From Roseiflexus sp. RS-1 (GTDB taxonomy: Bacteria; Chloroflexota; Chloroflexia; Chloroflexales; Roseiflexaceae), in the NCBI RefSeq assembly GCF_000016665.1, contig NC_009523.1:5331501-5395500 (forward strand): a DNA stretch of 64,000 bases, given 5' to 3'. The notes under the pieces are model-generated. The model did not search any database. It worked only from the letters and a program-made list of their open reading frames with translations, and had not been told where the DNA came from. Shown here one piece after another: positions 1 through 64,000 of this stretch. The translations under genes and the position numbers were made by a program. Position 1 is the stretch's first letter. Every line of letters starts with the position of its first letter.

Positions 1-1244
1 CGACTACCCCGCCGGGGAGCGCGCCCGCGCAAACATCGACACGACCGCTGACGCCAACGTTCTACCAATGGATCGTCGATCTCCATCCATCTATTCCACA
101 GGTCAACAGCACATTCGAGGGGTTGAACTTCCAGATCGCGCCGGTGCAGGGTTTTGGCATCGAACGCTTTGTCGCCGAGGCGAAGAACCAGGAAAGCACG
201 TGGGATGTCTATGTCGGTATGACACCGTTCGTCGAAATGAGCCAGTTGATCAAGGCGGATGTGATCGAACCGTGGGACGACTATATTCCCAAAGATGTGC
301 TTGACGACATTCTTCCGCCGATCCGCGAAGAGTGCACCGTGAATGGCAAACTCTACAGCTGGCCCTTCCTGCTCGACGTGATCGGCATGGCCTGGAACAG
401 CAATCTGACGGACAAGGCAGGCATTACGACCGTTCCGACGACCTGGGACGAATACCTGGCGAACGCGAAGCAGGTGGTCGACTCCGGCGCGGCGCCGTAT
501 GGCGCGACGTACGACGCGCGCGGGTGGCGCTCGCTGGCGCCATTCACCCATAGCCTGAGCACAAACGTCTACACGCCCGAAGGTTTGTTCGACTTTACCA
601 GCGAGCCAGCCGTCGAAGCGCTGATCCTGATGAAGAAGATCAAAGACCTGGCGAACCCCGATATTCTCAATGAAGGGACAACCGACGGCGGCGTGAACAA
701 CACCCCCGACGAAGGAGCATTTGCGGCGCAACAGGTTGCCTACTACACGAAGTATTTCAACGCACCGCTCCGTTTCGCCCAGACCGGCGGGTTCTCCGAC
801 AAGTTGCAAATGGCGGGTCTGCCGCGCTTTGCGAACAGTCAGGGTGGCACCGTCTTCTGGACGACCGGCGCATGTCTGTTCAAGTACGGCAAGAATAAGG
901 AAAAGGCGGTCGAGTATATGCGTGCGCTGACGTACAATCAGCAGATCTGGAAGGACTCGATCGCCGGATCGCCGACTGCGCATCCAGGTCAGTTGCCGCC
1001 GTATAAATCGATCTATGCTGAATGGGAGGCGAACAAGCCTGACTGGATGCAGCCGTTCGTGGCGCTGGTGCGGGAACAGTTCGAGCGTGCGCGCGCTATC
1101 ACGAACCATCCCTTTGGGTTGACGCAGTTCGTTATCGGGAAGCCGTTCTGGGAAGAATACCTCACCGGCAAGGAATCGGATCCGCGAGCGGCGTTGCAGA
1201 AGGCAAAGGACGCAGTGGCGGCGGAGATTGCGAAAGCCGGGTAG
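1..1244 (+). CDS. ABC transporter extracellular solute-binding protein, carbohydrate type (5' end outside window)
   Basis: The frame is open from the left edge of the window, so this is the C-terminal part of a longer protein whose start and lipoprotein or signal peptide lie outside. Residues such as FYQWIVDLHPSIPQV, WDVYVGMTPFVEM, the aromatic-rich region around FWTTGACLF and the run RALTYNQQIWKD match family 1 (MalE/UgpB-like) periplasmic sugar-binding proteins. It would capture the substrate outside the cell and pass it to the two permeases encoded immediately downstream. There is no ATPase gene in the visible part of the locus; in this family a shared MsmK/UgpC-type ATPase encoded elsewhere is common. 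The substrate cannot be read from the sequence. The family call is firm. Confidence 0.93.
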   Translation, partial: TTPPGSAPAQTSTRPLTPTFYQWIVDLHPSIPQVNSTFEGLNFQIAPVQGFGIERFVAEAKNQESTWDVYVGMTPFVEMSQLIKADVIEPWDDYIPKDVLDDILPPIREECTVNGKLYSWPFLLDVIGMAWNSNLTDKAGITTVPTTWDEYLANAKQVVDSGAAPYGATYDARGWRSLAPFTHSLSTNVYTPEGLFDFTSEPAVEALILMKKIKDLANPDILNEGTTDGGVNNTPDEGAFAAQQVAYYTKYFNAPLRFAQTGGFSDKLQMAGLPRFANSQGGTVFWTTGACLFKYGKNKEKAVEYMRALTYNQQIWKDSIAGSPTAHPGQLPPYKSIYAEWEANKPDWMQPFVALVREQFERARAITNHPFGLTQFVIGKPFWEEYLTGKESDPRAALQKAKDAVAAEIAKAG

Positions 1245-1246
1245 GA

Positions 1247-1327
1247 GCAGGTTGCAGGTTGCAGGTTGCAGGCGGGCATAACGCGCAGAGACGTTGCAGT
1301 GGAGGAACGTTGCATTGCAACGTCTCT
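1247..1327. repeat. heptamer repeat and competing hairpins between binding protein and permease
   Basis: The gap after the binding-protein stop starts with GCAGGTT repeated three and a half times (1247-1272). It is followed by a perfect 12-bp inverted repeat, AGAGACGTTGCA at 1287-1298 and its complement at 1316-1327. A second copy of ACGTTGCA at 1307-1314 can pair with the same right arm, so two hairpins are mutually exclusive. Such structures between a highly expressed binding protein and its membrane partners often set relative mRNA levels; that role here is inference. Confidence 0.7.
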
Positions 1328-1368
1328 ACGATCTCAAGGACGGATGGACGATCGTGGAAGAGGCGAGT

Positions 1369-2313
1369 ATGGCGACGGTAACTTCCAGGGTGGCAAGTGC
1401 AGCGCGCACGTGGCGTTCGACCTACCGGATGGCTGATTACGCCAACCTGCTGTTTCTTGTGCCGGCAACCTTCTTCTTTGTCGGCTGGCAGATCTATCCG
1501 ATCATCCGCGTCTTTGTTCTGAGTTTCACCGATTACAAGTATCTGGAACGCAATCCGCCGAACTTCGTTGGATTGCAGAACTATATCAACGCGCTCAATG
1601 ATCCGCTCTTTCATGTTGGCCTCCTGCGCGCGTTTGCATTTACCGCAGCGTTCGTTCCACTCACCATCCTGATCCCGCTGGTGCTGGCAGTGCTGATCGA
1701 CCGGGTGACCACGCCGTGGCTCTCGTCATTCTACCGGATTGTACTGCTCATTCCCGCTGTCATTCCCGGTCCGCTGGTGTTCGTGCTCTGGAAGTGGCTC
1801 TTCGATTTCCAGATCGGTCCGGTTAATACCATCCTGGTCGAGTGGCTGGGCATCTTCACCCGCCAGACGGCGCCGCAGTGGCTGGGCGGCACACCCCTGT
1901 CACTGCCAGCCGTGATCATCATGGAAGTCTGGTGGGGGCTTGGATACCACACTATGTTCTTTCTTGCCGGTCTTGCTGCCGTACCCAAAGACCTTTCCGA
2001 GCAGGCGCGCATCGACGGCGCGAGTGAATGGCAACTCTTCTGGCGCGTGATCGTTCCCCGTCTTTTACCGATCCTCTCGATCCTGGTCGTGTTACGCTTT
2101 GGCACCGCAATGTCGGTGATCGATGAGTATCTGATCTTCGGCGGTTTTCAGCGTACCTCGCCAACGTATACCTGGACGGTCTATATGTACGATCTGGCGT
2201 TCCGTATCGGCGACTGGTTGCAGGGATATGCTGCGGCGATTGGCTGGCTGGGGGCGCTGATCATGATGGTCTTTGTGGTCGGGATGCTCTACGTATTCCG
2301 GTCGCGCGATTAG
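1369..2313 (+). CDS. ABC sugar transporter permease (MalF/UgpA type)
   Basis: This 314-residue membrane protein is the first permease of the importer. It has a short basic N-terminus and about six hydrophobic helices starting with NLLFLVPATFFFVGW. The EAA loop that contacts the ATPase is visible as EQARIDGASEWQLFWRVIVP. I start it at the ATG preceded by GGAAGAGG; a TTG further upstream keeps the frame open but falls inside the hairpin region and has no convincing ribosome site. It sits between the binding protein and the second permease and ends 13 bases before the next start, so the three form one transport unit. Confidence 0.93.
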   Translation: MATVTSRVASAARTWRSTYRMADYANLLFLVPATFFFVGWQIYPIIRVFVLSFTDYKYLERNPPNFVGLQNYINALNDPLFHVGLLRAFAFTAAFVPLTILIPLVLAVLIDRVTTPWLSSFYRIVLLIPAVIPGPLVFVLWKWLFDFQIGPVNTILVEWLGIFTRQTAPQWLGGTPLSLPAVIIMEVWWGLGYHTMFFLAGLAAVPKDLSEQARIDGASEWQLFWRVIVPRLLPILSILVVLRFGTAMSVIDEYLIFGGFQRTSPTYTWTVYMYDLAFRIGDWLQGYAAAIGWLGALIMMVFVVGMLYVFRSRD

Positions 2314-2326
2314 TTGGAGGTGGTCT

Positions 2327-3187
2327 GTGGCTGCGGCAATTCAGCGCCATCGCCGGCGCCGTTTCCCAACCGGTCTCATCGCCCGACATGCGGTGATCAA
2401 CGTTTTTCTGGTCATCATCGTGCTGCCGCTGATCTGGGTGTTGCTGATGTCGGTAAAGTCGCTGCCAGAGTCGTACTCAACGAACTTCTGGCCCCGCCAA
2501 TTCGATTTCAGCCACTACGGGTTCGTGCTCACCCGCATTCAGACATTGCCGCAGAATATGTTCAACAGCATTTTTGTGACGCTGGCAACGGTTGCCATCA
2601 CAACCTTCTGCGCTATTCTCGGCGGCTATGCGCTGGTGCATGTGAAGTTGCCCGGACGGATGCTGTTGATCTGGCTGTTGATCGCATCGCTCTTCTTCCC
2701 GACGCGCCTGCTCTCGCTGATCTCGATCTATGAGATTCAGCGTCAGTTGGGGTTGCTCAACACGGTCGTCGGTTTGATCTTTCCCTATGTGACGCTGAAC
2801 CTGGCGGTCAGCGTCCTGATCATGCGCGGGATCTTCGAGCAGTTGCCGCACGAACTGGTCGAGGCAAGCCGTATGGATGGGTGCGGACCGTGGCGCACCC
2901 TATTTCTGGTGCTCCTGCCGCTCCTGCTCAACGGCATTGTCGTCGTGTCCATGGTCAACTTCGTCGGTGTGTGGGGCGAGTACCTGCTGGCAGTCACCCT
3001 GACGAACGATCAGGCGACGCGCACCCTGCCGGTTGTGCTGGCTTCGGCGCACTCCGGCATGGGGCAGTGGGCGTATCCGCGCATCGCTGCGGTGTATGTG
3101 ATTGCCGTGACTCCTGGTATCATTATCTTCGCCCTCTTCCAGCGTCTCTATTTCAAAGGGTTGACCGAGGGGGCGATCAAGTTGTGA
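2327..3187 (+). CDS. ABC sugar transporter permease (MalG/UgpE type)
   Basis: This is the second membrane subunit, 286 residues, with six predicted helices. The family EAA loop reads VEASRMDGCGPWRTLFLVLLP. The start is taken at a GTG directly behind TTGGAGGTGG; the reading frame is open further upstream into the previous gene but that part is not permease-like. Family knowledge: MalF/MalG pairs form the heterodimeric channel of carbohydrate importers. The next gene starts 14 bases downstream with a ribosome site overlapping the end of this one, so co-transcription with the enzymes that follow is likely, linking transport to their metabolism. Confidence 0.93.
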   Translation: MAAAIQRHRRRRFPTGLIARHAVINVFLVIIVLPLIWVLLMSVKSLPESYSTNFWPRQFDFSHYGFVLTRIQTLPQNMFNSIFVTLATVAITTFCAILGGYALVHVKLPGRMLLIWLLIASLFFPTRLLSLISIYEIQRQLGLLNTVVGLIFPYVTLNLAVSVLIMRGIFEQLPHELVEASRMDGCGPWRTLFLVLLPLLLNGIVVVSMVNFVGVWGEYLLAVTLTNDQATRTLPVVLASAHSGMGQWAYPRIAAVYVIAVTPGIIIFALFQRLYFKGLTEGAIKL

Positions 3188-3200
3188 AAGGGAGCGTGTC

Positions 3201-3941
3201 ATGCACCTGGTCAATCATCCTTCTGGCGGGTTTGCGTTTTTGCCCGGCGGTCCCCCCTATTCCGCCGGTGTCGTTGCGCTACCGGGGTTCGAGATTGTGC
3301 GGGCGACATTGCAGCGTCCCTTGCCGTATCGCGCCGGTTTCGCCCTGATCGACCGCTATCTCGCAACGGTCGGACGACCGGCGACTGCGCTGTGCGCCAT
3401 CGAACTCCGTTCCCCGAAGCCGTGGAGCATGGAAGACTTCCGTGCATTCAACGCTGAGTATCGCATCGAGTTGCAAACGCGCGGCATTCTGCTCGATGAG
3501 GTGAACCCGGTGGCGCGCACCAATGTCGCGCCTGCCTATCTCCCGCCTGAAGAACCGTCGCTCTATGCCTTCTCCTATACCGTGCCAGCAGCCACGACCG
3601 GTCGCACGTTCGTGATTGCTGGCGCCGGCGATCTTGACGAGCACGGGATTATTGCCGAAGGTCAGACGTCACCGGAGGCAATGCGCACGAAAGCGTCGTT
3701 TGTGATGCGCGTGATGCTGCAACGCCTGGCTGCGCTGGGATGCGGCATCGATGATGTGACCGATATGACGGTCTATTCGGTTCACTCGCCGCTCGATTTT
3801 CTGACCGATATCCTGCTTTCGCCGCTCGGCGTCGCCGCAGTGCATGCCTTCCACTGGTACTACAGCCGTCCGCCGATTGCCGGTCTGGAGTTTGAGGTTG
3901 ATATGCGCGGCGTGCGCCAGGAGTTGCGCATATGGGAATAG
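3201..3941 (+). CDS. RidA-superfamily protein resembling CnbZ-type aminomuconate deaminases
   Basis: The 246-residue soluble protein carries features I associate with the CnbZ branch of the YjgF/RidA superfamily: FLPGG then a YSAGVVALPGFEI start, the ELRSPKPWSMEDFRAFN block, NPVARTNV, and FSYTVPA in the middle. Members act on enamine/imine or aminomuconate-type compounds as deaminases. Here the gene lies inside a carbohydrate-type importer operon rather than an aromatic degradation locus, so the true substrate may be an amino or imino sugar derivative; that is inference. It ends 11 bases before the next start. No signal peptide is seen. The superfamily call is fairly firm and the reaction is not established. 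Confidence 0.7.
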   Translation: MHLVNHPSGGFAFLPGGPPYSAGVVALPGFEIVRATLQRPLPYRAGFALIDRYLATVGRPATALCAIELRSPKPWSMEDFRAFNAEYRIELQTRGILLDEVNPVARTNVAPAYLPPEEPSLYAFSYTVPAATTGRTFVIAGAGDLDEHGIIAEGQTSPEAMRTKASFVMRVMLQRLAALGCGIDDVTDMTVYSVHSPLDFLTDILLSPLGVAAVHAFHWYYSRPPIAGLEFEVDMRGVRQELRIWE

Positions 3942-3952
3942 GAGAGGCGACG

Positions 3953-4597
3953 ATGCCCGATCTACCGTACCACGCTGTCCCGCACGTTCCAGCACACTGG
4001 TCAGCTGGCAGCGATCCCTTCTCGTGGGAGTGGATTACGCTGCCAGCAATAACGCCATTCATCCTGGCTGATGGAAGCGGACCTGCCACCCAGCAGACGG
4101 TTGTACGTCTTGGGTACGATGCGGACGCGCTGTATGTTCGTTTCGACTGTGACGACTGCGACATCTGGGGGACATATTGCGAGCGCGACGATCCGATCTA
4201 CGATGAAGAAGCGGTCGAACTGTTCATCAGCCCCGGCAAGGAAACGCCGGTAGACTATTTCGAGTTTGAGATCAGTCCGAATGGCATCTTCTTCGATGCA
4301 CGGATCAGCAACCCGGACGAGCGACGCGCCACGTTGCGCGTCGATACGGCATGGAACGCTGATGCGCGCTGGTGGGCGCGCCGTGAGGACGCTGTGGGGC
4401 GCTGGACGGCGATTCTGGCGTTGCCCTGGCGCTGCCTGACGTGTGAGCCGCTTCCGTCGCTCTGGCGCGCCAATTTTTTTCGGATCGAACGTCCGCGCGA
4501 TGGAGAACCGGAGTTCAGTTGCTGGTCGCCAACATACACAACGCCTGCCGATTTTCACAAACCCTCCTGCTTCGGGTATCTGATGCTCGCAGAATAA
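3953..4597 (+). CDS. stand-alone CBM9-like carbohydrate-binding protein
   Basis: The protein is 214 residues and appears to consist only of a family 9-like carbohydrate-binding (DOMON-related) beta-sandwich. Diagnostic stretches are VVRLGYDADALYVRFDCDD, EEAVELFISPG, DYFEFEISPNGIFFDARISN, WRANFFRIERP and the closing WSPTYTTPADFHKPSCFG. In the family these aromatic and acidic residues line the sugar and calcium sites. It has no signal peptide and no catalytic domain, so it is predicted to be cytosolic, which is odd for a carbohydrate-binding module. I start at the ATG behind AGGAGAGGCGACG; an in-frame ATG seven codons upstream overlaps the previous stop. Its place between the RidA-like protein and the SDR suggests a role with the imported substrate. 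Confidence 0.78.
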   Translation: MPDLPYHAVPHVPAHWSAGSDPFSWEWITLPAITPFILADGSGPATQQTVVRLGYDADALYVRFDCDDCDIWGTYCERDDPIYDEEAVELFISPGKETPVDYFEFEISPNGIFFDARISNPDERRATLRVDTAWNADARWWARREDAVGRWTAILALPWRCLTCEPLPSLWRANFFRIERPRDGEPEFSCWSPTYTTPADFHKPSCFGYLMLAE

Positions 4598-4616
4598 CAC
4601 GGTGAGAGGATTCGCA

Positions 4617-5399
4617 ATGCAGCGATTGAAGGATAAAGTTGCGCTCATCACCGGTGCAGCGCGTGGCATTGGTCGGGGGATTGCGCTCTGCATGGCGGAA
4701 GAGGGCGCCGACGTCGTGCTCAACGATTTGCCGCCCGACGCTCCGGGGGTGGTCGATGCCCGCGCCACCGCCGCCGACATCGAGGCAATCGGTCGGCGTG
4801 CGCTGGTGGTGTACGGCGATGTGGCGGATCGGGATGCCGTCGATCAGGTGTTCGCCGCAGCCATCGAGCAGTTTGGACGGGTCGATATTGCGGTTGCCAA
4901 TGCTGCGTTTTCAATCCGGGAACTCGTGGTGGAGGCGCAGTGGGAGCATGTGCTGCGCACCATCGAGGTGACGCAGTTCGGCGTCTTTCACACCTGCCAG
5001 GCGGCGGCGCGCCACATGGTCGCGCGCGGCGGTCCTGGCAAAATCATCATTATTGGTTCGATCCTGGCGCAGATTCCGCTGCCGACCAGCGCAGCGTACA
5101 ACATGGCAAAAGCGGCGGTCAACCACCTGGCATCGACAATGGCGGCGGAACTGGCGCCGTACCGCATCAATGTGAATGTCATCAATCCAGGGCATATCGA
5201 CACCCCCGGCGAACGCAAATTCGCCACCGAGGAAGAGTTGCAGCGTGCAGCGCAGCAGATACCATGGGGACGCCTGGGAACGCCGCACGATATTGGTCGT
5301 GCGGCGGTGTTTCTTGCCAGCGACGATGCCGATTACATCACCGGCAGCGCCCTTTGCGTCGATGGCGGGTACCGGGTGGGGATGCGGTTGTACGGATGA
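4617..5399 (+). CDS. short-chain dehydrogenase/reductase (SDR family)
   Basis: This 260-residue protein is a classical SDR. It shows the Rossmann nucleotide motif TGAARGIG near the N-terminus, the NAA motif (VANAAF), the catalytic serine in IIGSILAQ and the YxxxK pair in AAYNMAK. It ends with the usual DDADYITGSALCVDGGY region that builds the substrate pocket. It should catalyse an NAD(P)-dependent oxidation or reduction of an alcohol or ketone group. As the last gene of the importer operon it is a candidate for the first metabolic step on the imported compound. The start is the ATG preceded by GAGAGGA; a GTG five codons upstream is less likely. Confidence 0.9.
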   Translation: MQRLKDKVALITGAARGIGRGIALCMAEEGADVVLNDLPPDAPGVVDARATAADIEAIGRRALVVYGDVADRDAVDQVFAAAIEQFGRVDIAVANAAFSIRELVVEAQWEHVLRTIEVTQFGVFHTCQAAARHMVARGGPGKIIIIGSILAQIPLPTSAAYNMAKAAVNHLASTMAAELAPYRINVNVINPGHIDTPGERKFATEEELQRAAQQIPWGRLGTPHDIGRAAVFLASDDADYITGSALCVDGGYRVGMRLYG

Positions 5400-5429
5400 G
5401 GTGACGGCGCTGCGAACATTCGCTGCAAT

Positions 5430-6617
5430 TCAACCCTGATCGAGGATGCGCCGCTGATGCTCCGGCAAAATCGCCCAGATCGCCGGTGCGCGTTCCGCCC
5501 GCTGCGGCAGCACTTGCCCATCAACGATCGTCATCGTGCAGACCAGGCGCCGGTTGCCAGCGCGCGGATTCATCTCGACATCGTAGAATGTCACGTCCGC
5601 TTCTTCAAGGCGAAAGAGCGCCACATCCGCTGGCACCCCAGGCTGCAATGTTCCGAGTTCCGGTTTCCCGATCGCCAGCGCCGGTCGGCGGGTTGCCCGG
5701 TCGATGATATCGGGGAGCGACATGCCCAGATTGAGAAACTTTGAGAGTGTCGTTGGCAGATCGAACATTGGTCCCTGCACACTGAGTTGATGAATGTCGC
5801 TGCTGATAATGTCGGGCAGCAGCCCTTCCGCCAGTGCTGCTTCAGCCACCCGATAACTGAACGACCCGGTTCCGTGCCCGATGTCGAGCAGCACGCCACG
5901 CTCCTGCAGCGTGCGTGCAACCGGGGAGAGGCGTCCGTCGTCGGTGAGCAGGCGATGCGTGCCGCCGGTGAAGCAATGGGTCAGAATGTCACCGGGGCGC
6001 AGGAGCGCAACAATCTCGTCAAGCGCCGGCGGAGCGTTGCCGATATGCACCATTAGCGGCAGCGCCACCCGGTCGGCGAGGGTGCGCGCCAGTTCCAGCG
6101 GGCGGATGCCGACGCCGCGCGTGGTGTTGTGATCGATGCGCGCCTTGATCCCGACGAGCATATCGCGATTCTCTTCGATCGTCCTGGCTGCCAGATCGAT
6201 GTCGCAATAATCGAGATTGGCGAACTCCCAGGTTGGCGCAATCAGCCCGATCGCTGACAGGTTGAGAAACGCGAATATGCGCACCCGGCTGGCATTGCAG
6301 ATGAAGTGGCGAAAGCCGGGGAAACTGTACGCGCCAGCGCTGCCAGCATCCACCCAGGTGGTCACCCCGCTGCGCGCCGCAACCGGGTCGGCTTCAATTC
6401 CCCAGTAGGTAACGCCCCAGTAGACATGGGTATGCAGATCGACCAGTCCAGGCGTCACAATCTGACCGGTCGCGTCGATCACAGCGCGCGCCTGCGCCGG
6501 ATCGATGGACTCCGCCACCGCCGCAATGCGTCCACCGCTGATCGCAACGTCGAAGGGAGCGTTGCGATGGTTTGCCGGGTCGATCACATGCCCGCCGCGA
6601 ATGAGAAGGTCGTACAT
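5430..6617 (-). CDS. amidohydrolase/deacetylase-family metallohydrolase (EF_0837-like)
   Basis: The 395-residue enzyme belongs to the amidohydrolase superfamily. Visible metal-site elements are DLHTHVYWG after the N-terminal beta-domain (LLIRGGHVIDP), the KARIDHNTTRGVG segment that should contain the bridging lysine, HIGNAPP, LTHCFTGG and the late SSDIHQLS aspartate. This pattern fits the EF_0837/AHA_3915 group, where characterised members deacetylate or hydrolyse N-acyl compounds. It is encoded convergently to the importer operon, only 30 bases from the SDR stop, and has its own upstream region, so it may belong to the same catabolic process without being in the same transcript. The substrate is unknown. 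Confidence 0.85.
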   Translation of the reverse strand: MYDLLIRGGHVIDPANHRNAPFDVAISGGRIAAVAESIDPAQARAVIDATGQIVTPGLVDLHTHVYWGVTYWGIEADPVAARSGVTTWVDAGSAGAYSFPGFRHFICNASRVRIFAFLNLSAIGLIAPTWEFANLDYCDIDLAARTIEENRDMLVGIKARIDHNTTRGVGIRPLELARTLADRVALPLMVHIGNAPPALDEIVALLRPGDILTHCFTGGTHRLLTDDGRLSPVARTLQERGVLLDIGHGTGSFSYRVAEAALAEGLLPDIISSDIHQLSVQGPMFDLPTTLSKFLNLGMSLPDIIDRATRRPALAIGKPELGTLQPGVPADVALFRLEEADVTFYDVEMNPRAGNRRLVCTMTIVDGQVLPQRAERAPAIWAILPEHQRRILDQG

Positions 6618-6657
6618 ATGTTGCTCACTGCCATGCTGAAGGAAACCGTGGGGCGCT

Positions 6658-6686
6658 ATTATCTATGGAAAGGCGCAGGAATGCAA
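6658..6686 (-). promoter_or_regulatory. putative sigma70-type promoter for the amidohydrolase
   Basis: On the minus strand TTGCAT and GATAAT are spaced by 17 bases, about 40 bases before the amidohydrolase ATG. The -10 box matches the consensus in five of six positions, the -35 box in three. It lies in the roughly 200-base divergent gap before the ABC-2 operon. Confidence 0.33.
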
Positions 6687-6821
6687 CTATCGCCCGTTGT
6701 CACTATGACCTTCGTCACATTGCGGCATCCCCCTTCTCGCACATTTTCACAATCTATCCTCCCGCACTTCACCGATCACCGGTTTCGCGCTACGCTGAGA
6801 GCGAACGAACAGGAGGCTGCC

Positions 6822-7760
6822 ATGAGCGAACTGGCGATTGACATACGTGATGTGCGCGCGCACTATGGCAAAGGGCAACGGCGCGTCGAGGCGCTGAAGG
6901 GCGTTTCTCTGGACGTGCAGCGCGGCGACATCTTTGGTCTGCTCGGACCCAATGGCGCAGGCAAGACGACGCTGCTCTCGTGCATCGAGGGCTTGCATCG
7001 CCCGGATACCGGCGCCATCGTCGTCGCTGGCATCGATGTGCTGCGCGATCCGCAACGCGCCCGGCGCAAACTGGGCATTCAACTCCAGAGCACTGCGCTG
7101 ATCGACGGATTGACTGCGACCGAACTCATCGAAGTCTACGCTGCGCTCTACGAAGTCTACCCATCGCGCAGCAGGATACTGGAACTGCTGGAACAGTTCG
7201 CCCTTGTTGATCAGGCGCACCGGCGGGCGAAACAGATGTCGGGCGGGCAGCAGCAGCGTCTGGCGCTGGCAATCGCACTGTCCACCAACCCGGAAATTGT
7301 GTTGCTCGACGAACCGACTGGATCGCTCGATCCGGCTGCGCGCCGCGAAGTCTGGCGCATGATCCGCACACTGAAGGATCAGGGGCGCACGATTGTGATC
7401 ACAACGCACAGTATGGACGAAGCGGAGTCGCTGTGCGGGCGCGTAGCGATCTTAGATGAGGGGCGCATCGTGGCGTGCGACTCGCCGCACCGCTTGATCG
7501 CCGCAGCCGACGTGCGACCGGTGCTGAAAGCAACGGTTGATCTGCCGCTGGACGCCCTTCCGCCATTGACTGGCGCACTGGAGATGCGCTACGTCGGCGA
7601 ACGACTCGAAATCGAGACGGCAAATCCTGAAGCCACGCTGCAGGCGCTCTACATGGCGGCGCAACAGTACGGACGGTTGGTGCGCGATATTACTGTGCGC
7701 CAGCCTAACCTGGAAGATGTGTACCTCAAATTGACAGGAAGGAGCCTGAGCCAGCTATGA
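6822..7760 (+). CDS. ABC-2 type exporter, ATP-binding protein
   Basis: This 312-residue ATPase has a Walker A site GPNGAGKTT, the ABC signature MSGGQQQRLALA, Walker B IVLLDEPTGSLDP and the switch histidine in ITTHSMDEAE. The C-terminal about 80 residues after the nucleotide domain match the extension seen in CcmA/DrrA-like exporter ATPases. I start at the ATG directly behind AGGAGGCTGCC; a long upstream in-frame extension crosses the intergenic region and is antisense to the amidohydrolase, so it is rejected. The stop overlaps the permease start by four bases. The pair probably exports a lipid, drug or peptide. Confidence 0.93.
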   Translation: MSELAIDIRDVRAHYGKGQRRVEALKGVSLDVQRGDIFGLLGPNGAGKTTLLSCIEGLHRPDTGAIVVAGIDVLRDPQRARRKLGIQLQSTALIDGLTATELIEVYAALYEVYPSRSRILELLEQFALVDQAHRRAKQMSGGQQQRLALAIALSTNPEIVLLDEPTGSLDPAARREVWRMIRTLKDQGRTIVITTHSMDEAESLCGRVAILDEGRIVACDSPHRLIAAADVRPVLKATVDLPLDALPPLTGALEMRYVGERLEIETANPEATLQALYMAAQQYGRLVRDITVRQPNLEDVYLKLTGRSLSQL

Positions 7761-8506
7761 AACGCTTTTTCATCCTCGCAAGAGCGCTGATGCTGTCGTA
7801 TGCGCGTGAACCAATGGTCGTATTCTGGAACCTGGTCTTCCCGGTGTTCCTGCTGGTCATCTATCGCTTTGTTTTCGGCGGGACGGATGTTGATGGCGCC
7901 ACATTCATGCAGTGGGTCGTACCGGGTATTGTCGTGCTGAATATTCTATCGTTCGGCATGCTCGGCGGTTCTGCATTTATGACCAACATGCGCGCAACCG
8001 GCGTGTTATGGCGCTTAAAGGCGACGCCAACACCTGCGGCATACCTCGTGGGCGCATTCATGATCGTCAATGTGGTGATGTGTCTTGCACAGACGGCGCT
8101 GGTTATGGGGTTCGCCGCCATCGCATTTGGCTGGAGCGTCCCGTTCGACCGATTGATCCTGAGTCTGCCGATGATCCTGCTGGCGGTGATTGTCTCGGTG
8201 GCGCTGGGGCAATGCATCAGCAGTCTGTCGCCCGATCAGAAAATCGCCATTGCTGTCGGGCAATTGCTGTACTTCATACAGTTGTTCATCGCCGGGCTGG
8301 TCATTCCTGTCACGAATATGCCGGAATGGCTGCAAAGAGCGGCGCGTCTTCTGCCCGCCTACGCCGTCGGCGATCTGGTGCGAGCGCCATTGATCACCGG
8401 CGACCTGGGTGGAGATGGAGCGCGCAACCTGGCGCTCGCCATCGGCTATACCCTGGCGGCGGGCATCCTGGCGGTTCGCTTTTTCCGCTGGCAGGGAAGC
8501 AGGTGA
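7757..8506 (+). CDS. ABC-2 type transporter permease
   Basis: The 249-residue integral membrane protein is the channel partner of the ATPase before it, with ATGA translational coupling. It shows six hydrophobic segments, beginning with VVFWNLVFPVFLLVIYRFVF, and the ABC-2 family stretch LYFIQLFIAGLVIPVTNMPEWLQRAARLLPAYAVGDLVR. This architecture is that of the DrrB/NodJ type. A two-component system follows 120 bases downstream, an arrangement seen for exporters that answer membrane or antibiotic stress; the link is inferred from position only. Confidence 0.92.
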   Translation: MKRFFILARALMLSYAREPMVVFWNLVFPVFLLVIYRFVFGGTDVDGATFMQWVVPGIVVLNILSFGMLGGSAFMTNMRATGVLWRLKATPTPAAYLVGAFMIVNVVMCLAQTALVMGFAAIAFGWSVPFDRLILSLPMILLAVIVSVALGQCISSLSPDQKIAIAVGQLLYFIQLFIAGLVIPVTNMPEWLQRAARLLPAYAVGDLVRAPLITGDLGGDGARNLALAIGYTLAAGILAVRFFRWQGSR

Positions 8507-8541
8507 AAAGGTTGCAGGTGGAAGATGGGAATGTTAGACGT

Positions 8542-8577
8542 GGACGCCCGACGCAGGACTGCGACGTTGGGGCGTCC
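8542..8577 (+). terminator. stem-loop after the ABC-2 operon
   Basis: GGACGCCC at 8542-8549 pairs with GGGCGTCC at 8570-8577, and an inner CGCAG/CTGCG can pair within the loop. It lies in the gap between the exporter and the sensor kinase. There is no T tract, so it may be a repeat-type hairpin or a weak terminator. Confidence 0.4.
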
Positions 8578-8625
8578 GCAAGGGATCGGTTGCAGGCAGG
8601 CTGATCGTGGTGTAGGATTCTGGCT

Positions 8626-9903
8626 ATGAAATCGCTCCGCGCAAGGTCCGTTCCGGCAAACAGGATGTTTCAGGACCATCCTGATTTGCCATTGCCTGCG
8701 CACATTTTTGTACCCTATGTCCGGTTCTGGCACATCGTCACGACCCTGATCTATCTGGCATATGCAGTCGGAACGATCTGGCAGCAGCGTGCGGCGCTGG
8801 ACTGGCGCGTCGCAGTGGTTACGGCGCTGCTGGCGGCCCAATTGGGGGTGTATCTGCGGCTCTATGTCTTTGCGCAACGCTGGCCCCCGTCACTCTGGCA
8901 GCAGGCGATCTATTTCGGCGGAGGCCTCGTCGCCTGGCTGATCCAGTCGCACCTGTTCGAGCACTTTTTTGGTCTGATCTTCATGATGGTGGGGCAATCG
9001 TTCGGGCTTCTGACGCCACTGCCCGCCATCGTCACTGTTGTGACGATTCTGCTGCTGACGATGCTCCAATCGGCAGACTGGCGCATCCAGAACCTTGATC
9101 CAGGTCTGGCGGCTGCGAATGGCGGCATCGGATTGTTGACCATCGGGACATATCTGCTCCTGTACTATACGATGCGCACCAGTAGCGAACGCGGGCGGCT
9201 CATTGCCGAACTCGAAGCAGCGCGCCGTGAACTGGAGCGTAGCCGGGACCAGGCTATCGAACTGGCGAAACTACGGGAACGCGAACGCATCGCGCGCGAC
9301 ATGCACGACTATCTGGGTCACACGCTGGCGGCGTTGAGCGTGCAACTGGAAGCGACGCAGCGCCTCTACCGGGTCGATCCGCAGCGCGCAGATGCGCAGA
9401 TAGATGCGATGAAGACCCAGGTGCGCGAAAGCATGGCTGCGCTCCGGCGCACTATCGCTGGTTTGCGCACCCCCGGTCTGGGTGATCGTTCGTTGCATCA
9501 GGCGCTGCTGGAACACTGCGTGGCAGTCAGCCAGCGCAGCGGGATGAACGTCAATTGCCACATTGATCCTGCAATCGACTGCATCCCGCCAGTCCTTGCC
9601 GAAACGTTGTGGATGGTCGCGCAGGAAGCCCTGACCAATGTCGAGAAGCACGCACACGCCACATCCACAGAAGTGGCCGCAACAGTTTCGCCACAGGAGG
9701 TGCGCCTCTGCATCCGCGACAACGGCGTGGGTCTGCCTGCGGACGCCTTCGAGCGCCCTGGTCACTATGGTCTTCGCGGCATACGGGAACGGGTGGAGGG
9801 AGTCGGCGGCATCCTGTCTGTAACCTCACATGGGCATCATTCATGGGCGACGACGATTGAGGCGGCGCTACCGCTCATTGCGCAGGAACGCAAAGCGTGC
9901 TGA
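8626..9903 (+). CDS. membrane-bound sensor histidine kinase (NarL/DesK type)
   Basis: The 425-residue kinase has five or six membrane helices in its first 190 residues with no large extracellular domain, as in intramembrane-sensing kinases. A short coiled linker follows, then the HisKA_3 dimerisation helix with the phosphorylated histidine at about residue 227 (RIARDMHDYLGH) and a HATPase domain with the N box NVEKHAHA and G boxes DNGVGLP and HYGLRGIRERV. It probably phosphorylates the LuxR-type regulator encoded 60 bases downstream. The signal is unknown; position suggests control of the ABC-2 exporter just upstream. Confidence 0.93.
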   Translation: MKSLRARSVPANRMFQDHPDLPLPAHIFVPYVRFWHIVTTLIYLAYAVGTIWQQRAALDWRVAVVTALLAAQLGVYLRLYVFAQRWPPSLWQQAIYFGGGLVAWLIQSHLFEHFFGLIFMMVGQSFGLLTPLPAIVTVVTILLLTMLQSADWRIQNLDPGLAAANGGIGLLTIGTYLLLYYTMRTSSERGRLIAELEAARRELERSRDQAIELAKLRERERIARDMHDYLGHTLAALSVQLEATQRLYRVDPQRADAQIDAMKTQVRESMAALRRTIAGLRTPGLGDRSLHQALLEHCVAVSQRSGMNVNCHIDPAIDCIPPVLAETLWMVAQEALTNVEKHAHATSTEVAATVSPQEVRLCIRDNGVGLPADAFERPGHYGLRGIRERVEGVGGILSVTSHGHHSWATTIEAALPLIAQERKAC

Positions 9904-9962
9904 TGTTGCAGCAATCCGGCGGGATGTGATAGAACGCATCCAGACGAAGGGAAGGCATCATC

Positions 9963-10613
9963 GTGCAGCAGTCGGACATATCCATCCTGATCGTCGAAGA
10001 TCAGACCCTCATGCGCCAGGGCTTGAGGACCATTCTTGATCTTGAAGAAAGCATCCGTGTGGTCGGAGAAGCGAGGGACGGCGCAGAAGGGGTGCGAGAG
10101 GCGCTCCGGTTACGGCCCGACATCATCCTGATGGATGTGCAGATGCCGGTCATGAACGGTGTGGAGGCCATACGCGCGATTATTGCCGCGTGGTCTCAGG
10201 CGCGCATCATTGTGCTGACCACCTTCGACCGTGATGATTATGTGTTTCAGAGCGTCCGCGCCGGTGCGATGGGCTACCTGCTCAAAGATGCCCCAGCTGA
10301 AGCGCTCCTGCAGACGATCCGGCGCGTTCACGCCGGTGAGGTCTTCATCCAGCCAGAGATCGCCTCGCGCACCCTGCGCGAAGCGGCAACCGGCAGACGG
10401 CGCGCCGGGACCATACCTTTCGACCTGTCGGAGCGCGAACGCGAGGTGCTGGTGTTGCTGGCGCAAGGGTTGAGCAACCGCGAGATTGCCGGGCGTCTCT
10501 CCATCACCGAGGGCACGGTCAAGAACCACGTCTCGAATATTCTTGCCAAACTCCAGGCAGAGAACCGCACGCAAGCCGCCAACATTGCCCGCCGGGAAGG
10601 GTTGACGGATTAG
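9963..10613 (+). CDS. NarL/LuxR-family response regulator
   Basis: The 216-residue regulator has a receiver domain with the acid pair in LIVEDQ, the phospho-acceptor aspartate 58 in IILMDVQMP, and the conserved lysine in GYLLKDAP. A LuxR-type helix-turn-helix follows (SEREREVLVLLAQGLSNREIAG then TVKNHVSNIL). It starts with GTG behind AAGGGAAGG. It is the partner of the preceding kinase and would act as a transcription factor when phosphorylated. All key residues are present, in contrast to the degenerate receiver encoded near 24.4 kb. Confidence 0.94.
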   Translation: MQQSDISILIVEDQTLMRQGLRTILDLEESIRVVGEARDGAEGVREALRLRPDIILMDVQMPVMNGVEAIRAIIAAWSQARIIVLTTFDRDDYVFQSVRAGAMGYLLKDAPAEALLQTIRRVHAGEVFIQPEIASRTLREAATGRRRAGTIPFDLSEREREVLVLLAQGLSNREIAGRLSITEGTVKNHVSNILAKLQAENRTQAANIARREGLTD

Positions 10614-10710
10614 GATGGTGCGTGTTTTTGCACCGTTTCCTGGCGTCTGGACGCTTTTCTGGTATCATGCAACACAGCGCCGCCCGGACTGAGACGTAGA
10701 GGAGACCTGC

Positions 10711-11520
10711 ATGCAAACAACTGAAGCCCTTCCTGTCACCGAGCCATACGTGCTCGCCGACTATGATGCGCGTGGCGTGGTGCGACTGACGCTGAACCGC
10801 CCGCGACAGTTCAACGCGCTCTCCGAAGAGATGCTCGCCGCGCTCCAGGCGGAACTGGACGCCATAGCAGCCAACCCGCAGGCGCGAGTAGTCGTCATCG
10901 CGGGGCAGGGGAAAGCCTTCTGCGCCGGTCACGACCTGAAACAGATGAGAGCCAATCCCAGTCAGGCGTACTATGAAGACCTGTTTGCGCGTTGCTCGCA
11001 CATGATGATGACGATCCAGCGCATGCCGCAACCGGTCATTGCGCGTGTGCACGGCATCGCCACAGCCGCCGGATGCCAGCTGGTCGCCATGTGCGACCTG
11101 GCCGTCGCTTCCGAAGATGCAACATTTGCCGTTTCCGGCATCAGCGTCGGGTTGTTCTGTTCGACCCCGGCGGTGGCGTTGTCACGCAATATCGGGCGCA
11201 AAGCCGCCTTCGAGATGCTGGTCACCGGCGACTTTATCGACGCCCGCACCGCACAGGCGCTTGGTCTGGTCAACCGGGTCGCGCCACCTGCCGGACTCGA
11301 CGCTGAAGTGCAGCGGCTGGTCGATGCGATCATCGCCAGACCCGCCGAAGCGATTGCACTCGGCAAATCGCTGTTCTACCGCCAGATCGAAATGGGCATC
11401 GAAGATGCCTACCGGCTGGCGGGCGAAACGATGGCATGCAATATGATGGAACCGTGCGCGCAGGAAGGCGTCGATGCGTTCATCGAGAAACGCGCGCCAG
11501 TATGGGCAACCAGAAAGTAA
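10711..11520 (+). CDS. crotonase-fold protein (enoyl-CoA hydratase/isomerase superfamily, ECHDC3-like)
   Basis: The 269-residue protein has the crotonase fold: NRPRQFNALSEEM at the start, the first oxyanion-hole loop GKAFCAGHDLKQM, and GIATAAGCQLVAMCDLAVAS. Aligned by eye to classical enoyl-CoA hydratase, the two catalytic glutamates are replaced: GGCEL reads AGCQL, and the glutamate of PEILLG becomes glycine in SGISVG. The stretch VGLFCSTPAVALSR matches the ECHDC3 branch, whose reaction is poorly defined. CoA-thioester binding is therefore likely, classical hydration is not. It is monocistronic, with AGAGGAG before the ATG, and ends three bases from a convergent gene. Confidence 0.85.
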   Translation: MQTTEALPVTEPYVLADYDARGVVRLTLNRPRQFNALSEEMLAALQAELDAIAANPQARVVVIAGQGKAFCAGHDLKQMRANPSQAYYEDLFARCSHMMMTIQRMPQPVIARVHGIATAAGCQLVAMCDLAVASEDATFAVSGISVGLFCSTPAVALSRNIGRKAAFEMLVTGDFIDARTAQALGLVNRVAPPAGLDAEVQRLVDAIIARPAEAIALGKSLFYRQIEMGIEDAYRLAGETMACNMMEPCAQEGVDAFIEKRAPVWATRK

Positions 11521-11523
11521 CCG

Positions 11524-12159
11524 CTACCTCAGCGGAATGCCGTAGTGCAGTCGGTAGAACGCCATTTTGATCAGTTCAGCGGCAGCGTAACGCCAGACAC
11601 GCACACCGCGACTCAATGGGTCGGCGAAGGTGTCAAGGAACGGCGCAACACTCGCCGTCACCTGCACATCTGGAATGATCGAGCGAAAGGTGCGCACAGC
11701 GCGTCGCGTGTGGTACGGGTCGGTGACAATGATCAGCGAACGCCACCCGTGATGCGCTGCCAGGTCGCGCACCAGCGTCGCTTCGTCGTAGGTGCTCTGC
11801 GCGGTATCCACCACCAGCGCGACCTCTGCTGGCAACCCACGCGCCAGCGCATACCGCAGTGCAACCCGTGCCGATGAAATTTCAGGCGGTTGACCGGGCA
11901 GCGCGCCGCCGGTGAACACCACCACCGGCGCACGCTGCTGTTTGTAGAGGTTCAGCGCGTGGATGGTGCGGTTCGGCGGATATGCCTCGCCTCCCAGAAC
12001 AACAATCGCATCCGCCGTTTCGCCAGCATCATCGACAATCAGCCAGGGCGCGACAAGCAGCGGGAGGATCAGGCTGGCAATCAGCACAAGAACGCCAAAT
12101 CCCATTCCTGACCAGGAAACAGTGCGAACTGACGAGCGACGATAGGGTAGCGCAGACAC
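11524..12159 (-). CDS. YdcF-like (DUF218) membrane-anchored protein
   Basis: This 211-residue protein has one N-terminal membrane helix (GFGVLVLIASLILPLLVAPW) followed by a DUF218 domain: DAIVVLGGEAYPPNRT, VVFTGGALPG, STYDEATLVRDL and IIVTDPYHTRRAVRTF. Family members (YdcF, SanA, ElyC) are associated with envelope precursor metabolism and may bind nucleotide-like ligands, without a settled reaction. It begins with GTG. A promoter with a perfect -10 box lies about 70 bases upstream. It is transcribed toward the crotonase gene and has no operon partner. Confidence 0.87.
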   Translation of the reverse strand: MSALPYRRSSVRTVSWSGMGFGVLVLIASLILPLLVAPWLIVDDAGETADAIVVLGGEAYPPNRTIHALNLYKQQRAPVVVFTGGALPGQPPEISSARVALRYALARGLPAEVALVVDTAQSTYDEATLVRDLAAHHGWRSLIIVTDPYHTRRAVRTFRSIIPDVQVTASVAPFLDTFADPLSRGVRVWRYAAAELIKMAFYRLHYGIPLR

Positions 12160-12169
12160 AGCATCTCAG

Positions 12170-12186
12170 GAAGCGCTTTGCGCTTC
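12170..12186. other. small palindrome in the leader of the YdcF-like gene
   Basis: GAAGCGC and GCGCTTC flank a three-base TTT loop, between the promoter and the GTG start. It could be a leader hairpin or an operator half; the sequence does not decide. Confidence 0.4.
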
Positions 12187-12225
12187 GATAAAATGGTATT
12201 GAGTATCCATTCCTTCAGCACAGGC

Positions 12226-12255
12226 ATTATACACCGAACATACGCTCGCCGCCAA
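12226..12255 (-). promoter_or_regulatory. sigma70-type promoter for the YdcF-like gene
   Basis: On the minus strand TTGGCG (four of six to consensus) and a perfect TATAAT are separated by 18 bases. The predicted transcript start is about 60 bases before the GTG. Confidence 0.55.
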
Positions 12256-12318
12256 CCATCTGTTCGCAGTCAGATCGGCGACGTTTGCCGTGGAGTGAGG
12301 GTGTCCCGACCTCGCAGG

Positions 12319-12509
12319 GCAGTCGAGAGCACGCTGCCCGCGCTCCCATGATGGGTCACAAAGTGGAGCGAGGGTGTCCCGACCTCGCAGGCTTACGGGG
12401 CAGGTTTTTTGGCAAGCCCCGGCGTGCCATCTCCCGTTTCAGGCAGCAGGACGCCCAGACCCCCCCTTCTCCCCTTGTGGGAGAAGGGGGTCGGGGGGAT
12501 GAGGGGCAA
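12319..12509. repeat. 191-bp intergenic direct repeat, copy 1
   Basis: The unit begins GCAGTCGAGAGCACGCTGCC, contains GGCAGGTTTTTTGGCAAGCC, and ends in a C-rich/G-rich palindromic stretch (CCCCTTCTCCCC...GGGGAGAAGG-type) before GATGAGGGGCAA. It recurs 232 bases downstream with few differences. A partial third piece (GTGGAGTGAGGGTGTCCCGACC) precedes it near 12289. No convincing gene is seen here. Confidence 0.85.
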
Positions 12510-12550
12510 ACGCGCACGGGAACGCAGAAGGGAAAAAGGGCGTCAGGATA

Positions 12551-12741
12551 GCAGTCGAGAGCACGCTGCCCGCGCTCCCATGATGGGTCACAAAGTGGAG
12601 CGAGGATGTCCCGACCTCGCAGGCTTACGGGGCAGGTTTTTTGGCAAGCCCTGGCGTGCCATCTCCCGTTTCAGGCAGCAGGAGACCCAGACTCCCCCTT
12701 CTCCCCTTGTGGGAGAAGGGGGCTGGGGGGATGAGGGGCAA
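12551..12741. repeat. 191-bp intergenic direct repeat, copy 2
   Basis: This is the second copy of the unit, about 95 percent identical by eye, between the YdcF-like gene and the 3' end of the exopolysaccharide operon. The CCCCTTCTCCCCTTGTGGG stretch and its complement form a strong hairpin. It may be a dispersed palindromic element of this genome; a genome-wide copy number would show that. Confidence 0.85.
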
Positions 12742-12825
12742 CAGCGCCTGGAAATGCAGCAGGGAAACAGGGCATCCAGACGAGGGTTTGGAGGGCGATC
12801 TTCTACCAGGAGGTGCGACCGGACG

Positions 12826-13509
12826 TTATACCCGCACGTGGGCGCGCCGATGACGGGGATGTCCGTTGCGCGGGACAGTCATATGCGGTCGAGCCGGGAT
12901 GCCGGTGACCACAAGGTGATCATCAACCGCCGAGGTCACCAGCGCACCGCCGCCAACCACACTCCACGCGCCAATCGTGCACTGTGGCAGCACGGTTGCG
13001 CCGATGCCGATCAGCGCCCCTTCGCCGACCACAACGCCGCCGCCGAGGGTTGATCCCGGCGCAATGTGAGCGTGGGCGCCGATGCAGTTATGATGCTCGA
13101 CAATGCTTCCGCTGTTGAGAATAACGTTTACGCCGACGCGCGCACTCGCATTCACGACGGCGCGCGCAGCAATAACCGTTCCCGCACCGATGATGGCATC
13201 ACGCGCAATAATTGCCGATGGGTGACACGCAACCGTGAACTGCTTACCACACGCAGCCAGACGTTCATAGATCGCCTTGCGCGTCTGGTTATCGCCGATC
13301 CCGATCACCAGCGCATCGTGTTCAATCGCGTCAATGACAGCGAGCGGACCGAGGATCGGCAACCCCAATCGCCATTCGCCGAAGAGGTGCGGATTATCGT
13401 CGAGGTACCCGATCGGCAACAGATTGGCGCCCGCTTCGTGCATCCGCAGCAGAATGTCGGCGACCACCTGCGCATGCCCGCCAGCGCCAATGATCAATAC
13501 ACGCTTCAT
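12826..13509 (-). CDS. NeuD/PglD-type sugar O- or N-acetyltransferase
   Basis: This 227-residue enzyme begins with a Rossmann-like sugar nucleotide domain (VLIIGAGGHAQVVADIL, IGYLDDNP) and continues as a left-handed beta helix built from hexapeptide repeats (IGAGTVIAARAVV, VGVNVILNSGSIVEHHNCIGAHAHIAPGSTLGGG). The His in EHHNCIG is the usual catalytic base. PglD/NeuD relatives acetylate amino or sialic-type sugars using acetyl-CoA. As the last gene of the exopolysaccharide operon it probably modifies a precursor sugar. I start at the ATG behind GGAAGGCGGG, which overlaps the stop of the sugar transferase gene by four bases. Confidence 0.88.
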   Translation of the reverse strand: MKRVLIIGAGGHAQVVADILLRMHEAGANLLPIGYLDDNPHLFGEWRLGLPILGPLAVIDAIEHDALVIGIGDNQTRKAIYERLAACGKQFTVACHPSAIIARDAIIGAGTVIAARAVVNASARVGVNVILNSGSIVEHHNCIGAHAHIAPGSTLGGGVVVGEGALIGIGATVLPQCTIGAWSVVGGGALVTSAVDDHLVVTGIPARPHMTVPRNGHPRHRRAHVRV

Positions 13510-14126
13510 TGGTACCCGCCTTCCGATGTTCCCTGAAATATGGTCGTTGTGGCGCACCCACGCTGGCTGATCCCGTCACGCTGCGCAACCCGCAAGATCG
13601 TCAATGCCAGGATGCGCAGATCGAGCCAGAACGAGAGATGATCGACATACCAGACATCCAGCACGAATTTCTGATCCCAACTGATTGCGTTCCGTCCGTT
13701 GACCTGCGCCCATCCGGTGATGCCGGGACGCACCTCGTGCCGGCGCATCTGCTCAGGGGTGTAGCGACCCAGATACTCCATCAGCAGCGGGCGTGGTCCT
13801 ACCAGGCTCATATCGCCGCGGATCACATTGATCAGTTCCGGCAGTTCATCGAGGCTGCTGCTGCGCAAAAAACGACCGAACGGCGTCAGGCGTTGCTCGT
13901 CTGGCAGCAGGTTGCCTTCCGCATCACGCGCATCGGTCATGCTGCGAAACTTCAGCAGCGTGAATGGTCGTCCGTGCAGCCCCGGACGCTGCTGGCGAAA
14001 GATCACCGGCGCACCCAGTTGTATCCGCACCAGCGCCGCCAGGATCAACAGCAACGGCGCGAATGCAACCAGCGCAATGCTGGCGACGCAGAGATCGAAC
14101 ACACGCTTCAGATGACGGCGATACAT
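13506..14126 (-). CDS. initiating sugar-phosphate transferase (polyprenyl-P hexose-1-P transferase family)
   Basis: The 206-residue protein corresponds to the catalytic domain of the WbaP/PglC family. It has an N-terminal hydrophobic helix (FDLCVASIALVAFAPLLLILA), then PVIFRQQRPG, FTLLKFRSM, the DELPELINVIRGDMSLVGPRPL core and RPGITGWAQVNGRN. Enzymes of this group transfer a sugar-1-phosphate from a nucleotide sugar to undecaprenyl phosphate at the inner membrane, starting each repeat unit. It is the short PglC/WcaJ-core form without the extra helices of WbaP. The start chosen is the ATG at MYRRHLKRV, four bases after the preceding gene; a longer upstream frame lies within that gene and is not family-like. 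Confidence 0.92.
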   Translation of the reverse strand: MYRRHLKRVFDLCVASIALVAFAPLLLILAALVRIQLGAPVIFRQQRPGLHGRPFTLLKFRSMTDARDAEGNLLPDEQRLTPFGRFLRSSSLDELPELINVIRGDMSLVGPRPLLMEYLGRYTPEQMRRHEVRPGITGWAQVNGRNAISWDQKFVLDVWYVDHLSFWLDLRILALTILRVAQRDGISQRGCATTTIFQGTSEGGYQ

Positions 14127-14130
14127 ACTG

Positions 14131-15321
14131 CTATGCCTTGCCGGTCGCCGCGCTCTCCGACGCCTGGACGCCTTTTTCGTGCAGGAGCCGATGGTATGCG
14201 GCAAGAACCCGTTGAAACACCAGCCGTTCGTCAAACTGCTCATGCGCCATCCTGCGTCCGGCATCACCCATCGCCCTGCGTCGGTCGTGATCGCGCAACA
14301 GGCTGATCAACGCCTCCGCCAGCGCATCCACGTCACGCAGCGGCACGATCAGCCCGTTGCGTTCGTGCTCCACCGCCTCGCGACAACCGCGCACATTGGT
14401 AACCACGCACGGGACTCCCATCGCCGACGCCTCCATCGGCGCGCGCGGAAATCCTTCACGGTACGAAGGTAGCGCAAATACGTCCATCAATGCATACATG
14501 TCGGGCATATCCTGGCGAACCCCGGCGAAGATGCATGTCGCCGTTCCCGCAGCCGCCTGAATGTCCTCGTGGTTGAGCGCCCCTGCTTTTTCTCGATCAA
14601 CGCCGCCGACGATCAGCAGTGTTACCGGACCAAAGCGCGACTGTACCTGCTGAACGGCGCGCGCCAGTTCGAGAATACCCTTTTCGACCACCAATCGCCC
14701 GACGAACCCGATCACCGGGACGTCCGGCGGCAATCCCAGCGTCGAGCGCAGGTGCGCCAGGGTTGCTGGATCGACCCGGTTCCGATCAAAGCGCTGGATA
14801 TCGATGCCGTTGCCGAGCAGCTGAATGCGCTCGCGTGGACAGATGCCCAGCCGGATGGCGGTATCCAGGTCCTCGCGGCTCTGCGAGAGGATGAGATCGG
14901 AGCAACGAGCTGCGATGCGTTCCATTGCAATGTAGAAGCGCCGCTGCGCAGGCGGCATGTGCTCGTGAAAATAAAAGCCGTGGATGGTGTTGACCACCAC
15001 CGGCGCCCCCGCCATGCGCGCCGCCAGTTGTCCCAGCAGTCCCGGTTTGGGGGTATGAGTGTGCACAATCGTGAATTGTTCTCGTCGAAAGATGCGGTAC
15101 AGATGCACCAGCGCGCGCAGATCGGCGAAGGGCGTCAGGCGTCGCGTGAGGGGGACAGCGATGTGGCGGATGCCCATCGACTCAATAACCGGAACGTCGC
15201 TCCCCGGCGCGGAGATGCCGGTCACCTCATAGCCCGCCTGAGCGATGCTGCGCATCTGGTTGAGCAGCAGATAGCGCAGCGACTGATCGACCGTTGTGAT
15301 ATGCGCCACCCGCAGGGTCAT
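14131..15321 (-). CDS. glycosyltransferase family 4
   Basis: This 396-residue GT-B enzyme has HTHTPKPGLLGQLAARMAG in the N-terminal acceptor domain, which resembles the PglA/CapM-like group, and the C-terminal donor-binding domain with VIGFVGRLVVEKG, then EGFPRAPMEASAMGVPCVVT, in which the EX7E glutamates are present. It is expected to add a sugar to the lipid-linked repeat unit in the cytosol. It lies directly upstream of the initiating transferase in the same operon, with the next gene upstream ending 12 bases before it. Confidence 0.91.
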   Translation of the reverse strand: MTLRVAHITTVDQSLRYLLLNQMRSIAQAGYEVTGISAPGSDVPVIESMGIRHIAVPLTRRLTPFADLRALVHLYRIFRREQFTIVHTHTPKPGLLGQLAARMAGAPVVVNTIHGFYFHEHMPPAQRRFYIAMERIAARCSDLILSQSREDLDTAIRLGICPRERIQLLGNGIDIQRFDRNRVDPATLAHLRSTLGLPPDVPVIGFVGRLVVEKGILELARAVQQVQSRFGPVTLLIVGGVDREKAGALNHEDIQAAAGTATCIFAGVRQDMPDMYALMDVFALPSYREGFPRAPMEASAMGVPCVVTNVRGCREAVEHERNGLIVPLRDVDALAEALISLLRDHDRRRAMGDAGRRMAHEQFDERLVFQRVLAAYHRLLHEKGVQASESAATGKA

Positions 15322-15333
15322 GGAACGTCCTTT

Positions 15334-16428
15334 CTATGCACTGCGCCCTGCCTGGAGCAGGATATCGACCAGACGCGGCGCAACTGATTGAGTGGAATAC
15401 GATTGAATGACCGTCGCGCGACCCGCCATGCCCATGCGCTCCCGCAGGTCTGGATCGTCGAGCAATCGCGTCAATGCGCAGCGCCACGCAGTCGGGTGGT
15501 CTGCCAGCATCCCGTTCACATTGTGGGTAATCAACCGGCGCGCCACGCCGACCGGTGAACAGACCGCCGGGACGCCGACCGCCAGGTACTGCACAGCTTT
15601 GACGCCGCTCTTGCCCTGCGTCCACTCATCATTCGGCAACGGCATCACGCCAATGTCCAGGTCGTGGAGATGCTGCACTTCGGTCTGCATACTCCATGTG
15701 CGGTTGACTACCTGCACATGTGCGCTGCTGTACGCCATCGAACTGATCACGTGCAGTTCGATGGGATACTGCTGCGCCAGTTCGGCAAAGACCGTCTCCA
15801 ATGAGCGGAGGTAGGGAAAACCATTCGGCGTGCCGATCCAGCCGATGACCAGTCGATCCGTCGTGCGAGGTGCGCGGTAATCCTTCGGCGGATAGCGGGT
15901 GATGTCAACCCCGCTGTTCACCACCGAAACGCGCGGATTCAGGCGGCGCATATACCCTGCCAGATGGTCGTTCCAGACGATCACGTGCGTGGCGCCGCGC
16001 ACGATGCGTTCGATCTTGCCGCGACAGAGGAGGCGCACCAGGGGAAATGGATGCTGTCGATAGTACGCATATGTGGCATCATCGAACAGCACAACAAGTT
16101 TCGCACCACGCCGCCGCAGCCATTCCTCGAAGCCATACGGCACATACGGGAACAGTTCCTTTTCGAGCACGACCAGGTCGTAGCGGTGTGAATCGATCAG
16201 CGCTCGCAACCGCAGCAGAACGCGGCGTGCATAGTACAGGCTGTGACGCGCAATTTCCCCGATCCCTGTCGGACGATCAAGCACGCCAAAATCGAAGTAG
16301 CGGTCGTCGAACAGGGGCGCGACCGTGCAGGTCATGCCGGCCTGTGCATACGCTGGCAGATACTGATGCACCATGTAGCGACTGCTGCCGCCTCTCTGAC
16401 TGTAGCGTGTGAGAAAGAGCACCTTCAT
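15334..16428 (-). CDS. glycosyltransferase (GT4-like)
   Basis: The 364-residue protein looks like a GT-B glycosyltransferase: MKVLFLTRYSQRGGSSRYM at the start, IGWIGTPNGFPYL at the donor domain, then GVMPLPNDEWTQGKSGVKAVQYLAVGVPAVCSPVG, a form typical of GT4 proteins in polysaccharide loci. I start at the ATG behind CCAGAGGAAGCG. A frame open another 113 codons upstream is antisense-like in composition and overlaps the GT2 gene, so it is not used. It ends 12 bases before the next gene of the operon. Confidence 0.87.
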   Translation of the reverse strand: MKVLFLTRYSQRGGSSRYMVHQYLPAYAQAGMTCTVAPLFDDRYFDFGVLDRPTGIGEIARHSLYYARRVLLRLRALIDSHRYDLVVLEKELFPYVPYGFEEWLRRRGAKLVVLFDDATYAYYRQHPFPLVRLLCRGKIERIVRGATHVIVWNDHLAGYMRRLNPRVSVVNSGVDITRYPPKDYRAPRTTDRLVIGWIGTPNGFPYLRSLETVFAELAQQYPIELHVISSMAYSSAHVQVVNRTWSMQTEVQHLHDLDIGVMPLPNDEWTQGKSGVKAVQYLAVGVPAVCSPVGVARRLITHNVNGMLADHPTAWRCALTRLLDDPDLRERMGMAGRATVIQSYSTQSVAPRLVDILLQAGRSA

Positions 16429-16442
16429 CGCTTCCTCTGGCA

Positions 16443-17381
16443 TTACTGCATACCGATCGCCAACCTGCACACATAAGCCGTTACGCGCCAGTACTGCACG
16501 GCGTAGTCCCACTGTCGCCGCTGACCTGCCAGCATGGCGCGCACGGTCGTCAGGCATGCGCGCAACAGGATCGCCGGCGCAAGCGCAACGCAGAGCGCAC
16601 CCGTTGTCAGCGCGCCGTAGTGCTTGCGGAAGAAGATCAACAGACTGGCGTACCGTTGCGTGATTCGCGCATCCAGGTTCTGGAGCGAACTCTGACCGCC
16701 GTAGTGCGTGATCTGCGGCGTCGGCGTGAAGCGGATCCGCCATCCCGCCCGCCGCACGCGCCAGCACAGATCAACTTCCTCGAAGTACATGAAGAAGCGT
16801 TCGTCGAGCGGACCGGCGCTCTGCCAGGCTTCACGGCGCACCAGCAGGCAGGCGCCGGACGGTTGATCGACGTCGCGCGCGTCATCGTGCCCCCAGTACG
16901 TCATCTTGAACCGCGCCAGCCACTGGTTCTGCGGCGCAAGGCGACTGATACCCCAACTCTCCAGCGCAATGTTCAGCAGCGTCGGGAAATGACTGCACGA
17001 CGGCTGAAGGCTGCCATCGGCGTTCAGCAGCCGCGGACCGAGGATGCCGGTGTCGGGCATCTGATCCATCAGCGCCACCATGTCGTCCAGCGCGCCCGAT
17101 GGCAGCCAGGTGTCCGGGTTCAGCAGGAGAAAGTAACGCCCCTGCGCCTGGGCGAACCCCAGGTTGTTGGCGCGCGCAAACCCCACGTTCTCCGGCAGGG
17201 CGATCAGGCGCACATGCGGGAATGTCGTGCGCACCATCTCGACGCTGCCATCCGTCGAAGCGTTATCGACCACGATGATTTCGCAGGCGAGGGAACGCGC
17301 CGCTTCCGGCAGCGACGCAAGACAGGCGTGCAGAAGGTCGCGGGTGTTCCAGTTGACGATTACAATGCTGAGGTCGCACAT
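16443..17381 (-). CDS. glycosyltransferase family 2 (rhamnosyltransferase-like)
   Basis: This 312-residue GT-A enzyme starts with LSIVIVNWNTRDLL, has the metal-binding region in LLLNPDTWLP, and ENVGFARANNLGFAQAQG, followed by PSGACLLVRREAW and FFMYFEEVDLCWRVRRAGW. These blocks are characteristic of WbbL/RfbN-like inverting GT2 enzymes. A hydrophobic stretch near the C-terminus (LTTGALCVALAPAILLRA) may associate it with the membrane. The ATG used lies inside the 3' end of the upstream glycosyltransferase gene, an overlap of 22 bases that suggests translational coupling. Confidence 0.92.
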   Translation of the reverse strand: MCDLSIVIVNWNTRDLLHACLASLPEAARSLACEIIVVDNASTDGSVEMVRTTFPHVRLIALPENVGFARANNLGFAQAQGRYFLLLNPDTWLPSGALDDMVALMDQMPDTGILGPRLLNADGSLQPSCSHFPTLLNIALESWGISRLAPQNQWLARFKMTYWGHDDARDVDQPSGACLLVRREAWQSAGPLDERFFMYFEEVDLCWRVRRAGWRIRFTPTPQITHYGGQSSLQNLDARITQRYASLLIFFRKHYGALTTGALCVALAPAILLRACLTTVRAMLAGQRRQWDYAVQYWRVTAYVCRLAIGMQ

Positions 17382-18547
17382 ACCGGTTCGCCTCGCAGAC
17401 GGTAAAAGATACGCTCTTCGGTCAGCGCCACGCAATTGATGTCGAACAATTCCTGGACGATGGCCCGTCCCCTGCGTCCCATCGCGCGTCGCGCAGCAGC
17501 AGGCAGGGTCAGGGTATGCAGCAACGCATCCGCCAGCGCTCCCGGATCACGCGGCGGAATCAGGTAGCCGGTTTCACCGTCGCGCACCACGTCGGGCAAC
17601 CCGCCGACGGCGCTGGCAACCACCGGTCGCTCCATCAGCAACGGTTCGACCGCGCCGCCGACATTCTCCGAGAGCGATGGCACGGCCGCCACATCACTCG
17701 CCGCAAGGATCGCCGGAATATCGGTGCGTTTTCCGGTAAAGATGACATGGCGATCAACACCATGATCGTGCGCCAGTTGCTTCAAACGCGCCTCATATGC
17801 GCCTCGTGCAGCGCCTTCCGGTTCCGCGCCGACGATCAGGAAGCGTGTCTCCGGCAGACGCGCCACTACGTCGCGCGCCGCCCGGATCAGCACCTCGTGC
17901 CCCTTGATGCCATAGTGCGGGTCGAAGCGCCGAATGGGAGGAATCAGATGCGCGACCAGCGTCACAACCGGCGCTGTGGAAGGGATGCCGAACTCGTGAC
18001 GGATGCCTCCCCCATCCAGCGATGGATCAAACCGTTCGAGCGGAAAACCGTAGTAACTCAACATCACCGGCGTGCGCATAAGCGGCACCCGCCGATAGTA
18101 GCGCACCAGCGCGCGGCTCGACGCCAGGATCGCGCTGTCCATCCAGGCGGTGCTGTACTCTGCGATGCGATAATAGGGCAGTTCCAGATCCCACAGGCTC
18201 GGCGGCTTGAACAGGCGCACCGGCACGCCTGCCAGCCGCGCCGCCAGCCGCGCCCACAGGCTGATCGGCAGCGCATAGGACACCACTACATCCGGGCGCT
18301 GCCGCCGAAACAGGCGGTAGAGCGCGTTGACGGCGCCTGCTATGGAACCGGTTTCTGTCAGGCGGAGTGGCGCCTTCCAGCCATGCACCTCCATGCCAGC
18401 CTGCCGTGCCAGGCGTTCCATCGGCGAATCGGTCGGGCATGCCATCGAGACCCGGTGACCGCGACGCGCCAGAAATTGTGGCGTATGCAACGCCCATGCG
18501 TGGGCGCCATAGCCGGTGACATACAGAATGGTCAGCGGCGCGCCCAT
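17360..18547 (-). CDS. glycosyltransferase family 4, paralogue A
   Basis: The 395-residue GT-B enzyme has LYVTGYGAHAWALHTPQFLARRGHRV at the acceptor domain and the donor motif VPSLSENVGGAVEPLLMERPVVAS. It is a clear paralogue of the gene just upstream: the last 110 or so residues before the C-terminus are almost identical, and about 290 bases of DNA (17435-17725 against 18630-18915) match at roughly 90 percent by eye, while the N-terminal halves differ more. That uneven similarity points to a tandem duplication with later gene conversion or diversifying selection on the acceptor domain. It overlaps the start of the GT2 gene and the end of paralogue B by a few bases. Confidence 0.91.
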   Translation of the reverse strand: MGAPLTILYVTGYGAHAWALHTPQFLARRGHRVSMACPTDSPMERLARQAGMEVHGWKAPLRLTETGSIAGAVNALYRLFRRQRPDVVVSYALPISLWARLAARLAGVPVRLFKPPSLWDLELPYYRIAEYSTAWMDSAILASSRALVRYYRRVPLMRTPVMLSYYGFPLERFDPSLDGGGIRHEFGIPSTAPVVTLVAHLIPPIRRFDPHYGIKGHEVLIRAARDVVARLPETRFLIVGAEPEGAARGAYEARLKQLAHDHGVDRHVIFTGKRTDIPAILAASDVAAVPSLSENVGGAVEPLLMERPVVASAVGGLPDVVRDGETGYLIPPRDPGALADALLHTLTLPAAARRAMGRRGRAIVQELFDINCVALTEERIFYRLRGEPVCATSAL

Positions 18548-19752
18548 CGCAGACCTCTCATTGCAGGAGCACTCAACAGTTCCTCGTACAGGTGCATGGT
18601 TTGCCCGACGGTTTTGTTCAGGTCGAACAACTCCTGGACAATTGCCCGTCCCCTGCGCCCCATCGCGCGCCGCGCAGTGGCAGGCAGGGTCAGGGTATGC
18701 AGCAGCGCACCCGCCAGCGCCTGTGGGTCGCGTGGCGGAACCAGGCAGCCGGTTTCACCGTTGCGCACCACGTCGGGCAACCCACCGACGGCGCTGGCAA
18801 CCACCGGTCGCTCCATCAGCAACGGTTCGACCGCGCCGCCGACATTCTCCGAAAGCGATGGCACGGCCGCCACGTCGCTCGCCGCCAGGATCGCCGGAAT
18901 ATCGGTGCGTTTCCCGGCAAATAGCACCGTCTGCTGGAGATCCAGGTCGGCAACCATCCGGTACAACTTCTGTTTGTAATTCTCCGCCTCACCCGGCGCC
19001 AGCGCATCGCCGACGATCAGGAAGCGCACATCGGGCAGTGACGCGCGCATGTGCGCTGCCGCCTCGATCAGGATTTCGTGCCCTTTCAGCCCGATCCCGT
19101 CGAAGACATTCAGCCCGCGCAACGAACGCTCCTTCATGGGAGAGTACATATAGGCAATCATCGTCACCAGCGGCGCATCTGGTGCAATGCCGAACTCGCG
19201 CCGGATCGGAGCGCCGTCAAGCGTTGGATCGAACGGGTCGAACGGAAAGCCGTAGTAGATCAGGCGGATCCGTCCGCGCATCACGCCGCATGCCTCATAG
19301 ATGCGCCGGGTTGCGGTGCTGGCTGCGATAATTGCACTGTCGAGCGGCGCCAGCGCCATCTCGATCCGCCGCGACACAGGAATTTCGAGCGGCAACGGAC
19401 CAGGCCACTGGGTCAGGCGCACCGGAACACCCGCCACACGCGCTGCCAGACGCCCCCACACATTGGTCGGCGCCAGGTGGTTGTGCACGACATCGATCCG
19501 CTCACGGCGCAACCAGGACGCCACACGCGCGATATACGCCGCAGCGCTGCGCGCATGCCGGATGCGGCGCGGAAACGGTTCGATCCGCGTCGGTATGCCG
19601 GCTGCACGCGCCCGTTCCGGCAGCGGACCTTCTTCCGGGCAGATGAGGAAGACATTGTGCCCGGCGTCGCGCAGCAGGCAGAGTGGATGGAACGCCCATC
19701 CACCGGCAAAGGCGCTTCCAACGATATGGACGATTCGTAATGACCGGGACAT
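18532..19752 (-). CDS. glycosyltransferase family 4, paralogue B
   Basis: This 406-residue GT-B enzyme is the sister of paralogue A. The acceptor domain differs (IVHIVGSAFAGGWAFHPLCLLRDAGHNV, DVVHNHLAPTNVWGRLAARVAG), whereas GKRTDIPAILAASDVAAVPS and the rest of the donor domain are the same in both. Family knowledge: the C-terminal domain of GT4 proteins binds the nucleotide sugar and the N-terminal one the acceptor, so the two enzymes may use the same donor on different acceptors. The start is the ATG that directly follows the polymerase gene stop. Confidence 0.91.
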   Translation of the reverse strand: MSRSLRIVHIVGSAFAGGWAFHPLCLLRDAGHNVFLICPEEGPLPERARAAGIPTRIEPFPRRIRHARSAAAYIARVASWLRRERIDVVHNHLAPTNVWGRLAARVAGVPVRLTQWPGPLPLEIPVSRRIEMALAPLDSAIIAASTATRRIYEACGVMRGRIRLIYYGFPFDPFDPTLDGAPIRREFGIAPDAPLVTMIAYMYSPMKERSLRGLNVFDGIGLKGHEILIEAAAHMRASLPDVRFLIVGDALAPGEAENYKQKLYRMVADLDLQQTVLFAGKRTDIPAILAASDVAAVPSLSENVGGAVEPLLMERPVVASAVGGLPDVVRNGETGCLVPPRDPQALAGALLHTLTLPATARRAMGRRGRAIVQELFDLNKTVGQTMHLYEELLSAPAMRGLRWARR

Positions 19753-21108
19753 TCACTGCTCACTTTCCTGCCTGACCAGGCATGCCAGGATCAGCACAAA
19801 TACGAACGAAAGAACAGGATCGAACAGCGGTTCGCCAAACAACGATGCTATCACGACCGCCAGCACTGCTGCCTGCACCAACCGCGCCAGATGAACCTGA
19901 CGGGCAATGAGTGCGCGTGTGCGTTGCCACGCAGCGAGAAAAACGCTCACGCTCAATACGCCACCGCCGAAGCCAAGCATTGCAAATGCGCTCAGAATAT
20001 AGTTGTGAGCGTATGCGAGGTCATACACTGCCTGCCCGGCGGCTGCCGGCGCCTGACCGGTGCGCACCAGGTAGTCGCTGAACTTCCCCCAACCAATGCC
20101 CGTCAGCGGCGCCGAGAGAAAAGCGTTGATCGCAGCAATCCACAACTCGATGCGCGCTTCCGCCGATGGATCGAACCCGCGTATCGGCGACCAGGTCATT
20201 TCAAGGCGCGCCCACACTGCTTCAGGCAAGCCGAACAGCACGAAAGCGCCTATTGCACCGATGGCGAGCCACAGGGCAGAGGAGCGTCCCCGGTACAGCA
20301 GCAGCGTGGCAGCGATCAACGCCATATATGAAGAGCGACTGAACGAGAACAGGATGGCAGCCAGTACCACGGCGAGCAATGGCGCCTTGATCGCCCAACC
20401 TCCTCTGGTGCGCCATCCGATCAGGAGTATCCATCCGATGACCCACAATAGTCCGAGCGAGTTCTTCAGGCTCCCGATAATGGTGTAGGTATCGATCCAG
20501 GCATCGCGCCCCTGAAGCCCTTCGGTCAGCGTGCGCGAATTGAGCAGAAACGCGGCAGCCGTGATGATTGCGCCGGTTGTGATCCCGGCGAGCAGCACGT
20601 GTGCCTGTTTCCCTGTGATCCGTGGTGCCGCCATCCCGAACCAGAGATAGGGGAGCATCCCAATGGTGGCAACAATGAAGCGGCGCAGACTTAATCCTTC
20701 GCTGAAAAGCTCGCGCTCAGCCAGCACAACGATCACGCCCCAGGCGATAACGAGAATCGCCAGTCGCCAGTCCCAGCGCTTCGCTTCCGGTTGATGGACG
20801 ATCTGATGCGCTGCGTGGATGAATGCCACGCCGTAGAGCGCCAGGATCGCCTGGCTGAAGAGCGCACTGCGCATATCGATCAGGTACAGGAGTGGCGCCG
20901 CAGCGCCGAGCACGAAGAGAGCACTGCTGTCGCTGCGCAACACCAGGAACACCCATACCGCGACGCTCAGCAACAACAGCAGCAGCACTGGCTGTGTCGC
21001 TGCCAGCACCCCGACCAGTGGTGCGACAGTCAATCCGATCAGCAACGCCGATCCTGTCCGGATAGTTTCAGGCGCGACGAGCGCGGATAACCTGTTCATA
21101 GAGAGCAT
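19753..21108 (-). CDS. O-antigen ligase/polymerase-like membrane protein (Wzy type)
   Basis: The protein has about 450 residues and eleven or more hydrophobic helices with a loop of about 60 residues in the second half (ARLEMTWSPIRGFDPSAEARIELW then LTGIGWGKFSDYL), the arrangement typical of the WaaL/Wzy superfamily. Its place between the flippase and the glycosyltransferases supports a polymerase role in joining repeat units outside the membrane. Several starts (GTG, two ATGs within 25 bases) are possible; I take the first ATG. All of them overlap the end of the flippase gene. Confidence 0.85.
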   Translation of the reverse strand: MLSMNRLSALVAPETIRTGSALLIGLTVAPLVGVLAATQPVLLLLLLSVAVWVFLVLRSDSSALFVLGAAAPLLYLIDMRSALFSQAILALYGVAFIHAAHQIVHQPEAKRWDWRLAILVIAWGVIVVLAERELFSEGLSLRRFIVATIGMLPYLWFGMAAPRITGKQAHVLLAGITTGAIITAAAFLLNSRTLTEGLQGRDAWIDTYTIIGSLKNSLGLLWVIGWILLIGWRTRGGWAIKAPLLAVVLAAILFSFSRSSYMALIAATLLLYRGRSSALWLAIGAIGAFVLFGLPEAVWARLEMTWSPIRGFDPSAEARIELWIAAINAFLSAPLTGIGWGKFSDYLVRTGQAPAAAGQAVYDLAYAHNYILSAFAMLGFGGGVLSVSVFLAAWQRTRALIARQVHLARLVQAAVLAVVIASLFGEPLFDPVLSFVFVLILACLVRQESEQ

Positions 21109-22390
21109 GAATCTTTCGTTCACTCTTCGCCCAATCCGTTGCCTGAAACACCAGTGATGCGCGCCAGTTCAGCCCACTGGCACGACAAAAGCGGGCTATG
21201 ATGAACAGCGACGTCACTGCGCGCGCGATACCGGTCGCCACTGCTGCGCCGACTGCACCGGCGAAGGGCACAAGTGCCAGTGAACCGGCGATCACAACGC
21301 CGCACCCGATCCAGGCGGCGGTTGCTGGCGTTTCCGGTTGTTCAGAGGCATTGAAATAGATCGACAGGATCATGCCAGGTGTGCCAAGCGCAGCGCCAAT
21401 GCAGAGCAGCAGCGCCACCGGTGCAGCCGGACGGAATGCCTCACCAAATCCAACCGGCACGACCAGAAACGCACCACCTCCGATCATTAGCGCCAGCGCC
21501 AGCGCCCCGGCAAAGGCGTAGCGCGCTGTGGCAGCGACGCGCACAGCGATCAATGCAGGATGCTGTCCTGCCAGACGCGGCAGCAGGATGTTGGTCAGCG
21601 TGTTGGGCATCATCAACGCCACATCCGCAAAAACGACCGCTATCGAGTAGATGCCAGCCTGCGCGATAGGCGCGAAGCTCCCCAACACGAGCAGACTGCT
21701 GCGCAGAAACAACAATCCGGCGAGGTTGCCGCGGAACGATTGCAATGCGTAGCGCATAAACGCCGGAAGCTCCGGTGCGCGACATTCGGCGGCGCCAGCG
21801 CGCTGCACAGCAGCAACGAACATCATCAGCGTCGTAAGTTGTATACCGATCACAACCGCCGTGATCGCTTCAAATGTCTCAATATGCAGCAAAAAACATA
21901 CTGTAAGCGCAAAGGTATAGAGAATCGCTGAAGCAACATTGACGTTGTTTATTGACCGGATATGGTTTAATCCAGCCAGAATAGCATTGAATATCGACGT
22001 AAGAATAAAAATCGGCGCTAACAGTGCAATTGCCAGGATGATCTTCAGATCTGCCGATGCCAGGGGCATGAATGCAATTGCTGCACCGACCGGCGCTCCT
22101 GCGAGGATGACGAGACCGACAGCATAGATCAGACCGGTGCGCATCAGCCACAGCGCATGGCTCGCGGCGCGCGCGACAAAGTAGATCGCGGCGCTATCCG
22201 AGCCGAAGAGCGCCACCCCGCCGATCAGCGCCGACCAGGCGAGCGCGGTTGCAAGCAGACCTTTGCTTTCAGGACCGAGCAGGCGCGCCTGCAGAATTGC
22301 CGCGATCACCAGGCATCCCAGTGCGATCAGACGCATGGCGTAGGTCTCAGTCACGAGACGCGCAACTCCTGGTTGTGGTCGGTGCGCCAT
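21068..22390 (-). CDS. polysaccharide flippase (Wzx/MOP superfamily)
   Basis: This 440-residue membrane protein has about twelve to fourteen helices and the general look of MOP-family lipid flippases: ILQARLLGPESKGLLATALAW near the N-terminus and ADVALMMPNTLTNILLPRLAG in the middle. It should move the lipid-linked repeat unit across the membrane. I take the ATG behind AGGGGAAAG rather than the GTG seven codons upstream. Its stop lies inside the start of the polymerase gene and its start follows the kinase gene by 17 bases, so the operon is continuous. Confidence 0.87.
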   Translation of the reverse strand: MAHRPQPGVARLVTETYAMRLIALGCLVIAAILQARLLGPESKGLLATALAWSALIGGVALFGSDSAAIYFVARAASHALWLMRTGLIYAVGLVILAGAPVGAAIAFMPLASADLKIILAIALLAPIFILTSIFNAILAGLNHIRSINNVNVASAILYTFALTVCFLLHIETFEAITAVVIGIQLTTLMMFVAAVQRAGAAECRAPELPAFMRYALQSFRGNLAGLLFLRSSLLVLGSFAPIAQAGIYSIAVVFADVALMMPNTLTNILLPRLAGQHPALIAVRVAATARYAFAGALALALMIGGGAFLVVPVGFGEAFRPAAPVALLLCIGAALGTPGMILSIYFNASEQPETPATAAWIGCGVVIAGSLALVPFAGAVGAAVATGIARAVTSLFIIARFCRASGLNWRASLVFQATDWAKSERKIHALYEQVIRARRA

Positions 22391-22407
22391 TGTGCGCTTC
22401 TTTCCCC

Positions 22408-24225
22408 TCACTGATGAGGCGCCCTGCCATTCCGCCGCTCGTCCAGGCCCTGCACCGCAGTCGTGGCGGTCACTGCCGGTTGTGCGTCGGGGTGCGTGGT
22501 CATATCCGGCGCGCGCCGGTGAACTGTTGCCTCCACCACGTCCGGTGCGCCATAGAGCGTCTGCCCGCTGCCGCTCATGACCGTATCCAATGTATCGACA
22601 ACTCCTGGAACGGCATTGCGACGTCGTCGCCGTTTGAACAGCCGGCTCAACACCCCGCGACGACTGCGCTTCCGGTTCTGTCCGTAGTAGTAGTAGTAAT
22701 GGTCATACCCGCCCTGTTCTTTCGTCACCCGGTTCAGGACGACCCCCTGCGGCTCGACGCCCGCCTGAAGCAACTGATCACAGGCGCGGCGCAACTGACT
22801 GGTGCGCGTGGCTCCAGCCAGCACCACCAGCAGCGTGGCATCGCAGATATGCGCCAGCGGTATCGCATCCGCCACGGCAAGAATGGGAGGGCTGTCGAAC
22901 ACCACGACATCCGCCATGCGTTTGAGTTCATCGATCAGGTCGAGCATCTTCTTCGAACTGACCATCACCGCCGGATCGGAGGGAACTGGACCACTCGGCA
23001 GCACCAGCAGATTCTCCAGACCGGTGGCGATCATGTGGTTGTAGAGGCTATCCGACGGATCGCGCACCAGCGCCGTCGTCACGCCGCGCAGATTGGCGTG
23101 GCGGAAAAAGCGGTGCAATGATGGACGCCGCAGGTCGGTATCCACCAGGATGACGCGCTTACCGGAGCGCGCAATCGCCAGCGCCAGGTTCGCCGCAGTC
23201 GTGCTCTTCCCTTCCCCAGGACTGCTGCTGGTCACGAGCAGCGTATGCAGCGGCTTCTCAAATCTGGCGATCTCCAGTTTGACGCGCAACATCTGGTACG
23301 CCTCGGCGACCTGCGAGAACGGATCCCTCAGCATCACCAGTTTGTCTGACGGCTCCGCGCCGTCAATCCGCCCGATGGCTGCCAGCATGCCAACGTGAGT
23401 AGCGGCAGTCACGTCTTCGGCGGAACTGACCCGATCACTGAGATATTCAATCAGCAGCGCCAATCCAACCGCCAGCAACAGACCGGCGACAGCCGCCATG
23501 GCAGTGTTCGTCACGATCCGTGGGCGCACGGGGGTAGTCACGGGAACGGCGGTTTCCACCACATTGACGCTGTTGGTCAACTGCGCTTCGGCAAGCCGTA
23601 CCTCTTCCAGGCTACGCAGCACGGTGGCATAACTGCTGCGATACTGCACCAGCGCCTCCTCCAGGCGCGCCCGGCGCGTTGGGTCGTCGATACCGCGCAG
23701 GACGGCGATTTCCGCCTGCGTTGCATCGATATCCGCCTGAAGTTTGGCGATCTCGTTCATCAGGCTGCGTTTCGACTCGGCGAACCGTTCGGACTGCAAC
23801 TCACGGTTTTGCTCACTGAAGACGGCGACGATCCGGTTGGCAATATCAGCCGCCCGCTGCGGATCAATGTCTTCGACGGTCACGACGATCAGTTGCGTGT
23901 CGCGGATCGGGCGCACGCGAACACGCTCGGCAAGCAACGATGGGGCAATCGAGAGGTTCAGTTCGCGCACAACATCTTCAAGCACCGGACGTTTCACCAG
24001 CAATTCAGCGTAGGTGCGCGCCAGACGCTCTGCGGTCAGCACTGCCTGATAGTCGGGTGACGAACTGCCAGCCGGCGCCTGATTGATCAGCAGGGTGGTC
24101 GAAGCTTCATAGATCGGTGTCATCTGGCGACTGACCAGGTATGCTGCGCCGCCAGCGATCAGCGTCATCAACAGCATGAGCCAGAGCCAGCGCCAGAAGA
24201 GAGTCAGGTAACGTTGCAGGGTCAT
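22408..24225 (-). CDS. polysaccharide co-polymerase with cytoplasmic BY-kinase (Wzc-like)
   Basis: The 605-residue protein fuses a Wzz chain-length domain and a bacterial tyrosine kinase. Helix 1 is at about 13-35 and helix 2 at about 238-264, with a coiled extracellular region between. Kinase motifs are Walker A SPGEGKSTTAANLA (about 330), Walker A' VILVDTDLRRP (about 357) and Walker B VVVFDSPPIL (about 440). A run of five tyrosines lies at about 507-511. It controls chain length and assembly of the polysaccharide by cycles of autophosphorylation. Unusually, some 90 residues follow the tyrosine cluster, including the basic block RLFKRRRRRN. It is the first gene of the ten-gene exopolysaccharide operon; the ATG is preceded by a weak ribosome site. 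Confidence 0.94.
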   Translation of the reverse strand: MTLQRYLTLFWRWLWLMLLMTLIAGGAAYLVSRQMTPIYEASTTLLINQAPAGSSSPDYQAVLTAERLARTYAELLVKRPVLEDVVRELNLSIAPSLLAERVRVRPIRDTQLIVVTVEDIDPQRAADIANRIVAVFSEQNRELQSERFAESKRSLMNEIAKLQADIDATQAEIAVLRGIDDPTRRARLEEALVQYRSSYATVLRSLEEVRLAEAQLTNSVNVVETAVPVTTPVRPRIVTNTAMAAVAGLLLAVGLALLIEYLSDRVSSAEDVTAATHVGMLAAIGRIDGAEPSDKLVMLRDPFSQVAEAYQMLRVKLEIARFEKPLHTLLVTSSSPGEGKSTTAANLALAIARSGKRVILVDTDLRRPSLHRFFRHANLRGVTTALVRDPSDSLYNHMIATGLENLLVLPSGPVPSDPAVMVSSKKMLDLIDELKRMADVVVFDSPPILAVADAIPLAHICDATLLVVLAGATRTSQLRRACDQLLQAGVEPQGVVLNRVTKEQGGYDHYYYYYGQNRKRSRRGVLSRLFKRRRRRNAVPGVVDTLDTVMSGSGQTLYGAPDVVEATVHRRAPDMTTHPDAQPAVTATTAVQGLDERRNGRAPHQ

Positions 24226-24422
24226 ACAATGCTCACTTTTCACACAACTGGCGGAAGGTCTCCGCTCGCTTCGACTGTAGCATCACCGGCGCGCAACAGC
24301 GTCTGCCTGTTGGGCAATCGCGCCTATGCCGGGTGGCATATCTTGCCGGGCGGCGTTCCTGTGTCGCACGACAGGAGGAAGCGACGTGCGGGGCGAGGAC
24401 CCTGACACAATGCCTTCAATGG

Positions 24423-24908
24423 TCAACGATATTTCGGAGAAAACATCGGTCGCGCCGGATCGGAGACTGCCAGTCGCTGCAGGGCGCGGGTGGCGAACCC
24501 CGCATCGAACAACACTTCTCCGGCGAGGATGCGTTGCAGCGCGCCGACAAGATCGTGGGGGGCGGCAGCAGCGGGCAGATAGCCGGTCACTCCGATCCGC
24601 AGCGCTTCGAGAAGGCAGGGGGGATCGTCAATATCCGAAATAATGACGACAGCGATGCCGGGGAGAACGCGAAGCGCCTGACGAGCGACGGTCAGCCCGC
24701 TCAAGCGCCGGAGCGGAATGTCGAGCAGCGCCAGGTCGAAGCGTCGATGCCGCACATAGTCGAGCGCAACACGCCCATCGTCAGTCTCGGCGACCAGCAC
24801 AGTCTGGGGGAAGCATTCCAGCAACGAACGGAACAGTGCGCGCCTTTCGGCTGCTGCCGCGGCAAGCGTGCGCACGCGACCTGGCGTCGGCACTCCTGAG
24901 CAATCCAT
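24423..24908 (-). CDS. degenerate response-regulator receiver domain, no output domain
   Basis: The 161-residue protein aligns along its length with NarL-type receiver domains: ERRALFRSLLECFPQ, the aspartate in FDLALLDIPLRRLSGL (residue 63), VVIISDIDD and GVTGYLPA. The acidic pair that binds magnesium is replaced by alanines in RTLAAAAAERRA, and the invariant lysine after GYL is replaced by alanine (PAAAAP). The output helix-turn-helix is missing. It therefore probably works as a pseudo-receiver, by binding another protein rather than by phosphorylation. The start is the ATG behind AAGGAA. It lies just upstream of the exopolysaccharide operon, on the same strand, with a 200-base gap. Confidence 0.7.
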   Translation of the reverse strand: MDCSGVPTPGRVRTLAAAAAERRALFRSLLECFPQTVLVAETDDGRVALDYVRHRRFDLALLDIPLRRLSGLTVARQALRVLPGIAVVIISDIDDPPCLLEALRIGVTGYLPAAAAPHDLVGALQRILAGEVLFDAGFATRALQRLAVSDPARPMFSPKYR

Positions 24909-25158
24909 AGGCGGTTCCTTGCAACTCGCTCGATCTTCAGCGCTGAGTTCATCGTAGCGAAGCAACTGCCAGGGCGCGTCTGCCGGTTGGCTATTTGTCG
25001 CCTATGCCGTGCGGCGGAGTTATGTGATGAAGGCAGATGGACGAGGGCATTATTCCCCTCGTCCATCCGCCTGTTATTTCAGGGAGTTCCAGATATTCTG
25101 TCACCCTCCTGCAGGGCTCAGCGTCTTGCGATGGGGCGCCAGAACGATGGCACGTTCC
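24909..25158. other. intergenic region with one hairpin
   Basis: This gap of 250 bases lies between the end of the PMP-repeat gene and the pseudo-receiver gene. Apart from the stem-loop at 25036-25067 I see no gene or RNA in it. Confidence 0.5.
25036..25067 (-). terminator. stem-loop downstream of the PMP-repeat gene
   Basis: GATGGACGAGGG (25036-25047) pairs perfectly with CCCTCGTCCATC (25056-25067) around an 8-base loop. It lies 92 bases after the stop codon. There is no T tract on the minus strand, so termination is plausible but unproven. Confidence 0.5.
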
Positions 25159-27717
25159 TTATCTTACTATTAGCGGCAAAAATACCCGATAGCCTTTCTG
25201 GTAGGTTTCGCCACTGGTGTACGGCAGCCCGCTCAGAGCATTGCCCGCCAGGTCGGTGATCGTGGCGGCAGTCGGAATGTCCAGTCGCAGCGTGCCGTCG
25301 CCGGTTCCGGTGCTCACCGTGACGGTGTAGATAGCGCCCGACCCGCTCACCCCGGTGACGCTCGCGCCGCTGATGCCGGTGACCGTGAGGGCGAAGTCGG
25401 CGACGCCCACGCCGGTGACCGCTTCGGTGAAGGTCACGATAAAGTTCACGCTTGCCGCACTGGTCGGGTTCGGGTCGGCGCGAGTGATCGACGCGACGCC
25501 GGGCGCGGTCGTGTCGTAGGTGCGACTGAACGAAGCGGCAGTGTTGCCGTTGCCCGCTGCATCGACGGCGACGTTCGCGGCAATCGTGGCGGTGACCAGT
25601 CCGTTGGCGGCGGGGGTCAGGTCGAAGGTGTAGGATGCGCCGCCGCCCGCAAAGTTGCTCACCGAACCGTTGCTCACGGCGATGTCGCCTGCGGTGAAGC
25701 CGGTCACCGGCTCGCTGAAGGTGACCGTGACCGGAATGGGCGCGCTGTTGGTCGGATTGGGCGCGCTTGAGGTCATCGTGACACCGGGCGCGGTTTTGTC
25801 CACGGTGTAAACCTGGCCGCCGGTAAACGGCAGCCCGCTCAGGGCGTTGCCCGCCAGGTCGGTGATCGTGGCGGTGTTCGGAATGTCCAGCCGCAGCGTG
25901 CCGTCGCCGGTTCCGGTGCTCACCGTGACGGTGTAGACGGCGCCCGACCCGCTCACCCCGGTGACGCTCGCGCCGCTGACGCCGCCGGTAAGCGTGAGGG
26001 CGAAGTCGGCGACGCCCACGCCGGTGACCGCTTCGGTGAAGGTGACGACAAAGGTCACGCTCGCCGCATTAGTCGGGTTCGGGTCGGCGCGGGTGATAGA
26101 GACCACCGTGGGAGGAGTATTGTCATATTCATACGCACCCATATCCACCGTTCCGTTCTGAATGCGGGGCTTGCCCTCCAGGTCGGTCGTGACGCCCGTG
26201 GGAACGGCAGCGTTGTTTCCGGTATCGATGGAGGGTGAGCCAGATTGCAGGCGCAGGTTGTCGTCGAGGGTGCCCACGATGTTGTCGGGACCGTCGGCGT
26301 CCACAAAGAACGGATCGGCATTGATGTTGGTTGTGCCGGAGTAGCCGCCCTGAATGTTGCTGTAGGTGACGTCAGGAGTGCTGGAGCTATTGATGATACT
26401 GCCTCCGACGCTGTTCCAGATAATAACGTTGGTCAGAGTCGGGTTGCTGCCGTTAAAATTGGCCATCCCGCCGCCGGAGCTGGCAGTATTGCCGCTGAAG
26501 GTGACATTGATCAGGTTCGGGTTGCTGCCGTTAAAATTGGCCATCCCGCCGCCGCTGACTGTTACGGCATTGCCGCTGAAAATGACGTTCGTCAGGATCG
26601 GGCTGCTGTTCTCATTGAACATCCCGCCGCCAGCCTGTGCAGCATTGCCGCTGAAGATGACATTGGTCAGGGTGGGACTGCTATCAAAAAAGTTGTACAT
26701 CCCGCCGCCAGACTGCGCAGTATTACTGCTGAAGGTGACGTTGGTCAGGGTGGGACTACTGTTGTCGTAGTTGAACATCCCGCCGCCGCTGCTGCCCATC
26801 CCTGACGCAGTATTGCCGCTGAAGGTGACATTGGTCAGGACCGGGTTGCTGTTACTGTTAAACATCCCGCCGCCAGCCTGTGCAGCATTGCCGCTGAAAG
26901 TGACATTGGTCAGGGTGGGACTGCTATAAAAGTTGTACATGCCGCCGCCAGACTGCGCAGTATTACTGCTGAAGGTGACATTGGTCAGGGTCGGGTTGCT
27001 GCTGTTCTCGTTATACATCCCGCCACCGAGGTCAGCAGAATTACCGCTGAAGGTGACATTGGTCAGGGTCGGGTTGCTGCTGTTAAAATTGGCCATCCCG
27101 CCGCCGCTGTTGGCAGCATTGCCGCTGAAGATCAGATTGCGCAGCGTCGGGCTGCTGTTGTTGTTATACATCCCGCCGCCAGCGTCGTCGGGGGGGGAAG
27201 GACTGTTGGCATTCCCGGCAGTGATGGTGAAGCCGTCCAGTACAGCGGTGTTGTTCGTCCCGCCGCCGGTGACGACATGATAGGCGTTGACGCCTGCGAT
27301 ATTCGCCGTACTGGTCACCACGCCATTGGCGTCAGTGATGTCGTCCTGGTTGATATCGCCGCTGAGGACGGTGACGTTGGTCTGCCAGTCGCGCTGGGCG
27401 AGCGATGTCTCCGTTCCGGCGAAGCCGCCGTAGACCGCCACGCCGTTCTTCAGGGTGAAGGTGTCGGTCTGGCTCGAGCCGGGACGATGCACGCCTTGCC
27501 GGACCCATATCTGGTTGCCGCTTGTGGCGTTCGTCAACGCCGTTTGCAGGGTGCAGGCGTTCGCCCACGAGGAACAGTCAGCGCTGCCGGTCGCAGTCGG
27601 CGCGGCGTAGAGCACGCTGGAGGCGCTGACAGGTCGGGGCGCTGGCAGAACGGCGGTCATGATCAGGAAGACCCCAAGAACGAAGAGCGTGGCAGGCGAT
27701 TTGAGTGATGCGGACAT
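25159..27717 (-). CDS. secreted PMP-repeat beta-helix protein with Ig-like domains and LPLI tail
   Basis: The 852-residue protein starts with a signal peptide (LFVLGVFLIMTAVLPAPRPVSA). Residues from about 30 to 430 form a right-handed beta helix: after a DUF1565-like start (TGSADCSSWANACTLQTAL) there are ten copies of GGGM(Y/F/A)N...SxPTLTNVTFSGN, resembling the Chlamydia polymorphic membrane protein repeat. Three Ig-like domains follow with paired motifs SVTFVVTFTEAVTGVGVADFA, the first and third almost identical. The protein ends YQKGYRVFLPLIVR, a tail seen again on another protein in this window. It is predicted to be exported and to act at the cell surface, possibly in adhesion; no catalytic residues are visible. 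Confidence 0.85.
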   Translation of the reverse strand: MSASLKSPATLFVLGVFLIMTAVLPAPRPVSASSVLYAAPTATGSADCSSWANACTLQTALTNATSGNQIWVRQGVHRPGSSQTDTFTLKNGVAVYGGFAGTETSLAQRDWQTNVTVLSGDINQDDITDANGVVTSTANIAGVNAYHVVTGGGTNNTAVLDGFTITAGNANSPSPPDDAGGGMYNNNSSPTLRNLIFSGNAANSGGGMANFNSSNPTLTNVTFSGNSADLGGGMYNENSSNPTLTNVTFSSNTAQSGGGMYNFYSSPTLTNVTFSGNAAQAGGGMFNSNSNPVLTNVTFSGNTASGMGSSGGGMFNYDNSSPTLTNVTFSSNTAQSGGGMYNFFDSSPTLTNVIFSGNAAQAGGGMFNENSSPILTNVIFSGNAVTVSGGGMANFNGSNPNLINVTFSGNTASSGGGMANFNGSNPTLTNVIIWNSVGGSIINSSSTPDVTYSNIQGGYSGTTNINADPFFVDADGPDNIVGTLDDNLRLQSGSPSIDTGNNAAVPTGVTTDLEGKPRIQNGTVDMGAYEYDNTPPTVVSITRADPNPTNAASVTFVVTFTEAVTGVGVADFALTLTGGVSGASVTGVSGSGAVYTVTVSTGTGDGTLRLDIPNTATITDLAGNALSGLPFTGGQVYTVDKTAPGVTMTSSAPNPTNSAPIPVTVTFSEPVTGFTAGDIAVSNGSVSNFAGGGASYTFDLTPAANGLVTATIAANVAVDAAGNGNTAASFSRTYDTTAPGVASITRADPNPTSAASVNFIVTFTEAVTGVGVADFALTVTGISGASVTGVSGSGAIYTVTVSTGTGDGTLRLDIPTAATITDLAGNALSGLPYTSGETYQKGYRVFLPLIVR
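26430..27190 (-). repeat. ten tandem PMP-type repeats within the beta-helix gene
   Basis: Each unit encodes GGGM followed by an aromatic/Asn segment and LTNV(T/I)FSGN. DNA units such as GCCGCTGAAGGTGACATTGG recur nearly unchanged, so the block is prone to unequal recombination and copy-number change. Confidence 0.85.
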
Positions 27718-28056
27718 GCGCTTCCTCCTGAGTGTAGGTTGCTGACGTTCCGATTGCTGATGACAACGGCGTAGATGCGTCGAATGCCCCGAACCGGCAA
27801 GCCGTCAGTGTCGTCAGTGCCAACCTGATCCTTTCCGCCCTTCGAGCACGGCCGGATGCTTTTTGGTGACGACAGGCGTTCCTGCTCACTCCTTTCTCGT
27901 AACTGACCACTATCGTTTACTGCCTTTTAGCATATCATATCATTTTCGGTTATTTTTCGGTTAACTTGTCATAATAACGCTTGAATTTCTCATTTGTATA
28001 ACAGATTGTAGTGTTGCACTGCCAATGGCATGCAACGCTCTACCGCGTCGCTATGA
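27718..28056. other. gene-free upstream region of the beta-helix gene
   Basis: About 340 bases without a gene lie between the divergent beta-helix gene and the insertion sequence. The part next to the gene, on the minus strand, holds an AGGAGG ribosome site and a GC-rich leader with the duplicated octamer CACTGACG and the palindrome GCATCCGGCCGTGC. The distal part (27920-28020) is AT-rich and could carry a promoter, but I could not settle on boxes. Confidence 0.4.
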
Positions 28057-28081
28057 TATCAAATCTGGTATGATAGTATGC

Positions 28082-28585
28082 ATGGCACGCTACCCAAAGA
28101 TCACGCTGGCGCCGCACTTGAGCGCAGAAGAGCTGAAGGAGCGCTACCGCGCCTGCGACAACCCGAAAGAAGCTCGCCGTTGGCACGCGCTGTGGCTCTT
28201 CAGCGCGGGCAAGTCGATCGGCGAGGCGTCCGAGCTCGTCGGCTTCCATCGCAACTGGGTGCGGACCTTTCTTAAGCGCTACAACGAGCAGGGGCCGGAC
28301 GCAGTCGCTGACCAGCACCAGCTCCATCCTGGTGGTCGGGAACCCTATCTCACCCCGGAGCAGCAGCAGGAGCTGGAACAGGCGATTGCCAGGCCAGCCC
28401 CCGATGGCGGCCTCTGGACCGGCCCAAACGTGTCCGCCTGGATTGCCGAGCGCACTGGTCGCCGCATCTACCCGCAACTCGGCTGGGCCTACCTGCAGAA
28501 GCTGGGCTTCGTGCGGCGCGAGCCTCGCCCCCAACATCAGGACGTCGCTTCGGCAGCGGAGCAGGCAGCATGGAAAAAAAATTGA
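28082..28585 (+). CDS. IS630-family transposase, N-terminal part (orfA)
   Basis: This 167-residue frame encodes the DNA-binding half of the transposase: helix-turn-helix regions in LKERYRACDNPKEARRWHALWLFSAGKSIGEASELVG and FHRNWVRTFLKRYNEQG, then the linker with WIAERTGRRIYPQLGWAYLQKLG, all typical of IS630 proteins. It ends two codons after the A8 run. I use the ATG at MARYPKI; ATGs slightly upstream lie in the terminal inverted repeat. Production of the full transposase should need a -1 shift into the next frame. Confidence 0.88.
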   Translation: MARYPKITLAPHLSAEELKERYRACDNPKEARRWHALWLFSAGKSIGEASELVGFHRNWVRTFLKRYNEQGPDAVADQHQLHPGGREPYLTPEQQQELEQAIARPAPDGGLWTGPNVSAWIAERTGRRIYPQLGWAYLQKLGFVRREPRPQHQDVASAAEQAAWKKN

Positions 28586-29148
28586 GCGCGGCAGTGGCGG
28601 CGGTGCAAGCCGCGCAGCCGACGGCCACGGTTGAAGTCTGGCGCCAGGACGAAGGTCGCATTGGGCTCAAGCCGATGGTGCGGCGGGTGTGGGTCAAGCG
28701 GGGCAGCCGCCCTCGTGCCGTCAATCACCATCGCTACGAGTGGTGGTACGCCTACAGCTTTGTCCATCCGGTCAGCGGTCGTAATTGGCGGCTCATCCTG
28801 CCCACGGTTCGAACCGATGTGATGAGCCTAGCCCTGCGGGAGTTTGCACAGGCGCATGGCGTGGGCGCAGAGAAGCAGGTGGTGCTGGTGCTGGATGGCG
28901 CGGGATGGCATACCAGTGGCAAGCTGGACGTGCCGGAGGGGCTTCACCTCTTCCTGCTCCCTGCTCACACCCCGGAATTACAGCCGGCAGAGCGGCTCTG
29001 GCCGTTGCTGCACGAGTCCGTGGTCAATCGCCCGTTTGATGACCTGGCCACGTTGCAGACCGTACTCGTGGCGCGCTGCGCGCACCTGACAACTCAGCAG
29101 ACTACCGTCAAGGGTCTGACCAACTACCACTGGTGGCCCCAGCAGTGA
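28570..29148 (+). CDS. IS630-family transposase, catalytic part (orfB)
   Basis: The 192-residue frame carries the DDE catalytic domain: the first aspartate in WRQDEGRIG, the second in VVLVLDGAGWHTSG, and the glutamate in HTPELQPAERLWPLLH. All three are intact, so the element may still be active. The only ATG is inside the frameshift region, and the frame is likely to be translated as a -1 fusion with orfA, giving a product of about 355 residues, the normal family size. Confidence 0.88.
   Translation: MEKKLSAAVAAVQAAQPTATVEVWRQDEGRIGLKPMVRRVWVKRGSRPRAVNHHRYEWWYAYSFVHPVSGRNWRLILPTVRTDVMSLALREFAQAHGVGAEKQVVLVLDGAGWHTSGKLDVPEGLHLFLLPAHTPELQPAERLWPLLHESVVNRPFDDLATLQTVLVARCAHLTTQQTTVKGLTNYHWWPQQ
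28574..28581 (+). promoter_or_regulatory. A8 slippery run joining the two transposase frames
   Basis: Eight adenines follow TGG at the orfA/orfB overlap. Reading TGG AAA AAA and slipping back one base gives AAA TTG AGC in the orfB frame. Programmed frameshifting or transcript slippage on A-runs is a known feature of several IS630 members. Confidence 0.75.
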
Positions 29149-29174
29149 TGCACACTATCTTACCAGATTTGATA

Positions 29175-30055
29175 TGACAGGGCGGGAGCAGTGGGAGGGG
29201 AGGGCGCTTGTCGCAGTGCTCACAGAGGTTGATGTTGGACAGGGCTGAACACCCCATGGATGACCGCAATGAACGTCGCGCTTCGCACGCGGCGACCGAA
29301 ATGACGGTTGTTGAACAATTTCTCCGCTCTGGTCTGCACAGGCAGGCTTCGCCCCACCTGTCCGAAGGCTCGTGGTTGTTGGGCAATTCCAGCAGTTCTC
29401 GAAGAGGTTGAACCTGTCGGACAAGGTTGAACATTCCTCGCGTGGGCTGATGGTCTTTGAATAAATAATCCGGTATAGCCCGCGCAGGCGGGCTTCGCCC
29501 TGGCTAGCCGGGGGCTTTAGCCCGACGGCAAGGGGCGAATACTGGTTTATATTCTTAATTTCATTAGCTCCACAGCAAGAGGCGCGTACCGGATTATAGC
29601 AGTTCTCACAAAGGTTGAACCTGGCAGACGAGGGCGAACACTCCTCGGACGACTGCAATCACCATCGAGCGCCCTACGCAGCGACCGCCATGCATAGCGA
29701 TCGGTAAGAGAAGACACCCGACATCGTCCGTCGTCGGGCGGGACTCCGCGCGCGCGGGCTCAAGATGAACAGCCGGTACAGCGTCCGCGCGCGCTGCGGC
29801 GGGACCCCGCGCGTGCGGGCTAATGGTCTTTGAATAAATAATCCGGTAGAGCCCGCGCAGGCGGGCTTTGCCTTAGATAGCCGAGGGCTTCAGCCCCACG
29901 GCTAGTTCGGTATAGCGGATTAAATGCTCAATCTCCATAAGCCCTCCCTGAGCGCATGGAAGCCCCTGCGGGGCTGGCGTTTCGGTTATCCTTGCCATAT
30001 GCCGGAGAGACCTGGGTTGATCCAGCCCGTAGGGCTTGCCCGACATCCGAGACTT
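29175..30055. repeat. gene-free stretch made of two families of short repeats
   Basis: I find no gene in these 880 bases. Family 1, about 60 bases and beginning GCAGT(T/G)CTC...AGGTTGA, occurs at 29213, 29392 and 29599. Family 2, about 90 bases and beginning TGGTCTTTGAATAAATAATC, occurs at 29440-29528 and 29811-29902; it contains hairpins of the AGCCCGCGCAGGCGGGCT type. Several GC-rich palindromes (GCGCGCGCG...) fill the rest. The block follows the insertion sequence directly and looks like a repeat landing zone. Confidence 0.75.
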
Positions 30056-30736
30056 TCACGACAACGAAACCAACCCCAACTCCAGCGCGCGCACCGCTGC
30101 CTGCGTGCGATCCGAAACGCCCAGTTTGGCGATGATGTGCTCCACGTGAACTTTAACCGTCCCCGGACTGATGATCAGTTCACGCGCAATCTCGCGGTTG
30201 GTTTTGCCCTGCATCAACAACTTGAGCACCTGCTGCTCACGCGCCGTCAGCGGCTCGACCGGCGGCTCATCATCGGGTGTGGCGCTTGCCAGACGCCGCA
30301 GCGTCTGCATAACCAGATCGGGGTTCAGGAACGCGTCGCCGCGCAGCACCTGCCGCACTGCGCCGATGATCTCGCGCCGACTCGCGTCCTTCAGCAGGTA
30401 CCCGGCGACGCCAGCGCGCAGCGCGTCCATTAACGCATCGGGTTTTGCCTGCACCGTCACCATAATCACCCGAATGGCGGGGCACAATGCCTTGATCCGC
30501 CGCGTCGCCTCGATCCCGTCCATCCCAGGCATCTGCAGATCCATCATCACCAGGTCTACCGGATGGCGCGACACAAAATCAAGTGCGGCGGCGCCGTCGC
30601 CCGCCTCACCGATAACTTCGATGCCCGGTTCGCGCATCAGCACTGCCGCAATCCCGGCGCGCGCCAGTTCGTGATCGTCTACTATCAGCACGCGCACAGG
30701 CGAAGACGTGACTGGAGCAATCGGGTTGATCGTCAC
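30056..30736 (-). CDS. NarL/LuxR-family response regulator
   Basis: This 226-residue regulator has the acid pair DD at 20-21 (LIVDDHELARAG), the phospho-acceptor D66 in LVMMDLQMPGMDG, a conserved lysine in GYLLKDASRRE, and a C-terminal LuxR helix-turn-helix (LTAREQQVLKLLMQGKTNREIARE). It is the full, active-looking partner of the kinase gene, whose stop codon overlaps its start by four bases. Regulated genes are unknown; the nearest candidates are the secreted-protein genes on both sides. Confidence 0.94.
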   Translation of the reverse strand: MTINPIAPVTSSPVRVLIVDDHELARAGIAAVLMREPGIEVIGEAGDGAAALDFVSRHPVDLVMMDLQMPGMDGIEATRRIKALCPAIRVIMVTVQAKPDALMDALRAGVAGYLLKDASRREIIGAVRQVLRGDAFLNPDLVMQTLRRLASATPDDEPPVEPLTAREQQVLKLLMQGKTNREIARELIISPGTVKVHVEHIIAKLGVSDRTQAAVRALELGLVSLS

Positions 30737-31662
30737 GACGCTCCTCCTCTATCTCTGCTGTTCTGGCAGCGCGCCATGTTCGGGGTGGGCGCTCCGGCGC
30801 TGATCCTGTCGATTGGCGTGCGCGACTTGCCGTTTTCCCGCAGCGCGATTTTCAGAGATGTCGCGTCACCCGAATCCGGCAGTTGAACGTCCAGCGGTAT
30901 CGTTATGACAATCGTTGTGCCGGCGCCGGGACGACTCTGGATATTGATCGTGCCTCCCAGCAGCGCCACGCGCTCCCGCATCCCTGCCAGACCGAAGCGC
31001 GCCGCCGGAGTCTGCTGCGGGTCGAAACCACACCCATTGTCGGCGATCATGAGGCGCACCTGTGCGCCGTCGCGCTCCAGGGTGAGCCGCACGCGACAAC
31101 GTCCCGCGTGGCGGCGCACGTTCTGCAACGCCTCCTGCGTCATCCGAAAGAGCGCCAGTTCGATATCCGTCGGCACGAAACCGATGTCGGACATGTGCAG
31201 CGTCACCTGCCACCCGTCACGGCTCAACGCCGTCGCTTCGCCACGGATAGCCTCTGCCAGGCAGCGCCCATCGAGCGGCGCTGGCGGCGATCCGGTAATG
31301 ACCCGACGAACCTCATCGGCGGCGCGGCGGGTCAACTCAATGGCGCGCGCGAACGCTTCGCGCGACTCCGGCGAACGCGGACGGTAGATGTCGCTCAGGG
31401 ATTGGAGATGCAGGTATGCAGCAGTAATGTGCTGCGCCACACCATCGTGCAGTTCACGGGCGATCTGGCGCTGCCCGGCGCGCCGCGCCTCAGCAAGCAT
31501 GCTGCGCAGGAGACGAATCTCTTCCTCACGCTCGGCGAGCAGTGCCAACAACCGCTCACGTTCCAGACGCTGCTGTTCGGGAGAAAGGCGCGTCGCCGAC
31601 GGACGCACGCGATCAAGGGGAAGCGAAATAGGCTGTGAGTGTTCCAGGATGAAGTGTGTCAT
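30733..31662 (-). CDS. soluble NarL-type sensor histidine kinase
   Basis: The 309-residue kinase has no membrane helix. A coiled coil (about 28-60) leads into the HisKA_3 helix with H72 in QIARELHDGVAQH, followed by the ATPase domain with N box LQNVRRHAGR and G boxes DNGCGFDP and RFGLAGMRERV. The last 50 residues are polar and unlike the family core. Lacking a sensor domain, it is likely to read a cytosolic signal or be switched by a partner protein. ATGA overlap with the regulator gene indicates a tightly coupled pair. Confidence 0.92.
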   Translation of the reverse strand: MTHFILEHSQPISLPLDRVRPSATRLSPEQQRLERERLLALLAEREEEIRLLRSMLAEARRAGQRQIARELHDGVAQHITAAYLHLQSLSDIYRPRSPESREAFARAIELTRRAADEVRRVITGSPPAPLDGRCLAEAIRGEATALSRDGWQVTLHMSDIGFVPTDIELALFRMTQEALQNVRRHAGRCRVRLTLERDGAQVRLMIADNGCGFDPQQTPAARFGLAGMRERVALLGGTINIQSRPGAGTTIVITIPLDVQLPDSGDATSLKIALRENGKSRTPIDRISAGAPTPNMARCQNSRDRGGAS

Positions 31663-31920
31663 AGTTGTGCTGCATTGTCGTGCTCGAATAAACTACGCTT
31701 CTATCATAATGCCACGATGCAGCACCGATGATTGCGAAATGGTTGCTAAAAGTCGTCAAAAACTGATTGTTTATGAGGGTATATAGTAAGTTTTGCGTTT
31801 ACTATGCATATTCGTAGAACTGTCATCAAGTTGCAAGAATAATAGGGTCGCAACAGAATATCGCTATTAACCCGGATGTTTTATGCTGTAAGAGTCCATA
31901 TCTTTCCTATTTCTTGCATT
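31663..31920. other. AT-rich intergenic region upstream of the soluble kinase
   Basis: These 258 bases are clearly AT-richer than their surroundings and separate two minus-strand genes. They should contain the kinase promoter and the end of the secreted-protein transcript. No hairpin with a T tract and no confident promoter boxes could be picked. Confidence 0.4.
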
Positions 31921-33993
31921 TCAGCGCACGACGAGCGGCAGTAACAATTGATACACAATGGTACGTTCGATGGTTACCGTGTCATCGGCGAGATCGTACA
32001 GATTGGCATCGCCCTGCACGATTTCGACCGACATAGTGATTGTTGCAACGCCAGGATTGGGTTGCACCTTCACGGCGAACTGTGCCTCGCCTGAGTCGCC
32101 GGGCGCAAGCGGACGAGCCACGCTCAAGGCGCACAGAGCGCCAGCCGGCGCGCCGTCGGCGCACGTCCAGCCGGGTGCGCTTCCTGTTGAAGAAAACGTT
32201 GTTCCCTGGGGCGCAACGATGCGCAGCGTCGCTCCGGGTGCAGTGATCTGACCGTTGTTCGTGTAACGCAGCCGATACGCGAATGACGTACCGGCTATCG
32301 CCTGCGGCGCCGCTTCGACGGTCACACGCAACCGCGGTGCACCCGTGTTGGTCAGGTTGAACACTGCTGGCGTCGCCGCACCGGCGACGGCAGCCGTCAC
32401 CTGATAACCGCCCGCCACATCATTGGCAACTGCCGTCACGCTGGCTTTTCCTTCGGCGTTGGTCGTCGCGGTCGTCCCAGCGGGAAACGTCGCACCTGCT
32501 CCAGATGAGGGTGCGCTGAACGTCACGGTTGCACCTGGCGCCGGATTGCCGTAGATATCGGTAATGGTCACTTCCAGCGGCGCGGAAAAGGCGGTGTTCA
32601 CCGGGGCGCTTTGGGTCGCGCCGCCGGTCGCCGCAATCATATTCGGCGCGCCTGCCAGATTGGTCAGTGTAAAGACGGCTGGCGTCGTGGTGGCGGGGGA
32701 GGTCGTTGCTGTCACCTGATACGTTCCGGCGACCGTATTGGCTGCCACAACCACGCTGGCGCGTCCATTCGCATCGGTCAGGGCAGTGTTGCCGCCGGGA
32801 AACAGTGCGCTTGCACCCGAAACCGGCGCGCTGAAGGTGACGAGCACTCCTTCGACCGGGCTGCCATTCTCGCCAACGACAACGACCTCCAGCGGCGCGG
32901 CGAAGGCGCTGCCGACAGTTGCCTGTTGTCGATTGCCACTGCCAGGATCGATGCGCGGCAGATCGACGCGCGTCAGCGTCACGCTGGTGGTTATGCCGCC
33001 GGTCGTGACATAGCGGAGCAGGAATTGAAGCCCGTCCACTGTCAATACGCTGCCGTCCGGCAGGTTGGCGAATGTCCCCAGGATGGCGCCAGTTCCGCCA
33101 ATGCGCTCAATCAGCGTAAACATGTCGCCTGGGGCGGGCGTATACCCTGCACCAAGACGCACGATCAATGTAGCGTTGTTGAGCTGCACGTGACGATTGG
33201 GAATAGGCGAGACGCCGTCCTGGTCGAATCGCAGCGTATCATAACCATTGCTGACTGCGCCCTGAACAGGTCCATTGAGATCGAATTCCATCGTCACATT
33301 CGACTGGAGGACCAACCCGCCGATGGTAAGGAGCGCGCCTGTGCCGCTGCTAACGCTGCCGAACGTTTCACCGATCCCCAGTGTGCCTCCTGCGGCGCTG
33401 GCGTTGTACACAATCTCCGCCGATCTCCCTGTGCCGTAGACATCGAACCGACCGGCGCCCGCCTCACTGCGGATGAATCCGCCGGGGTTGTTGTTGCCGC
33501 TCAGGTAAAGGACAAGCGATCCGGGTCCGATCAGACGCAGCGAGCGACCAAAGGCATTGTCGATAGTTCGGGCGAGGGTGAGGCGCGTACCGACGGTTGG
33601 AGTGATAATGAGGTTGTTGGGAATCAGCACCGGCGCGGCAATGGTATGCGTGCCACTGGCGACATTGATCTGGCGCGTGGTCAGAGTGCGCCCGACTGCG
33701 CTGACGACGGCATACGGCTGCGCGCTGTCGAACGTTATCTGGCGGGTTGCAATGTTGGTATTCCGAATGGTGACGGTTGCCGGACCGGTGTTGACAGCGC
33801 CAAAGGTTGCGTCGTCGTTCGTATTGTTGGGAAAAGGACCTGGATTCCAGTTCGAATTGACATCCCAGTCACCATCGCCGGATAGAAACCAGGCGCCGCT
33901 TGCAGCATAGACTGGTCGGATGGCGCTCATTGCAAGCATCCCGATGAGCATCAGCGCCATCAATGCACGCCAGGGCGCAATAATGTTGTGCAT
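31921..33993 (-). CDS. secreted protein with Ig-like (Big-1 type) domains and LPLV tail
   Basis: The 690-residue protein has a signal peptide (ALMALMLIGMLAMSAIRPVYA). The N-terminal third (SGDGDWDVNSNWNPGPFP, then strands such as VLIPNNLIITPTVGTRLTLA) resembles the autotransporter-associated beta-strand repeats found in large adhesins. Two Big-1 type Ig domains follow, each with VTFSAP and LTDANGRASV or TTNAEGKASV, then a DUF11-like domain (YRLRYTNNGQITAPGATLRI). It ends IVYQLLLPLVVR. It is probably a cell-surface or sheath component. I start at the ATG behind GAAGGAAGG; the frame is open for eight codons before it. Confidence 0.85.
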   Translation of the reverse strand: MHNIIAPWRALMALMLIGMLAMSAIRPVYAASGAWFLSGDGDWDVNSNWNPGPFPNNTNDDATFGAVNTGPATVTIRNTNIATRQITFDSAQPYAVVSAVGRTLTTRQINVASGTHTIAAPVLIPNNLIITPTVGTRLTLARTIDNAFGRSLRLIGPGSLVLYLSGNNNPGGFIRSEAGAGRFDVYGTGRSAEIVYNASAAGGTLGIGETFGSVSSGTGALLTIGGLVLQSNVTMEFDLNGPVQGAVSNGYDTLRFDQDGVSPIPNRHVQLNNATLIVRLGAGYTPAPGDMFTLIERIGGTGAILGTFANLPDGSVLTVDGLQFLLRYVTTGGITTSVTLTRVDLPRIDPGSGNRQQATVGSAFAAPLEVVVVGENGSPVEGVLVTFSAPVSGASALFPGGNTALTDANGRASVVVAANTVAGTYQVTATTSPATTTPAVFTLTNLAGAPNMIAATGGATQSAPVNTAFSAPLEVTITDIYGNPAPGATVTFSAPSSGAGATFPAGTTATTNAEGKASVTAVANDVAGGYQVTAAVAGAATPAVFNLTNTGAPRLRVTVEAAPQAIAGTSFAYRLRYTNNGQITAPGATLRIVAPQGTTFSSTGSAPGWTCADGAPAGALCALSVARPLAPGDSGEAQFAVKVQPNPGVATITMSVEIVQGDANLYDLADDTVTIERTIVYQLLLPLVVR

Positions 33994-34188
33994 CACGGCA
34001 CACCTTCCTTCATGCACATGTTTCCAGGTGCACAGCAGCCGATATGGAAAGATGGCACGCCATCGCTACAGGCGGTGCATCTCGTAACAGTGTTCCACAC
34101 ACGCGGTGGGTCAGAATGGATCGACCGTTCTGTTTCGCTTTCAGTATCCGTCAGCGTATAACCAAAACGTAACCAGAAGTGCTATCGC

Positions 34189-35052
34189 CTATCGTGCGAG
34201 TCTCTCGAAGATCATCAGGCGATACGCGACGATCCCGTGCGCCAGGCACTCTTGCAGCGCCAGGCTGCCGGAGAGGCTCTGGAAGAAGGGGTGAGTTCGC
34301 CCTGCCAGGCGCACGAGGTCGCGCGCCGCGCCTGCCAGCAACCGAGGAAGGCGGTGCAGTCGCAGCGCACCGGTCAGGTCGCGGGTTGTACGGAGCGCGA
34401 ATCCGGCGCGGCGCGCCGCAGCAATGGTCTCGTCGAGCGGTTGCACTCCGGGGACGCGCCACCCTTCCCGGAATGCTGCCAGCCAGCGTTCCTCCACTTC
34501 CGACGCAGGCGGGCGCGCAACAACATCGTCGCAGATGATCAGGCGCCCGCCGGGAACGAGTGCTGTGTGCGCCTGTTCCAGGACGCGCTGTGGATCGTGC
34601 GAGTGGGCGAACGCCTCGATAGCGACCGCAATGTGAAAGCATGGCGCGCATGGGAGGTCATGGAAATCAGCGCTGATCACTGCCGCGCGCGCGCGCGGCA
34701 GAATCCGCCGCGCAATCCGCGCCTGCGTCATACTCAGGGTCACGCCTGCCATCCGCGCCTCCGGCAGCGCGCGCGCGCAGTATGCCAGCGTTCCGCCCAG
34801 ACCGCATCCAAGGTCGATCAGGTGCAATTGCACGGGAGGCGACGCTTCCAGAAATGCCTGCACTTCCTCCAGCACCAGCGCGTTCACCCGCTGCAATGCA
34901 GCATCGAATGTCGTCACCGATGCGTCCCAGAGCGCGCGATGCACAGCATACGACCGGTTGCCCAGCCCTGCGGCGCGAAACAGGCGCGTGTTCTGTTCGT
35001 AATAGCGCCGGACTGCGCGGATCGACGCTTCGGAGGGTGAAAGTGACTGCAT
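34189..35052 (-). CDS. class I SAM-dependent methyltransferase
   Basis: The 287-residue enzyme shows SAM-binding motif I in HLIDLGCGLGGTLAYCA, motif II region VISADFHDLP, and motif III region ALVPGGRLIICDDVVA. The general plan resembles tocopherol, sterol and small-molecule methyltransferases, and FEGWRVPGVQPL-like central segments occur in that group. The substrate cannot be assigned; pigments, quinones or lipids are possible in a phototroph. It is followed on the other side by a separate small membrane protein gene upstream. Ribosome site GAAGAGAG precedes the ATG. Confidence 0.88.
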   Translation of the reverse strand: MQSLSPSEASIRAVRRYYEQNTRLFRAAGLGNRSYAVHRALWDASVTTFDAALQRVNALVLEEVQAFLEASPPVQLHLIDLGCGLGGTLAYCARALPEARMAGVTLSMTQARIARRILPRARAAVISADFHDLPCAPCFHIAVAIEAFAHSHDPQRVLEQAHTALVPGGRLIICDDVVARPPASEVEERWLAAFREGWRVPGVQPLDETIAAARRAGFALRTTRDLTGALRLHRLPRLLAGAARDLVRLAGRTHPFFQSLSGSLALQECLAHGIVAYRLMIFERLAR

Positions 35053-35067
35053 CGATGTGTGCTCTCT

Positions 35068-35499
35068 TCAAGTGACGCGGCGATCAGCAACTTCCTTTTT
35101 TCCGATGTCCACGGTTCTGCCGGGTTCAGCAGGCGGATCGGCGTTCATTGGCGCGCCCGGCATGTCAACCTGCCGGATCAGCGTTTCAACGGTGGCAATG
35201 TCCCGCTTCAGATCAGCTTCCATTGTGCGCAGGAGGCGCAGGATGCTATGGTGGCGATGGCGGACGACGAAGAGCGTCGGACGCACAGGGGGGCGCTGGC
35301 GTGTCGCCCATCGCCACCAACCGTATGCGCCGCCGATCACCGTGCCGCTCCCGCCGATCAGGATCGCAACCCACGGCATTCCTGCGAACCATGCTGTCGC
35401 TGCAAACCCGATACCTGCGAGAACCAGCGCCCCGCGCACTTGCCGCCAGGCAGGAAGTATGCGACCAGGCAGGAATGGATTGTATCTGAGGCGTTGCAT
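35068..35499 (-). CDS. small membrane protein of unknown function
   Basis: This 143-residue protein has two close hydrophobic segments (VRGALVLAGIGFAATAWFAG and WVAILIGGSGTVIGGAYGWWRW) and a charged C-terminal half with a likely helix (HHSILRLLRTMEADLKRDIATVETLIRQ). I do not recognise the family. It lies 15 bases upstream of the methyltransferase on the same strand and may be co-transcribed with it. Two starts, three codons apart, are possible; neither has a strong ribosome site. Confidence 0.65.
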   Translation of the reverse strand: MQRLRYNPFLPGRILPAWRQVRGALVLAGIGFAATAWFAGMPWVAILIGGSGTVIGGAYGWWRWATRQRPPVRPTLFVVRHRHHSILRLLRTMEADLKRDIATVETLIRQVDMPGAPMNADPPAEPGRTVDIGKKEVADRRVT

Positions 35500-35509
35500 A
35501 CGGTACAAT
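35480..35509 (+). promoter_or_regulatory. putative promoter for the serine hydrolase
   Basis: TTGTAT and TACAAT are spaced by 18 bases, ending 30 bases before the hydrolase ATG. The -10 box matches in five of six positions, the -35 box in only three. It overlaps the start of the divergent small membrane protein gene. Confidence 0.4.
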
Positions 35510-35539
35510 GATCATCGTCGTTGAACCAGGAGCACGCTG

Positions 35540-36532
35540 ATGATACCAGACACGCACCCTGCCGACAACCTGTTGCGTCCGTTCGATGGGAATGTTCCCG
35601 GTATAAGCGTACTACTGCTGGTCGATGGCAATGCCGTCTATGCCCGCTCGCTGGGAATGGCGGACCTGGAGCGCAGTGCGGCAGTCACCATTGCCACAAA
35701 CTTTCGCCTGGCATCGTTGACGAAGCAGTTCACGGCGGTTGCTATCCTGCGGTTGGCAGCGCATGGCGCGCTCACGCTCGATATGCCGATAGCATCCTTT
35801 TTTGAGCGCCCGCCTGCATTCTGGCGTCAGATCAGCATCCATCATCTGCTGACCCATACATCCGGGCTGGTTGATTATGAGGAACTGATTGAACCGGATG
35901 TCGCCACACAACTGTGTGACCGTGATGTTCTCGACCTGGTGCAACGTGTCGAACGCAGCTATGCGGCGCCAGGCGCCGCCTTTCGCTACAGTAACACCGG
36001 CTACTGCCTGCTCGCTCTGATCATTGAACGGGTCGCTGCCCAACCCTTTGCGGCGTTTCTGCAGGAGCAGGTATTCACACCGGCTGGCATGCACTTCTCC
36101 GCCGTCTATCAGGGAGAAGGAAGCGTCATTCCCCGGCGCGCCTGGGGCTATTCGCTGCATGACGGAGTCTTCGTGCGCACCGACCAGAATCAGACGAGCG
36201 CCACCCAGGGCGATGGCGGCGTCTACAGTTCGATCATCGATCTCGAACGCTGGGATGCGGCGCTTGCCAGCGACACGCTTCTTCCTGAAACATGGCGTAC
36301 CGCCATGTTCACGCCCCATGTCGCCACGCCTTCCGGTGATCACTACGGCTACGGCTGGTTTCTGACGAACATCCGCAGTGAACGCGCCGCCTGTCATACC
36401 GGCGAGACGATTGGCTTTCGCACCGCCATGGTGCGCCTGCTCGACCGCCGCTGCACGGCGATCGTTCTGGCGAATCGCAGCGAGGCGGAACCGCTGCCCA
36501 TCGCGTGGGCGCTGGTAGAGGCTGCTCAGTAA
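35540..36532 (+). CDS. beta-lactamase-class-C-like serine hydrolase
   Basis: The 330-residue protein has the SxxK nucleophile motif in LASLTKQFTAVAI, the YxN motif in FRYSNTGYCLLALI, and HTGE at the position of the KTG box (AACHTGETIGF). HHLLTHTSGLVDY is typical of the family. Members are DD-peptidases, esterases or beta-lactamases. There is no obvious signal peptide, so a cytosolic esterase-type role is more likely than antibiotic resistance. AGGAGCACGCTG precedes the ATG. It is followed by a separate Uma2-like gene 23 bases on. Confidence 0.9.
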   Translation: MIPDTHPADNLLRPFDGNVPGISVLLLVDGNAVYARSLGMADLERSAAVTIATNFRLASLTKQFTAVAILRLAAHGALTLDMPIASFFERPPAFWRQISIHHLLTHTSGLVDYEELIEPDVATQLCDRDVLDLVQRVERSYAAPGAAFRYSNTGYCLLALIIERVAAQPFAAFLQEQVFTPAGMHFSAVYQGEGSVIPRRAWGYSLHDGVFVRTDQNQTSATQGDGGVYSSIIDLERWDAALASDTLLPETWRTAMFTPHVATPSGDHYGYGWFLTNIRSERAACHTGETIGFRTAMVRLLDRRCTAIVLANRSEAEPLPIAWALVEAAQ

Positions 36533-36554
36533 GATAACATATGTGGAGACCACG

Positions 36555-37073
36555 ATGGCGCAGACAACTCCGGCGACTGATCCAGGTTACCTGCTTGAGA
36601 GACTGGTGCGTGAACAGCGGATTAAGCTGGAAATAACCGGCGGCGTACCAACCTGGCGTCTGCTTCCCGGTGTGCGGCATCAGAAGGTCATTGATCGCAT
36701 TCGTGCGATGATCGTTCCGGTTGCCGGGCGGGCGGAAGCATGCAGATGTTATCATCTCGCGGACGTTTCGCTGATCTTCCCCGACGGGTCGTATCGCCGC
36801 CCCGATATTGCCATCTTCTGCATCGAACCGCCCAACATCGATGAAGCGTGGGAATGCGTGCCTGAAGCGGTGATCGAGATCGTCAGTCCTGGCTATACAG
36901 AACAAGATCTGAGCATCAATCCGCCCTGGTATCTGTCGCAAGGCGTTAAAGACGTCCTGATCGTCGAGCCGCGCGAGCGCTGGGTGCGCCACTTCAGTCA
37001 CGGTCGCTCGCCTGTCACCCATCCGTGGCACTATACTGCTGAGTTGCACTGCGGTTGTCAGGTGACCATCTGA
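36555..37073 (+). CDS. Uma2-family (DUF820) restriction-endonuclease-fold protein
   Basis: This 172-residue protein matches the Uma2 family, abundant in Cyanobacteria and Chloroflexota: a PD-(D/E)xK fold with YRRPDIAIF supplying the aspartate and PEAVIEIVSPG supplying the glutamate, followed by VKDVLIVEPRERWVRHFS. The usual basic residue after the glutamate strand is not obvious. Biological function in the family is unsettled; roles as solitary nucleases or mobile genes are proposed. The start is the ATG behind TGGAGACC. It ends seven bases from the convergent sortase gene. Confidence 0.85.
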   Translation: MAQTTPATDPGYLLERLVREQRIKLEITGGVPTWRLLPGVRHQKVIDRIRAMIVPVAGRAEACRCYHLADVSLIFPDGSYRRPDIAIFCIEPPNIDEAWECVPEAVIEIVSPGYTEQDLSINPPWYLSQGVKDVLIVEPRERWVRHFSHGRSPVTHPWHYTAELHCGCQVTI

Positions 37074-37080
37074 GTGCGTC

Positions 37081-38208
37081 TCAGCGCGCCGGTTCCGCAA
37101 TCGTGATCAGGCGATGACTCATATCGATCACTTCGCGCCCAACGATTACTTTATCACCAATGCACGAAATGAGGGTGAGGCGTTCGCTCCCCTGCGGCAG
37201 CATCCATTCCACTTCCGTCGGGCGCACCCAGACCTGGCGCGTTACCACATAATCGAAGGCGGTTCCGTTCGAGTCGTACACCGTCAGGCGTGCGCCGGTG
37301 CGCAGGTCTTTCAGCCGGGCGAAGGGAGCGGGGATGCGCGGCGCGTAGCTGAAACGCAGCACGTGTCCCCACAGCACCACATTCTCACCCTGACCAGGCA
37401 AGGCGCTGCGGTTATACCAGCCCACATCGTGATCCGGCACAACGGGCATCCCCTGCGCATCCAGTCCAACCGGGACAATCCGGGCGTCCATCCCGATCTC
37501 GCGGGCGACGATGCGCGCTGGCGCTGATCGCACCGCAGTTGTCGCTTCAGGCGCACGCGCCACCGGACCATACTCGCGTCCGAGCAATCCAAGTAGCACG
37601 TTTGCGGGCGGGGGATTGTCGGGATGCACCTCGAATCGTCCACGTTCGAACCACTGCACCAGGTAGGTCTTTCCATCGGCGAACGTCTCCAGGCGCGCTT
37701 CGGTCAACGGCACGCCGAAGAGCGCCAGACTCTCCGCCTCGCTCACGCCAGGTTGACTGTCGAGTTGCAGACCGGCGGAGCGCCATGCCGCCAGAATCGG
37801 TCCACAGGCGCTGATGCCGGTCTGCGGGAAGAGGCGACACTCACCCGACGTGGCGACATTGACCGGCGTTCCGCCGCGATCGCCGCGCGCCAGCAGTTCC
37901 GCGCCGAGTCGCCCCAGCTGCACATCGTAGGGTCGCTGATTCGTCGGATGCAGTTCGAGCCGGGCGCGTTCGAACCACTGCACCTGAAGCGAGCGCCCTT
38001 CAATGGTTTCACTTTGCAGCGGTGTGATCGGATACCCGAAGACGCGCAGCCCGCCGTTCTGTTCCCAGAACTCGCGGATGCGACCACTGATGCAGTACCC
38101 CGTCTCAGCGAAGCAACGCTCGCCGCGCTGTGCAAACGCACCATGCGGCGCCGCCAGCCACACGCAGATTGCTGTGGCGATCAGGAAGCGTGAAAGTGTT
38201 GCGGGCAT
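37081..38208 (-). CDS. exported sortase-family protein with duplicated N-terminal domain
   Basis: The 375-residue protein has a signal peptide ending in APHGAFAQ. Two copies of a domain with FGYPIT or FGVPLT followed by VQWFERARLELHP or VQWFERGRFEVHP and LGxLG(A/R)E come next (about 30-105 and 115-210). The C-terminal sortase domain has the catalytic histidine in VVLWGHVLRF, the cysteine in LTLISCIGD (about 345) and an arginine just after in VIVGREV. Sortases cut LPXTG-like signals and attach proteins to the cell surface or to one another. A candidate substrate with LPRTN lies at 48.1 kb. The double domain fused to a sortase is unlike the short enzymes of Firmicutes. Confidence 0.86.
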   Translation of the reverse strand: MPATLSRFLIATAICVWLAAPHGAFAQRGERCFAETGYCISGRIREFWEQNGGLRVFGYPITPLQSETIEGRSLQVQWFERARLELHPTNQRPYDVQLGRLGAELLARGDRGGTPVNVATSGECRLFPQTGISACGPILAAWRSAGLQLDSQPGVSEAESLALFGVPLTEARLETFADGKTYLVQWFERGRFEVHPDNPPPANVLLGLLGREYGPVARAPEATTAVRSAPARIVAREIGMDARIVPVGLDAQGMPVVPDHDVGWYNRSALPGQGENVVLWGHVLRFSYAPRIPAPFARLKDLRTGARLTVYDSNGTAFDYVVTRQVWVRPTEVEWMLPQGSERLTLISCIGDKVIVGREVIDMSHRLITIAEPAR

Positions 38209-38220
38209 ACCTTTTGTTTC

Positions 38221-38403
38221 CTGTCATACGTCCACCGCAAAAAGGGTGTGTCACCGCAGAGGCGCAGTGTTCGCAGAGGAAATCCATTGTCTGGCTCAGA
38301 CGTGTGCTTCACTACGCATCGAACCACGTTTCGTTTTTGGCGTTCTCTGCGCGCTCAGCGTCTCAGCGGTGCGTTTTTGCGGCGAAGTCTGTCATACGTC
38401 CAC
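38221..38403. repeat. MITE-like palindromic repeat flanked by 15-bp direct repeats
   Basis: The core (38230-38373) begins GTCCACCGCAAAAAGG and GTCACCGCAGAGGCGCAG and ends GCGTCTCAGCGGTGCG, so its ends are near inverted repeats. CTGTCATACGTCCAC occurs exactly at both sides (38221-38235 and 38389-38403). A related copy of 141 bases is found at 61904-62044. It contains no gene. The remaining bases up to the antitoxin promoter hold nothing else that I recognise. Confidence 0.7.
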
Positions 38404-38591
38404 AGGCATATCGACGTTACGATCTGCACCTGCGTTGGGGCAATCTCCCGTCAGTCGGAAAGATCACTCTGTCTCAATCATACCCCAGAATCTGGCGGGC
38501 GAACAGCGTTGAGCGCGCGGAGTTCACCTCATGAATGGGCAGATCTGACCGGTTGACGTTTCCCGTGCGGTGTGTTGAGTTTGCAACACTC

Positions 38592-38620
38592 TTGACAAGA
38601 TGGTGGTTTTGTTATACAAT
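38592..38620 (+). promoter_or_regulatory. strong sigma70-type promoter of the Phd-methyltransferase operon
   Basis: A perfect TTGACA and TACAAT (five of six) are spaced by 17 bases. The transcript would start about 35 bases before the Phd-like ATG, which follows AAGGAAAGAG. AT-rich bases around the boxes contrast with the GC-rich genome. Confidence 0.78.
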
Positions 38621-38661
38621 TTATCCAATTTGAACAACCTGTCTTAGTAAGGAAAGAGAAA

Positions 38662-38934
38662 ATGGCGACAAAAACCATCTCTTCCACTATTGCCCAGAAT
38701 AACTTCGGTCGCATTCTTGATGACGTGATACAAAACGACTCGCGCTACGTGATCAAACGTCGAGGTTCGTCACAGGTCATACTCCTGAGTTTATCGGATT
38801 TTGAACGATTACTCGCCGCTGATGATCACGAACGATCAGCAGTAGGGCGTCTGCTTCGAGAAATCGCTCCAGTCTACCGGCTCGGCGAAACTGTTGATGA
38901 ACAGGGGAATACCCATGAACATCGACCTGCTTAA
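38662..38934 (+). CDS. Phd/YefM-family antitoxin-like DNA-binding protein
   Basis: The 90-residue protein matches the Phd/YefM fold: TISSTIAQNNFGRILDDVIQN in the N-terminal DNA-binding half, YVIKRRGSSQVILLSLSDFERLLA in the middle, and an acidic C-terminal helix that would normally cap a toxin. No Doc, RelE or PIN toxin gene is next to it. Instead its 3' end overlaps a DNA methyltransferase gene by 20 bases, and an endonuclease gene converges on that. It could be an orphan antitoxin or an autoregulating control protein for the restriction system; the second is inference. Confidence 0.87.
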   Translation: MATKTISSTIAQNNFGRILDDVIQNDSRYVIKRRGSSQVILLSLSDFERLLAADDHERSAVGRLLREIAPVYRLGETVDEQGNTHEHRPA

Positions 38935-39859
38935 GCAACGCTATGCTCTTGACTATGAGTCTCATTCTTTCCAAACGTCGCTCGTGATCCACGCCGATTG
39001 TTTCGAATGGATGAGCCGGATTCCGACTGAGAGCATCCATGCGATTGTTACAGACCCGCCATATGGCGTGAAAGAATATGACTCTGAGCAACTGGAGAAG
39101 CGTTCAAACGGTCATGGAGGAATCTGGCGCATTCCTCCGTCTTTCGATGGTCATGTGCGCTCCCCTCTGCCGAGGTTTACTGCGCTCAATTCAAAGGAAA
39201 GAGAGCGAATCGAGCAGTATTTCTATGAATGGGCAAAACTCGCCATGCAGATTTTACGACCAGGCGCTCATCTCTTTCTTGCATCAAACGTTTTCCTTTC
39301 ACAAATCGTCTTTGCATCCATTGTACGAGCCGGTCTGGAGTTTCGCGGGCAGGTCATCCGACTTGTACGCACGCTTCGGGGTGGTGACAGACCAAAAAAT
39401 GCGGAAGATGAATTTCCAGGTGTTTGTTCCATGCCACGCGGTTGCTATGAACCGTGGGGCATCTTCCGCAAACCTGTCCCAAAAGGAATGACCATCGGCG
39501 AGTGTTTGCGCACATTCCAGACCGGCGGCTTACGAAGGAAACCCGATGGGAATCCTTTTGAGGATGTGATTGAGAGTGAACGTACCCCGCAAAAAGAACG
39601 GTACATCGCAGATCATCCGAGTCTCAAACCACAATCGTTTCTTCGCCAGATAGTGTATGCTTCGCTCCCCCTCGGTGAAGGGATCGTGCTCGATCCATTC
39701 ATGGGTTCTGGTTCCACCGTCGCTGCGGCTGAAGCAGTGGGATATTCCGCTCTCGGTGTCGAACAGTACAGGGAGTATTTCTTGATGAGCCTGCAATCTA
39801 TTCCTGCTCTTTCCTCGCTGGATAGTGAAGGGACACAGTTACTGCTCCAGTTAGCATGA
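38915..39859 (+). CDS. DNA methyltransferase (beta-class, N4-cytosine or N6-adenine)
   Basis: This 314-residue protein has motif IV TDPPYG at 46-51 ahead of motif I DPFMGSGST at 260-268, the order of beta-class amino-methyltransferases. Between them is a long target-recognition stretch (GQVIRLVRTLRGGDRPKNAEDEFPG). HPSLKPQSFLRQIV is motif X-like. It should methylate an exocyclic amino group in a specific DNA site to protect against the endonuclease encoded convergently. The ATG behind AGGGGAAT is used; the frame opens seven codons earlier. The two genes overlap at their 3' ends by nine bases. DPPY could fit either base, so the methylated position is not predicted. Confidence 0.92.
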   Translation: MNIDLLKQRYALDYESHSFQTSLVIHADCFEWMSRIPTESIHAIVTDPPYGVKEYDSEQLEKRSNGHGGIWRIPPSFDGHVRSPLPRFTALNSKERERIEQYFYEWAKLAMQILRPGAHLFLASNVFLSQIVFASIVRAGLEFRGQVIRLVRTLRGGDRPKNAEDEFPGVCSMPRGCYEPWGIFRKPVPKGMTIGECLRTFQTGGLRRKPDGNPFEDVIESERTPQKERYIADHPSLKPQSFLRQIVYASLPLGEGIVLDPFMGSGSTVAAAEAVGYSALGVEQYREYFLMSLQSIPALSSLDSEGTQLLLQLA

Positions 39860-40477
39860 TACTTTGTATATCCAGTTTTCTTTCATTTTCTTTACACCCT
39901 CTCGTGTGACGCTTGCTGTTATTGTTCGACGACTGGTTCCTGAGCGGCCGGAGAAGGACCAGTCATTTTTATCCAGCTTTGCGGAATAAACGCCCTTGAA
40001 GCAGAATGGTCTGGGAGACGCATCACCGGGTGTATTGCTATCAAAGTGGAACACCATCAACCAGACGGGTTCCGGGTTATGTCCCTGCCAGCCGCTTGTG
40101 TATCTTGAGGCTTTGACTTCAATGCCTTCGTTCGTATACTGTACCGCGTCATCGGAAAACATACCCTTAGGAATGAGATCAGGATGTCCGTTATGGTATC
40201 GATTCTTTACCAGAGTTGGGCAGTATTTGGGGATTCTGGAAGCTATGAACTCTCCAACGATGCTACTAAAGCTGGCAGCCATCAGAAATGTCTCGATTCT
40301 GGGCATTCCTTCCGAATTAAGCTGTCTGTTTATGACGCCTAGAAAGTGTATGAAATCTTCCATGGATTGACGAATATGTTCGATTTCTAAGCTATAGGGA
40401 AGGCTACATTTTGAATTAAAGCACGCTGGGTTTACCGGTTCAGGTGTGCATGCCTCTTTTTCGTTCGTGCCACCCAT
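39851..40477 (-). CDS. type II restriction endonuclease, PD-(D/E)xK fold
   Basis: The 208-residue protein has a catalytic signature of the PD-(D/E)xK nucleases: HPD at 98-100 in NGHPDLIPKG and EVK at 120-122 in EGIEVKASRYTSGW. It continues GHNPEPVWLMVFHFDSN, a pattern I associate with restriction enzymes. Convergent placement with a DNA methyltransferase gene, sharing nine bases, supports a type II restriction pair. It is AT-richer than neighbouring genes, suggesting horizontal gain. Its start is 33 bases downstream of the decarboxylase stop on the same strand, so it may be read from that gene's transcript. The recognition site is unknown. Confidence 0.8.
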   Translation of the reverse strand: MGGTNEKEACTPEPVNPACFNSKCSLPYSLEIEHIRQSMEDFIHFLGVINRQLNSEGMPRIETFLMAASFSSIVGEFIASRIPKYCPTLVKNRYHNGHPDLIPKGMFSDDAVQYTNEGIEVKASRYTSGWQGHNPEPVWLMVFHFDSNTPGDASPRPFCFKGVYSAKLDKNDWSFSGRSGTSRRTITASVTREGVKKMKENWIYKVSC

Positions 40478-40510
40478 TGCTTACTTTCTCCCCTTTTTCG
40501 CACGAGATGT

Positions 40511-41692
40511 TCACCCTTCAACCCCCAACGCTCCCTGCGCCCAGGCGACATCGACCAGGCGCGCCGGACCGGCGATCCGTCCACGGATCGTTTCCAGTCC
40601 AAGACCGGTCGCCTCGATGGCTGCGACGACCGCCTCCTCATAGTCGCGGTGAGTGATGAACACCGCTGTCGGACCGGTGTCGGTCGAGCAGTAGACGGGG
40701 ACGCCACCGCTGCGCAGATCGTTGCACATGCGAAACAGTGCAATATTCTCCGGTTCCCAGCCAATCAGTTTGTTCTCCAGACTCCCCGACATGGTGATGC
40801 CGTGCAGTCGCATGCTGTCCAGTTCCGCCCATTGCCCAAGGGTGCGCCAGTCGCCTGCACGCGCCGCCGCGATGCACGCCAGCGCCTCGTCACGACGGTT
40901 GAGCATCCAGCAGCGGAACAGCGCGCTCGCAGGCGCGTCCATATGCGCCTGTTCGGTCTTCAGTCCGATGCGCGAATCGATCGGTACAGTGATCAGGCGC
41001 ACATCATCGAGTTGCCCGGCATCATCGAGGCGCACGGCAAAACTCTCTTCGTGCGCGATGCCAGGGTACGACAGCCAGATGGAACATCCGCCAGCTGCAC
41101 TGCGACAGCCGGAACCCGCCAGCAGTCGCGCCATGCAACTGACCAGGCGACGGTTGGATGCCGCCTCCTCGCCGTACAGGGCGGCGATTGCTGCCAGCGC
41201 CAGCGCCGCTGACGCCGACGCGCTCGACCCAAGCCCTTTTCCGAAGCGTGTTCCGCGGGTGACATTGCGTGACGTCACACGGGCGTGCACGGTCGCGCCG
41301 GATACGGCGCGGATCGCGTCGAGACTCTGCTGCACCCGTTCGAGTTCACGCCCACGCGCCGGTTGACCATTGATGGTTGCGCTGTCGTCCGGCAGATCGG
41401 GATCGAACTCAACCAGCGTCAGGGTATGCCCTGCGTCGTTGCAGAGCGAGATGCTCGGCAGGAAGGCGATGCGATACTTCCAGTCGCTCAGTCCGTGGTA
41501 TTTCAAGACCCCCTGCATCGGGTAGGCGAGCGCGGCTGCCACGCCACGCACGCGCGCAGCCCCTGTCAGATCCGGGTAGGCTTCCCACCTCAGCCCATGA
41601 GCGCGCAGCGCTGCACGGAGTTCGGCATCGGCGGAAGCCATCGGCTCGATCAGATCGACATATGAAACGGGGACGGTCGTTGCCAACGTCAC
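40511..41692 (-). CDS. mvaD: phosphomevalonate / diphosphomevalonate decarboxylase (GHMP family)
   Basis: The 393-residue enzyme is a GHMP-superfamily decarboxylase of isoprenoid synthesis. It shows KYHGLSDWKYRIAFLPSISL, the phosphate-binding GKGLGSSASASAA and, near the C-terminus, STDTGPTAVFI, which holds the catalytic aspartate region. The classical enzyme turns mevalonate-5-diphosphate into isopentenyl diphosphate. A homologue from Roseiflexus castenholzii was reported to prefer mevalonate-5-phosphate and to give isopentenyl phosphate, which an isopentenyl phosphate kinase then completes; I expect that here. The GTG behind AGGAAAGGAACT is used as start; an upstream extension of 53 codons crosses the promoter region. 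No kinase of the pathway is adjacent. Confidence 0.9.
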   Translation of the reverse strand: MTLATTVPVSYVDLIEPMASADAELRAALRAHGLRWEAYPDLTGAARVRGVAAALAYPMQGVLKYHGLSDWKYRIAFLPSISLCNDAGHTLTLVEFDPDLPDDSATINGQPARGRELERVQQSLDAIRAVSGATVHARVTSRNVTRGTRFGKGLGSSASASAALALAAIAALYGEEAASNRRLVSCMARLLAGSGCRSAAGGCSIWLSYPGIAHEESFAVRLDDAGQLDDVRLITVPIDSRIGLKTEQAHMDAPASALFRCWMLNRRDEALACIAAARAGDWRTLGQWAELDSMRLHGITMSGSLENKLIGWEPENIALFRMCNDLRSGGVPVYCSTDTGPTAVFITHRDYEEAVVAAIEATGLGLETIRGRIAGPARLVDVAWAQGALGVEG

Positions 41693-41722
41693 AGTTCCTT
41701 TCCTGAATGCGGTCGCAGCGGT

Positions 41723-41728
41723 ACTATA
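41723..41728 (-). promoter_or_regulatory. extended -10 promoter element for the decarboxylase gene
   Basis: On the minus strand TGGTATAGT gives an extended -10 box (TATAGT), about 31 bases before the GTG start. No good -35 box is visible. Confidence 0.35.
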
Positions 41729-41789
41729 CCATACCTCCTGCAACGCAAGGCGAGCCGCGTCTTGCCACGTTGCCTGTGGTCGCGTATGA

Positions 41790-41817
41790 TTGACGGGCTT
41801 TCGATTGCTTCTACAAA
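41790..41817 (+). promoter_or_regulatory. putative promoter for the 6-phosphogluconate dehydrogenase gene
   Basis: TTGACG (five of six) is followed after 16 bases by TACAAA (four of six), ending 17 bases before the ATG. The very short leader that results still contains GGGGAGAAGAGG. Confidence 0.4.
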
Positions 41818-41834
41818 TCCTGGGGAGAAGAGGT

Positions 41835-42734
41835 ATGGACATCGGTATCACCGGTCTTGGACGTATGGGCGCGAATATGGCGCGCCGCTGGCTGCGCGGC
41901 GGTCACCGCGTCGTCGTTCACAATCGCAGTCGCGGACCGATCGACGAACTTGCCGCCGTCGGCGCTGTTCCTGCGTATACCCTCGAAGAACTGATCGCTG
42001 CGCTGGCGCCGCCGCGCGCGGTGTGGGTGATGCTGCCGGCCGGCGACGTGACCGAACGCGCGATTGCTGCACTTGCAGACCTTATGACGCCGGGCGACAC
42101 GATTGTTGACGCTGGCAACACGATGTACAAGGATGATCTGCGTCGCGCGGATGAGCTCAAACAGCGCGGCATTCACTATGTCGATCAGGGAACGTCCGGC
42201 GGCATCTGGGGGCTGGAACTCGGTTACTGCCTGATGGTCGGCGGCGATGCAGACGTGGTTGCGCGGCTTGAACCGGCATTCCGCACACTTGCACCGGAAG
42301 ATGGTTATCTCCACTGCGGACCGGTCGGCAGCGGTCATTTTGTGAAAATGGTGCACAACGGCGTCGAGTACGGCATGATGCAGGCATATGCCGAAGGGTT
42401 CGAGATCTTGCGCTCCAAAACCGGGTTCGATCTCGATCTCCACAAGATTGCCGCTGTCTGGAACCATGGCAGCGTGGTGCGGTCGTGGTTATTGGAGTTG
42501 GCGGAAGATGCCTTTCGGCAGGACCCGCATCTTGAGAGCATCCAGGGGTATGTGGAAGACAGCGGCGAAGGGCGCTGGACGATCCAGACCGCTATCGAAC
42601 TCGATGTTCCTGCACCGGTGATCACCCTGTCGCTCTTTGAGCGGTTTCACTCGCGCCGACCGGAATCATTTGCGGCAAAGGTGCTTGCCGCGTTACGCAA
42701 AGGGTTTGGCGGGCATCCCGTCAAACCGGCGTGA
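41835..42734 (+). CDS. gnd: 6-phosphogluconate dehydrogenase, decarboxylating (short GndA-like type)
   Basis: This 299-residue enzyme has the N-terminal dinucleotide motif GITGLGRMGANMA, VHNRSRGP in the position that discriminates the cofactor phosphate, the substrate loop VDQGTSGGIWGLELGYCLMVGG, and the catalytic lysine region GHFVKMVHNGVEYGMMQAYAEG. It oxidises and decarboxylates 6-phosphogluconate to ribulose-5-phosphate. The length, about 300 rather than 470 residues, marks the short YqeC-like type often specific for NAD. The ATG after GGGGAGAAGAGG is used. A strong bidirectional terminator follows. Confidence 0.93.
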   Translation: MDIGITGLGRMGANMARRWLRGGHRVVVHNRSRGPIDELAAVGAVPAYTLEELIAALAPPRAVWVMLPAGDVTERAIAALADLMTPGDTIVDAGNTMYKDDLRRADELKQRGIHYVDQGTSGGIWGLELGYCLMVGGDADVVARLEPAFRTLAPEDGYLHCGPVGSGHFVKMVHNGVEYGMMQAYAEGFEILRSKTGFDLDLHKIAAVWNHGSVVRSWLLELAEDAFRQDPHLESIQGYVEDSGEGRWTIQTAIELDVPAPVITLSLFERFHSRRPESFAAKVLAALRKGFGGHPVKPA

Positions 42735-42741
42735 TTGAAGA

Positions 42742-42787
42742 CAAACATCCGGTAGACCCGTGTCTACCGGATGTTTGCAACGTTTTT
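42742..42787. terminator. bidirectional rho-independent terminator between gnd and rpsA
   Basis: A perfect 16-bp stem (CAAACATCCGGTAGAC and its complement at 42762-42777) with a four-base loop CCGT is followed on the plus strand by CAACGTTTTT. It lies between two convergent genes and can serve both. Confidence 0.9.
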
Positions 42788-42798
42788 GACAGACGACT

Positions 42799-43980
42799 TC
42801 AGTTCTCGACGCTGGTTTCCTCGACCGGCGCAGGCGTTTCGGGCGTTTCGGTTGCCCCCGACTCATCGGCGCCGTTGTGACGCAGGCTCAGCCCCATGCG
42901 CTGGCGCTGCTTGTCGAGGCTGATAATGCGCGCCGTAATGATCTGACCCGGCTGCAACAGATCGCGGGGTTGCGCCTGTGGATCGGCGTCGAGCTCGCTC
43001 GCGTGGATCAATCCCTCGACCGCCTCTTCAATCTGCACAAATGCGCCAAACGGTGCAACATTCGTCACCGGACCGCTGACCAGTTGACCGAGCGAATAGC
43101 GCTGGTCAATCGTATCCCAGGGATTGGGCTGGAGGCGGCGCAGGCTGAGACCGATCCGCTCGCGTTCTGCATCGATCTCCACGACCATCACCCGCACTTC
43201 CTGACCTGGCGACAGCACCTCGCGCGGATGGTTGACGCGCTGCCAGGAGAGTTCAGAAATATGCGCCAGACCATCGGCGCCCCCCAGGTCGATAAACGCG
43301 CCGAAGTTCGTCAATTGATTGACGCGACCGGTCAGAATATCGCCAGGCTGAAGTTCGGTCAGCAAACGCTGCTTCTGCGCCTTGCGCCACTCCTGGGTTG
43401 CGCTGCGTTCTGAAAGCACCAGTCGGTTACGGTCACGGTCGACTTCGATCACCTTGAGCGGGATCGTTTGCCCGACCATGCGCTGCAACGCCTGCTGCCG
43501 CTCCTCAGCGGCAGTACGCCCGTGGAGTTGCGCCACCTGCGAAGCCGGCACGAACCCGCGAATGCGATTGAACTGCACCAGCAAGCCACCCTTGTTGTAG
43601 CCAATTACCTGGCCCTGCACAATGCCGCCCTCGGCGCTCAGGCGGGCTGCTTCTTCCCAATCGCGCGCGACCTGTACCATCGTCAGCGACAGCACCAGGT
43701 CGCCCTGGCGATTTTCCGGGTCCTGCACATACACCTGGATCCGGTCGCCCACTTTCAGATTGCTCAGCACCTCATCACCGGTAGCGCGCACATCGGCGAT
43801 TGGGATGATGCCTTCGCGTTTGGTGCCAATTGAAACCAGAATACCGCTTTCTTCGATCTTCATGACGACCCCTTCGCGCACCTCGCCGCGCTGCGGACGC
43901 GCGTAATCGTAGTCGTCGAGCATCTGCGTCCAATCGAAATCTTCTGTTTCCTGGACGGCATTGTCGGGTACTGCGCTCAT
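42799..43980 (-). CDS. rpsA: 30S ribosomal protein S1 (four S1 domains)
   Basis: The 393-residue protein has four S1/OB-fold RNA-binding domains, starting near residues 30 (RGEVREGVVMKIEESGILVS), 115 (GGIVQGQVIGYNKGGLLVQF), 205 (PGDILTGRVNQLTNFGAFID) and 290 (LGQLVSGPVTNVAPFGAFVQ). Domains 3 and 4 carry the most conserved GAF(I/V) core. Four domains is the short form seen outside the Proteobacteria. It helps mRNA bind the small subunit. The start is the ATG directly behind TGGAGGTCACTGC; the frame stays open upstream but that part is leader. A near-perfect promoter lies about 265 bases upstream, giving a long leader. Confidence 0.93.
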   Translation of the reverse strand: MSAVPDNAVQETEDFDWTQMLDDYDYARPQRGEVREGVVMKIEESGILVSIGTKREGIIPIADVRATGDEVLSNLKVGDRIQVYVQDPENRQGDLVLSLTMVQVARDWEEAARLSAEGGIVQGQVIGYNKGGLLVQFNRIRGFVPASQVAQLHGRTAAEERQQALQRMVGQTIPLKVIEVDRDRNRLVLSERSATQEWRKAQKQRLLTELQPGDILTGRVNQLTNFGAFIDLGGADGLAHISELSWQRVNHPREVLSPGQEVRVMVVEIDAERERIGLSLRRLQPNPWDTIDQRYSLGQLVSGPVTNVAPFGAFVQIEEAVEGLIHASELDADPQAQPRDLLQPGQIITARIISLDKQRQRMGLSLRHNGADESGATETPETPAPVEETSVEN

Positions 43981-44245
43981 GCAGTGACCTCCAGACATGA
44001 TAGTGTCAGCCATTGCCCGCCTGTGCACAATGGCGCCAGTAACACAACCTTCGTCGAGGCGGGAGGGCGATTCCAGGCAGACACGAACGGTGTCGCGCTG
44101 GATGCGCGACACCTGACGCCACATCACGGCGTCGCTCTGGACGGCGCCCACGAAGGCTCCGCTCTGGCCTGCTCCTGATTGCCCGGCTACTCCAGCGAGG
44201 TATGGGAGGTGAGCCTGTGCGGATATGTTCATTTACGAGAGGCAA
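43981..44245 (-). promoter_or_regulatory. long 5' leader of rpsA
   Basis: Between the promoter and the S1 start lie some 255 bases with no gene on either strand that I can support. S1 represses its own synthesis in Escherichia coli through a structured leader; the length here would allow a similar arrangement, but I did not identify a specific fold. Confidence 0.5.
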
Positions 44246-44274
44246 AGTATACACGGCGACGCTCTGACTGTCAA
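44246..44274 (-). promoter_or_regulatory. sigma70-type promoter of rpsA
   Basis: On the minus strand a perfect TTGACA and TATACT (five of six) are spaced by exactly 17 bases. It is one of the two best promoters in the window, as expected for a ribosomal protein gene. Confidence 0.82.
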
Positions 44275-44276
44275 GT

Positions 44277-44305
44277 TTGCGTCCTGCTTCAGGTTGCTCT
44301 ATACT
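44277..44305 (+). promoter_or_regulatory. divergent promoter for the phosphatase-like gene and nadK
   Basis: TTGCGT and TATACT are spaced by 17 bases on the plus strand, about 40 bases before the GTG start. Its -35 box lies two bases from the -35 box of the rpsA promoter, so the two face away from each other and may compete. Confidence 0.5.
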
Positions 44306-44344
44306 GCCTGTACAGATCTTCTTCTCTTGTCTCGAAGTCGGGTT

Positions 44345-45283
44345 GTGAGCATTCTGTTTCTGTTTGTTGACGGAGTAGGTCTGGCGCCGGAAGGCCCGGA
44401 TAATCCACTTTCGGATGCGCCGACTCCTGCCATTCGTTCACTGCTCAACGGTGCATTCACCATCGAGCGTGTTGGCGCTTCGTCCGGTGTACTGCTGCGC
44501 CCAGTCGATGCGACGATGGGCGTCGCGGGGTTGCCGCAGAGCGGCACCGGGCAGACGGCGTTGCTGACCGGCGTGAATGTGGCAGCGATCCACGGTCGTC
44601 ATCAACCACATGTTCCGCCTGTAGCGCTGCGACCACTGCTGATGGAACACAGCATCTTTCGTCGTCTCACCGAGGGTGGCAGGCGGGTTGCGTTCGCCAA
44701 CGCATTTGGTGTGCGTTACTGGGAGGCGCTGGCAGCGCGACGCCTGCGACGCTCTGCCAGTGTGATCGCGGCGGAAGGCGCAGGCGTGCGTTTTCGCAAC
44801 GACACCGACCTGCGCGCCGGCAGCGCGCTGACATGGGATATTACCGGCGAAACGATCCGCGCCAGCGGCGGTGATGCGCCGATTATCTCTGCACGCGCTG
44901 CCGGCGCGCGTCTGGCGCGTCTTGCTGCACACTACGATCTCGTGTTCTTCGAGACGTTCATTACCGACCTTGCGGGTCACGGGCGATTGGCGCACATGGC
45001 TTCTTCCGATCAACCTCCACCTGCAGTGGCGGAACAGATCCATATGGCGATGGAGCGGGTGGATGGATTGATCGCCGGAGTACTCGACACGATGCGTTCG
45101 GGTGATACGCTGCTCCTTACCAGCGATCATGGAAATATCGAAAGTCTGACGGCGAAAACGCATACGTGCAACCCAACGCCATTGCTGGTGATTGGGCGCG
45201 ATACCTCACGTTTTGAACACCTTATCAGTATTGTTCAGGTTGCCGACGCCGTTGTTGCTGCGGCGCAGGAGTCTCTCGCGTGA
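44345..45283 (+). CDS. alkaline-phosphatase-superfamily metalloenzyme
   Basis: The 312-residue protein belongs to the superfamily of alkaline phosphatase and cofactor-independent phosphoglycerate mutase. Metal ligands are suggested by LFLFVDGVGLAPEG, the nucleophile region by GLPQSGTGQTALLTGVN, then FFETFITDLAGHG and LLLTSDHGNIES, which supply the Asp/His pairs. It may be a phosphomutase or a phosphatase; the reaction cannot be fixed. The GTG start gives a good N-terminal strand; upstream codons belong to the leader. Its stop overlaps the NAD kinase start, so the two are translated together. Confidence 0.85.
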   Translation: MSILFLFVDGVGLAPEGPDNPLSDAPTPAIRSLLNGAFTIERVGASSGVLLRPVDATMGVAGLPQSGTGQTALLTGVNVAAIHGRHQPHVPPVALRPLLMEHSIFRRLTEGGRRVAFANAFGVRYWEALAARRLRRSASVIAAEGAGVRFRNDTDLRAGSALTWDITGETIRASGGDAPIISARAAGARLARLAAHYDLVFFETFITDLAGHGRLAHMASSDQPPPAVAEQIHMAMERVDGLIAGVLDTMRSGDTLLLTSDHGNIESLTAKTHTCNPTPLLVIGRDTSRFEHLISIVQVADAVVAAAQESLA

Positions 45284-46116
45284 AACCTATTAAACGGGTG
45301 GCGATCATCTTCAATCCGTATTCGGAAGAATCGCTGCGTCTTTCCGATGAGATTGCTGGCTGGCTCACCGCGCATTCGATCCAGGTGTGGCGGGGCGTGT
45401 CGCACGAGGGGCGCGCACAGCACGCTGTGGATCATACCGATCTGGTGCTGGCGCTTGGAGGCGATGGCACCGTGCTGCGCGCTGCGCGTCTCGCCATTCC
45501 CAGCGGAGTGCCGGTGCTGCCGGTGGCGCTGGGGCGCCTCAACTTTATGGCGGAACTGGAACCTTCCACCCTCTATCAAGGGCTTGAAGATATGCTGGCG
45601 GGGCGTTTCTGGCTCGATTCGCGCACCCTGGTGGAGGCGACCGTTCAGCGCGCCGATGGTATCACCGTCGCGCCGATCCTCGCACTGAACGAGATTATTG
45701 TGGCGCGCGGCGACATTAATCGCACAGTGCTCGTCGATGTTGAGATCTACGATGCGCGCCTGACAACATACCACGCCGATGGGGTCATCGTTGCCAGTGC
45801 GACTGGATCGACCGCGTATGCGCTGGCGGCTGGCGGTCCGATCATCGATCCGCGCTCAACCGCCCTCGTGCTTGTGCCGGTCGCCGCTCACCTGACGAAT
45901 GTTCCTTCGCTGGTGCTCCACGAGGATGCGGTTGTGACCCTGACGTTGCAGAGTCGTCACCCGGCGGGCTTCTCCGCCGATGGGCACGATCATATTGCCC
46001 TGCACGAGGGGGATCGGGTGATTGTTCAACGTTCGCAGCGTTGTTGCACCTTTGCGCGCGTTTATCCGCAGAGCACCTTCTATGCGCGTATGATGCAGCG
46101 CCTGCGGCGGGAATAG
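45280..46116 (+). CDS. nadK: NAD kinase
   Basis: The 278-residue enzyme phosphorylates NAD to NADP. It has the catalytic GGDG motif in LVLALGGDGTVLRAAR, the NE motif in LALNEIIVARG and the domain-2 signature HADGVIVASATGSTAYALAAGGPII. It starts with GTG, overlapping the previous stop by four bases. No further gene follows in the operon; about 115 bases of GC-rich repeats and a small hairpin separate it from the convergent membrane protein. Confidence 0.96.
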   Translation: MKPIKRVAIIFNPYSEESLRLSDEIAGWLTAHSIQVWRGVSHEGRAQHAVDHTDLVLALGGDGTVLRAARLAIPSGVPVLPVALGRLNFMAELEPSTLYQGLEDMLAGRFWLDSRTLVEATVQRADGITVAPILALNEIIVARGDINRTVLVDVEIYDARLTTYHADGVIVASATGSTAYALAAGGPIIDPRSTALVLVPVAAHLTNVPSLVLHEDAVVTLTLQSRHPAGFSADGHDHIALHEGDRVIVQRSQRCCTFARVYPQSTFYARMMQRLRRE

Positions 46117-46207
46117 GGGCGCTATGGGGGCGCAGCACGCTGCGGGGGCGCAGTAGGGAGGCAGCGCCGCTGCGTCCGTACAGGGGCAGCGGGGCGATGG
46201 CGCAGTA

Positions 46208-46228
46208 GGGCGCAACGGCGTTGCGCCC
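46208..46228. terminator. GC-rich stem-loop between nadK and the dual-RCK gene
   Basis: GGGCGCAA and TTGCGCCC pair around a five-base loop between convergent genes. There is no T tract. The preceding bases (46120-46205) are a GGGGCGCAG-like low-complexity run. Confidence 0.35.
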
Positions 46229-46232
46229 TCCA

Positions 46233-48053
46233 TCAATTCCCAGTCCTCATCCCCCGGTTCCGTATCCGTTGAATACTCTCGATCGGCGCCAGAAGGGTGA
46301 CGTGATCGCCGGAAGCCAGACACAGATCGAGGTCGGGCAGCAGAAGGTTCTCACCGTTACGTTGCACGTCGATCACAAGCGCCGATTCCCGTTCGCGCAG
46401 ATCGTCGATGCGCACGCCGATCAGGGGGTGTCCATCGCACAACCGGATTTCATCGGTGGCTACCAGGCGCCCGTCGATAAAGAACGCCTGGCGGACATTC
46501 CCCACAAGCGCCGCCGCTGCCATTGTCGGCGCCGCCAGCGCCGAGGTGCTGTAGGTCGTATGAATGCCAAAAATCTCAACCAGACGTTCTGCCAGCACGT
46601 CGCTGAAGGTGCGCAGAACGATGTGGATATCGGGGCGATAACGCCGGGCTGCGAGTGCAATTTGCACATTCTGCAGGTCATCGGAAGTCATTGCCGCGAC
46701 GGAATAGGCTTCATTGAGACCGGCGCGGCATAAAACCTCGACGTTGCGCGCATCGCCGATCACGTCGGCGACCCCTTCGAGTTGACCGATCTGCTGGACG
46801 AATTCCGGGCGATCATTCCCCAGGCGCACAACAACGATCCGTGGGCGCGGGTTCAGTTTGTGCAACTGGTTGACCACCCGAAACCCGACCTTCCCTAATC
46901 CGCAAACGATAACCGTATTGTACTGTTCGGTGGGGCGCACCAGTTTTCCTGGCGTGAGAAACGCTGCTTTGCTGAATGCCACATTGCGCTGCCGCATCTC
47001 CTCGATCCGTTCGAGGGTTCCGATGACCGTTATCCGGTCGCCAGCGCTCAACCGGTTGAGCGAGCTGTACAGCTTGGGTCGACCTTCCTGACTGACCTGA
47101 TACACGATACGGACGTGATATGCTGACTCGACGGCGCGGATGAAGCCGGCAATCTCACTGTCCTGTTGAACCACAATCTGCGCAACCCCCAATTGATAAC
47201 TGCCAGTAGTCAGCGCATAATCAATATCGCGGCTGACTGCGGCAGCGGCACAGGTAAGGGCGGCAACCAGTGAGACGCTAAACGCACTGTTCGGTCCGAG
47301 CGTGCGTTCCAGATTGCGATCCAGTTCCTCGTTGAACACGCGCAGCACCACCCGAATGCCCGGCTGAACAGCGCGTGCCCCCAGGGCAATTTCCACATTC
47401 AGCAAGTCATCATTAATCGTCGCAACGACCGCGCGCGCATATCTGATACCTGCCTGGCGCAGCACCGTTGGTTCGCGGGCATCGCCCAGCACAATCGGGA
47501 CGCCCAGGTTGAGCACGCGCTGCACAAACTCGCTGTTCCAGTCGCGCTCGATCACAACTGCCTCGTACCCGGCAGCGTGCAACTGCGTGACAATGCGCAG
47601 CCCGACGCGCCCAAGCCCACAGACAATCACATGATTGCGGTAGGTCGAAGCCAGCGCCACCTGCCAGGCTTCACGACGACTTCCCTTGTCGAGCAACAGG
47701 CGCCCGAAGTTCAACACACTCTGAAAGATCAGCGCCAGACCGAGGAGCGGCGTCAGAAAGAAGATCAGTTCGCCGAGCAGATCACCGCGCGGAAACGCCA
47801 GATCGCTCTGCAGAGTCATCAAGGTCAGCGTTTCATAGAGCGCTTCCGGCAATCCTTGCGGACGCGATGATTCGGCGGTTTCGGGATAGAGGAATGCCAG
47901 GTAACTCGATGTCAGTGCGGCAAGCAGGACGAATGCAATCAGGACCAGCCAGGACTCGTTGAGCAGCAACCAGAGATCATACACATTCGCGCGCACCAGA
48001 CGACCAATGTACGGTTTACCTCTGGTGCGCGCTCTGAGACTGTTCCGGATCAT
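46233..48053 (-). CDS. dual-RCK membrane protein (CASTOR/potassium-channel-like)
   Basis: The 606-residue protein has two membrane helices at about 31-53 and 92-113 and two TrkA-N/RCK domains with dinucleotide motifs VIVCGLGRVG (about 141) and VIVCGLGKVG (about 381), each followed by helices and TrkA-C-like ends (final segment ENLLLPDLDLCLASGDHVTLLAP). The design is that of RCK-gated channels and of CASTOR/POLLUX-like proteins. Between the helices, where a potassium filter TVGYG would stand, the sequence is LTLMTLQSDLAFPRG, so ion selectivity is uncertain. It lies 11 bases after the LPRTN surface protein gene on the same strand. Confidence 0.85.
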   Translation of the reverse strand: MIRNSLRARTRGKPYIGRLVRANVYDLWLLLNESWLVLIAFVLLAALTSSYLAFLYPETAESSRPQGLPEALYETLTLMTLQSDLAFPRGDLLGELIFFLTPLLGLALIFQSVLNFGRLLLDKGSRREAWQVALASTYRNHVIVCGLGRVGLRIVTQLHAAGYEAVVIERDWNSEFVQRVLNLGVPIVLGDAREPTVLRQAGIRYARAVVATINDDLLNVEIALGARAVQPGIRVVLRVFNEELDRNLERTLGPNSAFSVSLVAALTCAAAAVSRDIDYALTTGSYQLGVAQIVVQQDSEIAGFIRAVESAYHVRIVYQVSQEGRPKLYSSLNRLSAGDRITVIGTLERIEEMRQRNVAFSKAAFLTPGKLVRPTEQYNTVIVCGLGKVGFRVVNQLHKLNPRPRIVVVRLGNDRPEFVQQIGQLEGVADVIGDARNVEVLCRAGLNEAYSVAAMTSDDLQNVQIALAARRYRPDIHIVLRTFSDVLAERLVEIFGIHTTYSTSALAAPTMAAAALVGNVRQAFFIDGRLVATDEIRLCDGHPLIGVRIDDLRERESALVIDVQRNGENLLLPDLDLCLASGDHVTLLAPIESIQRIRNRGMRTGN

Positions 48054-48064
48054 GTGGTTATGAG

Positions 48065-48814
48065 TTACGAGTCAAGGAGTTTTCTGAGCAATTCTTCGTC
48101 TTTCTCCCGGTGCGGCGTCGGACGTTCGTGCAGCAACCGGCGGAGCAGCGCCTGATTGCTCAGGTGCGCAACCTCTGCCGCCCGCGCTGCGAGTGCGCGC
48201 CTGCCGGATGGCAGCAGGCTTAGCGCAATACCGCCGCCAATCAACATGATACCAAATGATACCCACAACCATGCGCCGTCGGCAGCGTCATTGGTGCGTG
48301 GCAGGCGACGCGGCGCTTCGACCGGCGCTGCTTCAACCACCGGCGCAGGTTCGGCGGCTGGCGCCTGGCGGACGGGCAGGGCAACGCGCAGATGCTGGAT
48401 AACCGGCGTTTCCGGTTCGACAACAACGGTCATCGGTCCGTCAACGACGTCACCCTGACCCGGCGCTGGCGCCACATTGACCAGATAGGTTCCCGGCGAT
48501 ACCCAGATGCCGTAGTTGCCGTCCTGATCGGTTGTTACAATGTTATCTCCGATCCGAACGGGCATACCGGGAACCGGCGCGCTGCTCACGACATCAATCA
48601 CCGTTCCGCCAATGTGACCGGGGATCACCGACCGGTTGGGCGCCGATCCTCCTCCACTGCTCTGTTCGGTAAATTCCACCGCCGGTCGTGGCGATGGCGC
48701 CGGCAATGGATCCTGCTGCGCGAACGCCGCGCCCGGCAGAAGCGCGCTTATGCCAGCCATCAGCAGCATCACGCCACAGACGATAAGCGACGTTGAAACA
48801 TGGCGAAGACGCAT
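48065..48814 (-). CDS. surface protein with carboxypeptidase-like domain and LPXTG-like (LPRTN) signal
   Basis: This 249-residue protein has a signal peptide ending at FAQQ (about 33), a beta-sandwich of the carboxypeptidase-regulatory or Cna-B type (GHIGGTVIDVVSSAPVPGMPVRIGDN, TTDQDGNYGIWVSPGTYLV), and a proline/alanine-rich linker. Then come LPRTN at 171-175, a hydrophobic helix at about 181-201 and a basic RR. That order is the layout of a sortase sorting signal, although the tail after the helix is long (48 residues). A sortase gene lies 10 kb away. AAGGAGTG precedes the chosen ATG. It lies between the giant repeat protein and the dual-RCK protein on one strand. Confidence 0.75.
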   Translation of the reverse strand: MRLRHVSTSLIVCGVMLLMAGISALLPGAAFAQQDPLPAPSPRPAVEFTEQSSGGGSAPNRSVIPGHIGGTVIDVVSSAPVPGMPVRIGDNIVTTDQDGNYGIWVSPGTYLVNVAPAPGQGDVVDGPMTVVVEPETPVIQHLRVALPVRQAPAAEPAPVVEAAPVEAPRRLPRTNDAADGAWLWVSFGIMLIGGGIALSLLPSGRRALAARAAEVAHLSNQALLRRLLHERPTPHREKDEELLRKLLDS

Positions 48815-48835
48815 ACGAACACTCCTTTTTGTTAC

Positions 48836-48867
48836 CCTTCCCACGGAAGGTGCCTTCCGTGGGAAGG
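48836..48867. terminator. perfect 15-bp stem-loop between giant repeat gene and LPRTN gene
   Basis: CCTTCCCACGGAAGG and its exact complement are separated by only TG. No T tract follows on the minus strand, so it may limit read-through from the giant gene or protect mRNA ends rather than act as a classical terminator. Confidence 0.55.
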
Positions 48868-48883
48868 ATGTCCGACTCACGAT

Positions 48884-51800
48884 TTACGGTTCAACCGGAC
48901 CCGGCAAATCGCGTGGCGGCAGGGCAACCGGTGCGTCAGGTGCGCCGGAGGGCGCTCCCGGATCGGCGCCGTTGCTGAACGATGCTCCTGCGACAACGAA
49001 ACCGGTAATCTGAGCGCGATTGTTGGTTTCGTTGCTTTCGACCACTGCGCCTGTCGGCACCGGCGGGTTGTAACTGTCGACGTAGACGTACAGGGCATTC
49101 GTGCCACTGGCGAAGGAGCCGGGCCAGATCGATTGCGGTCCGGCGAACTGTCCTGGCGCAGAGGTCAGGGTGATACTCTGCCCTGGCGCCAGGGACTGGT
49201 TCACATACCAGGCAATGCCGTAGCACGGCGAGATGCCGCAGACGTCGTTCCAGCGCACATTCGGCGTGGTTGGCGGCGTCGATGGGTTGATGTAGAGATC
49301 GACCCAGAACCCGACCGTTGTCGGTGAACCGCCAACGTTCTTGACCTTCACCGTAATCAGCACCGGTTCGCCTGCCGCATAACTGCTCTTCGCGGGTGTG
49401 ACCGTGAACGCTTCGACCACCAGGTCTGGCGGCGTTACCGGTACCATAACCAGCGGCAGGAAGACCCGTGTCTGCGTCCGGTACCCGGCATCCAGCGTGG
49501 TGATCGACTGACCGGCCCCCAGCGTTCCGATTGCAACCGGCGCGTCGCTGTCAACCGCTGGATCGCTGCCGACGCGCGGCGTGATGTCGAAGTATCCCGC
49601 CGGTTTGGTGAATGTCAGCACGAATGTGCCCGGTGGCAGATTAGCGAACGTGTAGGCGCCGCTGGCGTTGGTGGTTGTGCTGAGCGTCAACGGCGAGGAC
49701 AGGACGGTCGGCGTGATCGTCAGGGTGACCTGCACGCCTGCGATGCGCTGCGTTTCGCTCGGGTTGCGAATATCGTCGAAGTTCTCATCGATCCAGGCGA
49801 TGCCGGAGATCGACCCGTTGCCGATGAGTCCGGCGTCGATTGTTGCCGAAATCTGGTTGCTTGCCAGCACGAAGGGTGCGGTGCGACCATTGCTCTGCGC
49901 GTCGTTGTCGTTATCGACGCTCAGTGAACCGAGACCGTTATTGACCGTCTGGAAGCCTGACGGCACGACAAACTCGACCACATACGAGCCGGGCGTCACA
50001 TTCTCGAAGCCGTAGAAGCCTGCATTGCCGCCTGCCAGAGTTGTGGTCGTAGAGATGACCACATCGGTTGCAGCGTCACGCAGCCGGACGGTAATGCCTG
50101 GCAGACCGGCATCGACACCGGCTTCGTAGGTTCCGTTGCCGTTCACATCGAGCCAGACGCGATCACCGACCGCTGCGGTGCGGTACAATCCGAAGTTTTG
50201 CCCGGTCGCCGGCAGCGTTCCGCTCAACGTCCCGGCAGTCGAAAGCAGGTAGCCGAGCGGCTTCGCGGTGACGCTGAGCTGGTAATTGCCCGCTGGCAAC
50301 TGGTTGAAGGTAAAGTTAGGCGAACCTGCGCCACTCGTCACCGTGTATGTGACCGTGGGATTGGTCGAGTTGATCGATGTGGTCACCGTCAATGTCAGCG
50401 TGACGCCTGATAGTCCGGTCTCACCCGCATCGAACGTTCCATCCGCGTCGGTGTCTTCCCACGCCGTGCCGCTCAGCGACAGGTTGCCGACTGCGCCAGC
50501 ATCGACATAGGTGACCGTCTCGTTCGATCCGACGCTGAAGCGGTCGGTGTAGCCATTGGTTGTATTCGCGTCGCTGTTGTTGTCCGTTGTGATGGGTGCG
50601 CCCTGGGTTGTGAAGGCGTACCCGGTCGGCAGTTCGAAGCGGACGCGGTAGAGCGTACCGGTTGTCAGCACATCGGTTGGTGTGATGTTCGTGAACTGGT
50701 AGATGCCATTATCACCGGTCGTGAATGTACCGATCGATGTCTCATTGCCGTTGACCGTCGCATCGGGATCGAGATAGAGCGTCACAGTGACGCCTGCCAT
50801 CGTCGGCTCGCCGGTATCGAACGTTCCATTGACGTTGGTGTCGAACCAGGTTGTGCCGCTGATGACGCCGGGGCGGTAGTAGCCGAACGGCAGCGGCGTG
50901 ATCGTTTGCCCGCTGGTCAATGGCGCCGTGACAGTTACCGTCCCCGTGTTCCCCGGCGAGGGGAAGTAGCCGGCAGGCACACTCGCCACCCCCACCGTGT
51001 ACGCAGTTGTCGTCGGTGTAACCGTGTACGAGATGATACCGGTCGCATCAGGTCCGAACGGTCCGCCGAGCGTCACGTTCGGCGTCAGGGTTACCGTTGC
51101 TCCAGTGATCGGCGCATCGCCAGATGCATACACGTTATTGATCGGTGATGTGGTCTCCTCGAAGACGCGCACCTGAATGACCGCCGGGCGATAGTAGCCG
51201 CGGTCGCGGGTTTCGGTTGTATTGCGCTGCAACCCCTGGTCATCGAGTTGATCAGGTCCGGTTCCGATGCCGTCGCTGTCGGTCGCTGGCGCTCCGACAT
51301 CCGCCAGGGTGGCGAACCACCCGGACGGCGTGGCGAAGTCCAGCGTGAAGGAGACTTCGGTGCTGGCGTTCGCCCACCCCGGCAGCGCGGTGAAGGTGTA
51401 GAAACCGCTGGCGTTGGTCGTGGTGTTGGTCGTGATCGTCGTGCTCAGCAGCCCCGGCAGGTTGACGGTGACCGTCAGGTTGACCGTCACCCCCGGCAGC
51501 GCGCCGACGGTTTCGCCAGCGTCGCGCTGCCCGTTGCCGTTGAGGTCTTCCCACACCTGCCCGGTCACTGTGGCGCGTCCGCGCACCGCCGCCGTCCTGC
51601 TGATGGCTGCGCCAGAGGTGACGGTGAACGGCGCTGTCTCGGCATACGTGTTGCCGCCGTCGGTCGCCGCCATATCATTGTCGCCGCCCGCAGGCGTGAC
51701 AAGCAGGAAGTTCAGCGTATCGGGGTTGGTCACCCGCACCGTGTAACTGACGGCTGGAGTCACATTGGTGAAGGTGTAGGCGCCGGTCGCGTCGGTGGTG

Positions 51801-54800
51801 GTGGTCAGCACGTCGCTGCCGCCCAACCGCAGCGTGACCGTCACGCCCTGCATCCCCGGCTCGGTGTCGGCGAACAGGATGTTGTCGGCGTCGCGGTCGA
51901 AGCGCACCGCGCCGGTCACCGTGCCGGGGCGGAAGTAGCCGAACTCCAGCCCGGACGGTCCAACCGTCTGCCCTGGCACCGGGTTGGGGATGACCTGCGC
52001 CGCGCCGGTGTTCCCTGGCGACGGGGTGAAGCCCGTCGGAGTGTCGACATTGACCCAGTACGGCGTGGTGCTGCTCGTCGGCACCAGAGTGAAGGTGATC
52101 AACCCGGTCGTGTCAGACACCACGCTGAGCGGCGTCACCGTCCCGTTGGTGGTGGTGATCGTCACCGTGGCGGTGGTGATGCCGGTGTCGCCCGCCTGAT
52201 ATGCGTTATCGACCGGCGGGTTTTCGTCAAACACGCGCGCCACGACGGTCACCGCCCGGAAGTAGCCGAACTGGAACACCCCCGCGCTGTCGCCCGGTCC
52301 CGGATTGGGCGTCACCTCCAGCGCGCCGCCGTTCCCTGGCGACGGCGCGAAGCCGGGCGGGGTAGCCACATTCACCCAGTAGGGCGTGGCAGCGTCGGTC
52401 GGCACCAGGGTGAAGGTGATCAAGCCGGTCGCATCGATGGGTGTGGCGTTGAGCGGCGTCACCGTCCCGTTGGTGGTGGTGATCGTCACCGTGGCAGTGG
52501 TGATGCCGGTGTCGCCCATCTGGTAGGCGTTATCGACCGGCGGGTTTTCCTCAAACACGCGCGCCACGACGGTCACCGCCCGGAAGTAGCCGAACTGGAA
52601 CACCCCCGCGCTGTCGCCCGGTCCCGGATTGGGCGTCACCTCCAGCGCGCCGCCGTTCCCCGACGACGGCGCGAAGCCGGTCGGGGTGGCGACATTCACC
52701 CAGTAGGGCGTGGCAGCGTCGGTCGGCACCAGGGTGAAGGTGATCAAGCCGGTCGCATCGATGGGCGTGACGTTGAGCGGCGTCACCGTCCCGTTGGTGG
52801 TGGTGATCGTCACCGTCGCGGTGGTGATGCCGGTGTCGCCCATCTGGTAGGCGTTATCGACCGGCGGGTTTTCCTCAAACACGCGCGCCACGACGGTCAC
52901 CGCCCGGAAGTAGCCGAACTGGAACACCCCCGCGCTGTCGCCCGGTCCCGGATTGGGCGTCACCTCCAGCGCGCCGCCGTTCCCTGGCGACGGTGCGAAG
53001 CCGGGCGGGGTAGCCACATTCACCCAGTAGGGCGTGGTGTTACTGGTCGGTACGAGGGTGAAGGTGATCAACCCGGTCGTCGGGTCGATAGGTGTCACGC
53101 TGAGCGGCGTCACCGTCCCGTTGGTGGTGGTGATCGTCACCGTCGCGGTGGTGATGCCGGTGTCGCCCGCCTGGTAGACGTTATCGACCGGCGGGTTTTC
53201 CTCAAATACGCGCGCCACGACGGTCACCGCCCGGAAGTAGCCGAACTGGAACACCCCCGCGCTGTCGCCCGGTCCCGGATTGGGCGTCACCTCCAGCGCG
53301 CCGCCGTTCCCCGACGACGGCGCGAAGCCGGGCGGGGTAGCCACATTCACCCAGTAGGGCGTGGTGTTACTGGTCGGTACGAGGGTGAAGGTGATCAACC
53401 CGGTCGTCGGGTCGATAGGTGTCACGCTGAGCGGCGTCACCGTCCCGTTGGTGGTGGTGATCGTCACCGTCGCGGTGGTGATGCCGGTGTCGCCCGCCTG
53501 GTAGACGTTATCGACCGGCGGGTTTTCCTCAAATACGCGCGCCACGACGGTCACGGCGCGGAAGTAGCCGAACTGGAACACCCCCGCGCTGTCGCCCGGT
53601 CCCGGATTGGGCGTCACCTCCAGCGCGCCGCCGTTCCCTGGCGACGGCGCGAAGCCGGGCGGGGTAGCCACATTCACCCAGTAGGGCGTGGCAGCGTCGG
53701 TCGGCACCAGGGTGAAGGTGATCAAGCCGGTCGCATCGATGGGTGTGGCGTTGAGCGGCGTCACCGTCCCGTTGGTGGTGGTGATCGTCACCGTGGCAGT
53801 GGTGATGCCGGTGTCGCCCGCCTGGTAGACGTTATCGACCGGCGGGTTTTCCTCAAACACGCGCGCCACGACGGTCACCGCCCGGAAGTAGCCGAACTGG
53901 AACACCCCCGCGCTGTCGCCCGGTCCCGGATTGGGCGTCACCTCCAGCGCGCCGCCGTTCCCTGGCGACGGCGCGAAGCCGGTCGGGGTGGCGACATTCA
54001 CCCAGTAGGGCGTGGCAGCGTCGGTCGGCACCAGGGTGAAGGTGATCAAGCCGGTCGCATCGATGGGCGTGACGTCGAGCGGCGTCACCGTCCCGTTGGT
54101 GGTGGTGATCGTCACCGTCGCGGTGGTGATGCCGGTGTCGCCCATCTGGTAGGCGTTATCGACCGGCGGGTTTTCCTCAAACACGCGCGCCACGACGGTC
54201 ACCGCCCGGAAGTAGCCGAACTGGAACACCCCCGCGCTGTCGCCCGGTCCCGGATTGGGCGTCACCTCCAGCGCGCCGCCGTTCCCCGACGACGGCGCGA
54301 AGCCGGTCGGGGTAGCCACATTCACCCAGTAGGGCGTGGTGTTACTGGTCGGTACGAGGGTGAAGGTGATCAACCCGGTCGTCGGGTCGATAGGTGTCAC
54401 GCTGAGCGGCGTCACCGTCCCGTTGGTGGTGGTGATCGTCACCGTCGCGGTGGTGATGCCGGTGTCGCCCGCCTGGTAGACGTTATCGACCGGCGGGTTT
54501 TCCTCAAACACGCGCGCCACGACGGTCACGGCGCGGAAGTAGCCGAACTGGAACACCCCCGCGCTGTCGCCCGGTCCCGGATTGGGCGTCACCTCCAGCG
54601 CGCCGCCGTTCCCTGGCGACGGCGCGAAGCCGGGCGGGGTAGCCACATTCACCCAGTAGGGCGTGGCAGCGTCGGTCGGCACCAGGGTGAAGGTGATCAA
54701 GCCGGTCGCATCGATGGGTGTGGCGTTGAGCGGCGTCACCGTCCCGTTGGTGGTGGTGATCGTCACCGTGGCAGTGGTGATGCCGGTGTCGCCCGCCTGG

Positions 54801-57556
54801 TAGACGTTATCGACCGGCGGGTTTTCCTCAAACACGCGCGCCACGACGGTCACCGCCCGGAAGTAGCCGAACTGGAACACCCCCGCGCTGTCGCCCGGTC
54901 CCGGATTGGGCGTCACCTCCAGCGCGCCGCCGTTCCCTGGCGACGGCGCGAAGCCGGTCGGGGTGGCGACATTCACCCAGTAGGGCGTGGCAGCGTCGGT
55001 CGGCACCAGGGTGAAGGTGATCAAGCCGGTCGCATCGATGGGCGTGACGTTGAGCGGCGTCACCGTCCCGTTGGTGGTGGTGATCGTCACCGTCGCGGTG
55101 GTGATGCCGGTGTCGCCCATCTGGTAGACGTTATCGACCGGCGGGTTTTCCTCAAACACGCGCGCTACGACGGTCACCGCCCGGAAGTAGCCGAATTCTA
55201 ATCCGGTCGGTCCGACGGTGTCCCCACTGATTGGATCAGGCGTAATCTGAACGGCGCCGCTGTTCCCCGGCGACGGGGTGAAGCCGGGCGGCGCGGCGAC
55301 GTTGACCCAGTAGGGCGTTGTGGTCGGCACGAGGGTGAAGGTGATCAACCCGGTCGTCGGGTCGATGGGCGTCACGCTGAGCGGCGTCACCGTCCCGTTG
55401 GTGGTGGTGATCGTCACCGTGGCGGTGGTGATGCCGGTGTCGCCCATCTGGTAGGCGTTATCGACCGGTGGGTTTTCGTCAAACACGCGCGCCACGACAG
55501 TAACAGGTCGGAAAACAGCCGCATCAACGCCGGGGTTCTGGCTGCCGCGCGTAATCGTAAACGTGGGTGTGCGCCAGACGCGCCCGCCGACGAACGCGCG
55601 AACGTCGTTGACATCATCGGAGTTCGCAGCGGGTGGATCGACACTGAGCCATCCGGTTGGGGTGTAGACGCTTGCTACATAGTCTGGCGGCAGCGCACTC
55701 AGATCGAACGTCGCGTAGTATGTGCCGGAGAGAATATCGGTGATGGTGTAGATGCCGCTGGCATTGGTCGTCTGCGGCAAGCCAACTGGCACGCCATCAG
55801 CAGTGTAGAGTTGAACGGTCACACTCGGAACGCCTGTTTCGCTCAGGTTGAAAATTCCGTCGCCGTTGTTATCTTCCCAGACGAAGTTGCCAATTTCAGC
55901 GCGCGCAATGCCGAAGTCAGCGTTCAGGAAGGAAGGAGCGGTCGCAGTCAGGGCTGTCGTCATCGTAATAAAGACGCCTTCGTTTGAGCCGCAGGCTGCG
56001 CCGGTGGTGTAGCCAAGCCCTTCGAGCGCGCCGCCGGGGGCGAAGTTGGAGGCATCAAGAACGACAGTGTACGTTACTCCGAGCGGCAGCGAGTCGAAGA
56101 GGTAATATCCGTTGAGATCGGTTGTCGTCGTCAGTTCACCAGTGTTGATCAGACAGTCGCTGTTCAGATCGATGAAAACAAGGGCATTCGCCAGTCCAAG
56201 CGTCGTTTCGAGTGGATCGACAATTCCGTTACGGTTCACATCGTGCCAGACGAAATCGCCAACTGTGCCGGCGTAGAGACCGAAGTTCGAGGTCTCGTTG
56301 CGGCGATTGGTCGCATTCAGGGTAAAATCAGGCGTCTGGAGGAAATCACCCGTGCCGATAACCACAGGACCAGGATCTGTCCCATTGCGCAGACCCTGAT
56401 TACCGATCTGCGGCAGCGACACCGTTTGCGTTTGCGGCGTTGCGTGTCCGAAGAGCAGGTCGGTTGACTGGTCAAACTCAGCGTTCGGAATGCGCACCCG
56501 GTAGGTCGCCGTCAGCGGCACGCTTGTGAACTCGAAGAAACCGGCGCGGTTGAAGGGATCGTTGAGGATCGAGCGCGTCGTTTCCGTCATGATGGGGGTA
56601 GATCCTGAGAGCAACTCGACCGTCACGCCGTTGATGAACGGTTCACCGGGGTCGCGCAAACCGTTCTGGTCGAGGTCGCGCCAGACGAAGCCGCTCACCG
56701 CGCCGCGCGAAAACCCGATATCCAGGCTATCGTCATTCACGCCCTGCGCCTGGTTGGGCACGTTAATGCGCGGCTCGCCCGCAAAGTAGGCATCAGAGTC
56801 GCGCCGATCCTCACTGTCGAAGTTTGCGTTCTGCGTTGTCAGCACATATCCGGCGGGAACGCCGCCGGTCACGCGGATGGTGTAATTGTTGACGTTTGCC
56901 GGTACACTGTCCACAAAGCGGTATGTCCCGTCCGGTCCTGTGGTCGCAGTGGCAACCAAACCGTTCGAGGGATTGTACAGACCAAGCGTCAACCCATCAA
57001 TCCCCGGTTCACCGGCGTCCTGAATACCGTTGGCGTCGAGGTCATCCCAGGCGCGCACCACGATCGTGCGGCGAGGTGGCGAGTCAGGTGCGTCAGGGTC
57101 TATGCCGCCGACAAGCGTCCGCAACCCGACATCACGCCACACAAGCCCGCCACTGATCGTCACACGAAACACCAGGGCATTATCCTCTGTTGGCGACGAT
57201 GGCGGGATAGAGACAACAGTAGTTACGGGGTTCGTCACTTCAACGCGGTAGTCGCCGTTGGGTATGCTCGGAAAAGTTGCCAGACCATTAGAGTCCGTAT
57301 TGACAAGGTAGCTCAGGTTGTTGTCGGTATTGTACACCGCCACCGGCACTCCGCTCACTCCGGGCTCGCCAGAGTCATACTGTCCATTACGATTACTATC
57401 CGTATAGACGCGGATCGTCAAATCACCGACCGCGCTAGCGACGCGTGCGCCAAACAAAGCGAACAGCGTCGAGATCATCAAAGCGGCAGCGGCAATTGCC
57501 GCCCAGCGGCGCATATGCGTGCGTTGAGTGCGATGGAATGAGCGGCTTGTTGCCAT
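48884..57556 (-). CDS. giant secreted SdrD/Cna-B-like repeat protein with C-terminal CARDB domain
   Basis: At 2890 residues this is by far the largest protein here. A signal peptide (WAAIAAAALMISTLFALFGARVASA) precedes many prealbumin-like (SdrD B) modules, recognisable by DxNxNGxxDxGEPGxxGVxV and GxYxFxxxxP blocks whose Asp/Asn residues bind calcium in relatives. Residues about 681-1874 are eleven nearly identical modules of about 107 residues. Near 2690 stands RVFLPLVMVPVT, then a CARDB domain (LVVEAFTVTPAKSSYAAGEPV, SNETNNRAQITGF). It ends without a sorting signal or anchor. It is probably a surface fibre or sheath component. The start is the ATG behind GAGGTGG. Confidence 0.9.
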   Translation of the reverse strand: MATSRSFHRTQRTHMRRWAAIAAAALMISTLFALFGARVASAVGDLTIRVYTDSNRNGQYDSGEPGVSGVPVAVYNTDNNLSYLVNTDSNGLATFPSIPNGDYRVEVTNPVTTVVSIPPSSPTEDNALVFRVTISGGLVWRDVGLRTLVGGIDPDAPDSPPRRTIVVRAWDDLDANGIQDAGEPGIDGLTLGLYNPSNGLVATATTGPDGTYRFVDSVPANVNNYTIRVTGGVPAGYVLTTQNANFDSEDRRDSDAYFAGEPRINVPNQAQGVNDDSLDIGFSRGAVSGFVWRDLDQNGLRDPGEPFINGVTVELLSGSTPIMTETTRSILNDPFNRAGFFEFTSVPLTATYRVRIPNAEFDQSTDLLFGHATPQTQTVSLPQIGNQGLRNGTDPGPVVIGTGDFLQTPDFTLNATNRRNETSNFGLYAGTVGDFVWHDVNRNGIVDPLETTLGLANALVFIDLNSDCLINTGELTTTTDLNGYYLFDSLPLGVTYTVVLDASNFAPGGALEGLGYTTGAACGSNEGVFITMTTALTATAPSFLNADFGIARAEIGNFVWEDNNGDGIFNLSETGVPSVTVQLYTADGVPVGLPQTTNASGIYTITDILSGTYYATFDLSALPPDYVASVYTPTGWLSVDPPAANSDDVNDVRAFVGGRVWRTPTFTITRGSQNPGVDAAVFRPVTVVARVFDENPPVDNAYQMGDTGITTATVTITTTNGTVTPLSVTPIDPTTGLITFTLVPTTTPYWVNVAAPPGFTPSPGNSGAVQITPDPISGDTVGPTGLEFGYFRAVTVVARVFEENPPVDNVYQMGDTGITTATVTITTTNGTVTPLNVTPIDATGLITFTLVPTDAATPYWVNVATPTGFAPSPGNGGALEVTPNPGPGDSAGVFQFGYFRAVTVVARVFEENPPVDNVYQAGDTGITTATVTITTTNGTVTPLNATPIDATGLITFTLVPTDAATPYWVNVATPPGFAPSPGNGGALEVTPNPGPGDSAGVFQFGYFRAVTVVARVFEENPPVDNVYQAGDTGITTATVTITTTNGTVTPLSVTPIDPTTGLITFTLVPTSNTTPYWVNVATPTGFAPSSGNGGALEVTPNPGPGDSAGVFQFGYFRAVTVVARVFEENPPVDNAYQMGDTGITTATVTITTTNGTVTPLDVTPIDATGLITFTLVPTDAATPYWVNVATPTGFAPSPGNGGALEVTPNPGPGDSAGVFQFGYFRAVTVVARVFEENPPVDNVYQAGDTGITTATVTITTTNGTVTPLNATPIDATGLITFTLVPTDAATPYWVNVATPPGFAPSPGNGGALEVTPNPGPGDSAGVFQFGYFRAVTVVARVFEENPPVDNVYQAGDTGITTATVTITTTNGTVTPLSVTPIDPTTGLITFTLVPTSNTTPYWVNVATPPGFAPSSGNGGALEVTPNPGPGDSAGVFQFGYFRAVTVVARVFEENPPVDNVYQAGDTGITTATVTITTTNGTVTPLSVTPIDPTTGLITFTLVPTSNTTPYWVNVATPPGFAPSPGNGGALEVTPNPGPGDSAGVFQFGYFRAVTVVARVFEENPPVDNAYQMGDTGITTATVTITTTNGTVTPLNVTPIDATGLITFTLVPTDAATPYWVNVATPTGFAPSSGNGGALEVTPNPGPGDSAGVFQFGYFRAVTVVARVFEENPPVDNAYQMGDTGITTATVTITTTNGTVTPLNATPIDATGLITFTLVPTDAATPYWVNVATPPGFAPSPGNGGALEVTPNPGPGDSAGVFQFGYFRAVTVVARVFDENPPVDNAYQAGDTGITTATVTITTTNGTVTPLSVVSDTTGLITFTLVPTSSTTPYWVNVDTPTGFTPSPGNTGAAQVIPNPVPGQTVGPSGLEFGYFRPGTVTGAVRFDRDADNILFADTEPGMQGVTVTLRLGGSDVLTTTTDATGAYTFTNVTPAVSYTVRVTNPDTLNFLLVTPAGGDNDMAATDGGNTYAETAPFTVTSGAAISRTAAVRGRATVTGQVWEDLNGNGQRDAGETVGALPGVTVNLTVTVNLPGLLSTTITTNTTTNASGFYTFTALPGWANASTEVSFTLDFATPSGWFATLADVGAPATDSDGIGTGPDQLDDQGLQRNTTETRDRGYYRPAVIQVRVFEETTSPINNVYASGDAPITGATVTLTPNVTLGGPFGPDATGIISYTVTPTTTAYTVGVASVPAGYFPSPGNTGTVTVTAPLTSGQTITPLPFGYYRPGVISGTTWFDTNVNGTFDTGEPTMAGVTVTLYLDPDATVNGNETSIGTFTTGDNGIYQFTNITPTDVLTTGTLYRVRFELPTGYAFTTQGAPITTDNNSDANTTNGYTDRFSVGSNETVTYVDAGAVGNLSLSGTAWEDTDADGTFDAGETGLSGVTLTLTVTTSINSTNPTVTYTVTSGAGSPNFTFNQLPAGNYQLSVTAKPLGYLLSTAGTLSGTLPATGQNFGLYRTAAVGDRVWLDVNGNGTYEAGVDAGLPGITVRLRDAATDVVISTTTTLAGGNAGFYGFENVTPGSYVVEFVVPSGFQTVNNGLGSLSVDNDNDAQSNGRTAPFVLASNQISATIDAGLIGNGSISGIAWIDENFDDIRNPSETQRIAGVQVTLTITPTVLSSPLTLSTTTNASGAYTFANLPPGTFVLTFTKPAGYFDITPRVGSDPAVDSDAPVAIGTLGAGQSITTLDAGYRTQTRVFLPLVMVPVTPPDLVVEAFTVTPAKSSYAAGEPVLITVKVKNVGGSPTTVGFWVDLYINPSTPPTTPNVRWNDVCGISPCYGIAWYVNQSLAPGQSITLTSAPGQFAGPQSIWPGSFASGTNALYVYVDSYNPPVPTGAVVESNETNNRAQITGFVVAGASFSNGADPGAPSGAPDAPVALPPRDLPGPVEP
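51935..55513 (-). repeat. eleven tandem 320-330-bp coding repeats
   Basis: Each unit encodes VTVVARVF(E/D)ENPPVDN(A/V)YQ through YWVNVATP(P/T)GFAPSPGN. The inner nine units are more than 95 percent identical in DNA by eye. Small variations (NV, NA or SV before TPID; TDAA or TSNT before TPYW) repeat in the order A-B-C-A-B-C-C-A-B, which shows a three-unit super-repeat. Confidence 0.92.
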
Positions 57557-57743
57557 GCGAACCACCTCGCGCTGAAGAGGAGACCGGACGACGCGACATT
57601 TCAACATACACGTGCCCGCCACGCACACACTGTCGCATACGTGGCAGGCACAGCTCACCTCAACTATACTACAGAGAACATCATGAGAATAGTTGCAATT
57701 TGGTAGCGAAATCGAGCAGAAGTTGTAAACATACAGTGAAGTT

Positions 57744-59225
57744 ATGAGTGGTGTTCAACCCATCCGGATCGTGCGAGCGGTGTTTGTGCTGACGCTGCTG
57801 ATCGCTGCGGCGCATCTGGCGTTTCAACCCGATCCGCACGATGCATTGCGCCAGGCGGATGCGCTCTTCGCTGCGGGGCGGTATTACGAGGCGTTTCACG
57901 CATACCATGCGCTGGCGACGCATACGCCGGATTTTGCCCCGGCGCGCCTGCGTCTGGCGATGACGCTGGTGGTGCGCGGCGAGGGTTCGGCGGCGAGCCG
58001 CGAGTTCGGTTGGGCGCTGAAGTTGGGGTTGAACGATGCCGCGATGATGCTGGCGCGTCTCTATCAGGGGCGCATGGCGGCAGATATGGGGTATGCCGAT
58101 GAGGCGGCGCGCATGTGGGCGCAGATTCCGCCGTCGTCGGCGCTGTATGGGTTACGCCTGGCGCTGGAAGCGGAAGAACGGTTGCGCCGAGATGACTACG
58201 CTGGCGCGGAAGCCGGGTATCGCGCTGCGCTCGCTGCTGGTTTGCCCGAATCGTGGCGCCGGTCGGCATATGCCCGGATTGCCGCTCTGCGCGCGGGGTA
58301 TGACCCGACCAGCGCCTGGGAGGACCTGCGTCGGGCAACCGCCGCGTCGCGCGATCCGCTTCCGGCTGAACAGCCCCTCGCTGCGCCGCTGCGTCCGTCG
58401 CCGCGCCCCGATGCCGCACAGATCGCCGCGATTCTGGCGTCCGATGAAGCAATTCGACCGCAACTACTGGGACAGGTCTACCTGGATGCTGGATGGACGG
58501 CGCTGGCAGAGACGCAGTTCGATGTTGCACGTAAACGAGGAGCGCTGGCGCAACCGGCAGAAGCATATATCGCATATGCACATTTGTTGAATGGCGACTA
58601 TGCGGTTGCGATGACGCGCCTGCGCGATCTTGTCGCAACTGCGCCGGACGATCCCCGTCCACATATTGTGCTGGCGCTGGCGTACCTTGCGGCACAGGAT
58701 GCGTCCGCAGCGTTCGCTGAAATCCGGGAAGCGCGCCGCCTTGCGCCGGACGATCCCGACGTGCTGCTGGCGCTGGGAGAATGGCATGCCGCTCAGCGCG
58801 ACTATGTGGCGGCGGCGGCGGCATACGCTGAAGCGCTGCGGCTGGCGCCGCCGGAAAGACGTGGCGCGTATGCGCTGACACAGGCACAGTATCATCTGAA
58901 AACATCGTTGCAGGTGTGTGAGCATGGGTTGCCGGCGGCTGCCGAAGCCGTCGCCTGGCTGCCGGGAAACGCACAGGCGTGGTCGGCGCTGGCGCAGGCG
59001 CGCCTGGTGTGCGGTGATGCAACTGGTTCACGCGATGCAGCCGCGCAGGCGTCCCGCCTCGATCCTGCCAGTCCCGAAGCGGCGTATCACTATGGGCGGG
59101 CGCTGGCGGCGCTGGGAGACCGGACGGCGGCGCGTGATGCGTTGATCCGCGCCGCCGATCTCGCGCCTGCGTCGGAATGGCGCGTGCGCGCCGAGGCGCA
59201 AATGGCGGTGTGGGGATTGCCGTGA
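57744..59225 (+). CDS. membrane-anchored tetratricopeptide-repeat protein
   Basis: The 493-residue protein has an N-terminal membrane helix (AVFVLTLLIAAAHLAFQP) and at least nine TPR-like helix pairs, such as ALRQADALFAAGRYYEAFHAYHALA, AQRDYVAAAAAYAEALRLAP and AAYHYGRALAALGDRTAARDALIRAADLAP. TPR arrays hold protein complexes together; the partner is unknown. It is divergent from the giant repeat gene (187-base gap) and convergent with clpB (19 bases). No ribosome site stands out at the ATG, but codon usage and family match support the frame over the antisense one. Confidence 0.88.
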   Translation: MSGVQPIRIVRAVFVLTLLIAAAHLAFQPDPHDALRQADALFAAGRYYEAFHAYHALATHTPDFAPARLRLAMTLVVRGEGSAASREFGWALKLGLNDAAMMLARLYQGRMAADMGYADEAARMWAQIPPSSALYGLRLALEAEERLRRDDYAGAEAGYRAALAAGLPESWRRSAYARIAALRAGYDPTSAWEDLRRATAASRDPLPAEQPLAAPLRPSPRPDAAQIAAILASDEAIRPQLLGQVYLDAGWTALAETQFDVARKRGALAQPAEAYIAYAHLLNGDYAVAMTRLRDLVATAPDDPRPHIVLALAYLAAQDASAAFAEIREARRLAPDDPDVLLALGEWHAAQRDYVAAAAAYAEALRLAPPERRGAYALTQAQYHLKTSLQVCEHGLPAAAEAVAWLPGNAQAWSALAQARLVCGDATGSRDAAAQASRLDPASPEAAYHYGRALAALGDRTAARDALIRAADLAPASEWRVRAEAQMAVWGLP

Positions 59226-59244
59226 CGGATTCAGGGTGTCAACG

Positions 59245-61860
<2,616 letters not shown>

Positions 61861-61882
61861 GGATGTCCCTCCTGGTTACATG

Positions 61883-61913
61883 TGCCGTGGGTTTGATACT
61901 CAAGTCCACGGCA
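61883..61913. promoter_or_regulatory. inverted repeat in the clpB leader
   Basis: TGCCGTGG and CCACGGCA are exact complements separated by 15 bases, starting about 20 bases before the clpB ATG. It may be a leader hairpin or an operator; its distal arm is also the first part of the dispersed repeat that follows. Confidence 0.45.
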
Positions 61914-62097
61914 AAAAGGTATGTCACCGCCGGGGCGCAGCGTTCGCAGCGGAAGATGCGCTGTCGCGTCCTCATATGCATACGTCACGGGCACATACGT
62001 CTCGTTTGTGCAGTTCTCCGCGCTCCCGGCGTCTCAGCGGTGCGCTTGTGCAGGGCATGTCACCGCCGAGGCGCAGTGTTCGCAGAGGAAGATACGC
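61904..62097. repeat. second copy of the MITE-like repeat plus a partial third
   Basis: The 141-base copy (61904-62044) begins GTCCACGGCAAAAAGG and ends GCGTCTCAGCGGTGCG, like the one upstream of the restriction island. A truncated third piece with GTCACCGCCGAGGCGCAGTG follows at 62057-62097. It contains no gene and lies across the region where a clpB promoter would be expected. Confidence 0.7.
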
Positions 62098-62329
62098 TAT
62101 GCTGCGAATGGCGCAGCGATGCTACGCCCCTACGGGCATCTGAGGGTAGCATATCATGCTTCAGTCTCAAGCGTGTTAGTGAACTGTTGGAGCAACATAT
62201 GAATGAGCAGCGATCATGCGCCGCTGTGGATCACGCCGTCGCACCCGTCGGAAGCGCCGTTTGTCGTTGCGTATCGCCTGCGTCTTTGTGTTGACGCGGC
62301 AACGGCGGTGGGGTGGGCGGGTCCTCGGC
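62098..62329. other. gene-free stretch
   Basis: No gene, RNA or repeat that I can support is visible between the MITE-like repeats and the heptamer array. Confidence 0.4.
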
Positions 62330-62427
62330 GAGGAGTGAGGAGCGAGGAGCGAGGAGTGACGAGTGACGAGTGACGGGTGACGAGTGACGAGTGACGAGTG
62401 ACGAGTGACGAGTGACGAGTGAGAAGT
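62330..62427. repeat. heptanucleotide tandem array, 14 units
   Basis: The 98 bases are exactly 14 heptamers: four GAGGAG(T/C), nine GACGAGT (one GACGGGT) and one GAGAAGT. It is intergenic. Arrays with 7-bp units recall the short tandem repeats of heterocystous cyanobacteria, and GCAGGTT at 1247-1272 is a second, shorter case in this window. The bases from 62428 to 62656 hold nothing else recognised. Confidence 0.92.
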
Positions 62428-62656
62428 GAGAGACCCTCGTCGTTATCGAGAGCATTCCCCTCGCATCGAATCCGTGCAGCATGGGAAGACGATAAGGGTG
62501 GACAAGGCAGCGACCAGCGCCGACTCGCCGCTGCCACCGCCGATCAATCCGAGAATGCGATCCGGCGCTGTTCGATTGCTCCCGGTCCGGAGTACTACCG
62601 CGACAGCAGACAGGCGAACATCCGCACCTTTGTGGCTGCTGGCGGCAGGTTCCCGC

Positions 62657-63052
62657 TCACAGATGCGACTCGAAGAACCTGTGATACTCGTTCTGGTGGT
62701 ACAGGCCATCCCACTCCGTTGATGCCCACACCCCTGCCACCGTCAGTATCCCGTCGGACAACGCCAGGTTCCGCTCCGCCGCCGTGCGCACGTTCCGTAC
62801 CACCACTTGACGCACTTTCTCCCGCATGGCCGCTTTTCCGATCTCCTCTTTGCATACCCATCCGATAGCCGTCACCAACCGATCGAAGCACTGAGAGGGC
62901 AGTCGCTCCAGGGCAGCCATATCGCTCTCGAATCCATCCCATTCGACGGACACCTCGATGTCGCCGCCGCAAGCCTGCTTAAGGTCGGCCTGGACTTGGG
63001 GCAGCAGGGTGTCGGTGTGCTGTTGGATGAGTCGTCGTTCTTGCAGGGCCAT
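62657..63052 (-). CDS. hypothetical protein, 131 residues
   Basis: I do not recognise this protein. The N-terminal half is helical and acidic (ERRLIQQHTDTLLPQVQADLKQA, then VEWDGFESDMAALERLPSQCFDRL); the C-terminal part (KVRQVVVRNV...NLALSDGILTVAG, YHQNEYHRFF) is aromatic and could be a small beta domain. A very good ribosome site, GAGGAGGATCGGCG, precedes the ATG, which supports a real gene. It lies 22 bases downstream of the truncated PIN gene on the same strand and may be the last gene of that transcript. Confidence 0.6.
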   Translation of the reverse strand: MALQERRLIQQHTDTLLPQVQADLKQACGGDIEVSVEWDGFESDMAALERLPSQCFDRLVTAIGWVCKEEIGKAAMREKVRQVVVRNVRTAAERNLALSDGILTVAGVWASTEWDGLYHQNEYHRFFESHL

Positions 63053-63074
63053 CGCCGATCCTCCTCATTCTCAT

Positions 63075-63170
63075 TCAATAAAGTGCAGTCGCGGGTGAAG
63101 CCTGGGTGGGCGGGAGTTGTGGGTCATCATGAACCCGCCAGAGCCGGATATGGGTGTCGAAGATGATCAT
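63075..63170 (-). pseudogene. truncated PIN-domain (VapC-like) toxin
   Basis: Only 31 codons remain, MIIFDTHIRLWRVHDDPQLP and a short tail. That is the N-terminus of a PIN-domain ribonuclease, including the first catalytic aspartate in FDTH; the other acidic residues and about 100 codons are missing. Its ATG overlaps the stop of the antitoxin gene by four bases, the usual toxin-antitoxin arrangement, so it is a decayed toxin. Confidence 0.7.
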
Positions 63171-63382
63171 TGCGTGGCTTCCCAATCGGACGCTGCGATG
63201 GGTTCGGTTGGGGCGCGATAGGTGATTGGGGTGCCACGCAACGGATAGCGGCGGGTGATTGCCGTCAGTAGCGGGCGAACCAACATGATCACCTCCACGG
63301 ACTCGCCGGCTTGCAGCGGCAGATGGCGAATGGCCAGTGAACCATCCGGCGGTGCTGTGGTCTCGACACGATAGGCGTTCAT
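63167..63382 (-). CDS. antitoxin-like protein of a VapBC-type pair
   Basis: The 71-residue protein begins MNAYRVETTAPPDGSLAIRHLPL, continues QAGESVEVIMLVRP and ends RGTPITYRAPTEPIAASDWE. I associate this pattern with small antitoxins paired with PIN toxins in Cyanobacteria and Chloroflexota. The neighbouring toxin is reduced to 31 codons, so this gene probably has lost its target or now only autoregulates. GGAG precedes the ATG, and a perfect TATAAT lies on the minus strand at 63412-63417, about 30 bases upstream. Confidence 0.65.
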   Translation of the reverse strand: MNAYRVETTAPPDGSLAIRHLPLQAGESVEVIMLVRPLLTAITRRYPLRGTPITYRAPTEPIAASDWEATQ

Positions 63383-63510
63383 TGCTCATCTCCTGCAGCT
63401 CGCCTGCTGGCATTATACGACAAGATGGGCATGATGGGGTAGCCCAACGACAGGTGTCAGGTGCGCCGCTGGCAGCTTCGATAGATGGCAACTCAGAGCG
63501 TGATCAAAAA

Positions 63511-64000
63511 CTAACACCTCGGATAGATCCGATTCAGGAGCATTGCAATAGAACCAGGATAAAGAAAGGCTTCGCTTGATTCTGGGTTGCGGTTGTTGCG
63601 GCGAATAATTATTCGCCGCTCCCAGCGATTGCGTCCCGCCCACGCAATCGAGCGTTCCACCACCCATCGCTTCGGAATGACGGCACATACTGTTTGTCCA
63701 GGCGGTTGTTCAATGATATTCATACGCATCGCCGTGTTCTTTTGCATCCATGCATCTCACCCTTGTTTCTATCCTTCATCCACCCGAATCTCGTGCATCC
63801 GAGGAAAGGAGTGATGATGCGCGGCCAAAAGCCATGCTGCGCCTTTGGTATCCGAGATGTCTGCTGGATGCACGCGCACGCGCACCAAGAACCCATTGGC
63901 ATCAACCCAGAATTGCCGTTTGCGCCCGTTGACCTTTTTTCTCCTATCGTCGCCGCGTTCTCCGCCTGCTTCGGTCGTTGTGACGGATTGGGAGTCCAGG
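63511..64000 (-). pseudogene. IS5-family transposase remnant (runs off window)
   Basis: Read on the minus strand from the window edge, the frame gives DSQSVTTTEAGGERGDD, KVNGRKRQFWVDANGFLVRV, HPADISDTKGAAWLL and later VIPKRWVVERSIAWAGRNRW and EAFLYPGSIAMLLNRIYPR. These are the catalytic and C-terminal parts of an IS5/IS4-type DDE transposase. Two stops, TAG and TGA, interrupt it right after VDEG, where the family has VDEGY. The element is therefore inactive unless the stops are suppressed. The C-terminal glutamate in VVERSIAW is intact. The N-terminal part lies outside the window. Confidence 0.82.

Follow-up and report, generated by a model that had tools for sequence, protein, structure and literature searches.

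The window analysed here, a stretch of 64,000 nucleotides from the genome of Roseiflexus sp. RS-1 (a single contig of 5,801,598 bases), raises the question of why apparently secreted proteins of different domain composition share a short string built around Leu-Pro-Leu, and what that string does. A preliminary description had noted it in a beta-helix protein, an Ig-domain protein and a giant repeat protein, and translation of all three proteins confirmed each occurrence (Table 1). The string is C-terminal in the beta-helix and Ig proteins; the copy of the giant protein is internal and hence no tail.

The YLP-box and its carriers in the window

To name the motif we turned to NCBIfam. A scan of 51 proteins carrying the motif (hereafter carriers) returned the model NF050076, 'sort_motif_YLP', and a scan of the tails alone added NF053834, 'ultrashort_CTERM'; NCBIfam gives the two models the same description, 'YLP-box putative sorting motif-containing protein'. 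Judged by these matches the string is the already known, NCBI-catalogued YLP-box, a sorting motif whose role is putative; among the papers covered by our literature search, none described it or an experiment on it. The models and our tails share the same 10-11 residue motif, and both Roseiflexus tails and copies that follow the signal peptide exceed the curated cut-offs. In contrast, the models miss the LLLPLVVR of the Ig protein and, where tested, the Chloroflexus-type variants, such as KVYVPVIQR (L258-L277, G118), and the YLP-box-like Herpetosiphon-type post-signal forms MNYLPAV and TYFPVV (L244, L245).

We described the motif by a 12-position matrix trained on 42 tails from the Roseiflexus genome and its relatives, with a match threshold of at least 14 bits. 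Its consensus of ~10 residues is (Y)-R-V-[YF]-L-P-L-[VI]-[VIT]-R; the choice of training tails imposed L-P-L and the final R and left the remaining positions free. The top match, at 30.0 bits, is the tail of the beta-helix protein, whose terminal residues are KGYRVFLPLIVR. This tail also passes both NCBIfam models, with 17.7 bits in the genome scan and 16.7 bits in the fragment scan for NF050076 (cut-off 15) and 12.3 bits for NF053834 (cut-off 10). The protein has a hydrophobic, signal-like N-terminus and contains the Ig-like domains Big_12 (2e-19) and Big_5 (3e-10) according to Pfam and choice_anch_Q (5e-11, residues 486-532) according to NCBIfam. Its beta-helix repeats (NVTFSGNxA...GGGMYN) are encoded by a 78-base unit present ~9.6 times at 26429-27183.

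The Ig protein starts with the signal-like N-terminus MHNIIAPWRALMALMLIGMLAMSAIRPVYAAS and ends in LLLPLVVR, which matches neither NF050076 nor NF053834. An orthologue from another species of the genus is 72% identical, in an alignment that reaches the final residue (query 549-690). LLLPLVVR is a divergent copy of the box. In the giant protein, the internal segment QTRVFLPLVMVPVTPPDLVV, with the string RVFLPLVMVPV, is preceded by the SdrD_B repeats (Pfam, 2e-196) and followed by CARDB (6e-5), and it scores 13.0 bits with NF050076, under the cut-off of 15. The gene of this protein contains a 324-base unit repeated 10.8 times with 92% matches (52001-55498). A plus-strand open reading frame at 51248-55201 (1,317 aa) extends across the array; it is probably not a gene but a mirror image of the repeats. 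Elsewhere in the window, at 12319-12773, two copies of a 232-base unit lie head-to-tail and are 93% alike.

Table 1 YLP-box carriers of the window and the position of their boxes (window coordinates).
Feature	Position	Strand	Basis or content
YLP-box carrier, predicted exported, 852 aa (beta-helix protein)	25159..27717	(-)	Signal peptide, beta-helix-like repeats, choice-of-anchor Q, Big_5, Big_12, YLP-box
C-terminal YLP-box GYRVFLPLIVR of the beta-helix protein	25162..25194	(-)	Translation; stop codon 25159-25161
Predicted exported carrier with Big_1 domains and a DUF11 domain (Ig protein)	31921..34017	(-)	Pfam; likely start ATG at 33993
Divergent C-terminal YLP-box IVYQLLLPLVVR	31924..31959	(-)	Translation; matrix 22.1 bits
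Giant predicted exported repeat protein, ~2,900 aa	48884..57658	(-)	SdrD_B / SpaA / CarboxypepD_reg-like repeats, CARDB near C-terminus
Internal YLP-box-like segment RVFLPLVMV	49442..49468	(-)	Translation; matrix 19.6 bits; between last SdrD_B-type domain and CARDB

Restriction to exported proteins, conservation and spread

The part of the genome scanned without bias was a sample of 1.66 Mb, in which a home-made codon model called 1,276 proteins; genes and signal peptides were assigned by simple home-made rules instead of a standard gene finder and SignalP. The matrix matched 18 of these proteins, 16 at the C-terminus (a count that is partly circular, because the training set overlaps the sample), one after the signal peptide and one internally, in the giant protein. 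All 18 have a signal peptide, one of them being classed as 'membrane' by our rule, and five whole-set shuffles gave six matches in total versus the 18 real ones. None of the 663 cytosolic proteins of the sample was matched, a zero that is free of the circularity, and neither were any of its 40 lipoproteins or 13 proteins with a C-terminal helix. The comparison of secreted with cytosolic proteins suggested in the preliminary description thus gave 17 of 176 signal-peptide proteins versus 0 of 663 (Fisher p = 1.6e-12, for a matrix partly trained on the same tails), and that of the same signal-peptide proteins with lipoproteins and C-terminal-helix proteins together gave p = 0.015 (0/53), an anti-correlation drawn from 53 proteins. 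The box is confined to exported, non-lipidated proteins, and the enrichment of the tail on exported proteins is far from chance. The 18 signal peptides bear out the view that this is a short signal common to otherwise unrelated secreted proteins.

Pattern, matrix and family searches together found ~45 boxed exported proteins in the whole genome, with the box at the C-terminus in ~33, after the signal peptide in ~10 and internal in two. The genome scan with NF050076 alone gave 20 places above the cut-off, one of which, a 98-aa frame at 3130302, has no signal peptide. Carriers have a median length of 674 aa versus 330 aa for all signal-peptide proteins and include kelch-like, CAP, LamG-type, PQQ-type, metallopeptidase-like and expansin-like proteins. 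Several contain choice-of-anchor domains, which, by their name, occur with varied surface anchors. Adjoining genes that are both boxed are found at G000:C1:1399992-1402102 and at 452430-454052.

Comparison of orthologues revealed how the box is maintained. When the CAP protein L190 is aligned with two orthologues, identity is 35% in the linker, which contains indels, but reaches 89% in the box and 87% in the CAP domain. The orthologues of a kelch-like carrier keep RR[VI][FY]LPLVxR behind a Pro-rich linker; here the difference is smaller than in the CAP protein, with 73% identity in the linker versus 77-83% in the box, and indels occur in the linker only. Homologues at 27-33% identity still terminate in YLPLISR, YLPIVGR or LLPLVTR, and the orthologues of one carrier in Roseiflexus metagenome assemblies are 76-93% identical. 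These alignments show that the box is kept while the surrounding linker drifts; it is under selection.

A strict tail pattern occurs at 13 places in the Roseiflexus genome, and its backward-pattern control at none. The looser pattern V[YF]xPx[VI]x[RK]-stop has 196 places within the order, spread over 36 of 40 genomes (control 0). It has none in another 14 genomes from the class, and the 346 genomes from the rest of the phylum gave 30 places, in 21 genomes, versus 11 control places. Most of the loci inspected in other classes terminate exported-looking beta-domain proteins. By these pattern counts the tail is typical of the order, and its occurrence in the rest of the phylum is sporadic but real. 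The preliminary description had thought it peculiar to this lineage, yet it is not restricted to a narrow one.

Position of the box and relation to known sorting signals

The terminal Arg is exactly the last residue in 40 of 44 C-terminal boxes from the Roseiflexus genome and its relatives. These boxes form the last residues of the protein and no transmembrane helix follows; as the preliminary description had remarked, the helix and the basic end that mark sortase and PEP-CTERM signals are missing. The signal is not strictly C-terminal, given the ~10 proteins boxed just after the signal peptide. In these, a few to about a hundred residues separate the signal peptide from the box, which is mostly situated in a linker and often precedes Pro. 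Instances are L184 (QNGAYTVYLPLVIRDATY), L190 (SQRVFLPLIVRPIPPLPDDW), L191 (DRRVYLPLITRPATI) and L193. Pro/Thr-rich linkers often precede the box. CAP-domain proteins occur in both layouts, with the box N-terminal to the domain in L190 and at the protein end in L181 and L186. In an AlphaFold2 model of L190, built from a shallow alignment of 12 sequences (mean pLDDT 63), residues 1-95, which include the box region, have pLDDT values <50 and the adjacent CAP domain is well modelled; the model is consistent with a box carried on an exposed tether. A PDB search found no relative of this CAP carrier. Its close CAP homologues L242, L232 and L233 have an unnamed domain (FWEQNGGLPVFG...QWFERxRFELHPE) where L190 has the YLP-box linker, and this domain may be an alternative surface-binding module. 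We considered an LGFP-type wall-binding repeat as its identity and rejected this, as it has no Pfam or NCBIfam match.

Known C-terminal sorting signals are tripartite and consist of a signature, a transmembrane helix and a basic cluster (PMC11980579); the reference list of that paper includes a report of an archaeosortase substrate with an internal signal. Substrates of PEP-CTERM/exosortase, PGF-CTERM/archaeosortase, GlyGly-CTERM/rhombosortase and MYXO-CTERM/myxosortase resemble the YLP-box carriers in that a short C-terminal signature marks dozens of unrelated exported proteins in one lineage. They differ in being tripartite, whereas the YLP-box consists of a signature only and can lie close to the N-terminus. 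The LPXTG substrates of sortase are likewise exported and have a Leu-Pro core near the C-terminus, often preceded by a Pro/Thr-rich linker; unlike them, the YLP-box has neither helix nor basic cluster. The Roseiflexus genome encodes separate helix-bearing LPxTx-like proteins, one of them beside a sortase gene. This 718-aa protein (G000:C1:1227277-1229862) has the classical helix-bearing tail LPATSTGVPLAGFALLGATLLARTWRLHRARSRI.

Alternative readings and a proposed docking model

What, then, does the box do? It might be a cleavage or transfer signal, with a dedicated sortase-like or other protease cutting in or beside LPL and joining the protein to the wall or a lipid, as for LPXTG, PEP-CTERM, GlyGly-CTERM and MYXO-CTERM proteins. 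Its extreme C-terminal placement with a terminal Arg and the NCBI name 'putative sorting motif' would fit such a role, as would the presence of sortase (PF04203) in 78 of 80 genomes of the order, with five copies in the Roseiflexus genome. However, there is no transmembrane helix to keep the substrate at the membrane, the classical helix-bearing LPxTx-like substrates exist separately, and the distribution of the enzymes argues against this role. Exosortase (PF09721) was found in none of 56 near-complete genomes of the order and not in the Roseiflexus genome, and was rejected as the handler on this basis. Sortase was present in all 10 box-free genomes of the class tested and missing from four pattern-positive genomes of 95-97% completeness, among which box support is best in G262 and G168, uncertain in G405 and looks spurious in G389. 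By co-occurrence sortase is thus neither sufficient nor required, and as the sole handler it is weakened by these pattern-positive genomes without it and by box-free genomes with several. Moreover, a cut inside a box that follows the signal peptide would untether the functional domain. Taken together, we consider a cleavage signal unlikely.

The box could instead direct a second export or assembly step through an assisting chaperone or a secretion machine of the outer layer, by analogy with type IX secretion. Carriers are large and comprise adhesin-like proteins and enzymes, and the terminal placement would suit such a step. The C-terminal domains of type IX secretion comprise ~70-80 residues, though, versus ~10 for the box, our analysis turned up no machinery, and some boxes are found at the opposite protein end; we regard this role as distinctly improbable. 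Among the matches listed for 51 carriers (the first 25 of 62 NCBIfam families) there was no T9SS C-terminal domain family. The box, as a short hydrophobic peptide flanked by Arg, might also bind the membrane or a different polymer directly, with no receptor protein. Such binding would agree with the composition R-V-Y-L-P-L-V-V-R and with placement at the ends of flexible tethers, but the invariant P, the near-invariant L-P-L and the aromatic position look too specific for a hydrophobic patch, and we give this idea little credence. Finally, the tail might be due to chance, being either a hydrophobic C-terminal ending of a common kind or the final beta-strand of an Ig-like domain. Ig-like domains do precede the box in two of the three window proteins, yet the carriers extend to the unrelated folds listed above and the box often stands behind Pro/Thr-rich linkers and is conserved where these drift. 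With the absence from cytosolic proteins, the shuffles and the orthologue conservation, the chance and last-strand reading was rejected as exceedingly improbable.

We propose that the box is an uncleaved docking motif on a flexible tether, which would hold exported proteins at the surface via a putative envelope component, a reading to which we assign an even chance of being correct. The proteins would first undergo Sec/Tat export and ordinary removal of the signal peptide and would keep the box at the tip of a flexible tether. The box would then dock, as an extended beta-prone strand with its conserved Arg, into the putative envelope component of filamentous Chloroflexota, so that enzymes and adhesins would be held at the surface without a covalent bond. 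That one domain family, CAP, is boxed at either end fits uncleaved docking better than sortase cleavage, and docking is also favoured because a sortase-like cut in a box that separates signal peptide and functional domain would free this domain. The data favour retention without cleavage. As a counterpoint, the last position of Arg in 40 of 44 boxes could point to a role for the free carboxylate or for a processing step. The preliminary reading is partly supported, insofar as the box appears to be a sorting-type signal. More tentatively, and with more doubt than confidence, we suggest that an uncleaved, helix-free retention peptide of ~10 residues, placed at either end of the protein and recognized by a putative Chloroflexota envelope receptor, would constitute sorting without a sortase.

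Surface display is poorly understood in the Chloroflexota, which include filamentous phototrophs and bacteria of activated sludge and hot springs. The placement of the box at either end and its poor co-occurrence with sortase and exosortase redirect the search towards a binding partner and away from an enzyme that cleaves. Shared by dozens of adhesins and enzymes, a tag of ten residues would provide a handle for finding their envelope receptor and for displaying proteins on these cells.
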